Shown: positions 1 through 39,752 of the stretch, piece after piece
Position numbering within the stretch: position 1 is the stretch's first letter
How the letters are laid out: every line of letters starts with the position of its first letter
Assembly: GCA_025934135.1 (NCBI GenBank)
Contig: JAICYR010000009.1
Span: 1-39,752 of the forward strand
Direction: 5' to 3'
Length of the DNA: 39,752 nucleotides
Source: Acidobacteriaceae bacterium
Lineage (GTDB): Bacteria > Acidobacteriota > Terriglobia > Terriglobales > Acidobacteriaceae
The notes under the pieces: generated by a model
The model's database searches: none
The model's input: only the letters and a program-made list of their open reading frames with translations
Told to the model about the DNA's origin: nothing
Translations under genes and position numbers: made by a program

Positions 1-21
1 GCGTGACGATATAGAGAGACG

Positions 22-1233
22 ATGCCACCAACTCAGAGCAAAGATTATTACGGCGTACTTGGCGTAAAGAAGACGGCCACGGCGGAGGAGATTCGCAAGG
101 CCTTTCGCAAACTCGCGCGCAAATATCATCCGGACGTGAATCCGGGGGATAAAAAAGCGGAAGAAAAGTTCAAGGAAATCTCCGAAGCCAACGATATTCT
201 GAGCGACGAGAAGAAGCGCAAGATTTTCGACCAGCTTGGGTTTTACTCCGACCAGATTGATCCGGCGCAGGCCGAGGCGGCGGCGCGCGGCGGCTATGGC
301 CGTGCGGGAGCGGGGCACGGCGGGCAGGGCGTTCCATTTGATTTTGGCGGGTTCGACTTTAACGATTTTGCAAGCCAGCAGGCAGCGGGACGGCAGCAGC
401 AGGAGTCGGGCGGCGGCGGTTGGGGCGGCTTTCGCGACATCTTTTCGGGAATCTTTAATCAGGGCGGGCGTGAGCAGCCTCGCGGCCCGGAGCCGGGCAC
501 CGATCTTGAATACCAGATCAATGTCGATTTCTGGACGGCGATTCGCGGCGGGACGACGCGCCTGCAAATCCAGCGGCAGGAGATGTGCGCCACCTGCAAG
601 GGCAAAGGCGCAACCGGCGGCTCGCAAACGTGTCCCGAGTGCCACGGGTCGGGCCAGGTGACGCAGATGGGCGGGCGGATGAAGTTCAATATCCAGTGCC
701 CGCGCTGCGGTGGTTCGGGCAAGGTGCAGCACGCTTGCACCACGTGCCACGGCGAGGGGACGGTTACGCGTACGGAGCAAATTGAATTCCGGATCAAGCC
801 AGGCACGCGCGACGGACAGCGAATTCGGCTGGGTGGCAAGGGCAACGCCGGAATCAACGGCGGGCCGTCGGGCGACCTTTATCTGGTGGTGAAGGCGGGC
901 ACTCATCCGGTGTTCACGCGGCAGGGTGACGACATTTACGTGACGGTCCCGGCAACGGTGGCGGAGGCGGCGCTGGGGGCCAAGATCGAGGTCCCGACCA
1001 TAGATGGGCGCGCGCAGTTGAAGGTCCCACCGGGCACGCAGAGCGGGCAGAAGCTGAGGATGCGCGAGCGCGGGGTGCCGTCGTCAGCGCATGAGGGCAA
1101 GCGCGGCGACCAGATCGTGACTGTCGAGATCATGGTCCCGAAGGTGCAGGACGAGCGGTCGAAGGAGATTTTGCGGGAGTTTGCGAAGCTGAATCCCGAG
1201 GACCCGCGCGCGGCGATGTGGGCGAAGGTATAG
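22..1233 (+). CDS. dnaJ: Chaperone protein DnaJ (Hsp40)
   Basis: Co-chaperone that delivers unfolded clients to DnaK and stimulates its ATPase; cytoplasmic. The 403-residue protein has the full type I layout. A J-domain covers about residues 8-73 with the HPD motif at 36-38. A long Gly/Phe-rich linker follows (about 88-160). The zinc-binding region has four CxxCxGxG motifs starting at C189, C204, C226 and C239, then the C-terminal substrate-binding domains. Length is close to the usual 370-390 plus an extended linker. The ATG at 22 follows an AGAGAGAC stretch. It is first of three same-strand genes ending in an hspR-like regulator, an arrangement known from heat-shock operons. The upstream region, including any dnaK, is outside the window. 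Confidence is high. Confidence 0.97.
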
Positions 1234-1238
1234 AGGCC

Positions 1239-1712
1239 ATGAGCGAAGAGGAAGTCCAAGACGCAAACGTTCGAGATGACGCGAACGAGGTGCTGAATGC
1301 CAGCGTGACCTACGCCAAACGGATGCTGCGGAAGTATGGGCAGTTCGCGCCGTTTGCATACCGGATGAAGGGCGATGGAGACGTAGCGCTGGAAGTGGTG
1401 GCGCAGCACGATATGCCAGCTGAGCCAGCCATGCTTCTGGATCTGCTCTACGAGCAGCTCAGCGAGCGGGCGAAAAAGGGCCTGATTACGGCGGCGGCGT
1501 TCGCGTCCAATGTGAGCATGGCGAGTTCATCGAAGGAAGGCTACACCGACGCGGTGATGGTGGACATTGAACACAGAGACGGATACTCGGTGCAGGCGTT
1601 TATTCCATACCGGATTACGGGCGGTCAACTGCATGGGTTGTTCCCGCGGATAGTGCGGTTCGGCGCGCTGAAGATCCAAGACGGAAAGCCAAGGCTGTTC
1701 GGGCGGGAGTGA
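1239..1712 (+). CDS. Uncharacterised 157-residue protein between dnaJ and hspR
   Basis: I do not recognise this protein. The ATG at 1239 lies 5 bases after the dnaJ stop and is preferred over an upstream in-frame ATG at 1218 inside dnaJ. The product is soluble-looking, with no signal peptide or membrane segment. It has an acidic N-terminus (MSEEEVQD), a helical middle (about residues 20-90) and a mixed C-terminal half rich in beta-type residues ending FGRE. The tight spacing to dnaJ, and 7 bases to the next gene, shows that it belongs to the dnaJ-hspR operon. A chaperone-linked or stress-linked role is inferred only from that position. Confidence 0.8.
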   Translation: MSEEEVQDANVRDDANEVLNASVTYAKRMLRKYGQFAPFAYRMKGDGDVALEVVAQHDMPAEPAMLLDLLYEQLSERAKKGLITAAAFASNVSMASSSKEGYTDAVMVDIEHRDGYSVQAFIPYRITGGQLHGLFPRIVRFGALKIQDGKPRLFGRE

Positions 1713-1719
1713 AAGCCTA

Positions 1720-2115
1720 ATGCCAACGAAACGCAAATCCAAAGGCGCTTACATGATCTCGGCGGTGGCCGAGATGTATGGGATTCATCCTCAGACGCTG
1801 CGTCTGTATGAGCGCGAGGGGCTGCTGAAGCCGTCGCGAACGGAAGGCAATACGCGCCTCTACACGGAAGAAGATTTAGAGCGGCTGGAGTTTATTTTGA
1901 ACCTGGCCCGCGACCTGGGCGTGAACATTGCGGGCATTGCCATTGTGCTGCAGATGCGCGAGCGGATGGAGGAGATGAACCGCCAGATGCAGAGCTTTGT
2001 GGACTATGTGCGCACGGAGATGCTGTCGCAGATGCAGCAGGGTATGTCGCGCGAGGTGGCGGCGATGGTCCCGCTGAAGCGGCCTATCGTTGAGCCCGCA
2101 AAAGGCCGGCGCTGA
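1720..2115 (+). CDS. hspR: MerR-family heat-shock regulator, HspR-like
   Basis: DNA-binding repressor of the MerR superfamily. In other bacteria HspR represses dnaK/clpB-type operons together with DnaK. The 131-residue protein has an N-terminal winged helix-turn-helix at about residues 12-80, with the typical MerR signature HPQTLRLYEREGLL, a wing around RTEGNTRLYTEEDL, and a following helix. A coiled dimerisation segment (MRERMEEMNRQMQSF) comes next. There is no cysteine-rich effector domain, which agrees with HspR rather than a metal sensor. It closes the dnaJ operon, so autoregulation is likely. I saw no HAIR operator (CTTGAGT-N7-ACTCAAG) in the visible upstream sequence; it would lie before the window start. 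Confidence 0.88.
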   Translation: MPTKRKSKGAYMISAVAEMYGIHPQTLRLYEREGLLKPSRTEGNTRLYTEEDLERLEFILNLARDLGVNIAGIAIVLQMRERMEEMNRQMQSFVDYVRTEMLSQMQQGMSREVAAMVPLKRPIVEPAKGRR

Positions 2116-2236
2116 TCCTTCTTTTAGCTCCCGCAAAAATCTTTGATTTCGCGCCTATTTCCCGCGCAATTTCTGGCGCTCTGGGCTAGTCTGATAGCAG
2201 GGAATCTGTAGGCAAATTCCGGTTTTGACCTTTTCT

Positions 2237-3442
2237 ATGATTAAGCTTCTGTTTGGGCTTGGGCTTGGGCTATTTGGCCTGCTTACATCATCGATATTCA
2301 GCGCGCTGGTGCTTGCCGGCGTCTGGCGGTTTGTTGCCCGCCGCAAGCGCGCGCGCCGTCACGAGTTTTGCCCTTCCGTATCGCTTTTCAAGCCGTTGCA
2401 CGGAGCCGAGCCCGATCTGGAGTCGCGACTGGCGAGCTTCTTTGAGCAGGATTATCCCAAATACGAAATTTTATTTGGCGCGCGCGTGGCGTCCGATGAG
2501 GGCTTGCAGGCAGCGCGACGCGTGGCGGCGCTCTATCCGAATGTGCCGGTCAAGTATGTGCTGACGGGCGAACCTTGGCAGATCAACGCAAAGGTCTGCA
2601 CGCTGGAATCGATGGAGCGCGCCGCGTCGCACGACATATTCGTCATCAGCGACAGCGACGTGCGGGTTGAGCCGGATTATCTGCGTGAAGTTGTGGCGCC
2701 GTTTGCCGAGCAGAAGACGGGCGCGGTGACGTGCCTGTATCGCGGCGTAGCGGAAGATCAGGGGCTGTGGGCCAAGTTGGAAGCGGCAGGCATGTCCATT
2801 GAAATGACCGCCGGAGTTGTGGCCGCCGATTTGATGGAGGGAATGAAGTTCGCGCTGGGGCCGACCATGGCGGTGCGTCGCGAATGCGTGCGGGAGATGG
2901 GCGGGTTCAGCACGCTGGGCGCGTATTGTGCGGACGACTTTGTGCTGGGCAGTGCGATTGCCGCGAACGGGCATACCGTGGTGCTTTCCACGCACGTGAT
3001 CGACCATCTGGTGCTGAACTCCGATTTTGTGGATTCGCAGAAGCATCAGGTGCGCTGGATGAAGTCCACGCGCTTTTCGCGGCCCAAGGGACACTTCGGG
3101 ACCTCGCTCACGTTCAGCGTCCCGTTTGGACTGCTGGCATGCTTTGCGGCGGTGATGTTGCATCATCGCGAGCTTGGATTGGCGCTGCTGGCCTACAGCG
3201 TGATCTCGCGCGCCGGACTGGCAGCCGTGATTGGCGGGACGGTCGTGCGGGAGCGGCATCTGCTGCGGACGGTCTTGCTTTATCCCCTTCGCGATCTGCT
3301 GGGGTTCTTCTACTGGGCGGCCAGCTATGGCAGCCGCGAAATTGTGTGGCGCAACCAGATCTATCGCCTTGCGGAAGGCGGACTGATGCTCGCGCGGGAG
3401 GAAGATGTGGCCGAAGACGAGCAGCCGGCGCTCACAGCCTGA
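2237..3442 (+). CDS. GT21-type glycosyltransferase, HpnI / ceramide glucosyltransferase-like
   Basis: Membrane glycosyltransferase of the family containing ceramide glucosyltransferase and hopanoid HpnI, which puts N-acetylglucosamine on bacteriohopanetetrol. The 401-residue product starts at the ATG at 2237; a TTG four codons upstream is possible but less likely. It has an N-terminal membrane helix (about residues 3-30) and a GT-A catalytic domain with LFKPLHGAEPDLE, the acidic motif ISDSDVRV, CADDF, and HQVRWMKSTR at the place of the (Q/R)xxRW motif. Two or three membrane helices lie near the C-terminus. The next gene is a sugar-mutase-like flavoprotein 161 bases away, so the pair may modify a glycolipid. 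The lipid acceptor cannot be read from sequence, and no hopanoid cyclase gene is present in the window. Confidence 0.85.
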   Translation: MIKLLFGLGLGLFGLLTSSIFSALVLAGVWRFVARRKRARRHEFCPSVSLFKPLHGAEPDLESRLASFFEQDYPKYEILFGARVASDEGLQAARRVAALYPNVPVKYVLTGEPWQINAKVCTLESMERAASHDIFVISDSDVRVEPDYLREVVAPFAEQKTGAVTCLYRGVAEDQGLWAKLEAAGMSIEMTAGVVAADLMEGMKFALGPTMAVRRECVREMGGFSTLGAYCADDFVLGSAIAANGHTVVLSTHVIDHLVLNSDFVDSQKHQVRWMKSTRFSRPKGHFGTSLTFSVPFGLLACFAAVMLHHRELGLALLAYSVISRAGLAAVIGGTVVRERHLLRTVLLYPLRDLLGFFYWAASYGSREIVWRNQIYRLAEGGLMLAREEDVAEDEQPALTA

Positions 3443-3499
3443 CCTAGTGCCGGCGAATTTGCTTGCGGCGGCCCGTTTCCGACTTCACTATAAGGAAAT

Positions 3500-3604
3500 A
3501 TGTTTCTGAGAGTTTTTGTTCATAGCGCGAGGGCTGCGCGTTCGCGGCAGTTTGTCCCGACACGTGCGAGTCGGTGTGAGCAGTCATGTGGGGCCGCCTT
3601 CTAA
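3500..3604 (+). CDS. Possible 34-codon upstream ORF (leader peptide)
   Basis: A short ORF starts with ATG at 3500, preceded by AAGGA at 3492-3496 with tight spacing. It ends with TAA at 3602-3604, whose last base is the first base of the ATG at 3604 of the flavoprotein gene (TAATG overlap). The peptide is Arg/Ala-rich and resembles nothing I know. The stop-start overlap suggests translational coupling, but a chance ORF is equally possible in this GC-rich sequence. Confidence 0.25.
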
Positions 3605-5163
3605 TGCAGGAGAAGAAAACAGCGGTAATTATTGGCGCGGGGCCGGCGGGACTTACGGCGGCGCTGGAGTTCGTGCGCCGGTCCGACGTTCATCCCATTG
3701 TGCTGGAGGCGAGCCGGGAGATCGGCGGGATTTCGCGAACCATCCGGCACAACGGAAACCGGATGGACATTGGCGGGCATCGCTTCTTCTCAAAGTCCGA
3801 CCGGGTGATGGACTGGTGGGCCGAGTTGATGCCGATTGCGGGCGACGGCGAGCACGCGGTCCGCTACCAGAACAAGGAGCGGGTGGTTGCGGCAACCGCG
3901 GATGATTCTGACCTGGTGATGCTGGTCAGGCCGCGCCGCAGCCGGATTTACTTTTTACGAAATTTTTTCAACTATCCGCTTTCGCTCGATGCGCGGACGC
4001 TGCGCCTGCTCGGGCTGAAGCGCACCTTCAGAATCGGGCTGGGGTATTTGCGGGCCAAGCTGTTTCCGCGCAAGCCGGAAAAGACGCTGGAAGATTTTTT
4101 GATCAACCGCTTCGGAGTGGAGCTTTACCGGACGTTTTTCAAGTCCTATACGGAAAAGGTGTGGGGCGTTCCGTGCGACCAGATCAGCGCGGAGTGGGGA
4201 GCGCAGCGCATCAAGGGGCTTTCGCTGCGGACGGCGGTACTGCATTTTCTTAAGAAGACATTCAGCCGCCGGAAATCCGGCGACCTGTCGCAGAAGGGGA
4301 CTGAGACTTCGCTGATCGAGAAATTTCTTTATCCCAAGTACGGGCCGGGGCAGCTTTGGGAACATGTAGCTGATCTGGTTACAGAAAAGGGCGGGGAAGT
4401 GCGGCTGGGCTGGCGAGTGACTGGTTTGCATGTGGAGGGGGGCCGCGTCACCTCAGTTACGGCGGTCAGTGATGCCGGAGAGTCGGCGTCCATCGCGGCG
4501 GATTATGTCTTTTCCACCATGCCGATACGGGAGCTGATTCGCGGGCTGGACTGCGAGGTCCCGGCGAATGTGCGCGAGGTAAGCGAGGGGCTGGTTTATC
4601 GGGACTTTGTAACGGTCGGGCTGCTGGCGGACAGGCTCACGGTGACGGAGCCGGACGGGTCACTGCTGAAGGACACCTGGATTTATATTCAGGAGCCGGA
4701 TGTACTGCTGGGGCGGCTCCAAATTTTCAATAACTGGAGCCCGTATATGGTGGCGGATCCAAAGAAGGTCTGGATTGGGCTGGAGTACTTCTGCTACGAC
4801 ACCGAGCCACTATGGAATATGTCGAATGAGGAGATTGCGAAGTTCGCGATCTCTGAAGTGGAGAAGATAGGGATACTCAAGGCGGCGGATGTCCGTGATT
4901 CTCATGTCGTGCGGGTACCGAAGACTTATCCTGCCTATTTTGGGACTTATGACCGCTTCGATGAAGTTATCGATTATGTCAATAAGTTCGAGAACCTCTA
5001 TCTTGTGGGCCGGAATGGGATGCATAAGTACAACAACCAGGACCACTCCATGCTTACGGCCATGACTTCCGTGGACCAAATTCTGGCTGGTGCGGGTGAC
5101 AAGGCCGGCATTTGGAAGATCAATACGGAGCAGGATTACCACGAAGCGAAAGAGAAGAAGTGA
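3604..5163 (+). CDS. FAD-dependent oxidoreductase, UDP-galactopyranose-mutase/amine-oxidase-like
   Basis: Flavoprotein of the family usually annotated as NAD(P)/FAD-dependent oxidoreductase, resembling UDP-galactopyranose mutase and protoporphyrinogen oxidase; the real substrate is unknown. The roughly 519-residue protein has an N-terminal Rossmann FAD motif, [16 protein letters not shown], then [13 protein letters not shown]. Family segments include [31 protein letters not shown] and RIKGLSL. The C-terminal flavin-contacting stretch is [18 protein letters not shown]. The ATG at 3604 overlaps the stop of a small upstream ORF; another in-frame ATG at 3586 is possible. Position next to a GT21 glycosyltransferase suggests a role in making a sugar for a surface glycolipid or polysaccharide, which is inference. 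Followed by a strong terminator about 300 bases downstream. Confidence 0.88.
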
Positions 5164-5290
5164 TTCGGCCTAATGCTTGAATTTCTCCTGTGTTCCTTTG
5201 TTTTGTTGTAGTTATGGGCTGGCAGGAGGCCTATGTCAGCCCTGCTCAATAAGTTGCGGCGAAGTCGGCCGTTTTCAAGAAGATAGAGCA

Positions 5291-5320
5291 CAGGGCTCAG
5301 GCTCAAGGCCCAAGGCTCAA
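5291..5320. repeat. Short GGCTCA-type tandem repeat patch
   Basis: A run of degenerate heptad-like units (CAGGGCTCAGGCTCAAGG, then CCAAGGCTCAA). The 11-base string CAGGGCTCAGG also occurs at 30964-30974, at the 3' end of the E1-alpha-like gene, so this is a dispersed low-complexity repeat type. Confidence 0.5.
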
Positions 5321-5387
5321 AAACGCGTTTAGCGATTAATGTTGATTTTCTCCCCGACGAACGCGCTTCCGGTTCGGCAGAACCGCA

Positions 5388-5441
5388 GATCCTTCGACTT
5401 CGTCGTCGCGCTTTGGCGCGAACGACTCCGCTCAGGATGAC
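5388..5441. repeat. Palindromic intergenic repeat (CCTTCGACTTCG / CGCTCAGGATGAC)
   Basis: The outer arms GATCCTTCG and CTCAGGATGAC enclose an inner hairpin with arms CGTCGCGC and GCGCGAACG around TTTG. Similar CCTTCGAC...CAGGATGAC elements are, to my knowledge, common intergenic repeats in Acidobacteriota and other soil bacteria. Only this one copy is seen in the window. Confidence 0.55.
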
Positions 5442-5466
5442 GTCGTGGAGTCAAGCCAATAAAAGC

Positions 5467-5498
5467 AAAAGGCGCGGCCTGATGGCTGCGCCTTTTTT
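5467..5498 (+). terminator. Intrinsic terminator after the flavoprotein gene
   Basis: The arms AAAAGGCGCGGCC (5467-5479) and GGCTGCGCCTTTT (5484-5496) pair over 13 bp, with one G-T pair and a TGAT loop, and run into six T residues (5493-5498). The A-run on the left arm means it could also stop minus-strand transcription arriving from the lipoprotein operon. Confidence 0.85.
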
Positions 5499-5624
5499 GC
5501 GGAATCTGTTTTGTCTCTACTCGCCTATTATATCAAGTCCAAGGAAATTAAATGCATGGGGATTTCTTTGTGTTTTGTGTAACTTCGAAGGTGGAGAGGG
5601 TTGACAAGTTTTGGTGGGTTTGTC

Positions 5625-5720
5625 ACCCACTCAATCCAAAGGCGGGCCTGAGTCCACACCACGAACGAAGACCTGTTCGTCAACTGCGGACAAACACCCA
5701 TGGGGGCGCGGATTGGCCAC
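5625..5720. repeat. Dispersed GGGCTTGAGT-family repeat, copy 1
   Basis: Contains CACTCAATCC, GCGGGCCTGAGTCC and ACGAACGAAGACCTGT, then a GGCCACCC end. The 28-base block 5649-5676 matches 25866-25893 with a single mismatch. The copies at 10191-10230 and 27951-28008 share the CTCAA...GGGCTTGA...GGCCACC frame. Confidence 0.75.
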
Positions 5721-5734
5721 CCGGAATTAGAATC

Positions 5735-6334
5735 TTAGCCCTTGGCGATTTCGTTCAGGAGGACGCGGGCTTTGGTGACGAGGGTGTGGGCTCCGTCGAG
5801 GTCGGCCTGGTTGAGGGCCTGTCTGGCTTTGTCGAGGAAAGTGCGGATCTGGGTGACGGTGGTCTCTTCCTCTTTGTTCAATGGCCGTTTGATCTTGTTC
5901 AGGGTCTTTTCGGTGGAGTCGATTTCGTCGACGATCTGGTGGCGGCGTTCCAGATTGGTGCTTTCTCCGGCGGCGGAAAGCTGGCCGATGGGAGAAATGT
6001 CCGTAGGCACGCCGGTGGCAAGCTGTTCGGGAGTGGGCTGAGGCTTGGGCGCGGGCGTTTCCGGAGTGGCGGGAATGGTGATGTGCCGGGGCCGGCGGTA
6101 TTGGACGGGCTTGCGCACAGGCGCCAGTGAGACAGGGGCCATGGTGGGCGGAATGATATTGGGCAGCGGTGGAGTCGGAATATACGGCGGAGGCACGTTG
6201 TTTGCGATTTCAGAAAGAGGCACGGCTGGTGGCGGAGGCGGCGGCGCGGACGCGGCTTTGTGGCGCAGCAATCCACAGCCCGCCAGCAGGGCGGAGGACA
6301 GAAAAAGAGCCGCTGCCTTTACCGCGGTATTCAT
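5735..6334 (-). CDS. Proline-rich lipoprotein of unknown function
   Basis: A 199-residue predicted lipoprotein. The signal peptide ends in a lipobox, SALLAGC, with Cys20. The mature part begins with a Pro-rich stretch (about residues 30-110, repeated PPP and TPxxP motifs) that could span the cell wall or act as a flexible tether. A C-terminal helical domain follows (about 125-199, rich in Glu, Asp, Lys and Leu). Its start codon overlaps the stop of the histidine kinase gene by 4 bases (ATGA type), so it is translationally coupled to a two-component system. This suggests an envelope-stress or signal-input role, which is inference. I do not recognise the C-terminal domain. Confidence 0.85.
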   Translation of the reverse strand: MNTAVKAAALFLSSALLAGCGLLRHKAASAPPPPPPAVPLSEIANNVPPPYIPTPPLPNIIPPTMAPVSLAPVRKPVQYRRPRHITIPATPETPAPKPQPTPEQLATGVPTDISPIGQLSAAGESTNLERRHQIVDEIDSTEKTLNKIKRPLNKEEETTVTQIRTFLDKARQALNQADLDGAHTLVTKARVLLNEIAKG

Positions 6335-8286
6335 TCAGTGATTCCCTTCAACTCGGTATTCGCCTCCACCGCAGGGCCGCGCAGCCCCGGATCAGATGGA
6401 GGAATTGCCGGAATACGCAATGTGAAGGTTGAACCCTTCCCCAGCTTCGATTCTACGTCAAGATTTCCGTGATGGAGTTGCAGGATTCGGTACGTCATGG
6501 CGAGGCCGATTCCGCTGCCCTCGCGCTTGGTGGTGAAGTAGAGGTCGAAGATGCGGTCGCGAATTTCGCTGGGGATTCCTTCGCCGTGGTCTTCGACTTT
6601 GAGGATGGCGGTGCGGGGGTCGTCGGTCAGGCGGACGGAGAGTTCGCCTCCGTTTGACATGGCCTGGGCGCCGTTGATGACGATGTTCAGGAGGGCCTGC
6701 TTAATGAGATCGGCATCGATGCGGACATTGATGGGGTGATCGGGGACAGAGCTGCGCACAGTGATTTTGCGGGTCTCCATTTCCGCGGAGGCGAGCATGA
6801 GGACGCTGGAGACGATATCGCGGAGGTCTTCGTCCTGAAGACGCAGTTCGACGGGGCGGGAGAAGTCGACGAGAGTCTGAACGACGCGGTCGAGGCGCTG
6901 GATTTCGCTTTGAATGACTTCGAGATGGCGCTCGGCGCCTGAGTTTGAGTTCATCTTGCTGCGCAGCAGTTCCAGATGCACGACGATGGCGTTGATGGGG
7001 TTCTTGACCTCGTGGCCGACGCCTTGTGTAAGGCGTCCGATGGCGGCCATGCGGCGGGAGAGCTCAAGCTCGTTTTCGATTTCGCGCACGGACTCGAAGT
7101 CATGGAGGGTGAGGAGAGCGCCGAGGGAGTGGCTCTGGTCCGCTGAGTGGTCATCATGGATGAAGTCGAGGGAGATTTCGACGCGGCGGCCAGTTTCGGT
7201 GGTCAACTCCTCCTGGACGATGGAGATGCCGGCGGCGAATGCCTGGCGGACGGTGCGGCCGAGGAGGGTCTTGCGGTCAAAGATGTCGTGGACGGAAGCG
7301 CCGAGGATCTGGTCGCGGTCGACGGAGAGAAAGCGCTCGACGGAGCGGGAGACGAGGACGGCGCGTGCGTCGCGGGTGAAGAGCATCATCCCGTCCTGAA
7401 GGTTGGAGAGAATCTGGTCGAGGTTTTCCTTGAGGGCGGAGAAGACCTCTTCAACGTTTTTCATGCGTCGTCCGAGGCGCTCGATTTTATGGGAGACCTG
7501 GACGACGGTATCTCCGGAGGGGAGGGCCGGGGGATCGGAGGCGGGTTCGATGGATGGGCCGGAAGCGTCTGCGGCGGCCTGAAGGGCGTCGAGCCGGGCG
7601 CTGATCTGGGCGATGGGGGCGAGGGCGAGGTTGGCGACAAAAGCCGCCGCGATGAGCGAGAGCAGGATGGCGAGGCTGGCGTAACTAATGGCCTCAATAA
7701 GCCAGGGGCGGAGGGCGTTTTCGAGAAATGTGGTGCGGATGCCGATCTGGATATTGAGGAAGGGCTGATTATTGCGGTCGAGTTCCAGAGCGACGTTGTA
7801 GACGCGAGGCGGGCCGAAGACGATCTTCAGAGTATCAATGAGGGAATGGCCGCGGAGCGTGGAGTAGTCGGGCCGCTTGGGCAGAATTGTGTCTTCGAGC
7901 GCGGCGTTGGGCGCCGTGACGAGGGCGCGCCCATCACGGTCGACAATGGCGAGGTCGAATACGGTGGGCACGTAGTTGATGACGGAGTTGGTGAAGGCGC
8001 GCAAAGCGGGGTCGTTGCGCAGCGAATTGGCGACGGCGGCGTGTACGGAGGCGGGGTCGTTGACGTCGATGGTCTGCTTGGGCAGGTTGATTTCGAGCGC
8101 CTGGCGGGTGGTGAACAAAAGCTGGTGGGTGAGGATGTCAGTGGAGTTATAGGACCGCTCAATGTGCTGCTGGAGAAGCTGGCCGATGTAGAGCCAGGAC
8201 AGCACAGAGACCACCAGGAACACCAGAATGGTGATGGCGAGGGCGAGTTTGGTCTTCAGTCGCACCGGAATGTAAGAGTGAAGCAT
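6331..8286 (-). CDS. Membrane sensor histidine kinase (NtrB-like C-terminus)
   Basis: Sensor kinase of a two-component system, 651 residues. Transmembrane helix 1 is at about residues 14-37 and helix 2 at about 196-222, flanking a periplasmic sensing region of about 155 residues. A linker of HAMP type follows, then a PAS-like domain (about 285-400). The dimerisation/phosphoacceptor motif is GHEVKNPINA, with His425. The ATPase domain has an N box around N534/N538, DHGEGIP at 566-572 and SGIGLAMTYR at 591-600. It lies downstream of an NtrC-type regulator gene (38-base gap) and overlaps the lipoprotein gene. The partners are therefore clear, while the stimulus is unknown. No strong Shine-Dalgarno sequence precedes the ATG. 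Confidence 0.93.
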   Translation of the reverse strand: MLHSYIPVRLKTKLALAITILVFLVVSVLSWLYIGQLLQQHIERSYNSTDILTHQLLFTTRQALEINLPKQTIDVNDPASVHAAVANSLRNDPALRAFTNSVINYVPTVFDLAIVDRDGRALVTAPNAALEDTILPKRPDYSTLRGHSLIDTLKIVFGPPRVYNVALELDRNNQPFLNIQIGIRTTFLENALRPWLIEAISYASLAILLSLIAAAFVANLALAPIAQISARLDALQAAADASGPSIEPASDPPALPSGDTVVQVSHKIERLGRRMKNVEEVFSALKENLDQILSNLQDGMMLFTRDARAVLVSRSVERFLSVDRDQILGASVHDIFDRKTLLGRTVRQAFAAGISIVQEELTTETGRRVEISLDFIHDDHSADQSHSLGALLTLHDFESVREIENELELSRRMAAIGRLTQGVGHEVKNPINAIVVHLELLRSKMNSNSGAERHLEVIQSEIQRLDRVVQTLVDFSRPVELRLQDEDLRDIVSSVLMLASAEMETRKITVRSSVPDHPINVRIDADLIKQALLNIVINGAQAMSNGGELSVRLTDDPRTAILKVEDHGEGIPSEIRDRIFDLYFTTKREGSGIGLAMTYRILQLHHGNLDVESKLGKGSTFTLRIPAIPPSDPGLRGPAVEANTELKGITE

Positions 8287-8324
8287 AAAACAGGCAGCAT
8301 TTGGTGCAAAGCGACAGTCGGACT

Positions 8325-9725
8325 CTACTGCTCGTCGGCAGTTTCGGTAACGGAGTTCCCGTATTCCTTCAACTTATTGTGCAACGTTTTCAGACTAATG
8401 CCTAATGTTTCCGCGGCGCGAGTTTTGTTATTTCCGTGCGACTCCAAAGTTTTGAGGATGAGGCGCCGCTCGGCCTGGTCAATAGTGGAGCCGACGTGAA
8501 TACTTATGGAGTTTTCGTTGGAGACGGATTCAGCCGGCCTTTCGAGGGGCACTCCAAAGCCGTGGGGCAGGTGGCGGGCCTCCAGCAGGCCATCGCCGCC
8601 GAGGACGACGGCGCGCTCGACGGTGTTGCGGAGTTCACGCACGTTTCCAGGCCAGTCACAGGCCATGAGCCGCTGCATCATGCTGGTATCGACGCCGTTG
8701 ATATGGCGGTCGTGCTTGCGGTTCATGTCTTCAATCATGGACTCGACTATGGCGGGGATGTCTTCCTTGTGTTCGCGCAGGGGAGGCATGTGGATATTGA
8801 AGACGTTCAGGCGGTAGAAAAGGTCGGCGCGGAGGTGTCCGTCGCCCACGGCCTCGCTGGGGTTCTTGTTGGTGGCTGCGAGGACGCGGACGTCCACGGG
8901 CGACTCGATTTTGCTGCCGAGGCGGCGTAGGGTGCGCTCTTCGAGGACGCGGAGCAGTTTGGCCTGGGTGCCGATGGGCATTTCGCCGATTTCGTCGAGC
9001 AGGAGGGTGCCTTCCTCGGCGAGTTCAAAGCAGCCTGCGCGGCGCTCCATGGCTCCGGTGAAGGCGCCTTTTTCGTGGCCGAAGATTTCACTCTCGATGA
9101 GGGTTTCGGGGATGGCGGCGCAGTTGACGGCGACGAAGGGGTGGTTCCTGCGCGGGCTTAGGGAATGGAGAGTGCGGGCGACGAGTTCTTTTCCGGTGCC
9201 GCTTTCGCCGGTGATGAGCACGGAAACATTGGATGGCGCGATGCGCTCGATTAGGGCGAAGACCTCCTGCATTTTCCTGGAGGTGCCCACCAGAGCGCCG
9301 AGCACGCCGGAGTCGCGCAGCTTGCGGCGGGTAACTTCCAGTTCCTGTTCAGTTTCCCGCTGGCGGGAGGCGTTGGAGAGGATCTGGCGGAGGCGGACGG
9401 CATCGACCGGCTTCTGGATAAAGTCGTAAGCGCCGAGCTTCATTGCGTCGACAGCGGCCTGGATGGAGCCCTGGGCGGTGAGGACAACGACGGCCTGGTT
9501 CTGCTTGAGCTCGCCGAGCCGTTCGAGGAGGTCAAGGCCGTCCATGCGCGGCATTTTGAGGTCGGTGACGACGATGCCCGGCTGCCAGACCAGCACCTTG
9601 TCGAGGGCTTCAACGCCGTCGCGTGCGGTTTCCGTGCGATATCCCCATCCGGCGACGAGTTCGGCGAGTCCGGTAAGGGCGTGCGGCTCGTCTTCGACAA
9701 TGAGGACTTTTTCCTGCTTCACCAT
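8325..9725 (-). CDS. Sigma-54-dependent response regulator, NtrC family
   Basis: Transcription activator for RNA polymerase containing sigma-54, about 466 residues. The receiver domain (residues 1-120) has phospho-acceptor Asp55 in VVTDLKMPRMDG and the conserved Lys in FIQKP. The AAA+ domain has Walker A GESGTGKE (about 173-180) and the sigma-54 contact loop GAFTGA (about 220-225). A Fis-type helix-turn-helix lies at the C-terminus (NNKTRAAETLGISLKTLHNKL). The ATG at 9725 is preferred over a GTG two codons upstream. It is the first gene of an operon with the kinase and lipoprotein genes. I found no clear -24/-12 promoter in the window, so the target promoters are unknown. Confidence 0.95.
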   Translation of the reverse strand: MVKQEKVLIVEDEPHALTGLAELVAGWGYRTETARDGVEALDKVLVWQPGIVVTDLKMPRMDGLDLLERLGELKQNQAVVVLTAQGSIQAAVDAMKLGAYDFIQKPVDAVRLRQILSNASRQRETEQELEVTRRKLRDSGVLGALVGTSRKMQEVFALIERIAPSNVSVLITGESGTGKELVARTLHSLSPRRNHPFVAVNCAAIPETLIESEIFGHEKGAFTGAMERRAGCFELAEEGTLLLDEIGEMPIGTQAKLLRVLEERTLRRLGSKIESPVDVRVLAATNKNPSEAVGDGHLRADLFYRLNVFNIHMPPLREHKEDIPAIVESMIEDMNRKHDRHINGVDTSMMQRLMACDWPGNVRELRNTVERAVVLGGDGLLEARHLPHGFGVPLERPAESVSNENSISIHVGSTIDQAERRLILKTLESHGNNKTRAAETLGISLKTLHNKLKEYGNSVTETADEQ

Positions 9726-9820
9726 AAACACTTCGAGGGGGACTCTCTCTCTTGTATCACGCTGGGAGGGCGGGGTGACAGTGGAGAGGCGGGATGAGGC
9801 GCGGCGGTGGATGTATCCTT

Positions 9821-10159
9821 ATGCACATGCTGAGCTATGAGATTTCACCTCGGGAGCTACAAGAGATGTTGGCTGCCGGCGGAGAGAAGCCTGTTTTGCT
9901 GGACGTTCGCGAGCCCTGGGAAGCGGAGGAAGCGCGAATCGAGGGAAGTGTGTTGATTCCACTGGGTCAGATCCAGTCGCGGGCGCGGGAGGAACTTGAT
10001 CCAGGAGCGCGTATTGTGGCGATTTGCCATCACGGGCAGCGTTCAATGAGCGCGACGGCGTGGCTTCGGGACCAGGGATACGAGCGTGTGCAGTCGCTGC
10101 ATGGGGGCATTGACGCGTGGGCGGCTGAGGTGGATTCGTCGGTGCCGAGGTATATCTAG
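9821..10159 (+). CDS. Rhodanese-like domain protein
   Basis: Small single-domain sulfurtransferase-like protein of about 112 residues. The rhodanese fold is shown by LLDVREPWEAEEARIEGS and the active-site loop ICHHGQRS, with the catalytic Cys, followed by GIDAW near the end. Such proteins carry a persulfide on that Cys and move sulfur to acceptors; the acceptor here is unknown. The start could be the ATG at 9821 or at 9827; an earlier in-frame ATG at 9794 gives an unlikely Arg/Gly-rich extension. It is divergent from the response regulator gene. Confidence 0.88.
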   Translation: MHMLSYEISPRELQEMLAAGGEKPVLLDVREPWEAEEARIEGSVLIPLGQIQSRAREELDPGARIVAICHHGQRSMSATAWLRDQGYERVQSLHGGIDAWAAEVDSSVPRYI

Positions 10160-10190
10160 TTTCAGCGACAGCGGTCATCAATCATGTGTT

Positions 10191-10230
10191 CCCGACTCAA
10201 CCAGCAGCGGGCTTGAATGGCCACCCGATT
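10191..10230. repeat. Dispersed GGGCTTGAGT-family repeat, copy 2 (degenerate)
   Basis: Contains CGACTCAACC and GCGGGCTTGAATGGCCACCC, matching the CTCAA...GGGCTTGA...GGCCACC frame of the copies at 25840-25920 and 27951-28008. Confidence 0.6.
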
Positions 10231-10257
10231 TAAGAAATGGGCGACCCCTTTTCAAAA

Positions 10258-10306
10258 TTTGTTCCAGAGTGGGAGTATTGCCGAAAGTGATGCTAAATGG
10301 AACAAA
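10258..10306. promoter_or_regulatory. Inverted repeat TTTGTTCCA / TGGAACAAA
   Basis: A perfect 9-base inverted repeat at 10258-10266 and 10298-10306. The arms start 40 bases apart, close to four helical turns, which suits two protein-binding half-sites looped together or a weak long-loop stem. It lies about 155 bases before the kinase start. Confidence 0.4.
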
Positions 10307-10461
10307 ACCCCTGTTAGATTCTATTGCTCAGGGATGACTCGTTAGTTACACTCATAGCACACCAATTCCAAACACCAGGGCCTGCAAGAGTACCCGGGCA
10401 ATAAGCCATCTCGGCGCGGATGGTGTGCGCGGCCGGATTCGGCCCAAGGAGCACATTCAGG

Positions 10462-12663
10462 ATGCAAGGGACTGTCCCTGCCCAAAAGACCCAGCCGGAT
10501 ATTCCGGTGGCAAGCGCCGCCCCTGCGGGCCTGGTGGTGACCCCGGCTGATGTTTCAAGGGTGCTTATCAAGCGCAAATGGCTCATCCTTATTGTTGCCC
10601 TGGCAGGGACCGCGATAGGGGTATATCACGCATTGACGACAACGCCGTTATATGAGGCGATGAGCCAGGTATACATCGATCCCGGAGGTTCGAACAATCT
10701 GGGCCTTGGCATGGGACAGCAGAATTACATGTTTGACATGCCGGAGATGCAACTCCAGACCCAGGTGCAGATCATGCGGAGCGATACGGTGGCGCTGGAT
10801 GCCATCGACGCGCTTGATCTTTACCACAAGCCGCCTTTTTCCCAGCTTTTCGCCAAAAAGCCGTACGACGGCCAACTGACTCCGCAACAGCGTGCCGCGC
10901 TTATCGGGGCGTTTGAAGGTGCGACCAAAATAAGCGTGCTGCCGAATACTGGTCTGGTGAATGTGAGCTTTAAGAATCAAGACCCGGTGGTGGCCAAGGA
11001 CGCGGCGAATGCAATAGTCGAGTCCTATATGCAGCGCGACCTGCGCGCGCGCTACCGGGGGTCGACGCGGGTTTCCGACTGGTTGGGGAAGCAGCTTGTC
11101 GGCCTGAAGAAGCAGGCGGAAGCCAACCAGAAGGCGTTCTCCGACTATGTGCAGAAGCACAATATCGTATCCACGGGACAGCCGGGCAGCAGCCTGGTTA
11201 CGGACAGCCTTGAGACGGTGAACCAGCAGCTTTCGCAGGCAAAAGCGGACCGGATTGTAAAGGAAGCGCGTTACAAGATGGCCCAGACCCGGAATCCGGA
11301 GCTTCTGGTTTCGGTTGCGCCGGGGACGATTCTGAGTTCGCTGCGGCAGCAGCAGGCGGACCTGATGGTCCAGCGAGCGCAATTGCAATCGAAATTCGGC
11401 CCGCAGTATCCGAAAGTGAAGGAACTGAATCAGCAACTGGAGAGCGTGCAGGGTGACATCGACACCGAGATCACCAATCTGACCAAGCGCTTCGCCGAGG
11501 AGTACCACACGGCGCTTCAGACCGAAGACCTGATGCAGTCGCGTCTGGATGGGCTGAAGAAGACCGCGTATCAGGAAAATGAGTCGGCAGCCCAGTACGA
11601 CATCTTGAAGCACAATGCGGAATCGTCCTCGGCGCTGTACAACGCGCTGGATATGAAGCTTCAGGAATCGGGGATTACGGCCGGGATGAACTCGAACAGC
11701 GTGGATGTGGTGGACAGCGCGACGGTCCCACCCAGCCCGATCCTGCCGCAGAAGAGGACGGACGTGATTTTTGGTTTCTTCGGCGGACTGCTGGTGGGGA
11801 TTTTTGCGGCGGCCCTGCTGGAGTATATGGACGACACGCTGAAGACGTCGGAGGAGGTGGAGGCGATTTCCCAACTTCCGACTCTGGCGGTCATTCCACA
11901 TTTCGCGGTCAAGAAATCCGCTCCGTCTCCAAGGCCGGGCCTGCCCAACCTTTTACCGGACGTGGTGGCCTACCTTATGCCACAGTCTCTTGGCGCGGAA
12001 GGGTATCGCACGCTGCGCTCGGCGGTGCTGTTGTCGGCGGTTGATCGTGAGCCGAGAGTTTTGCTGGTGACCAGCAGTTTTGCCGAGGAAGGGAAGTCAA
12101 CGACGGCGGCGAACCTCGCAATTTCGTTTGCGCAGCGTCAGGAGAAAGTGCTGCTGGTGGACACGGACCTTCGGCGGGGAACGACGCACCTGAAGTTCGG
12201 GCTTTCCAACCGGCGGGGTCTATCCACGATTCTGGCCAAGGAGTCGGGATCGGAAGCCTATGAACACCCGCTTCAGGACATGCCGTGGCTGACGGTACTC
12301 ACGCGCGGGCCGATTCCACCCAATCCTGGAGAGATTCTTGCGTCGAGGGCCATGGAGGACCTGCTGGAGCAGTGGCGAACGGAGTATGACCGGATCATTC
12401 TGGATTCGTCGCCGGTGCTGGCAGTTTCCGATTCGCTGGCGCTGGCGACCCAGGCCGACAACGTGCTGATACTGGTGCGGTCGGGAGTTACGCGCAAAAA
12501 GGCACTGCTGCGGACGAAAGAATGGCTGCGGCGGGCGGGCGCGCGGATTTCCGGCGCGGTAATTAATGATGTGGATTTGCGGCTGGAGAATTACTACACC
12601 TATTCCCGCAAATACGGCTACAGCTATCAGAGCAACAATGGGGCGGCAGATGGCGACAAGTAA
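10462..12663 (+). CDS. Exopolysaccharide chain-length regulator / BY-type tyrosine autokinase (Wzc-like)
   Basis: Inner-membrane co-polymerase with a cytoplasmic tyrosine kinase, about 733 residues, working with the Wza-type export protein encoded next. A Wzz-type domain begins with membrane helix 1 (about residues 38-58). A long periplasmic coiled region follows (about 190-400), then helix 2 (about 431-452), preceded by PPSPILPQKR. The kinase has Walker A EEGKSTTAANL (about 537-547), Walker A' LLVDTDLRR (about 563-571) and Walker B IILDSSP (about 645-651). A C-terminal tyrosine cluster, YYTYSRKYGYSYQ, is the expected autophosphorylation site. The ATG at 10462 has AAGGAG ten bases upstream and is chosen over an in-frame ATG at 10420. 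It overlaps the next gene by 14 bases. Confidence 0.94.
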   Translation: MQGTVPAQKTQPDIPVASAAPAGLVVTPADVSRVLIKRKWLILIVALAGTAIGVYHALTTTPLYEAMSQVYIDPGGSNNLGLGMGQQNYMFDMPEMQLQTQVQIMRSDTVALDAIDALDLYHKPPFSQLFAKKPYDGQLTPQQRAALIGAFEGATKISVLPNTGLVNVSFKNQDPVVAKDAANAIVESYMQRDLRARYRGSTRVSDWLGKQLVGLKKQAEANQKAFSDYVQKHNIVSTGQPGSSLVTDSLETVNQQLSQAKADRIVKEARYKMAQTRNPELLVSVAPGTILSSLRQQQADLMVQRAQLQSKFGPQYPKVKELNQQLESVQGDIDTEITNLTKRFAEEYHTALQTEDLMQSRLDGLKKTAYQENESAAQYDILKHNAESSSALYNALDMKLQESGITAGMNSNSVDVVDSATVPPSPILPQKRTDVIFGFFGGLLVGIFAAALLEYMDDTLKTSEEVEAISQLPTLAVIPHFAVKKSAPSPRPGLPNLLPDVVAYLMPQSLGAEGYRTLRSAVLLSAVDREPRVLLVTSSFAEEGKSTTAANLAISFAQRQEKVLLVDTDLRRGTTHLKFGLSNRRGLSTILAKESGSEAYEHPLQDMPWLTVLTRGPIPPNPGEILASRAMEDLLEQWRTEYDRIILDSSPVLAVSDSLALATQADNVLILVRSGVTRKKALLRTKEWLRRAGARISGAVINDVDLRLENYYTYSRKYGYSYQSNNGAADGDK

Positions 12664-13594
12664 GTTTGCGTGGGCGCTGGTGCTGCTATGCGCCTGCCTG
12701 CCGGCATGGCCGCCGGCGAATGGACAGACCAATCCGCGCCAGCGGGAGACAGTGGCCGAGGCCAACTCCATAATTGGAGCGGACGACGTATTGGACGTGG
12801 AAGTGTTCGATACGCCCGAGCTGTCGTCGCAGACGGCGCGGGTGACCGAGGCGGGCGATGTGAATTTGCCGGTGCTTGGAGCGATTGCCGTGGCGGGCCT
12901 GAGCCCAAGTGAGGCGGCGCGGAAGATCGAGTCGGAGCTGAAGTCGCGCGGGATCATGCTTCAGCCGCACGTGACGGTTTCGATTGCGGAGAGCGCTCCA
13001 CGCGGCGCGACGTTACTGGGTGAGGTGAAGGGGCCGGGGGTTTACTCGGTTGCGGGGGGGCGGCGGCGCCTGCTGGACCTGATCGCGATGGCGGGGGGGC
13101 TTGGGCCGAATGCGGGGAAGCTCGTCACAATTGCTCATCGCGACGATCCGCATCATCCGGAGATGGTCCGGCTGGTTCCGAGAGCGGCGCAGCTAGGCTC
13201 GCAGCAGAACCCGGTGATTCGCCCCGGAGACACCATTATGGTGGGCCGGGCAGGCGTGGTGTACATATTGGGAGACGTCGGTAAACCTGGCGGGTTCCTG
13301 ATTGACAATGATGTGCATATTTCTGTTATGCAGGCGCTGACGCTGGCTGGAGGCTGGAACAAAGAGGCGGCGCTGAGCAAGGCCGTGCTGATCCGGACAA
13401 TTCCACAGGGACACAAGGAATTGGATCTGGATTTGAAGCGCATTTTGAAGGGAAAACAGGCGGACGTCAAAGTGGAAGACGGAGACATTCTGTATGTGCC
13501 CACCAGCCTGGGCAAGACTCTCGCATACCGCGGAATGGAGGCGGTGATCGCAGCCGCGCAGGCAGCGGTCGTTTATACGTCTTTCAGCTATTAG
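12650..13594 (+). CDS. Polysaccharide export protein, Wza-like (Poly_export + SLBB)
   Basis: Periplasmic/outer-membrane channel component for polysaccharide export, 314 residues. A hydrophobic signal segment covers residues 5-20 (FAWALVLLCACLPAW); the LCAC stretch is a poor lipobox, so lipid anchoring is uncertain. The Poly_export domain starts near IIGADDVLDVEVF. Two SLBB domains follow, one around GEVKGPGVYSV and one around LGDVGKPGGFLI. The C-terminal helix (MEAVIAAAQAAVVY) resembles the membrane-spanning helix of Wza. The ATG at 12650 lies inside the end of the kinase gene, so the two are translationally coupled; several in-frame ATGs upstream are less likely because they would bury the signal peptide. 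Confidence 0.92.
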   Translation: MATSKFAWALVLLCACLPAWPPANGQTNPRQRETVAEANSIIGADDVLDVEVFDTPELSSQTARVTEAGDVNLPVLGAIAVAGLSPSEAARKIESELKSRGIMLQPHVTVSIAESAPRGATLLGEVKGPGVYSVAGGRRRLLDLIAMAGGLGPNAGKLVTIAHRDDPHHPEMVRLVPRAAQLGSQQNPVIRPGDTIMVGRAGVVYILGDVGKPGGFLIDNDVHISVMQALTLAGGWNKEAALSKAVLIRTIPQGHKELDLDLKRILKGKQADVKVEDGDILYVPTSLGKTLAYRGMEAVIAAAQAAVVYTSFSY

Positions 13595-13653
13595 CCCCCG
13601 AGGCGGAGACGGCACGACGAAAGGGCAGAATTGCGGAAAGATGAACGGAAACC

Positions 13654-15135
13654 ATGGGAACCGCGCCACAAACCGTCGATCTAGCTTTCGGCCGCCCGCG
13701 GATTTTCGGCGACGATCTTGCGCCGCCGAGGCAGGCGTTTTTCGCGGTCATTCCAGCGGCGCTCGCATTTTTCGGGATGTTGAGCTGGGTCCTGGGAAGT
13801 GACTTTGGGTTCGTGCTGGCGTGCATGGTGGCGACGGCGGTGGGGCTGTACACCTTATGGGGCTGGCTGTTTCGTAAAGCCCCAACCCGGTTCTCCACGA
13901 CAATGGGGATGGTGCTGCTGCTCGGTTACGGCGGCGGAGCGCTGAATACCTGGGCAACGCTTCCGCGCGGGCAACTAAGCGTGGCCGCCGCAATGGGGAT
14001 GGACGCCGGGGTGCTCGCGCGGGGAATTGGCGCGGTGCTGCTGTCGTCGGCGCTTTTGTACTGCCTGGGAGAGATTTTCGAGAAGCCAATTTTTGGGCGC
14101 GACTTCCTTTTTCCCATTGACGGGAGAACTCGCGCGCTGATTTATGCCGGCACTTTGGCCATAGTAGCCGGATATGCCACCCACATACTTGGGTTTCAGG
14201 GGACGTCGTCGGCTGGGGGGCATCTGAATCCGGTGGGGGCATTTCTGGGGTGGCTTTATCTACCTCTTCCGGCAATTTCCGTCGCGGCATTTTTGATGGC
14301 CCCGCAGCGGCGGGCTAAGGTCCTTTGCGGTATTACGTCCGTGATCCTGCTTCTGATGTTTTCAACCCTGGGAAGAAGGGTAGCTGTTTATACGGGGGTG
14401 GAAGTTCTACTGGTCATGGGACTCGTGGGCTATCGCTGGAAGGGGCGGGTGTTTCAAAAAATCATGGTGGTCGCGGGTCTGGCCGTGGCGATTGTTTTGG
14501 CATCGCTGATGTTCATGCTGTTTAGGATTGCCGGCTGGGGCGCGCGTAATCCAGAACAAGTGAGTCTTACAAAGCGGCTTGAGCTTGCGCACAAGATGGT
14601 CGAAAAGGGGAACGCCTATGCGATCGCCACCAGCACCACAAAGGAAAATCTTCAGACGCGGACGTTTGTGGTGGGATTTTTCGCAAGCGTTCTGGAGGGG
14701 AGTTCCCGCACGACGCCTGCTTTGGGAGAGGACGTGATCAAGCAGGCGGAAGACGCGATTCCCAGCTTCCTATATCCGGAGAAAGACCGCTACTTTTCCG
14801 AAGAAGATTTGGTTGACCAGCAATTCGGGTACGGATTCGGTGATCAGGCAAATTCAATTCTGACGGCGGGCGGGACGGATTTTGGCCTGCTCGGCGTGTT
14901 GATTTATCCACTGTTGCTCATCGTGCTGATGCGGATTATCTATGACATTGCCGCGAGATGCTTCGGGGTCGTTCCGCTTATGTTAATAGCGTTGTCGCTT
15001 ATCTATGCTTCTTTGCAGACCGAAATTGGCCTGACTGGATATTTCGCTCTCCTGCGTGTGGTACTTCCATTCGGATTGATTATCGCCGGATTTATGGTCT
15101 TTCCGTCGTTCCGGCTGCGTTCCGGCCGGCATTGA
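13654..15135 (+). CDS. Polytopic membrane protein, possible exopolysaccharide polymerase
   Basis: 493-residue protein with about 10-12 predicted membrane helices and a large polar loop at about residues 300-410 (containing LTKRLELAHKM, FVVGFFASVLEGSS and FLYPEKDRYF), which ends in GGTDFGLLGVL before further helices. This layout, and its place after the kinase and export genes, fits an O-antigen/EPS polymerase (Wzy-like), but sequence motifs of that family are weak and I cannot assign it with certainty. It could be another EPS-associated membrane protein. The next gene starts 17 bases after the stop. Confidence 0.7.
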   Translation: MGTAPQTVDLAFGRPRIFGDDLAPPRQAFFAVIPAALAFFGMLSWVLGSDFGFVLACMVATAVGLYTLWGWLFRKAPTRFSTTMGMVLLLGYGGGALNTWATLPRGQLSVAAAMGMDAGVLARGIGAVLLSSALLYCLGEIFEKPIFGRDFLFPIDGRTRALIYAGTLAIVAGYATHILGFQGTSSAGGHLNPVGAFLGWLYLPLPAISVAAFLMAPQRRAKVLCGITSVILLLMFSTLGRRVAVYTGVEVLLVMGLVGYRWKGRVFQKIMVVAGLAVAIVLASLMFMLFRIAGWGARNPEQVSLTKRLELAHKMVEKGNAYAIATSTTKENLQTRTFVVGFFASVLEGSSRTTPALGEDVIKQAEDAIPSFLYPEKDRYFSEEDLVDQQFGYGFGDQANSILTAGGTDFGLLGVLIYPLLLIVLMRIIYDIAARCFGVVPLMLIALSLIYASLQTEIGLTGYFALLRVVLPFGLIIAGFMVFPSFRLRSGRH

Positions 15136-15152
15136 GAAAGGAGAATATTGAT

Positions 15153-15977
15153 TTGCGAACCAGGAAGATTGCTACGTGGGTATGCGGCGCGGTTTTATGC
15201 TGCGCTGTGCCCGCGGCTTTCTGCCAAGCCCTGAGCGGAAGTCTGGCAGCGGGTACGGACCTGTCGCCTAATGCACAGCGGGGCGGAAATGGGATGGCGT
15301 CAATCGGCGCCCGTTCCGAGGTGTCCGCAAGGGCGAGTTCCACGATGAACGCGGATGCCGCGGCCAGTATGGATGCCGAAGGCGTTACCGGCGCGATGTC
15401 CGAAGGTGGGGTGAGCGGCGCAGGCGCGGGCTCGACCCGCCTTGACTTCCGAATCAGCCCGTTGTGCAACAAACCTGTGAATGGGCGGTTGGAGGTTGGC
15501 TCGGCGCGCGGGCTGTCCGGCGGACGTGGTCCGGAGTCAAAGAGGAACGAGACTTATGGCTGTGCGGCCATGCACCCAGTGCCGGCGAACGTGAGAAACA
15601 GAACGATGCAGGCGGAGCAGAGGGGGAGTGGGCAGGTGTCGCGCGCGAGAAATGGTTCGTCGAATACGCATCCGGCAGCCACCACGCGCCAATCGCAAGC
15701 CATTTACTCAAAGGATTTCCAGGACAGCACCAAGGGGACAGCCCTTCTTAGTCCGCCCGATTCGACGGCAAGTCCGCTTGACTGGACCCCGGCCCTGAAT
15801 TATGGGTTCGTCGATATAACGGAGCAGCCGTTTTTCAAGCCAAGCCTGCATGGTGGATTCTCGCAAAAAGGGCGAGTAGCGGCACGCGCCAAGGCGCCTC
15901 CAGACCTCTCCACCTCGTTTGACGATTCATTACGCGTGCGTGTGCCGGATCCGCTTGCTGATCTCGCCTCGCACTAG
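15153..15977 (+). CDS. Secreted protein of unknown function in the exopolysaccharide operon
   Basis: I do not recognise this 274-residue protein. A TTG start at 15153 is supported by AAAGGAG at 15137-15143 and by an ideal signal peptide directly after it (basic RTRK, then a hydrophobic core VCGAVLCCAVPAAFC, cleavage near CQA). The mature protein is Gly/Ser/Ala/Arg-rich and low in complexity over residues 27-200. A more ordered C-terminal end contains WTPALNYGFVDITEQPFFKP, then GGFSQKGRVAAR and repeated charged segments. There is no membrane helix after the signal. Spacing of 17 bases from the polymerase-like gene places it in the same operon, so a role in polysaccharide assembly or the extracellular matrix is likely but unproven. 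Confidence 0.75.
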   Translation: MRTRKIATWVCGAVLCCAVPAAFCQALSGSLAAGTDLSPNAQRGGNGMASIGARSEVSARASSTMNADAAASMDAEGVTGAMSEGGVSGAGAGSTRLDFRISPLCNKPVNGRLEVGSARGLSGGRGPESKRNETYGCAAMHPVPANVRNRTMQAEQRGSGQVSRARNGSSNTHPAATTRQSQAIYSKDFQDSTKGTALLSPPDSTASPLDWTPALNYGFVDITEQPFFKPSLHGGFSQKGRVAARAKAPPDLSTSFDDSLRVRVPDPLADLASH

Positions 15978-16036
15978 GCGGCGCGACGGTTCGCAAGGAT
16001 GGATGATCCATCGGGTTCCCCTGCGAAGATGCGGGT

Positions 16037-17023
16037 TTGGCAAAGAGGCGGATCGCGGATAATCAGGATGTGAGCGGGCGGCTCAACTCGGAATTGCTGC
16101 GGGAGTATGTGGCGTATCTGCGGGTGGAGAAGGGGCTGCGTCCTTTAAGCTGCGAGGCGTATGAGCGTGACGTGTTGCAGTTTTCCGAATATCTTGAGGG
16201 CGAGAGCTTGTCGCTGATGGCGGCGCGTCACGCGCAGGTGGCTGGATTTCTGGAACATTTGAAGCGGCATGGAGTGGAGAGCCGGTCGGCGGCGCGAAAA
16301 CTGTCATGCCTGCGCGGCTTCTACAAATGGCTGCTTCTGGACAAGCGGATTGAGCGCGACCCCACGATCAACCTTGAGTCTCCCTCGACTTGGAAGGTGT
16401 TGCCAAAGTCGCTGGCGGAGTCGGAAGTCGCGGCGATGCTGGAGCGTGGAGATCCGGAAAATGCCGACGCCATTGCGCTGAGAGACAAGGCGATTCTGGA
16501 GTTGCTGTATGCGGGCGGGCTGCGCGTATCAGAGCTGACTAGTCTGCGCGAAGAAGACTTGTCGCTGGATGCGGGGCGCGTGCTGGTGCGCGGCAAGGGC
16601 GACAAGGAACGGATTGTTCCGCTGGGACGCGCGGCGGTGGAGGCGGTGGAGAAGTATCTGAGAGAGGGAAGGCCGCTGCTGGCCCGAAAACGCAAGAGCG
16701 GCACGGGCGCAGCGAGTGGGCAGCTTTTTCTTTCGGTGCGCGGGGTAGGACTGACGCGGCAATGGATCTGGGCTCTGGTGAAAGCGGCGGATGGGCACGC
16801 GAGTCCGCATATGCTGCGGCATAGCTGCGCCACTCACATGGTGGAGCACGGCGCGGACCTGCGAACGGTGCAGACGCTGCTGGGGCACGCGGACATTGCG
16901 ACGACGCAGGTATATACGCATCTGGCGCTGGGAAGATTGAAGGCAGTGCATCGGGCGCATCATCCCCGTGCACTGGCCGTCCAGGCGGCGGCTTCGCGTG
17001 GCCGCTCCCCGGTCGCGGAGTGA
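16037..17023 (+). CDS. Tyrosine recombinase, XerD-like
   Basis: Site-specific tyrosine recombinase, probably one half of the XerC/XerD pair that resolves chromosome dimers at dif. The N-terminal SAM-like core-binding domain is at about residues 18-105. The catalytic domain has the Arg in GGLRVSEL, the Lys in VRGKGDKERIVPLG, HMLRHS (His and Arg), LGHADI and the nucleophile Tyr in TTQVYTHL. All six catalytic residues appear present. Translation seems to begin at a TTG (16037); a GTG at 16070 is an alternative, and no ATG is in frame. The last 16 or so residues after HHPRA are unusual for the family and are encoded partly by a short dispersed repeat (16972-16986). Confidence 0.88.
   Translation: MAKRRIADNQDVSGRLNSELLREYVAYLRVEKGLRPLSCEAYERDVLQFSEYLEGESLSLMAARHAQVAGFLEHLKRHGVESRSAARKLSCLRGFYKWLLLDKRIERDPTINLESPSTWKVLPKSLAESEVAAMLERGDPENADAIALRDKAILELLYAGGLRVSELTSLREEDLSLDAGRVLVRGKGDKERIVPLGRAAVEAVEKYLREGRPLLARKRKSGTGAASGQLFLSVRGVGLTRQWIWALVKAADGHASPHMLRHSCATHMVEHGADLRTVQTLLGHADIATTQVYTHLALGRLKAVHRAHHPRALAVQAAASRGRSPVAE
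16972..16986 (+). repeat. ACTGGCCGTCCAGGC repeat, copy A
   Basis: A 15-base sequence identical to 17990-18004 and close to 35054-35068 (GCTGGTCGCCCAGGC). It contains a small palindrome, CTGG-CCGT-CCAG. Here it lies inside the 3' end of the XerD-like gene and encodes part of its non-family C-terminal tail. Confidence 0.6.
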
Positions 17024-17057
17024 GTGAGTTAGCTCCAGGTTTTGAGAGGGCTCGTGC

Positions 17058-17987
17058 ATGAGTGAAAAGCCGGAGATTGTTGCGCGGGTAGAGGAGTTTC
17101 TGGCGGCACTCAAGAATGAGCGCGGGGCGTCGGAGCATACGCTGCGGGCCTATGAGCGCGAACTGAAGAATTTTGCAGTACATATGGTTGCGAAGCAGGG
17201 TGCGAAGTTTGGAGTGCAGCGGATTGAGCATCCGCAGATTCGGGCTTACCTGAGCGAGTTGTATGGGCGCGGACTGTCGAAGGCTTCGACGGCGCGGGCG
17301 CTGGCTGCGATCCGGTCATGGTTCAAGTGGCTGGCGCGGCGCGGGTACGTGGAGCAGAATCCGGCGAGTTTGGTGGCGACTCCGAAATTGCCGAAGCATC
17401 TGCCGCGCGTGCCGACGATTGAGCAGATGAATCGCGTGGTGGACGGAGTGGCCGAAGAAGCGGCGGGATGGCCGGAGCGCGATCGCGTGATTTTTGAGTT
17501 GCTGTACGGGTGCGGAATCCGAAACGCCGAGTTGGTCGGCCTGAATCTGAACGATATTCATTGGGCGAACGAAGCGATTCTGGTGCGGGGCAAGGGGCGG
17601 AAGCAGCGTCACGTTCCGCTCGGCGATGCGGCGGCGATGGCTCTGCGGGCGTATTTGCCGGAGCGCGCGGCACGGCTGTCCGCGGCGGGAAAATCGTCGG
17701 AAGCGCTGCTTCTTAATTTGAGATTGCGCGGAGATGGCCGGCTGACCACGCGGAGTGTGGGGCGGATCGTCAAGCGCATTGCTGTGGCGCAGGGGCTGCC
17801 GGCGGATGTGCATCCGCACACGCTGCGGCACGCCTTTGGCACGCACATGCTGGAGGAGGGTGCGGATCTGAGGGCGATTCAGGAACTGCTGGGGCACGAG
17901 CGGCTCTCCACAACGCAGCGATACACGCAGCTCACGGTGGGTCAGGTGGCGGAGGTGTATGACCGGACGCATCCCAGGGCCAAGTGA
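17058..17987 (+). CDS. Tyrosine recombinase, XerC-like
   Basis: Second site-specific tyrosine recombinase, 309 residues, in tandem with the XerD-like gene 34 bases upstream. The core-binding domain is at about residues 8-100 ([17 protein letters not shown]). Catalytic motifs are Arg in GCGIRNAEL, Lys in [36 protein letters not shown] and the nucleophile Tyr in TTQRYTQL. The C-terminus ends HPRAK, as usual for XerC. The ATG at 17058 gives the normal family length. There are no cargo genes, phage genes or att-like sites around the pair, so chromosomal XerC/XerD function is more likely than an integrase. The two proteins differ enough not to be a recent duplication. Confidence 0.9.
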
Positions 17988-17989
17988 GG

Positions 17990-18004
17990 ACTGGCCGTCC
18001 AGGC
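17990..18004 (+). repeat. ACTGGCCGTCCAGGC repeat, copy B
   Basis: Identical to 16972-16986. Starts two bases after the stop codon of the XerC-like gene. Confidence 0.6.
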
Positions 18005-18134
18005 AGAAGCTTCAGCGCAGTCACTGCCGTTAGTCGTGGGCGCGGCTGATCGGCTTTTTCCGAGGCAGGCCCACTCGTGTACACTTCTCTGGGTTTTTGG
18101 TTCACGATTTTTCGGTTTCAGTGGAGGGTTATTT

Positions 18135-19364
18135 ATGAAATCAGGTAAGCGGTTTCATGCCGTGATTTTGTCTGCTGTAGCGGTCGCGCTGGCGGTCCCG
18201 GCGGGCGCGCAAACGGCGAGGCCTCACCATCAGCATGTGATGCGAGGGCAGAGCACGACTTTGGCGGCGACTCCGCCGATGGGCTGGAATAGCTGGAACC
18301 ACTTCGCGGAGCATGTGACGGAGGCTGATGTAAAAGCGGCCGCCGCCGCGCTGGTATCGAGCGGGATGCGCGACGCGGGCTACATCTACGTGAACATAGA
18401 CGACACGTGGGAAGGCAAGCGCGACGCGCAGGGCAATATTCAGACCAACAGCAAGTTTCCGGACATGAAGGGGCTGGCGGATTACGTCCACTCGAAGGGG
18501 CTGAAGCTGGGCATTTATTCTTCTCCGGGGCCGAAGACGTGCGCGGGCTATCCGGGCAGCTATGGACATGAGGCTCAGGACGCGAAGACGTATGCGTCGT
18601 GGGGCATCGACTATTTGAAGTACGACCTGTGCAGCTTTATCCCGATCATGCAGAAGCAGTCGAACGGCGATCCGCAGAAAGCGTTTGAGATTGAGAAGGC
18701 CGCCTACCAGAAGATGCACAAGGCGCTGGAGGCGACGGGGCGTCCGATTGTCTTCAGCATGTGCCAGTACGGATGGAACGACGTGTGGAAGTGGGGACCT
18801 GACGTTGGCGGCAATCTGTGGCGCACGACTGGCGACATTACCGACAAATACGACCGCATGGAACAGATTGGCTTCTCGCAGGCCGGGTTGTCGAAGTACG
18901 CGGGGCCGGGACACTGGAATGATCCCGACATGCTGGAGGTGGGCAACGGCGGCATGTCGTTTGACGAGTACAAGACGCACATGACGCTGTGGACGATTCT
19001 GGCGGCTCCGCTGTTGGCAGGCAATGACCTGAGCAAGATGACTGCCGAAACCAAGGAATTGCTGATGAACAAGGAAGTCATCGCGGTGGACCAGGACAGG
19101 CTGGGCAAGCAGGGCGACCGCGTGTGGGAAGAGGGGCCGGAATCGGTCTGGGCCAAGCCGCTGAGCGGCGGAGCCAAGGCTGTCGGCATCTTTAACCGGG
19201 CGGAAACTCCACGGACGATTTCGCTGAAGCTGAGTGCGATTGGCTTTGGACAGAATGCGAAGCTGCGCGATCTATGGGCGCACAAGAGCGTACAGGCGAA
19301 CAACGGTGTCTATACCGTGACTGTGCCGAAGCACGGGGCGGTGATGCTGAAGGTAAGCGAGTAG
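18135..19364 (+). CDS. Secreted alpha-galactosidase, glycoside hydrolase family 27
   Basis: Retaining alpha-galactosidase (GH27) of 409 residues that releases alpha-linked galactose from oligosaccharides or polysaccharides. A signal peptide (residues 1-25, cleavage near AGAQ) indicates export. The catalytic barrel starts with TPPMGWNSWNHF. It continues with NIDDTWEG, the nucleophile Asp164 in YLKYDLC, the likely acid/base Asp234 in WRTTGDI, and GHWNDPDMLEVGNGG. A C-terminal beta domain follows. The ATG at 18135 has GGAGGG about 7 bases upstream. A good terminator follows the stop. A secreted aldose 1-epimerase encoded about 7 kb away could act on its product; this link is inference. Confidence 0.93.
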   Translation: MKSGKRFHAVILSAVAVALAVPAGAQTARPHHQHVMRGQSTTLAATPPMGWNSWNHFAEHVTEADVKAAAAALVSSGMRDAGYIYVNIDDTWEGKRDAQGNIQTNSKFPDMKGLADYVHSKGLKLGIYSSPGPKTCAGYPGSYGHEAQDAKTYASWGIDYLKYDLCSFIPIMQKQSNGDPQKAFEIEKAAYQKMHKALEATGRPIVFSMCQYGWNDVWKWGPDVGGNLWRTTGDITDKYDRMEQIGFSQAGLSKYAGPGHWNDPDMLEVGNGGMSFDEYKTHMTLWTILAAPLLAGNDLSKMTAETKELLMNKEVIAVDQDRLGKQGDRVWEEGPESVWAKPLSGGAKAVGIFNRAETPRTISLKLSAIGFGQNAKLRDLWAHKSVQANNGVYTVTVPKHGAVMLKVSE

Positions 19365-19384
19365 TCTGGTTGTAGAAGCGAAGA

Positions 19385-19412
19385 CCCCGGTTCATTATGA
19401 GCCGGGGCTTTT
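19385..19412 (+). terminator. Intrinsic terminator after alpha-galactosidase
   Basis: CCCCGG (19385-19390) pairs with CCGGGG (19402-19407) around an 11-base loop, followed by CTTTTTG. It stands 20 bases after the stop codon and just before the ArsR-type gene. Confidence 0.75.
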
Positions 19413-19425
19413 TGCGTAAGAGATA

Positions 19426-19725
19426 ATGGGGAGTATGGCAGCGGGCAAACCAAAAATGCTTTCAAAGCGACAGCGGGAGTTGATTGCGAAGGCCCTTTCT
19501 GATCCGCGCCGGGTGGAGATTCTGAAGCAGATTGGTTCCGGCAACTGCGTGGCCTGCGGCGATATTCGGGCCCGCCAGGATGTGAGCGCGGCCACCCTTT
19601 CGCACCACATGAAGGAACTGGAGATGGCGGGATTGATTGAGATTGCCCGCGAAGGCAAATACGCCAACCTGACTTTGCGCCGCGACGTGCTGCGCGCTTA
19701 CCTGGATCATTTGGCGGCCATTTAG
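19426..19725 (+). CDS. ArsR-family helix-turn-helix regulator
   Basis: Small winged-helix repressor of 99 residues. The core reads AKALSDPRRVEILKQIGSG, then CVACGDIRARQDVSAATLSHHMKELEMAGLI with the recognition helix SAATLSHHMKEL, and a beta wing EIAREGKYANLTL. Two cysteines (CVAC) sit where ArsR/SmtB metal sensors have ELCVCDL, but the match is incomplete, so metal or thiol sensing is only a possibility. The ATG at 19426 is used; a second ATG at 19435 is in frame. It sits about 100 bases before an SDR gene on the same strand, a common regulator-target layout. Confidence 0.88.
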   Translation: MGSMAAGKPKMLSKRQRELIAKALSDPRRVEILKQIGSGNCVACGDIRARQDVSAATLSHHMKELEMAGLIEIAREGKYANLTLRRDVLRAYLDHLAAI

Positions 19726-19825
19726 AGCTGTGGAAAAGTCACTGAATCTTTATTTCGGCGCGTCTCATCAATTCGACAGTTATCGAAGTATCAACATTTC
19801 AACGAAGCGTCGCAATGGAGAGAAT

Positions 19826-20575
19826 ATGAGCAAACTGGCGAATAAAGTAGCGGTGGTGACTGGGGCCTCCAAGGGCATTGGAGCCGGTATAGCAAAGGCG
19901 CTGGCAGCGGAAGGCGCGGCGGTAGTGGTGAACTATGCCTCCAGCAAAAAGGGTGCCGAAAGCGTGGTTTCCGCAATTGAAAAGAAGGGCGGCAAGGCCA
20001 TTGCCGTGCAGGGGGATGTGGCGAAGGCCACGGATGTAGAGCGCATCTTTGCCGAGACGAAGAAGGCCTTCGGAAAGGTGGACGTGCTAGTGAACAACGC
20101 CGGCGTGTACAAGTTCGAGCCGCTGGAGGAGGTCACCGAACAGGAATTTCATCGGCAGTTCAATACGAATGTGCTGGGCCTGATTCTTGCCGCGAAGGAA
20201 GCGGCAAAACACTTTAATGGCGAAGGCGGAAGCATCATCAATGTGGGGTCGGTGGCGAGCCGGCTGACGCCTCCTCAAACGGTCGTCTACACGGCGACCA
20301 AGGGCGCTGTTGATGCAGTGACGGGTGTGCTGGCAAGGGAACTGGGGACGAAAGGAATTCGGGTCAACTCAATCAATCCCGGGCTTGTGCAAACGGAGGG
20401 CACGCACTCGGCAGGAATTATCGGGAGCGACTTTGAGACACATGCGATAGCGGAAACTCCGCTGGCCCGCTCTGGCCAACCAGATGATATTGCGCCGGTG
20501 GCGGTTTTTCTTGCTTCGGACGATTCGCGCTGGCTTACCGGCGAGACGCTTCTGGCGTCCGGCGGAATGCGGTAA
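19826..20575 (+). CDS. Short-chain dehydrogenase/reductase (FabG-like classical SDR)
   Basis: NAD(P)-dependent oxidoreductase of 249 residues. The cofactor motif is TGASKGIG at the N-terminus, followed by VNNAG, the catalytic Ser in NVGSVAS and the Tyr-Lys pair in YTATKGA. The C-terminus, WLTGETLLASGGM, is typical of the FabG-like glucose/3-oxoacyl reductase group. The ATG at 19826 has GGAG five bases upstream; an in-frame upstream start at 19730 would add a non-family extension. The substrate cannot be told. The gene probably belongs to the regulon of the upstream ArsR-type protein. A GC-rich hairpin follows the stop. Confidence 0.9.
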   Translation: MSKLANKVAVVTGASKGIGAGIAKALAAEGAAVVVNYASSKKGAESVVSAIEKKGGKAIAVQGDVAKATDVERIFAETKKAFGKVDVLVNNAGVYKFEPLEEVTEQEFHRQFNTNVLGLILAAKEAAKHFNGEGGSIINVGSVASRLTPPQTVVYTATKGAVDAVTGVLARELGTKGIRVNSINPGLVQTEGTHSAGIIGSDFETHAIAETPLARSGQPDDIAPVAVFLASDDSRWLTGETLLASGGMR

Positions 20576-20585
20576 TCCACAGCGG

Positions 20586-20612
20586 AGCGGGGCTGCTTCG
20601 CGTGGCCCCGCT
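20586..20612 (+). terminator. GC-rich hairpin after the SDR gene
   Basis: AGCGGGGC (20586-20593) and GCCCCGCT (20605-20612) pair perfectly around an 11-base loop. No U-run follows, so it may be a weak terminator or an mRNA-end stabiliser. Confidence 0.45.
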
Positions 20613-20709
20613 GTGTTCCTACGCACCCACATCGAACGCGATAGAATGAAGGGTACGGTGCCGCGCGCGCCCGTTTTTTTTTGCGCTTTGCGCGGGCGTC
20701 GAATCGGAT

Positions 20710-23211
20710 ATGAGCACAACGACTATCGCAAATCGCGCTCCCAAATCTTCCCGATCCTCCTCATCCTCCGCTTCCCGAGAGCAGATATTCGACTCCCTCC
20801 GGCGCTGGGGATATTTGCAGGCGCGGCTTGATCCGCTGGGGCAGTTTCTAACGCCGCTGGCGGTGCCGGATCTGGAAGTTTCCGGCGCAGATGCCGAGGA
20901 GGCGCGGCGAATTTACTGCGGGACTATCGGCGCGGAGTTCATGCACATTCCGTCAGAAGAGCGGCGCCAGTGGATTGCGGAGCGGCTGGAGGGCGATGCC
21001 CCGACGATGGATGCGGCGAAGCAGAAGTACGTTCTGGATTTGCTTACGCGCGCCGATGTTTTTGAGCAGGTGATTCAGGCGCGGTATCTGGGCACGAAGC
21101 GGTTTTCGCTGGAAGGTGTGACGGCGCTGATTCCGTTTATGGACGAGCTGCTGAATCGCAGTTCGGAGCTTGGGGCCGAGCGTTCCGTGATGGGAATGAG
21201 TCATCGCGGACGGCTGAACGTGATGGTGAATACGTTTGGGAAGTCCGCTGCCGATATTTTCGCCAAGTTTGAGGACGTGGACCCGAGGAGCATTCTGGGC
21301 GGCGGCGATGTGAAGTATCACGTGGGCGCGACGGGCACGTTTCCGACTCGCGGCGGCGGTACGATGTCGCTGCATCTGGTGTCGAACCCCAGCCACTTGG
21401 AAGCGGTGGACCCGGTGGCGATGGGGCGCGCGAAAGCGTGGCAGCTTCGCTATTGGCCTGAGGGCATGGAGCGCGTGCTGCCGGTGCTGATTCATGGAGA
21501 CGCGGCCTTCGCGGGGCAGGGCATCTGCGCGGAGACGCTGAACCTTGGGATGCTTGAGGGCTACTCGGTCGGCGGCACGATTCAGATTATTGTGAACAAC
21601 CTGATTGGGTTTACCGCGGAGCCGGACCAGTCGTGCTCGACGCGGTTTTCATCGGACCTGGCGAAGCGGCTGCCGGTGCCGATTTTTCATGTGAATGCTG
21701 AAGATGTGGCGGCGGTGGTGCGAGTGGCGACGCTGGCGGCGGAGTATCGACATAGGTTCCAGACGGATGTGGTGGTGGACCTGATTGGCTATCGGCGGCA
21801 TGGGCACTCGGAGGTGGATGATCCGACGATTACGCAGCCGCTGCGATACGCGATGATTCATAAGCACGCTCCGCTGTATGAGATTTACGCGGCGCAGATT
21901 GGAGCGGATGCGGCTACGCTGGCGAAGGCATTGCATGACCAGTACAACGATGCGCAAAAGCAGGCCAAGACGATGCGGAAAAAGCCGAAGCTGGTGCAGT
22001 TGCCCGAACACTGGGCCCCTTATGTGGGCGGCGCGTGGAAGCGGGAGTATGAGGTGGATACCGGGCTGACACGCGAGACGATTCAGAAGCTGGCTCAAAG
22101 GCTCACGACATTTCCGGAGAGCTTCCACGTTCACCCCAAGATCAAGAAGCTGCTGGAGCAGCGCGCCGAGATGGGCGAAGGCAAGCGGGCGTTCGATTAC
22201 GGAATGGCCGAGGCAGTGGCGTTCGGGTCGCTGGTGACGACGGGAACCCAGGTGCGGCTGAGCGGGCAGGACAGCCAGAGGGGGACATTTAACCAGCGGC
22301 ATTCCGTGCTGATTGATGTGGAGAACGAGGAGTGGTGGATTCCGCTGAATCATTTGGCGGAGGGGCAGCGGCCATTCGATGTGTATAACTCGATGCTGTC
22401 CGAGGCAGGCGTGCTGGGTTTCGAGTATGGATACAGCCGCGATGCTCCCGAGACGCTGGTGTTGTGGGAGGCGCAGTTCGGGGATTTCGCGAACGGCGCG
22501 CAGGGCGTAGTGGACCAGTTCATTGCGTCGGGCGAGGACAAGTGGGGTCTGCTGAGTGGAGTGACGATGCTGCTTCCACATGGATATGAGGGGCAGGGGC
22601 CGGAGCACTCGAGCGCACGCATTGAGCGCTATCTGCAACTGGCCGCGCACGACAATATGCAAATTTGCCAGCCCTCGACGGCGGCGCAGTATTTCCATTT
22701 GCTGCGGAGGCAGGCGATGCGGAAGTGGCGCAAGCCCATGATTGTGTTTACACCCAAGAGCATGCTGCGGCATCCGGATGCGGCGTCGTCGATTGAGGAG
22801 TTTTCAAAGCCACGGTTCCAGACGGTCCTGCCGGAAACGGAAATCGAAAATGCCGAGCGGTTGCTGCTTTGCACAGGAAAGATTGGCCATGAGCTGCGTA
22901 TGGAGCGCAAAAAGCGCAGCGACCAGACTGTGGGGATCGTGTTTCTGGAACAGATCTATCCCTGGCCGGAGGAGGAGTTGGCGGCGGCCTTGGCGGCGCA
23001 TCCCAACGCGCACGAAGTTGTGTGGGTCCAGGAGGAGCCGGAGAACATGGGCGCGCAGTCGTTCGTAATGCCGCGGCTGCGGCGGCTGGCACGCGGGCGC
23101 TCAGTGCTGAGCGTGAAGCGGTCGGCGGCGGCGAGTCCGGCAACCGGGTCGGCCAAGGCGCACGATCTGGAGCAGAAGACGCTGATTGATCTGGCGCTGG
23201 GGGGACATTAG
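20710..23211 (+). CDS. sucA: 2-oxoglutarate dehydrogenase E1 component
   Basis: Thiamine-diphosphate-dependent decarboxylase subunit of the 2-oxoglutarate dehydrogenase complex (TCA cycle), 833 residues. Family segments include MGMSHRGRLNVM, KYHVGATGT, SNPSHLEAVDP, the cofactor motif from GDAAFAGQG (about residue 263) to VNNLIGFT (about 297), and GQDSQRGTFNQRH near the substrate site. It is about 100 residues shorter than E. coli SucA. A Ser-rich leader (SSRSSSSSAS) stands where the canonical N-terminal E2-binding segment would be. No sucB or lpd gene is nearby. The ATG at 20710 is the natural start. It converges with modC, with only 15 bases between the stops. Confidence 0.95.
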   Translation: MSTTTIANRAPKSSRSSSSSASREQIFDSLRRWGYLQARLDPLGQFLTPLAVPDLEVSGADAEEARRIYCGTIGAEFMHIPSEERRQWIAERLEGDAPTMDAAKQKYVLDLLTRADVFEQVIQARYLGTKRFSLEGVTALIPFMDELLNRSSELGAERSVMGMSHRGRLNVMVNTFGKSAADIFAKFEDVDPRSILGGGDVKYHVGATGTFPTRGGGTMSLHLVSNPSHLEAVDPVAMGRAKAWQLRYWPEGMERVLPVLIHGDAAFAGQGICAETLNLGMLEGYSVGGTIQIIVNNLIGFTAEPDQSCSTRFSSDLAKRLPVPIFHVNAEDVAAVVRVATLAAEYRHRFQTDVVVDLIGYRRHGHSEVDDPTITQPLRYAMIHKHAPLYEIYAAQIGADAATLAKALHDQYNDAQKQAKTMRKKPKLVQLPEHWAPYVGGAWKREYEVDTGLTRETIQKLAQRLTTFPESFHVHPKIKKLLEQRAEMGEGKRAFDYGMAEAVAFGSLVTTGTQVRLSGQDSQRGTFNQRHSVLIDVENEEWWIPLNHLAEGQRPFDVYNSMLSEAGVLGFEYGYSRDAPETLVLWEAQFGDFANGAQGVVDQFIASGEDKWGLLSGVTMLLPHGYEGQGPEHSSARIERYLQLAAHDNMQICQPSTAAQYFHLLRRQAMRKWRKPMIVFTPKSMLRHPDAASSIEEFSKPRFQTVLPETEIENAERLLLCTGKIGHELRMERKKRSDQTVGIVFLEQIYPWPEEELAAALAAHPNAHEVVWVQEEPENMGAQSFVMPRLRRLARGRSVLSVKRSAAASPATGSAKAHDLEQKTLIDLALGGH

Positions 23212-23226
23212 AGAAGCCGTTCGCGT

Positions 23227-23943
23227 TCAGGAATGTTGCGGGGCGCCGAGTTGGGTGAGGAGTTGTTGGCGCTGGGGAGCGAGGATGGTGCGGGTTTCGC
23301 CTTCTGCGCGGATGGTTCCGGATTCGATGAGGATTGCGTGGGCGTTGATTTGCCATGCGTCAGCCAGGTCGTGCGAAACGTAGAGGACGGGCACAGCCGC
23401 GGCCCGAAGCTTTTCGATAATTGCGGCGCGGCTGGGTGCATCCAGCGCGTTGAAAGGTTCGTCGAGCAGAAGAAGTTTAGGGCGAGGCGCGAGCGCCTGG
23501 GCCACTGCGATGCGCTGGCGTTCTCCTCCGGAAAGCTGCTGGGGCTTGCGCTCAGCGAGCGACGCAATTTCAAACAGACATAGCAATTCTTCGATGCGGG
23601 CTTCGCGCGCGACGCGCATCCATGAATGCATCCCGAAGGCGATGTTTTCCCTCGCGGTGAGGTGAGGGAAGAGCGCGGATTGCTGTAGAACGAATCCGAT
23701 TCCGCGCCGCGACGGAGGTAGGTCGAGGCTGCAATTCGTATCGAGTAGCTGATGATTGCCGAGTTGGATGGAGCCTGAGTCAGGCTGCGTGAGTCCGGTG
23801 AGAATGCGGAGGACCGTGGTTTTGCCCGCGCCAGAGGGACCGAAGAGAACGGCCCATTGCGAGCGCAGGGTGAATTCGACTTGAAGTCTGAAGCCGCTGC
23901 GCCGGTAGTTGATGCGGGCATCGAGAATCGGCGATTCAGTCAT
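23227..23943 (-). CDS. modC: Molybdate ABC transporter ATP-binding protein (short, no Mop domain)
   Basis: ATPase of the molybdate importer, 238 residues. Walker A is GPSGAGKTT, the Q-loop FVLQQSALFPHL, the signature LSGGERQRIAVAQAL, Walker B LLLLDEPF and the switch His in YVSHD. It ends about residue 238, whereas typical ModC is about 350 residues with a C-terminal Mop/TOBE molybdate-binding domain, which is absent here. The gene overlaps modB by 8 bases and is last in the operon. The molybdate assignment rests on the operon (HTH-Mop, ModA, ModB); tungstate is an alternative substrate. Confidence 0.92.
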   Translation of the reverse strand: MTESPILDARINYRRSGFRLQVEFTLRSQWAVLFGPSGAGKTTVLRILTGLTQPDSGSIQLGNHQLLDTNCSLDLPPSRRGIGFVLQQSALFPHLTARENIAFGMHSWMRVAREARIEELLCLFEIASLAERKPQQLSGGERQRIAVAQALAPRPKLLLLDEPFNALDAPSRAAIIEKLRAAAVPVLYVSHDLADAWQINAHAILIESGTIRAEGETRTILAPQRQQLLTQLGAPQHS

Positions 23944-24619
23944 GGCGCGCTCCGGCGGTGGCGGCGGGATAGGCGCCGCGGCGGGCGTAGAGGAGAATGA
24001 GCGCGGTGACGGAGATGGCTACGAGCACGAGCGCGGTGCGGTTGGCGTCGGCGTAGGCGAAATCCTGCACCTGGTCGTAAATGGCGATGGAAAGGGTGCG
24101 GGTGGCTCCGGGGATGTCTCCGCCGACCATGAGGACGACTCCGAATTCGCCGATGGTGTGGGTGAAGCAGAGCAGAGCGGCGGCTGCGATGGAGCGCGCG
24201 GAGAGCGGGACGAGAACGGAGCGAAGGATTCGCCAGCGCGATGCTCCGAGCAGGCGCGCCTGTTCGACGAGGGCAATGTCAATGGAGGAGAATCCGGCGA
24301 CGATGGGCTGCACGGCAAAGGGCAGGCTGTAGATGGCGGAGCCAATAACGAGTCCGGTGAAGGTGAAAGCGAGGGTATGGCCGGTAAGGTGAATCCAGAT
24401 GCGGCCGAAGGCGGTGCGCTGGCCGAGCAGTACCAGCAGATAGAAGCCGAGCACGGTGGGCGGCAGCAGAATGGGCAGCGTGGTGATGGCTTCTACTATG
24501 GCACGCAGGCGCGAGCGGGTGGAGACGATCCAGTAGGCGAGCGGAATGGCGATGACCAGCAGAATGGCGGTGGTGATGGCCGCCAGCCTGAAGGTGACGG
24601 AGAGCGCTTCGAGGTCCAT
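23936..24619 (-). CDS. modB: Molybdate ABC transporter permease
   Basis: Inner-membrane channel of the molybdate importer, 227 residues, with about five or six membrane helices. The coupling motif typical of the family appears as VEQARLLGASRWRILRSVLVPLSARS. The family stretch TLPILLPPTVLGFYLLVLLG and the end segment THTIGEFGVVLMVGGDIPG are classic for ModB. The start abuts the modA stop directly (TAGATG), and the gene overlaps modC by 8 bases, so all three are translationally coupled. Confidence 0.94.
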   Translation of the reverse strand: MDLEALSVTFRLAAITTAILLVIAIPLAYWIVSTRSRLRAIVEAITTLPILLPPTVLGFYLLVLLGQRTAFGRIWIHLTGHTLAFTFTGLVIGSAIYSLPFAVQPIVAGFSSIDIALVEQARLLGASRWRILRSVLVPLSARSIAAAALLCFTHTIGEFGVVLMVGGDIPGATRTLSIAIYDQVQDFAYADANRTALVLVAISVTALILLYARRGAYPAATAGARHD

Positions 24620-25384
24620 CTAGTTTGCTGGCGCCAGGCCGCCGGCGTGAAGCTCGCGCGCAATGGGCGCCGAGGCAAGGAAGGCAAGGAAGCGGTGCGC
24701 GGCCTGCGCGTTGGATGAGCCTTTGATCACGACCGCGCCTTGCAGGATGGGCGGGTAATTTTCACGCGGGACTTTGATGAAGTGTCCCGAGGCCTGGAGG
24801 CGGGGCGTGAGCGCGGAAGTGAGGGAGATGAATCCTAACTGCGCGTTGCCGGAGTCGGCATACTGCGCGGCCTGCGCGATGTTTTCCGCGACGACCAGCT
24901 TTGGTTTCAGCATGTCGTAGAGGCCGAGGTGGTGGAGCGCGGCAACGGCGGCGCGTCCATAGGGCGCGTGGCCGGGATTGGCGATGGCGACGGACTTGAG
25001 CGCGTTGTCGCGCAGGGATGCGATGGAAAGCTTGCGGAATGGGGCATCGTTGCGCGTCCACAGAACCAGCGTGCCGCGCGCGTAGGCGATGGGTTCAGAC
25101 TCTTCCGCGCGGCCAGCGGCGATGACGCGCTGTGGGAAGCTGAAGTCGGCGGCGAGAAAAAGATCAAAGGGCGCGCCGTTGATGATGGCGGTCGCCAGCG
25201 TGGCTGAAGATTTGTAAGAGGCTTGGACGGGGATTCCGGTTTGCGCGGTGAATTGCTTGAGTACGTTGGGCAGCAGCGGTTGGAGATCGGCGGCGGCGGC
25301 GACGCGGAGCGGCTGCTGGGCGGAAGCAGTGAGGGCGCAGAGGGCGAGCAGAGCGAGTGTGAAGATGCGACGAAGGCTAGGCAC
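24620..25384 (-). CDS. modA: Molybdate-binding periplasmic protein
   Basis: Extracytoplasmic substrate-binding protein of the molybdate importer, 254 residues. A GTG start at 25384 gives a clean signal peptide (PSLRRIFTLALLALCALTASAQ) and overlaps the upstream regulator gene by 8 bases. Longer in-frame readings into that gene lack family resemblance. Mature family motifs are VAAAADLQPLLPNV, ASYKSSATLATAIINGAPFDLFLAAD, the ARGTLVLW strand, IANPGHAPYGRAAV and the C-terminal FLAFLASAPIARELHAGGL. Length and layout match ModA/WtpA-like proteins; tungstate binding cannot be excluded. Confidence 0.93.
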   Translation of the reverse strand: MPSLRRIFTLALLALCALTASAQQPLRVAAAADLQPLLPNVLKQFTAQTGIPVQASYKSSATLATAIINGAPFDLFLAADFSFPQRVIAAGRAEESEPIAYARGTLVLWTRNDAPFRKLSIASLRDNALKSVAIANPGHAPYGRAAVAALHHLGLYDMLKPKLVVAENIAQAAQYADSGNAQLGFISLTSALTPRLQASGHFIKVPRENYPPILQGAVVIKGSSNAQAAHRFLAFLASAPIARELHAGGLAPAN

Positions 25385-25778
25385 GGATGAGCATGACCTC
25401 CGTGGACTTGATGAGCGCGGAAGCAGTCTGGCCGACGGCAAGCTGCATTTCGCGGGCGGCGTCCGCGGTGATGATGGAGGTAATGATCTGTCCGCCGATG
25501 GAGAGCTTGACCTGCGCGAGCAGACCTTCATATTTCAGCTCGACAATGCGCCCGGTGAGTTGGTTGCGGCCGCTGACAGTGCGCATCATCTGGCGTTTGG
25601 GCGTTTCGGGGCGCTTGGCTTTGTGCAGAAAGCGATCGAGTTCGGCTTCAGGAATGCGGTAGTGGCCGCCTGGTGTTTTCACGGTCTTAAGCTTGCTGTG
25701 GTAGATCCACTGCTTGATGGTTGGGTAGGAGATCCCCAACCGGAGCGCGGCCTGGCGAGGCGTGAGAAGCGAAGCCAT
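25377..25778 (-). CDS. HTH-Mop fusion regulator of molybdate uptake
   Basis: 133-residue protein combining an N-terminal excisionase/MerR-type helix-turn-helix (about residues 3-52, with TPRQAALRLGISYPTIKQWI) and a C-terminal Mop/TOBE molybdate-binding domain (about 70-133, NQLTGRIVELKYEGLLAQVKL). Such fusions are known as molybdate/tungstate-responsive regulators different from ModE. It is first in the mod operon and probably represses it when molybdate is bound. Upstream of the ATG there is no Shine-Dalgarno sequence, and a TATAAA (25792 to 25787 on the minus strand) lies only 9 bases away, so the transcript may be leaderless. ATACGATAT near 25790-25798 is a possible operator. Confidence 0.88.
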   Translation of the reverse strand: MASLLTPRQAALRLGISYPTIKQWIYHSKLKTVKTPGGHYRIPEAELDRFLHKAKRPETPKRQMMRTVSGRNQLTGRIVELKYEGLLAQVKLSIGGQIITSIITADAAREMQLAVGQTASALIKSTEVMLIRA

Positions 25779-25839
25779 TAGATGATTTTATACGATATTG
25801 TTCGAAGGAAGACGATGATTATTGCGATCTCAGGGTTCT

Positions 25840-25920
25840 GTTCCCCCAGAAGCCAAAACCGGGCTTGAGTCCACCCCACGAACGAAGACCTGTCCATGGG
25901 GACCTCCGAGTGGGCCACCA
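25840..25920. repeat. Dispersed GGGCTTGAGT-family repeat, copy 3
   Basis: Contains AGCCAAAACCGGGCTTGAGT, identical to copy 4 at 27950-28008, then a 28-base block (25866-25893) that matches copy 1 (5649-5676) with one mismatch, and ends GTGGGCCACC. It lies between the mod operon promoter and the end of the next minus-strand gene. Confidence 0.8.
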
Positions 25921-25936
25921 TCGAGCGTGAAAAAAC

Positions 25937-26584
25937 TCAGGAGACGGAGACAGTGGCGGACGGGGTTGCGGCCGGGGCTTCCCGTCTTCGCAAAGCCTGA
26001 GTTCCAGCCCAGACGATCCAGATGGCCAGCAGGTCGCCCCCGATGAAGAGCCATCCGAACTGGGGGAGAAAGAAGCCGGCGACCAGCACTCCTGCCAAGC
26101 CCAAGGCGACCGCGCCGATGATTCCCACGATGCGAACGATTGCCGGGGCCGCGTGCGGGACTCCGAGAATTAGCACGATGAAGCCAGCGGCAAAGGTCGG
26201 CCATCCGAGCGCGTGCATGGCTGCGAAGAGGCTGAACATGGTGGGAGCGCCTCCGGTGGCAAGCGCGCCGATGACGCCGTGCGCAGCCAGTTCCACGGCA
26301 AACTCCACCATCATGAAAAGCCCGCCGATGATGGTGAGGCGCGCTCCAATGCGTGCCACGGCGGAGTCCGCTGTCCAGGGTTCATCCAGCAGGAGCCAGA
26401 TCGCGAGGATGATGAAGACGGCGGAGACGAAGGAAACGCAGTGGGCCGCAGTCCAAGTGGGGCTGTGCAGCATTTCGAGAACGGCCATGCCGTGCGGATG
26501 GAGGGCCCCCGCGATAAAGAAGAGGATCCCTCCAATGGCCAGCAAAGCGCCAGCCACACGCGCATTGGCTGATGTTTGCCGCAT
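25937..26584 (-). CDS. Polytopic membrane protein of unknown function
   Basis: 215-residue integral membrane protein with about six predicted helices (for example ALLAIGGILFFIAGAL, CVSFVSAVFIILAIWLLL and GIIGAVALGLAGVLVAGFF). The C-terminal tail is Ala/Thr/Ser-rich and cytoplasmic or periplasmic. The ATG is preceded by AAGGAGG with ideal spacing. I do not recognise a family with certainty; it looks like one of the DUF-type small membrane proteins with a conserved His (HPHGM) near the first loop. It lies 27 bases downstream of the aldose epimerase gene on the same strand and may be co-transcribed with it. Confidence 0.8.
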   Translation of the reverse strand: MRQTSANARVAGALLAIGGILFFIAGALHPHGMAVLEMLHSPTWTAAHCVSFVSAVFIILAIWLLLDEPWTADSAVARIGARLTIIGGLFMMVEFAVELAAHGVIGALATGGAPTMFSLFAAMHALGWPTFAAGFIVLILGVPHAAPAIVRIVGIIGAVALGLAGVLVAGFFLPQFGWLFIGGDLLAIWIVWAGTQALRRREAPAATPSATVSVS

Positions 26585-26611
26585 TGCGCCTCCTTCCGTC
26601 CCGATTGCCGG

Positions 26612-27802
26612 TTACTTCGAGGGCGTGAAGAGCTTCACGCGGACGTGCCAGGTCACGGACTGGCCGGGCTTGAGCGTGACCATGCCGGTGTCCATGCCCT
26701 TGGGCCACTCGCTGCCGAAAGGATCAGCAAAGTTGAACTGCTCCTCGATGGCGGCGTACGGCTTGTCCGGCGGCGAATAGACCTGGATGGTCTTGATTTC
26801 GGGCGAGAGGCCCTGGATCATGACTCCGTAATTGCTGGCCGGATCGATGAGCTTGACGTCGACCGCGCCGTCGGTGCGTGTGAGATTGGACCAGTTGTCG
26901 TCGTAGAAGTGGTTGTCCAGCGCAGTGCCATCAGGGGCGGTGAAGTCATACTGTGTGCCCTTGACGGGTTGCAGCTTGCCCGTGGGGAAGACGTCGTCGT
27001 AGTTGTTGACCTGCGCTATCTGGGTGCCGGGAACATGCAGGCGCGCCTGCTCATGTTGGCCGCTGGGAATGCTGAAGTAGGGGTGCCAGCCGATAGCGAT
27101 GGGCTCGTCTTCGTTGCCGACGTTTTTCGCCGTGATCTCGGCGTCAAAGGCGTCGCCAGAGAGCGTGAGCTTAAAGTTGAGATCGGTTTTGGAGAGCCAA
27201 TGTCCGCCGAAGTCGCCCGCATGGATGACGCCTGTGAGCTGCTGGCCGTCCTGAACGTCCTGCACATTCACGTCCTCTGTCTTGGCGTCCAGAATGAGGC
27301 CGTGCATGGCGTGGGGCCGCGCTCCGGGCTTCTTGCCTTTCCAGTTGGCGGGCAGCGTGATGGTCTTGCCGTGCCAGTGGGCGGTGACGGTTTTGCCGTC
27401 TTTGGAGAGCGTGCCGATGATGCGATTCGGATAGGGGACGAGGAACGCGCCGCCGAAGCTGAAGCTGCCGTTTCCATATTCGTCATTGCTGAGTACCTTG
27501 GCGCCTTCTTCGAGGGAGGGCGAGGCGATCACGTCAACGGTGCCCTTGCCGGGAACGTTGGCGGTGATCTGGAAGACGTTCATGCCGCGGCCGGGCAGGA
27601 TGGTTGCGGAAAGGAATTCGGGCTTCTGACCATTCGATGTGGCTGTGCGCGACAGGTGTACCACGTTTTCTCCGTTGATCTGAGTTGGTGCGGTGGTGGC
27701 GGCCGTTTCCGGCTTGGGCGCGGGCGGAGTCGATTTACAACCGGCGACGGTGAGCAGCGCGGTTGCGGCCAGCATGAGCGTGTACTGCGGGCGAAAAGAC
27801 AT
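26612..27802 (-). CDS. Secreted lipoprotein aldose 1-epimerase (galactose mutarotase)
   Basis: Interconverts alpha and beta anomers of galactose or glucose; exported and lipid-anchored. The signal peptide ends in lipobox TVAGC (Cys22). The GalM-type beta-sandwich shows PYPNRI near the start, HAMHGLI, the catalytic His in GWHPYFSI and the catalytic Glu in AIEEQFNFADPF. It has 396 residues, slightly longer than usual because of the signal and a Pro/Ala/Thr-rich linker. GAGAGG precedes the ATG. A secreted mutarotase fits breakdown of galactosides outside the cytoplasm, in line with the GH27 enzyme encoded at 18.1 kb; the link is inference. Confidence 0.92.
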   Translation of the reverse strand: MSFRPQYTLMLAATALLTVAGCKSTPPAPKPETAATTAPTQINGENVVHLSRTATSNGQKPEFLSATILPGRGMNVFQITANVPGKGTVDVIASPSLEEGAKVLSNDEYGNGSFSFGGAFLVPYPNRIIGTLSKDGKTVTAHWHGKTITLPANWKGKKPGARPHAMHGLILDAKTEDVNVQDVQDGQQLTGVIHAGDFGGHWLSKTDLNFKLTLSGDAFDAEITAKNVGNEDEPIAIGWHPYFSIPSGQHEQARLHVPGTQIAQVNNYDDVFPTGKLQPVKGTQYDFTAPDGTALDNHFYDDNWSNLTRTDGAVDVKLIDPASNYGVMIQGLSPEIKTIQVYSPPDKPYAAIEEQFNFADPFGSEWPKGMDTGMVTLKPGQSVTWHVRVKLFTPSK

Positions 27803-27950
27803 AGTTTCAACCTCTCAGGACAATGATGTAAGCAATTGTTGATGGAGCAAACGTTTTCGGGGGTCCAGCCGCCTCTTCCGTGGGAACAAAGGCGCGCCCC
27901 CAATTCTACGCCCAAGGGCTGTCGTTTGCGCGAGTTGCGTTTGCCGTGTC

Positions 27951-28008
27951 CCCCACTCAAGCCAAAACCGGGCTTGAGTGGGGTACCCGGAGACTGAGGG
28001 GGCCACCG
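27951..28008. repeat. Dispersed GGGCTTGAGT-family repeat, copy 4 with perfect hairpin
   Basis: CCCCACTCAAGC (27951-27962) and GCTTGAGTGGGG (27972-27983) form a perfect 12-bp stem around a 9-base loop. The element ends GGGGGCCACC near 28008. It stands just before the glycosylase gene and is the most regular of the four copies. Confidence 0.85.
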
Positions 28009-28023
28009 ATAGAATGAGAAGAG

Positions 28024-28743
28024 ATGCCTCGAAAAATCACTTCCAGCGAGCGGGCGCTTGCCGCACTGAACGCCCGCATTATCGCTTGCAATCGCTGCGA
28101 GCGGCTGCGGGCGTACTGCAAGCAAGTTGCGGAGATGAAGCGGCGGGCATATCTGGATTGCGAGTACTGGGGCCGTCCGGTGCCGTCGTTTGGCGACCCG
28201 AACGCGAAGGCGATGATTGTGGGGCTTGCGCCGGGAGCGCATGGGTCGAACCGAACGGGCAGGCCGTTCACGGGAGACGGGTCGGGGAATTTTCTATATC
28301 CGGTGTTGTACGAGGCGGGGTTCGCGTCGCAGCCGCGGGCGACGGACCGCGATGATGGAATGCGGCTGAACGGGCTGTGGATTACGTCGGTGGTGCGATG
28401 CGCGCCTCCGGGAAACAAGCCGCTGCCTGAAGAAATTGCGAACTGCGCGCCGTTTCTGGATGAGGAGATTGCAGCCTTCGCTGACCTGCGCGTTATTGTG
28501 TGTCTGGGAAAGATTGGGTTCGATGGAGTCGTCCGGCATTTGGTGCGAAGTGGCCGGTTGCCCCGAGGCAGCGGGCTGAAGTTCGCGCATGGGGCCGAGT
28601 ACAGGTTGCCCGACGGATTGACGCTGCTGGCCAGCTATCATCCCTCGCTGCAAAACACGAATACGGGCAAGCTAACGCCTGCGATGTTTCTGGCAGTGTT
28701 TCGGCGGGCGCGTGAGCTTTGTGAGACATCCCGACGTTTGTAG
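28024..28743 (+). CDS. Uracil-DNA glycosylase, family 5 (UDGb-like)
   Basis: DNA repair enzyme removing uracil and related damaged bases, 239 residues. Motif 1, GLAPGAHGSNRTGRPFTGD (about residues 67-85), is that of family 5 (UDGb) rather than family 4. Motif 2 is SYHPSLQNTNTGKLT near the C-terminus. Four cysteines at 22, 25, 126 and 141 are placed as the 4Fe-4S ligands of this superfamily. The ATG follows AGAAGAG. Family 5 enzymes lack the polar Asp/Asn in motif 1 that activates water in other families, which agrees with GLAPGAHG here. Confidence 0.92.
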   Translation: MPRKITSSERALAALNARIIACNRCERLRAYCKQVAEMKRRAYLDCEYWGRPVPSFGDPNAKAMIVGLAPGAHGSNRTGRPFTGDGSGNFLYPVLYEAGFASQPRATDRDDGMRLNGLWITSVVRCAPPGNKPLPEEIANCAPFLDEEIAAFADLRVIVCLGKIGFDGVVRHLVRSGRLPRGSGLKFAHGAEYRLPDGLTLLASYHPSLQNTNTGKLTPAMFLAVFRRARELCETSRRL

Positions 28744-28804
28744 AACGGCATCCACTTGAGGAGCCTGATACCCGCGAGCCCGATCCGCGAGCCAGGGAGG
28801 ACCG

Positions 28805-28954
28805 ATGATCGTTCTGCTTATTATTTTGGTTTTGCTGATTATCTTTACGACTCCGGCATGGCCTTATAGCCGGGGATGGGGCTACTACCCGAGCAGCGGG
28901 TTGGGGCTGATCCTGATCATCCTGCTGATTTTGCTGTTGCTAAGGGTGGTTTGA
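28805..28954 (+). CDS. 49-residue membrane peptide, DUF3309-like
   Basis: Very small protein with two hydrophobic segments (MIVLLIILVLLIIF and GLILIILLILLLL) separated by an aromatic/Gly loop, PAWPYSRGWGYYPSSG. This layout matches the DUF3309 family of tiny bacterial membrane proteins of unknown role. GGGAGGA at 28795-28801 precedes the ATG with good spacing. The stop codon is only two bases from the CCA end of the convergent tRNA-Gly gene. Confidence 0.85.
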   Translation: MIVLLIILVLLIIFTTPAWPYSRGWGYYPSSGLGLILIILLILLLLRVV

Positions 28955-28956
28955 AC

Positions 28957-29031
28957 TGGAGCGGGAGACGGGGATCGAACCCGCAACCAACGGCTTGGGA
29001 AGCCGCTACTCTACCATTGAGCTACTCCCGC
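28957..29031 (-). tRNA. tRNA-Gly(CCC)
   Basis: The minus strand folds into a standard cloverleaf. The acceptor GCGGGAG pairs with CTCCCGC. The D stem is GCTC/GAGT, and the anticodon arm is GCGGC-TTCCCAA-GCCGT with anticodon CCC (plus-strand 28997-28999). A 5-base variable loop follows, then T arm GCGGG-TTCGATC-CCCGT. The discriminator is T as expected for tRNA-Gly, and the CCA tail is encoded (28957-28959). It reads GGG codons. Confidence 0.96.
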
Positions 29032-29088
29032 TCGACAATTGCGCCAGCCATTCCTGAGTGTATCAAATGCGGCGGGCTGATTCGGGCA

Positions 29089-30837
29089 TCACTTCTGGAG
29101 CTTTGGGAACCATGTGATCTGGGCTTGGACGGTGGTGTCGTGCTGGACTCCGGGCTTGTAGAAGGGCGCGACCCAGCGCTCGTATTGGACCCAGCCGCGC
29201 GCCTCAAAGTTGTTCCAAAAGCGCTTGCGGACGGCGAACTGATAGTCGTTCTGCGTGGTGCCTGACGGGATGAATTTCTGGTCGACCTTCACGTAGCGAT
29301 AAGAGAACTGCGCCATTTCGCGCGGCGAGATGTGGTAGGTGAGCCATGCCTGGCCGCCTTTGGCGTCGCGCCCAATGGCGTCGCTGAAGAGATTGCCCTT
29401 ATTGGTTGTGCCCTGGCGCTGGATGGTCTCGTAGTAAAGGAAATTGCCGTTGGCTCCGGCATTGCTGATGGGGTCGGTGGAGACCCCTTCGAGGCGAAGA
29501 TCGAGATGCTGGAGGCCGGGGAAGCGGGCGAGATAGATGCCGGGACGATAGCCGGCGCGGCGCGGCGCGCTGATGGGGCTAACGTCGTCGTGGACGATGG
29601 AGTCGGCGTAGAGAGTGACCCAGTTGCGCAGAAATGGCAGTCGGTAGTCAAAGTCGAAGCTGCCGAAGCGCGCGCCGGGGTCGTCCCGGGAGAACTTCTC
29701 ATTGCCGGAGATGTTCTGGAAGCTGAAGAAGCTTTTCAGGAAGGTGTGGAGCGTGATGGGTTCGTCGCAGGGAAAGATGGCGCCGGTGGAATCGAGGCAG
29801 CCATGGCCCTTGCCTCCCCAGATCGCGGTTCGCTCGAAGCCGAATTCGAGATTGCGCGTGGGCTTGAAGCTGACCTTCTCCATGTGGACCCAGGGAGAGT
29901 TGGGGTAGGTGTGTCCCTTGAGGCTGCCCACGAAAAATTCATAGCGGAAAGGACCGGTGAGACGAGAGAGAAGCGGGATGCGGAGCGGCTCGACGCGGTT
30001 GATTTCGAACGTGTAGGGGGCCTCGGCGTTGGTGCTCCAGGACATGGAGCCGCCATGCGCCGGGCTGAGCCACTGGTCGTTTTTGCCGAAGGAGATTTCG
30101 TGGTTGAGCAGGTGATAAGAAACGCTGGCCTCGATCACGCGAAAGTGATTGGCTGCGGGGATGGGGCCGAGCGGAATGGTGTCCTGCGAGGGGTTGGTGG
30201 CGAAGGGGATCTGGTCGATGTTGTTCGAGAGGTACTGCGCCATAGGCAGCGAGTAGCCGTCGGCGGCGGGGGCGTGCTGGTATTCGCCTCGGAAGTAGAA
30301 AGAGAAACGGCCCGCCTCGGCCCGTCCGCTGAAGCCGGTGTAGTTGTTTACGCCCGCCTGGTAGGGGCGTCCATAATCGTTGGCGATGGTCTGGCCGAGG
30401 TGGAAGCTGTCGTTCAGCGGCGTGTCGGTAATGCCACGCATCACCGTGTAGACGCTGTCGAGTTCGGCGTGGCCCTCCTGCTGGATCGGCGAACCCTGCA
30501 CGTCTTCCTGGAATTCGCCCAAGAGGGCGAGATAGATGTCGCGGGCCTCGGTGTCCTCGGGATGGGCTTCGATTTTGTCCGCTGTGGCATCGAGCATGTG
30601 GGCGATGCTGAGGCGGGTCCAGGGGCGCATGCCCATGTAGGCGGAGTCGAGATATCCCATGCTGTGGAGGCGGTCGAGGGCGGGATAGACCCAGCTATCC
30701 ATGGGCACATAAGTAGAGCCGAGCGAGCTGCTGTAGACGATGGGAGGGGCGGGTTTGGAGGCCGCTGTGGACTGGGCCAGAGCGGGCAGGCCGGAAGCGA
30801 GCGCAATGAGCAGAAGGACGGAGGGAGCAGTTCTCAC
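29089..30837 (-). CDS. Capsule assembly protein, Wzi family
   Basis: Outer-membrane beta-barrel protein of the Wzi family, which attaches or organises surface polysaccharide, 582 residues. The signal peptide is at residues 1-22 (cleavage near ALAQ). An N-terminal helical part follows (MDSWVYPALDRLHSMGYLDS ... MRPWTRLSIAHML), then alternating beta segments such as NHEISFGKNDQWLSPA, VEPLRIPLLSRLTGPFRYEFFVG and SLKGH, ending in an aromatic-rich C-terminal strand. A GTG start at 30837 is forced by an in-frame TAA immediately upstream; GAGG precedes it. Wzi proteins usually accompany capsule export systems; here it is about 13 kb from the Wza/BY-kinase block. Confidence 0.9.
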   Translation of the reverse strand: MRTAPSVLLLIALASGLPALAQSTAASKPAPPIVYSSSLGSTYVPMDSWVYPALDRLHSMGYLDSAYMGMRPWTRLSIAHMLDATADKIEAHPEDTEARDIYLALLGEFQEDVQGSPIQQEGHAELDSVYTVMRGITDTPLNDSFHLGQTIANDYGRPYQAGVNNYTGFSGRAEAGRFSFYFRGEYQHAPAADGYSLPMAQYLSNNIDQIPFATNPSQDTIPLGPIPAANHFRVIEASVSYHLLNHEISFGKNDQWLSPAHGGSMSWSTNAEAPYTFEINRVEPLRIPLLSRLTGPFRYEFFVGSLKGHTYPNSPWVHMEKVSFKPTRNLEFGFERTAIWGGKGHGCLDSTGAIFPCDEPITLHTFLKSFFSFQNISGNEKFSRDDPGARFGSFDFDYRLPFLRNWVTLYADSIVHDDVSPISAPRRAGYRPGIYLARFPGLQHLDLRLEGVSTDPISNAGANGNFLYYETIQRQGTTNKGNLFSDAIGRDAKGGQAWLTYHISPREMAQFSYRYVKVDQKFIPSGTTQNDYQFAVRKRFWNNFEARGWVQYERWVAPFYKPGVQHDTTVQAQITWFPKLQK

Positions 30838-30955
30838 TTATGCCTCATGGAGGTGAAGGTCAATGCCGGAGCCATGCGGACATCTAAGGATTGCTCGCTT
30901 CAGGCTACAGCATTTTTTCGGCGGGCGCACATGGAAAGCGTCTAGGAACCAGTGG

Positions 30956-30980
30956 CCAGGGATCAGGGCTCAGGGAGTGG
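30956..30980. repeat. Heptad-like repeat overlapping the 3' end of the E1-alpha-like gene
   Basis: Reads CCAGGGATCAGGGCTCAGGG followed by AGTGG: three near-identical units of about 7 bases (GGGATCA, GGGCTCA, GGGAGTG). The stop codon of the minus-strand gene (30970-30972) lies inside it. The string CAGGGCTCAGG is shared with 5291-5301. Confidence 0.55.
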
Positions 30981-31707
30981 TGTCCGCGATGACGGCGGCG
31001 TACTTCTTCTCGAGGGAATGCTTCCAGTGTGGGCGGAAGAGCTTCTTGGCGGCGAGATAGCGTTCGAGTTTGAGGAGCGGATTGGGCTCGGGGTCGGAGG
31101 GCCATGCGGCGCATTCGAGGATGGTGGGGCCGCCTGCATCGCGGGCGCGCGTGATCGACTCGTAAGCGACGCGATAAAGAGCGACGGCGTCAGAGGCGTC
31201 CACACGAATGGCCGGAATGCCGCTGGAGATTTCCACGGACGGCGTGGGGCCTTCAACAATGTAGAGCACGGGCAAAGATTGCTTTGCGGCGGCGGCGAAG
31301 GCTTCCCGCATCGAGGCCGGTTTGGCAAGACCGGTGAAGAGGACAGCGAGGCCGCCGCGCTTTTCAGCTTTGTGGCGAAGCGCGACTTCAGTTGCAGCGG
31401 TGAAGTGCGTTACCGGTTCGGGCGCAGACGGAGATGCAGAGAGCAAGCCGGTGTGGAGATAGCAGGCGAGCGCGGCGCGCGGCGTGGAGATTACGGTATC
31501 TGAGCGACGAAGGCAGCAGGAAACGGCTGCGGAGGCAGCTTCGCGTCCGGACCAGCAATCATAGCCGGGCGTGGCGCTGAGGCGAGTGTCGAGCATCCGG
31601 CACTGGAGAAGAGCGGCATAAAGCTGACGAAATTTTTCATCGCTGATGAGGGAAAAGCCTTTTTTCCCGGCAACGCTGGGGGGCCTGTTCGGTTTGGTTG
31701 CGGTCAT
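30970..31707 (-). CDS. Degenerate E1-alpha-like (thiamine-diphosphate dehydrogenase family) protein
   Basis: A 245-residue relative of the alpha subunit of pyruvate/branched-chain dehydrogenases; those are normally 320-370 residues. The C-terminal half is clearly of that family: GIPAIRVDASDAVALYRVAY, then GGPTILECAAWPSD and NPLLKLERYLAAKKL. The N-terminal part keeps LLQCRMLDTRL and SGREAASAAVS. The cofactor motif GDGxxxN, expected near residues 125-135, reads TGLAKPAS, so thiamine diphosphate and metal binding is probably lost. No beta-subunit gene is adjacent. It may be a regulatory or structural remnant, or a decaying gene; the intact reading frame with no stops favours a maintained protein. 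Confidence 0.75.
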   Translation of the reverse strand: MTATKPNRPPSVAGKKGFSLISDEKFRQLYAALLQCRMLDTRLSATPGYDCWSGREAASAAVSCCLRRSDTVISTPRAALACYLHTGLLSASPSAPEPVTHFTAATEVALRHKAEKRGGLAVLFTGLAKPASMREAFAAAAKQSLPVLYIVEGPTPSVEISSGIPAIRVDASDAVALYRVAYESITRARDAGGPTILECAAWPSDPEPNPLLKLERYLAAKKLFRPHWKHSLEKKYAAVIADTTP

Positions 31708-32044
31708 GGAAGGTTCTGTGGTGGTGCAGCAAAAGGAGATTGTATCGCAGGGGAGGGCGCAGAGCTTTTCGTGGATGGGCGCTGAAGGAAAGGAAACAGA
31801 CTCTCACAGAGAGAGGTTGAGCGCAAGAATTTTTTCGCGACGTTTTTCAACAGTTTTGTGAAAAAACCTGTTGAATATTCGCGTGTGGATGCCCGGCGCG
31901 CAGCATTGATGCGTAGTTGCCCGCTCTGCACTTCTTGTGAGGCAGGATCGCTGATGCGGCAAGTTTTTGGACGGGCACCCCCGGGCAACGACCAGCAACC
32001 AAATGGGTCGGTGAGGCTATCCCACGAGGTAAGGAGAGTTTTGC
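31708..32044. other. Divergent intergenic region with a short inverted repeat
   Basis: About 340 bases between the minus-strand E1-alpha-like gene and the plus-strand YtxH gene, so promoters for both are expected. TTCAACAG (31846-31853) and CTGTTGAA (31868-31875) form an 8-base inverted repeat around a 14-base AT-rich spacer. No ORF, RNA gene or clear -35/-10 pair was seen. AAGGAGAG at 32031-32038 is the Shine-Dalgarno sequence of the YtxH gene. Confidence 0.5.
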
Positions 32045-32314
32045 ATGAGTGCGGTGAAGTGGATGATTGCAATTTCGATTGGAGCAGCCGCGGGAGCGGC
32101 TGTCGCGTTGATTTATGCTCCGCAATCGGGCGCGAGAACACGCCGCCAGATTCGTCGTGGATTGGAAGACGCCGGAGATTACATCAGAGAGACGGCGGAG
32201 ACGATTGGCGGCCAAGCTGAAAAATGCGTAAAGCAGGGGAAAGACGTGGTAGAGATGGTGGCGGACAGGGCGACGTCAGCGTATGGCGCCGCAAGGAAGG
32301 TAATACCGATGTAG
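32045..32314 (+). CDS. YtxH domain protein
   Basis: Small (89-residue) protein of the YtxH family. One N-terminal membrane helix (residues 5-24, WMIAISIGAAAGAAVALIYA) is followed by the family motif APQSGARTRRQIRRGLEDAGDY. A charged amphipathic helical region then runs to the end. YtxH proteins are general-stress or envelope-associated; the molecular function is unknown. The Shine-Dalgarno sequence AAGGAGAG lies six bases before the ATG, leaving the start in no doubt. Confidence 0.9.
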   Translation: MSAVKWMIAISIGAAAGAAVALIYAPQSGARTRRQIRRGLEDAGDYIRETAETIGGQAEKCVKQGKDVVEMVADRATSAYGAARKVIPM

Positions 32315-32588
32315 TGTTCTTCTACCCTTGCCTCGCGATGAAGCTGCACGTCAAAGATGGGCGCCTTGAGATGTTGCAGAGGTCAAGGCAGCCCCAAGGC
32401 CGCCCTCCTCGGCAGCCGTGCATTGCGCCGCACGCGCATCTCGCCGACCGCCGTTCGCGCATCGTGCGCTGCGAGTACTCTGCTCCGGACTTCGACGGCA
32501 TGACTCTCAGCGAAGTCTCCTTGCGCCGTCTCTTTCTACCTTCTGACAATCGAAGAAAGGCGCGTCTATCGGAGGCGCTCAGAAAAGA
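32315..32588. other. Intergenic region between YtxH and SDR genes
   Basis: About 270 bases. An 84-codon reading frame starts at ATG 32338 and ends at 32592, overlapping the SDR stop; it has no Shine-Dalgarno sequence and no recognisable features. No terminator hairpin with a U-run was found. Confidence 0.4.
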
Positions 32589-33506
32589 TTAGAGGGGAAA
32601 GTAGGTCTGGGTGAGGACTTCGGCGGTTTCCCAGAGCTTTTTTACTGCGGCTTCGTCGAGCGCGGGTTTGGGAATTGCGACCGGCACTGGGTCTCCTTTG
32701 AGTTGGAAAAAGCCGCTGGGGCCGTAGTAGCTGCCGGGGGTGGCTTCGTGGTCCGTGGCGGCGCGCAGTAGTGGCAAGGCCCCGGCGGCGGCGTCCTGGC
32801 TGAAGTACTTGAGCGCGAAGCTCTGCTTGGGCCCTAGCGGCTTGCCGGGTCCGCTGGTGAAGAGGTTGGTGCGGGAATAGCCGGGGTGGGCGGCATTGCT
32901 GAGGAGCGAATAATTTTTTCGTTCGCAGCGGCGGCTGAGTTCGAGCGCGAACATGAGATCGGCCAATTTGGATTGACTGTAGGCGTTCCATGGGTCGTAG
33001 GATCGCTCGGCCTGGAGGTCGTCGAAATTGATGCGCTTCATGCGCATGTTTGCCGCGATGCTAGAGACGGTTGTGACGCGAGGGGCGCGCGCCCGCAGCA
33101 GCGCAGGCACCAGCAGCGCGGTAAGCACGTAGTGGCCGAGGAAGTTGACTCCAAGCTGGCGCTCAAATCCCTCCGCGGTCAGCTCGCGCTGGGGAATGGC
33201 CATGACTCCGGCGTTATTGATGAGCAGGTCGAGCTTGGGTTCCTGATCGATTTTTGCGGCGAAGCGGCGCACGGAAACGAGGCTGGCGAGGTCCAGAACC
33301 TCGGCGCGGATCTTGGCCTGCGGAAGCTCGCGGCGGATGCTCTCGGCGGCATCGCGTCCCTTTTCGGGTGAGCGGGTGGCCAGGATGACTTCGCATCCGG
33401 CTCGCGCCAAGACTAGCGCGGCGTGAAAGCCGATTCCGCTGTTGGCTCCGGTAACGACGGCCAGCTTGCGGACCTGCGGCGGGATGTCTCGGGTGGTCCA
33501 GGTCAT
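32589..33506 (-). CDS. Short-chain dehydrogenase, retinol-dehydrogenase-like
   Basis: NAD(P)-dependent oxidoreductase of 305 residues. The cofactor motif is TGANSGIG, then LINNAGVM, the catalytic Ser in VSSIAA and the catalytic Tyr-Lys pair in YSQSKLA. The longer C-terminus (SYYGPSGFFQLKGDP) is typical of the retinol dehydrogenase/WW-domain-oxidoreductase-like branch of SDRs. The substrate is unknown. The ATG at 33506 has no good Shine-Dalgarno sequence. It is divergent from the threonine genes, with a repeat element in the spacer. Confidence 0.88.
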   Translation of the reverse strand: MTWTTRDIPPQVRKLAVVTGANSGIGFHAALVLARAGCEVILATRSPEKGRDAAESIRRELPQAKIRAEVLDLASLVSVRRFAAKIDQEPKLDLLINNAGVMAIPQRELTAEGFERQLGVNFLGHYVLTALLVPALLRARAPRVTTVSSIAANMRMKRINFDDLQAERSYDPWNAYSQSKLADLMFALELSRRCERKNYSLLSNAAHPGYSRTNLFTSGPGKPLGPKQSFALKYFSQDAAAGALPLLRAATDHEATPGSYYGPSGFFQLKGDPVPVAIPKPALDEAAVKKLWETAEVLTQTYFPL

Positions 33507-33561
33507 GGGAATTAGCTGTTAGCTCCTAGTGTAGTGCGATTGCGTTATGGTGCGCGCATCC

Positions 33562-33650
33562 ATCCCACCCTTCTCGCGAAAATCATGCTCGAAGGACGCG
33601 GCACCCAGATTCTGGGGTGGGGCACGACGAAGGATGGGCACCCCGATTCC
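33562..33650. repeat. Palindromic intergenic repeat (CCACCCTTCTCG / CGAAGGATGGGCACC type)
   Basis: The left part CCCACCCTTCTCGCG faces CTCGAAGGACGCGGCACCC. A second unit, GGGTGGGGCACGACG, then AAGGATGGGCACCCC, follows. To my knowledge elements of the form CCACCCTTC...GAAGGATGGGGCACCC are frequent between genes in Terriglobia. It lies just upstream of thrC. Confidence 0.55.
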
Positions 33651-33672
33651 CTGTATTCTAAGAGCAACGATC

Positions 33673-35052
33673 ATGATGCAGGATTCTCATATATTGCGCT
33701 GTACGGGTTGCGCACGCGCGATTGCGCTGCCCGATCTGAAGGAAAACTTTCGCTGCCCAGAGTGCGGCGACTTGTATGAAGTCGAGTATCCGGGCTGGAG
33801 CACGCAGAACGGCCGTGGTTTTGTTGATGGCGGCGTACGTTGCAACCCTCCCAACGCGAGCGCGCTGCGCTGGCTTTGGAAGGAGCGGCGCAGCTCGACC
33901 GAATTGAAGGACCAGAGCGGAGTGTGGCGTTTTCGCGAGTTGCTGCCGATTTTGCGCGACGAGCAGCATATTGTGTCGCTGCGCGAGGGGAACACTCCGC
34001 TGTATCACTTGGTGCGAACCGCGGACGCGACGGGCGCGGACCGGGTGTTTGCGAAGCATCAGGGGATGAATCCCACGGGTTCGTTCAAAGATACGGGCAT
34101 GACAACGGCGCTTTCGGTAGCCTACGAGCGGGGATTCTCGTGGGTGGCGTGCGCTTCGACGGGAAACACCTCGGCGGCGATGGCGGCCTATGCCGCGCGC
34201 GCCGGAATGCGCAGCTTGGTACTGATTCCCGAGGGAAAGATCGCGTGGGGCAAGCTGTCGCAGGCGTTGGATTACGGTGCGCTGACCATCCAGTTGAAGA
34301 CCGACTTTGACGGGTGCGTGGAGGTGTTGAGCGAGGTAGTGCGGCGCGCTCCGGTGTACCTGCTGAACTCGGTGAATCCATATCGGCTTGAGGGGCAGAA
34401 GACGCCGGCGCTGGAGATTGCGGAGCAGATGAACTGGGATGTTCCGGACCATGTGATTGTTCCGGGGGGCAACCTGGCGAATTCATCTGCGCTTGGCAAA
34501 GGATTTTTGGAGATGAAGCAGCTTGGTCTGGTTGACCGTGTGCCGCGCGTCTCGGTGGTGCAGGCCGAGGGGGCGAATCCACTGTACCGATCGATGAGGG
34601 AGTCGGGCGGCGAGCGACTGGAGCCAGTCGAGGCCCACACGAGGGCCAGCGCGATTCGGATTGGAAATCCCGCGTCGTGGAAGAAGTGCAGAAACGTGGT
34701 GCGTGCCACGGGCGGCTGGGTGGAGCAGGCCACGGAAGCCGAAATCGCGCTGGCCAAGGCGGAGATTGGCGCGGAAGGCATTGGGTGCGAACCGGCTTCG
34801 GCGGTGACGCTCGTGGGACTGAAGAAATTTTTAGCCGAAGGCAAGATTGGTGTCCACGAAACAGTTGTGCTGCTGCTCACGGGCCACACGCTGAAGGACT
34901 CCGACTACACGATCGACTACCATCGCGGCAAGTTGCTGCGGGACGAAGAAATCGGAGATCTGGGCGCGGAGATTGAGATTACGCGGCGGAACACGATTGA
35001 GCTTGAGGCCGATGCCGAGGCTGTGCTGCGCGAGTTGGAGAAGGCGCAATAG
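33673..35052 (+). CDS. thrC: Threonine synthase
   Basis: Pyridoxal-phosphate enzyme converting O-phosphohomoserine to threonine, about 459 residues. It starts with a zinc-ribbon-like region (Cys10, Cys13, Cys28, Cys31). The PLP-binding Lys139 is in NPTGSFKDTGM; other family segments are CASTGNTSAAMAAYAARAGM, VPGGNLANSSALGKGF and ACEPASA-like GCEPASAVTL. Two neighbouring ATGs (33673, 33676) are possible starts; an upstream frame extension to 33547 reads through a repeat and is rejected. It is followed by thrB on the same strand, 105 bases away, with a repeat in between. Confidence 0.95.
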   Translation: MMQDSHILRCTGCARAIALPDLKENFRCPECGDLYEVEYPGWSTQNGRGFVDGGVRCNPPNASALRWLWKERRSSTELKDQSGVWRFRELLPILRDEQHIVSLREGNTPLYHLVRTADATGADRVFAKHQGMNPTGSFKDTGMTTALSVAYERGFSWVACASTGNTSAAMAAYAARAGMRSLVLIPEGKIAWGKLSQALDYGALTIQLKTDFDGCVEVLSEVVRRAPVYLLNSVNPYRLEGQKTPALEIAEQMNWDVPDHVIVPGGNLANSSALGKGFLEMKQLGLVDRVPRVSVVQAEGANPLYRSMRESGGERLEPVEAHTRASAIRIGNPASWKKCRNVVRATGGWVEQATEAEIALAKAEIGAEGIGCEPASAVTLVGLKKFLAEGKIGVHETVVLLLTGHTLKDSDYTIDYHRGKLLRDEEIGDLGAEIEITRRNTIELEADAEAVLRELEKAQ

Positions 35053-35053
35053 G

Positions 35054-35068
35054 GCTGGTCGCCCAGGC
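35054..35068 (+). repeat. GCTGGTCGCCCAGGC repeat, copy C
   Basis: Differs at three positions from ACTGGCCGTCCAGGC at 16972-16986 and 17990-18004. It begins one base after the thrC stop codon. It is followed by a small hairpin, GCGCC-TTC-GGCGC (35074-35086), and then CATGGGCCACTCC, so the whole element may extend to about 35120. Confidence 0.55.
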
Positions 35069-35157
35069 ATACGCGCCTTCGGCGCATCCTGGTACAGAGG
35101 CATGGGCCACTCCCGCTGGTCGTGGATTGATGTGTATCTGGTAAGGGCGAACGAGAA

Positions 35158-36108
35158 ATGGACGAAGGCAGCAAGAATCAATCGAGAATAAGACCGCTGC
35201 ATCTGCGGCTGCCCGCGACCTCGGCCAATCTGGGGCCGGGGTTTGACGCTCTGGCTCTGGCTCTGGATTTGTATCTGGATGTAAAGGCGCGCGAAGCCGG
35301 GGAATTTTCGATTACCGCGACCGGGCGAGGGCCGGAGATCTGCGGAGCGCTGGAACGGAATCTGCTGCTGGATGTGTATCGCGGAACACTGGAAGCGAAT
35401 GGGCGAGCGGTGACGCCGCTGGCCTTGGACGTGGAGAACGGGATTCCGCTGGGCATGGGCTGCGGGTCATCGGCGGCGGTGCGGCTGGCGGGTGTGGCGT
35501 TGGCGGCGCATTTTGGCAGCCTGGGCTGGACACGAGAACAGATTCTGGCGGAAGCCACGCGGCTGGAAGGGCATCCGGACAATACCGCCGCCTGCTGGAT
35601 GGGCGGCTTTGTCGCCGCGTGTTGGGATGGTGCGAAGCTGTGGGCAGCTTCCATTTCGCCTCCGGAAAATTGGCGAGCTCTCATGGTTTTGCCGGAAAAG
35701 CCACTGGCGACGACAGCTTCACGAGCGGTGCTTCCGGAGAGCTATTCGAGCGCGGACGTCGTGGCGAATCTCCAACGGGTCGCGGTGCTGACAGCAGCCT
35801 TTGCGACGGGCCGTGCGGACCTATTGGCAGAGGCGATGCGCGACCGGATGCATCAGCCGTATCGCAGGGAGGTGTGTCCGCTGTTGCCGGCGCTCCTGCC
35901 GCTGTCCGGCACGGATGGCGTGCTGGGAGTCGCGTTGAGCGGGGCAGGGCCGGGAGTGCTGGTGCTGATCGATTCGGAGGAACACGCCAACCGGGTGGAA
36001 GAACTGGTTCGCGCGGAGGCGCGGTCGATTGGGCCTGTCGAAGTCCTGCTGTGCCGCATTGAGAATCGGCCTGCGACGGTCGTAAGTTACCAAAGCATAC
36101 CTTCGTAA
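35158..36108 (+). CDS. thrB: Homoserine kinase
   Basis: GHMP-family kinase that phosphorylates homoserine, the step before threonine synthase, 316 residues. The family N-terminal motif is LRLPATSANLGPGFDALALAL, the ATP-binding loop is IPLGMGCGSSAAVRLAG and motif 3 is GVALSGAGPGVLVL. Length is as expected. The ATG at 35158 follows ACGAGAA. It forms a thrC-thrB operon and ends before a strong terminator at 36208-36250. Confidence 0.95.
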   Translation: MDEGSKNQSRIRPLHLRLPATSANLGPGFDALALALDLYLDVKAREAGEFSITATGRGPEICGALERNLLLDVYRGTLEANGRAVTPLALDVENGIPLGMGCGSSAAVRLAGVALAAHFGSLGWTREQILAEATRLEGHPDNTAACWMGGFVAACWDGAKLWAASISPPENWRALMVLPEKPLATTASRAVLPESYSSADVVANLQRVAVLTAAFATGRADLLAEAMRDRMHQPYRREVCPLLPALLPLSGTDGVLGVALSGAGPGVLVLIDSEEHANRVEELVRAEARSIGPVEVLLCRIENRPATVVSYQSIPS

Positions 36109-36207
36109 TTGATTTACGGTTACTTCAAAATTACCTAAGATTCCTTGCCAACTCTGGCAAAAGAAACTACTTTGACAACGTGGGCAGTTCTGGGGGAGGG
36201 CTGCTCT

Positions 36208-36250
36208 AGCGCCTGGGTTCCTTTTAATAGGAATCCAGGCGCTTTACTTT
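36208..36250 (+). terminator. Intrinsic terminator after thrB
   Basis: A 14-bp stem: AGCGCCTGGGTTCC (36208-36221) pairs with GGAATCCAGGCGCT (36230-36243), with one G-T pair and an 8-base AT-rich loop. TTACTTTT follows. It is about 100 bases after the thrB stop and ahead of the convergent hypothetical gene. Confidence 0.85.
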
Positions 36251-36279
36251 TGGGGCCGGCGCGCCGCCGATCTGGCAGG

Positions 36280-36771
36280 TCAGGGAAACAGCGTTTCCTG
36301 AGCGGCGGGAGTTTCGGGCGGGCGCGGTTGTTTACGCTTGGCGCCGACTAAGGCGATGACCTGAAACTCTGAGATAGCGGTGGGCGGAACCCAGATGCGC
36401 TGGGTGTTGGAGCGAACATCGGGCGGGGTGAGGAAGAGTCCCTCGCCGGATACGAGGCTGAGGTCGTTGCCGGCGAGACCTTCGATGGTGTCGTCGTCGG
36501 CGAGGCGGAGCCGGACGAGTAGGCCCTCGGTACGGGGGCGTCCGGCAAAGGTCTTGCGAATCAGGCGTTCAGGGTTGGCGGGCTCACCGGAATTGAAGTC
36601 GCGAACATAGCATATCCACTTGAGGCCGGCGGCGGGAAGCTGGACGGTTTTGCCGTCGAGGGCCAGAAGTTCTACCACGCCTTGCTGGAAGAAGCCGGCT
36701 GGTGGCAGGTATCCGGCGACCCATTCCTGGGTGAGGCGGCGGGCGATGGCTTTTTTGCGGCTGCGAGCCAT
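36280..36771 (-). CDS. Conserved hypothetical protein
   Basis: 163-residue cytoplasmic-looking protein I cannot place in a family. It begins MARSRKKAIARRL, basic like an RNA- or DNA-binding tail. A beta-rich domain follows (about residues 18-140), with GVVELLALDGKTVQLP, KWICYVRDFNSGEP, RTEGLLVRLRLADDDTIEG and FLTPPDVRSNTQRIWVPPTAI. A Pro-rich C-terminal end contains RKQPRPPETPA. There is no signal peptide. The domain hints at a small beta-barrel, but this is only an impression. It is convergent with thrB and divergent from the nucleotidyltransferase gene. Confidence 0.75.
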   Translation of the reverse strand: MARSRKKAIARRLTQEWVAGYLPPAGFFQQGVVELLALDGKTVQLPAAGLKWICYVRDFNSGEPANPERLIRKTFAGRPRTEGLLVRLRLADDDTIEGLAGNDLSLVSGEGLFLTPPDVRSNTQRIWVPPTAISEFQVIALVGAKRKQPRPPETPAAQETLFP

Positions 36772-36853
36772 GGGCTGAACTAGGATTGTTGCACGGCCGG
36801 AGAAGAAACGTCGCGAAATTTGTGCAAAGTGGTGGTCAGAACAGCATCCTTCA

Positions 36854-36912
36854 TGTTACAGTGGAGCTTTGTAAACGCTCTCTCCGGATGTAACCTATTG
36901 TTCTATTGTAAC
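36854..36912. promoter_or_regulatory. Three TGTAAC hexamers upstream of the nucleotidyltransferase gene
   Basis: GTTACA at 36855-36860 (reverse copy) and TGTAAC at 36889-36894 and 36907-36912. The two direct copies are 18 bases apart. They lie 50-110 bases before the ATG at 36965, a suitable place for a regulator site. Confidence 0.3.
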
Positions 36913-36964
36913 TTAGAAGCTTGAGCCGGAGCGACGCAAAAAATCCGTCATTGAATTCGGAAGC

Positions 36965-38752
36965 ATGGCCGACTACGCATATCTGCTTGAAAACAGGCTT
37001 TCCGCAGGCCAGCGCGGGGCATTAGACAAGGTCCGTGAGATCGCCCTTGATCATGGGATGACGGTGTTTCTGGCCGGTGGGGCAGTGCGGGACCTGTCAA
37101 CAGGGTTCCCTGTCCGAGACCTTGATTTTACAGTCCAGGGAAATCCTCTCAAGCTGAAGAAATCATTTGAGAAGGCCGGGTTCGAAGTTTGGGGCGAGTA
37201 TGAGCCCACGCGGACGCTCTTTCTGTGGTTCAAGGGTGCGCGGGTCGAAGTATCGAGCGCGCGGCGTGAGGATTTTCCCAAACCGGGAAAGCCGGTCTAC
37301 CATTGGGCGACGATTCTGGAAGACCTTCGGCGGCGGGATTTTACGGCCAACGCAATGGCCGTCTCCCTGAATGAAGGCTCCTATGGACTGCTGCTTGATC
37401 CGCTGAACGGGATCGCCGACCTGGAGGCGCGCACGCTGCGGCTGGTGAGTCCTTATGGATTTATTGAGGACCCATCGCGGCTGTTGCGGGCTGTTCGCTT
37501 GCAGGCGCGGACCGGCTGGGAACTCGATGAGCGCACGAAGACGCGCTATGAGAACGCAAAGGAAGAGGGCTCGATCGGAGTGATCTCCACGTATCTGAAA
37601 GGGTATGAGCTTGAGGAGATTGCGCACGAGGAAGACGCGCTGAAGGCGCTGAAGGCGCTGGAGTCCGAGGGCTGGATGAAGCAGATTTTTCCCGCTTGGA
37701 CGAGCGCAAAGGCGGACGCGCGCGGGCTTGAGGCCCTGCATGAAGCGCTGCTGGGGCTGCTGATGCAGGGAATCCAGCCGGACCTGGCCGCGGCGCAGAT
37801 GGAACTGCTGACGGCGAAGCTGGCCCCGAAGGAAATTTCGGCGCTGAAGCGGCTGTTTCCGCAGCCGGGATTTGTGAAGCACTGGGAGAAGCTGGACCAC
37901 GCGACGAAGGAGTTCCAGAAGGAGTTGCTGGACAAGAAGAATGCTGCGCCGTCGGCTACGTGGAAATTGCTGACAAGCCACGCTCCCGAGCCGGTGCTGT
38001 GGCTGGCATACACGACGAAGAGCGCTCCGGTGCAGGCGAAGTTCAAGAATTTCCTGACGGTGTGGCCGGAAGCGCGGCAGAAGATTCCGACGCTGCTGAT
38101 GCAGGAGATGCGGATTACGCCGGACCTGCCGGGCTACGACGCGCTGGTGGAGGAGATATTCTTCGCGCTGATGGACAACAAGATTCAGACCGAGGATGAG
38201 ATGCGGGCCTTTCTGGAGCCTCATTCGCCACCTGCTCCGCCGCCTCCTGTCAGCATTCGGCGGACACGCGCAAAGAAGAAAGCTGAGAAACACGAGGAAC
38301 ACGCGGACGAGGCGGACCTCGACGAGGAGCACGAGGAGGACGAATCCGCGATTCCGCTTCCGCCAGCGAAGAAAGCACCCGCTTTGAAACCTGAGAAGGC
38401 GCCTCCGGCGGCGAAGGGCGCCCCGGCTGAGAAAGAGCCTGCTGCTGCGAAGAAGGGTGCGGGTGCAGAGAAGAAGACTGCTTCGGCTACCAAGGCGAAG
38501 CCGGTGGAGAAGCCGTCGAAGGCCGCCAGAATTGGAACGGAGAAGCCTGCCGCGAAACCCGCGAAGCAAGCAAAGGCTTCCAAACCCGCTCCCGCGAAAA
38601 AGGCGGCGAAGAAAGTCCAAAAGGCCACTCCGAAGGTCGCCGCGAAGACGGAGAAGAAACCCGCCGCCAAAGCCGCGAAGAAACCCACTCCGAAGCCGGT
38701 GAAAAAGCCGGCTGCGAAAAAAGCTGCGAAGCCCACCAAAAAGAAGAGATAA
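36965..38752 (+). CDS. tRNA-nucleotidyltransferase/poly(A)-polymerase-type protein with a histone-H1-like tail
   Basis: 595-residue protein. The first 230 or so residues form a class II nucleotidyltransferase head, as in CCA-adding enzymes and poly(A) polymerases: VFLAGGAVRDLSTGFPVRDL, DFTVQG, RRRDFTANAMAV, LLDPLNGIADLE and DPSRLLRAVRLQAR. A helical body follows (about 230-418). From about residue 420 the chain is a disordered tail. It first has an acidic stretch (EHADEADLDEEHEEDES) and then about 150 residues of Lys/Ala/Pro repeats (PAKKA, AAKKG and similar), like bacterial histone-H1-like proteins. Such tails bind nucleic acids non-specifically. The enzyme may add CCA or A residues to RNA; which one is not determined. 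Confidence 0.85.
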   Translation: MADYAYLLENRLSAGQRGALDKVREIALDHGMTVFLAGGAVRDLSTGFPVRDLDFTVQGNPLKLKKSFEKAGFEVWGEYEPTRTLFLWFKGARVEVSSARREDFPKPGKPVYHWATILEDLRRRDFTANAMAVSLNEGSYGLLLDPLNGIADLEARTLRLVSPYGFIEDPSRLLRAVRLQARTGWELDERTKTRYENAKEEGSIGVISTYLKGYELEEIAHEEDALKALKALESEGWMKQIFPAWTSAKADARGLEALHEALLGLLMQGIQPDLAAAQMELLTAKLAPKEISALKRLFPQPGFVKHWEKLDHATKEFQKELLDKKNAAPSATWKLLTSHAPEPVLWLAYTTKSAPVQAKFKNFLTVWPEARQKIPTLLMQEMRITPDLPGYDALVEEIFFALMDNKIQTEDEMRAFLEPHSPPAPPPPVSIRRTRAKKKAEKHEEHADEADLDEEHEEDESAIPLPPAKKAPALKPEKAPPAAKGAPAEKEPAAAKKGAGAEKKTASATKAKPVEKPSKAARIGTEKPAAKPAKQAKASKPAPAKKAAKKVQKATPKVAAKTEKKPAAKAAKKPTPKPVKKPAAKKAAKPTKKKR

Positions 38753-38795
38753 TTCCGCTGTTCGTATCGACTCTCCCAGAACAGAGGTCTGACCC

Positions 38796-39752
38796 ATGTT
38801 CGCTGGACGTTTTCGATTGGCCGCCGGGTTTGCGGTTGCCATTCTCAGCGTTGCCGTAGCCGGGATTGCTTCGGCTTCCACTGCTCCCAATGAAAAGGAC
38901 GCGCGCCTTGCAGGCGCGTATCGGCTTGAGCGCGGCGGGTGGACGTATGTTCACCTGCAAGGCACGCCGGAACAGATCGGATTTCAGAACGGATACCTTA
39001 TTGCCGCCGAGATCGCCGATTTTTCCCATGTGATTAAGGTGGAGACGAAGCACTCGACGAATCGCGACTGGCAGTTCTACCGCGAGGCGGGGCGCACCAT
39101 TCTGTGGCCGCACATCGATCGCGAATACCAACAGGAATTGAAAGGAATTGCCGCCGGGGCCGAGGCCCGGGGCGTGAAGCTCGATGTGTGGGACATTGTG
39201 GCGATGAATGGTTGGATGGAGCTGTCGGAATATTATGTTCCGTGGCTGGACCGGAAGCAGCACGCGGCGAATGTTCCGGCAAAGTTTGACCCCAAAGCGC
39301 CGGGGAATTGCAGCGCGTTTATCGCAACGGGGAGCTATACAAAGGGCGGGAAGATTGTGATCGCCCACAACAACTGGTCGTCGTATGCGGAAGATTCGCG
39401 CTGGGTGATTGTGTACGATATTCAGCCGACGCGCGGGCACCGGATCTTGATGGACGGCGCTCCGGGGCTGATCGACAGCGCGGATGATTTCGGCATTAAC
39501 GACGCGGGCATCATGGTCACGGAGACGACGATCAGTCAGTTTGTGGGCTGGAACTCGAATGGGGTTCCGGAATTTGTGCGGGCGCGGAAGGCGATGCAAT
39601 ACGCGAATTCAATTGATGACTACATCGCGATCATGCGTAAGGGAAATAACGGCGGTTATGCGAACGATTGGCTGATCGGCGACCGCAAGACAGGCGAAAT
39701 CGCGGTTCTGGAGCTTGGGCTGAAACATAGTTCGGTGTGGCGAAATAAGGAC
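38796..39752 (+). CDS. Secreted C45/phospholipase B-like hydrolase (partial, 3' end missing)
   Basis: N-terminal-nucleophile type hydrolase related to C45 peptidases and phospholipase B-like proteins. The reading frame is open to the last base of the window (319 codons), so the C-terminus is missing. The signal peptide is at residues 1-27 (LAAGFAVAILSVAVAGIASAS). The catalytic Cys is probably Cys172 in GNCSAFIATG, where self-cleavage would expose it, followed by the family stretch VIAHNNWSSY. Other family segments are GTPEQIGFQNGYLIAAEI and GINDAGIMVTETTIS. The ATG at 38796 follows AGAGG. Family members hydrolyse amide or acyl bonds; the substrate is unknown. Confidence 0.86.
   Translation, partial: MFAGRFRLAAGFAVAILSVAVAGIASASTAPNEKDARLAGAYRLERGGWTYVHLQGTPEQIGFQNGYLIAAEIADFSHVIKVETKHSTNRDWQFYREAGRTILWPHIDREYQQELKGIAAGAEARGVKLDVWDIVAMNGWMELSEYYVPWLDRKQHAANVPAKFDPKAPGNCSAFIATGSYTKGGKIVIAHNNWSSYAEDSRWVIVYDIQPTRGHRILMDGAPGLIDSADDFGINDAGIMVTETTISQFVGWNSNGVPEFVRARKAMQYANSIDDYIAIMRKGNNGGYANDWLIGDRKTGEIAVLELGLKHSSVWRNKD

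Follow-up and report, generated by a model that had tools for sequence, protein, structure and literature searches.

A nucleotidyltransferase-type protein with a basic, predicted disordered tail in an acidobacterial family

Bacterial enzymes acting on RNA 3' ends are usually classed by their motifs as CCA-adding, CC-adding, A-adding or poly(A)-adding enzymes. E. coli encodes the CCA end on its tRNAs and has its own CCA-adding enzyme; the second enzyme of this kind is poly(A) polymerase I (PAP I). Lysine-, alanine- and proline-rich tails resembling histone H1 are known from other bacterial proteins, of which the tails of HupB and of Hc1-like proteins are examples. For the A-adding enzyme of Aquifex aeolicus, section 10 of PMC3925840 describes Asp31, Asp33, Glu74, Asp105, Asp149 and Arg152 as catalytic or nucleotide-selecting residues. 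According to the same section, the homologue from Thermotoga maritima makes the entire CCA, so that specificity cannot be read from relatedness. Bacterial CC-adding enzymes are described as having no flexible loop (PMC7014341, in part), and the C-terminal region of the E. coli poly(A) polymerase contacts proteins of the degradosome (excerpt of PMC12985599). Among the papers listed by searches of open-licence PMC text, none dealt with an acidobacterial homologue that is tailed or catalytically dead, and the string 'acidobacteri' is absent from the main text of a paper on the distribution of poly(A) polymerases (PMC8208693).

The window analysed here is a stretch of 39,752 nucleotides from contig JAICYR010000009.1 of an Acidobacteriaceae bacterium. 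Positions 36965..38752 of its forward strand form a single open frame for a protein of 595 amino acids. Residues 1-414 make up a core of the class II nucleotidyltransferase kind, and residues 415-595 a tail that is predicted to be disordered and has proline-rich, acidic and Lys/Ala/Pro-rich parts. The features are listed in Table 1. The first-pass annotation had described a histone-H1-like Lys/Ala/Pro tail on an enzyme of the tRNA nucleotidyltransferase type, which agrees with the PF01743 core and the tail of 181 residues seen here. The tail described there is real, only that it begins slightly before the stated position 38220, at about 38207.

Table 1. Features of the tailed nucleotidyltransferase gene and its divergent neighbour in the window.
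Feature	Coordinates	Strand	Remarks
DUF6982 (PF22478) neighbour, divergently transcribed	36280..36771	-	association only
Nucleotidyltransferase core	36965..38206	+	residues 1-414; PF01743 head, residues 35-159, Pfam 9.8e-22
Catalytic Asp52 and Asp54	37118..37126	+	correspond to A. aeolicus Asp31/Asp33; alignment and roles in PMC3925840 (in part)
Catalytic Glu95	37247..37249	+	corresponds to A. aeolicus Glu74; alignment and PMC3925840 (in part)
Asp125 of RRD motif	37337..37339	+	corresponds to A. aeolicus Asp105; alignment and PMC3925840 (in part)
Asp169 and Arg172, EDxxR nucleotide-selecting motif	37469..37480	+	correspond to A. aeolicus Asp149/Arg152; PMC3925840 (in part)
Pro-rich linker ending RRTR	38207..38269	+	residues 415-435; in 79/79 complete orthologues of the own family
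Acidic stretch	38294..38344	+	residues 444-460
Lys/Ala/Pro-rich run, ends TKKKR	38369..38749	+	residues 469-595 (~127 residues); predicted disordered, pLDDT ~50

An AlphaFold2 model of the protein, calculated from 50 aligned orthologues, has block-mean pLDDT values of at least 90 for residues 11-420, 75 for residues 421-430 and about 45-60 beyond; the folded part is predicted to stop near residue 420. In a structural comparison two enzymes were tied as best matches of the core, the CCA-adding enzyme of T. maritima (3h38; Z 24.5 over 402 residues, 23% identity, rmsd 16.7 Å) and the A-adding enzyme of A. aeolicus (4wby; Z 24.3 over 362 residues, 25% identity, rmsd 12.6 Å). These scores place the core in the class II fold, and the large rmsd values indicate that the domains are differently arranged or flexible. 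The same two enzymes are closest to the core both by sequence and by fold. All six residues described for A. aeolicus are retained as D52, D54, E95, D125, D169 and R172, and the superfamily motifs GG...RD with DxD, the third carboxylate, RRD and EDxxR are all present. PF01743 is the sole Pfam match of the protein. The best NCBIfam family is the A-adding tRNA nucleotidyltransferase NF041569, which is matched by residues 18-414 only and with 105.6 bits, below its cut-off of 1440 bits; the N-terminal DHH/CBS half which belongs to that family is missing. Histone-type Pfam families gave no match at E 0.1, and PADLOC gave no match for an identity as a defence protein. By its composition and its predicted disorder the tail is of the Lys/Ala/Pro-rich, histone H1-like kind.

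The first-pass annotation had taken the protein for a CCA-adding enzyme with an unusual tail. The core groups by sequence with the A-adding/Thermotoga-type enzymes, which makes it a second paralogue instead, and an identity as the canonical CCA-adding enzyme was rejected, as an apparent gene of the canonical type, for which the annotation had proposed to look, lies elsewhere in the genome. In the window assembly (88% complete) this is the one other PF01743 gene; it is present in two pieces, at an end of contig C101 and an end of contig C195, which probably belong to a single gene. The two frames overlap with one residue difference, and the second half of the split gene matches PF12627. A complete homologue of this partner from a relative (L065) comprises PF12627, HD and tRNA_NucTran2_2 domains and aligns with the CCA-adding enzyme of B. 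stearothermophilus (4.8e-51) ungapped across the flexible loop. The partner of the window genome itself (L001) has the loop pattern, and 15 of 19 rows tested have it in full, the exceptions being a short form (L066), a fragment beginning after the loop (L003) and two proteins of other types (L037 and L077). The latter, at 583..2004 on the reverse strand of its locus, is a differently organised nucleotidyltransferase-like protein and the second match in genome G054. Since bacterial CC-adding enzymes are described without the flexible loop, the partner, judged by its sequence, probably synthesizes the complete CCA. This speaks against a split CC-/A-adding pair, in which the partner would be without the loop.

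The CCA end is also encoded in the tRNA genes. It was found in 30/30 genes examined in the window genome (taken from 30 of 39 matches), and in two other genomes in 16/18 (15 of 46 matches) and 22/22 (15 of 43 matches). As the genome has its own canonical-type enzyme and encoded CCA ends, bulk synthesis of CCA should be possible without the tailed protein.

In a search of the phylum, the nearest relatives from other classes were for the most part encoded by long open frames (~770-940 amino acids). Three of these long relatives were scanned with Pfam and contain DHH and DHHA1 domains before the nucleotidyltransferase core, two of them also CBS domains. NF041569 is matched by two of the three over nearly the full length of the family and by the third in two stretches, in all cases below the cut-off. 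Ten long relatives end 11-23 residues past the core match (45 in L193) and carry no basic tail. A tree built by a quick search, with one support measure, unites the class with the sister family and the own family in a single clade (SH-aLRT 99) and sets it apart from the canonical partners (100). The simplest history suggested by these sequences would be that the N-terminal half was lost and the C-terminal tail gained in this class of Acidobacteriota. Shorter relatives of 330-543 amino acids occur in the phylum as well, so that a short form may also have evolved outside this class.

The tail of the window protein proceeds from a proline-rich linker (residues 415-430 are AFLEPHSPPAPPPPVS) over RRTR-AKKK to the acidic stretch and then to the Lys/Ala/Pro run. 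Residues 473-595 carry a net charge of +33. Lysine accounts for 44 of the 181 tail residues, compared to 4.3% in 11 other long open frames of the window (binomial 4e-21). The lysine and alanine codons are mixed, and Tandem Repeats Finder lists no tandem DNA array inside the tail. Orthologues from other genomes keep the frame, the linker and the tail, so a frame error, which the first-pass annotation had considered, is ruled out.

Orthologues of the own family were extracted from 80 distinct genomes, the window's included, and one of them (L042), truncated by the end of its contig, was dropped. Among the 79 left are the window protein and L036, which was assigned to the family by its tree position; of the 239 genomes of this family that were searched, at most 80 and perhaps a few less were read completely. 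The tail is present in 79/79 of these complete orthologues, with a length of 72-286 amino acids (median 145), which disposes of the earlier reservation that the tail might be absent from all relatives. Its net charge ranges from -12 to +61 (median +26) and is positive in 78/79. It is near zero or negative in three proteins (+4, +4 and -12), which weakens a model of pure tethering by charge. The last residue is K, R or H in 78/79. For the tail, dN/dS values of 0.13-0.45 were obtained in 18 of 20 pairs (two gave no value), a weaker constraint than on the core; these are simple Nei-Gojobori estimates with synonymous saturation in many pairs. A recent repeat expansion was ruled out by the presence of the tail in all 79 orthologues, the missing tandem array and the dN/dS values below 1 in the computable pairs. 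The acidic stretch, which had been noted ahead of the basic run, is present in the window protein; as a family feature it does not hold, because it is confined to part of a single subclade of the own family. The basic tail is therefore the general feature, and the acidic stretch is probably a later addition.

The long form itself is not universal. A long-form match (E 1.1e-121 or better) was found in 244 of 249 genomes of the order and missing in five. Among 61 relatives it was found in 54, namely in 35/37 of the own family, 13/14 of the sister family and 6/10 members of the class outside the order; the seven without such a match are two, one and four genomes of these groups. The proteins from the six class members outside the order extend 11-78 residues beyond the core and are clearly basic there in two cases (L050 and L051). 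In the sister family, ten complete orthologues have tails of 38-202 amino acids, every one with a net positive charge.

All 13 orthologues of the sister family, three of which are incomplete because the contig stops downstream of the motifs in the core, have lost Asp52 (replaced by V, T, H, F, L or S), carry Arg in place of Glu95 and Gly in place of Asp125 of the RRD motif. These are two of the three catalytic carboxylates plus the RRD aspartate; Asp54 is retained in 9/13. The cores of the sister family are nevertheless under purifying selection, with dN/dS values of 0.08-0.26 (eight pairs) against 0.05-0.18 in nine pairs of the own family with the residues in place. In a model of one sister-family protein (L044), the block means of pLDDT for residues 11-420 exceed 90, and the order of helices and strands is nearly unchanged. 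Six residues (G38, R42, D43, R124, R175 and R178) do not vary among 50 sequences, ten of which are predicted dead ones from the sister family, so the nucleotide pocket may persist there without its metal ligands. As the sister family lost the catalytic residues and kept the fold and the basic tail, binding of RNA (or nucleotide) is probably part of the conserved job; judged from these alignments, something beyond catalysis, plausibly this binding, appears to be under selection.

The canonical partners in the sister family retain GG..RD, DxD, RRDF and EDxxR in 12/12, the loop pattern in 11/12 and the third-carboxylate pattern in 9/12; eleven of these partners come from genomes which also encode the tailed protein, and one from G049, which has no long-form match. 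In G039, a genome of the sister family, two of the 18 tRNA genes examined (Met-cat and Lys-ttt) are without encoded CCA, so that CCA has to be added in this genome even though its tailed protein appears to be inactive.

Within the own family the D/D/E triad is kept in 40 of 45 tree rows. In one subclade three proteins (L016, L160 and L161) show G39D, D54E and E95D and a degraded EDxxR motif; L159 shows D54E, E95D and the degraded motif, and L162 shows D52E, D54E and E95N. With these carboxylates swapped or lost, activity may be failing in that subclade too. The tails of these five proteins are long (212-275 amino acids), and the net charge is +5 or less in three of them. E95S is found in the class members L050 and L055. 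Such erosion outside the sister family counts against a clean two-state picture. The state table drawn from the tree requires seven changes with D/E swaps scored as 'intact', and two (L061 and L192) of its 19 'lost' rows are so scored because of gaps.

We also looked for similar tails in other proteins of the genome. With 92 residues of the tail as query, the protein itself and one weak match (E 0.18) were retrieved, so no homologous tail emerged from this search. A scan for a K/A pattern, which may miss composition-biased tails, gave clusters at about five loci (C290, C210, C220, C194 and this gene) besides single matches. The frame on C290 (L088, 1410..2465, reverse strand) is H1-like and has an acidic stretch followed by KKAAKK repeats, in the same order as in the window tail. 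On C220 a ribosomal-protein-L29-like frame (L082, 1180..1557, forward strand) has a K/A-rich C-terminal tail and lies, by inspection, in a ribosomal protein cluster. The frame on C194 (L211, 1084..2142, forward strand) contains an internal MPAKKAAKKPVSKKPKK stretch ahead of an apparent NUDIX-type domain, likewise by inspection. The neighbours of the tailed gene (threonine genes by inspection, DUF6982 and a phospholipase B-like gene) give no functional clue. A DUF6982 homologue lies beside the gene in most loci of the own family with enough upstream DNA and in no loci of the sister family; a functional link between both genes is possible.

How could these observations be explained? In our preferred reading the gene would be a second class II RNA 3'-end nucleotidyltransferase, kin to the A-adding/Thermotoga-type enzymes, which would have lost the N-terminal DHH/CBS half in this class and acquired a long tail that is basic and disordered. 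Its folded part would most likely add A (or CA/CCA) to RNA 3' ends, the basic tail would hold the enzyme non-specifically, by charge, on RNA or RNA-rich assemblies, and the proline-rich linker would serve as spacer. In the sister family catalysis would have been abandoned while fold and basic tail were kept. We give about an even chance to the view that the window protein is active in adding nucleotides to RNA 3' ends, in tRNA end repair or in adenylating other RNAs, and that its tail keeps it on RNA. RNA binding by the tail is inferred from its charge, its predicted disorder and its conservation, with E. coli PAP I as a precedent (PMC9764084, in part). DNA or polyphosphate would be equally conceivable as ligands of the tail, and sequence and prediction do not separate a tether to RNA from one to the nucleoid or from condensation.

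If the protein were a poly(A) polymerase, it would oligoadenylate mRNAs and sRNAs, and the tail would correspond in function to the RNA-binding region at the C-terminus of PAP I from E. coli. The genome resembles E. coli in having encoded CCA ends and an own CCA-adding enzyme, and the PcnB-type protein L037 combines the PAP signature with a basic stretch near its C-terminus. The signature, as defined in the available part of PMC8208693, matches this protein, which served as positive control; it is present in 0/108 long-form rows (duplicates included), and an identity as PcnB was rejected for its absence. Given further that PF12627 was not found in the window protein, that the long relatives closest to it have their matches in the A-adding family and that the sister family is without the catalytic residues, we regard this function as unlikely. 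Alternatively, the addition of CC and of A in tRNA maturation could be split between two enzymes, and this protein be the one that adds A, with the tail as an incidental aid. Such a role would fit NF041569 as best family and the matches of the long relatives to it, nearly full length in two and in two stretches in the third, although all of these, including the 105.6 bits of the window protein, stay below the cut-off. The partner, however, retains the flexible loop which bacterial CC-adding enzymes lack (PMC7014341, in part), CCA is encoded in all 30 tRNA genes examined, and the sister family seems to manage without the activity of the tailed enzyme even where 2/18 tRNA genes lack CCA, all of which leaves such a pair improbable.

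Nearly the same low probability is assigned to a mainly non-catalytic scaffold associated with RNA or the nucleoid, for which catalysis would be a dispensable relic even where the residues remain. It would account for the 13/13 sister-family orthologues that are predicted dead yet constrained, for the partial active-site decay in L016 and L159-L162 and the change of Glu95 to Ser in L050 and L055, for the six residues that are invariant in dead sequences too, and for K/A-pattern clusters that are few in the genome and include an H1-like one. Selection for a scaffold only would not need the triad which 40/45 rows of the own family keep. The tail could also be functionless, a compositional drift or low-complexity expansion in a GC-rich genome, and its sequence and length (72-286 amino acids) do vary widely. 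Its presence in 79/79 orthologues with a conserved proline-rich linker and a basic last residue in 78/79, the lack of a tandem array in the DNA, the dN/dS below 1 in the 18 computable pairs and the restriction of K/A-pattern clusters to about five loci make drift very improbable.

Returning to the enzyme held on RNA by its tail, a more far-reaching version can be formulated, which we consider rather doubtful. The class would have turned an A-adding-type enzyme into RNA-bound regulators by shedding the DHH/CBS half and adding the basic tail, which in a subclade became acidic-plus-basic and possibly condensing; the sister-family protein would be a constrained pseudoenzyme that serves as an RNA chaperone or scaffold and has kept its binding to nucleotide or to the 3' ends of RNA. 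The locus is of interest as a family-wide paralogue with a basic disordered tail like that of nucleoid proteins, and the loss of catalytic residues under selection in the sister family offers a natural case for roles besides catalysis.

Compared to the known systems, the window protein shares with the A-adding enzyme of A. aeolicus (PDB 4wby/1vfg) and the CCA-adding enzyme of T. maritima (3h38) the core fold over residues 1 to ~421 as well as the catalytic and nucleotide-selecting residues. The alignments end by about residue 421, and the disordered tail of ~175 residues has no counterpart in them. With the DHH(+CBS)-type A-adding enzymes of NF041569 it has a related core in common, whereas their N-terminal DHH/DHHA1/CBS half is missing. 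E. coli poly(A) polymerase I (PcnB) belongs to the same superfamily and has a C-terminal RNA-binding domain after the catalytic part (PMC9764084, in part), but the PAP signature is absent from all 108 long-form rows and the window protein has no PF12627 match. The histone H1-like, K/A/P-rich bacterial proteins are alike in amino-acid composition, while in the window protein such a tail is fused to a nucleotidyltransferase core.
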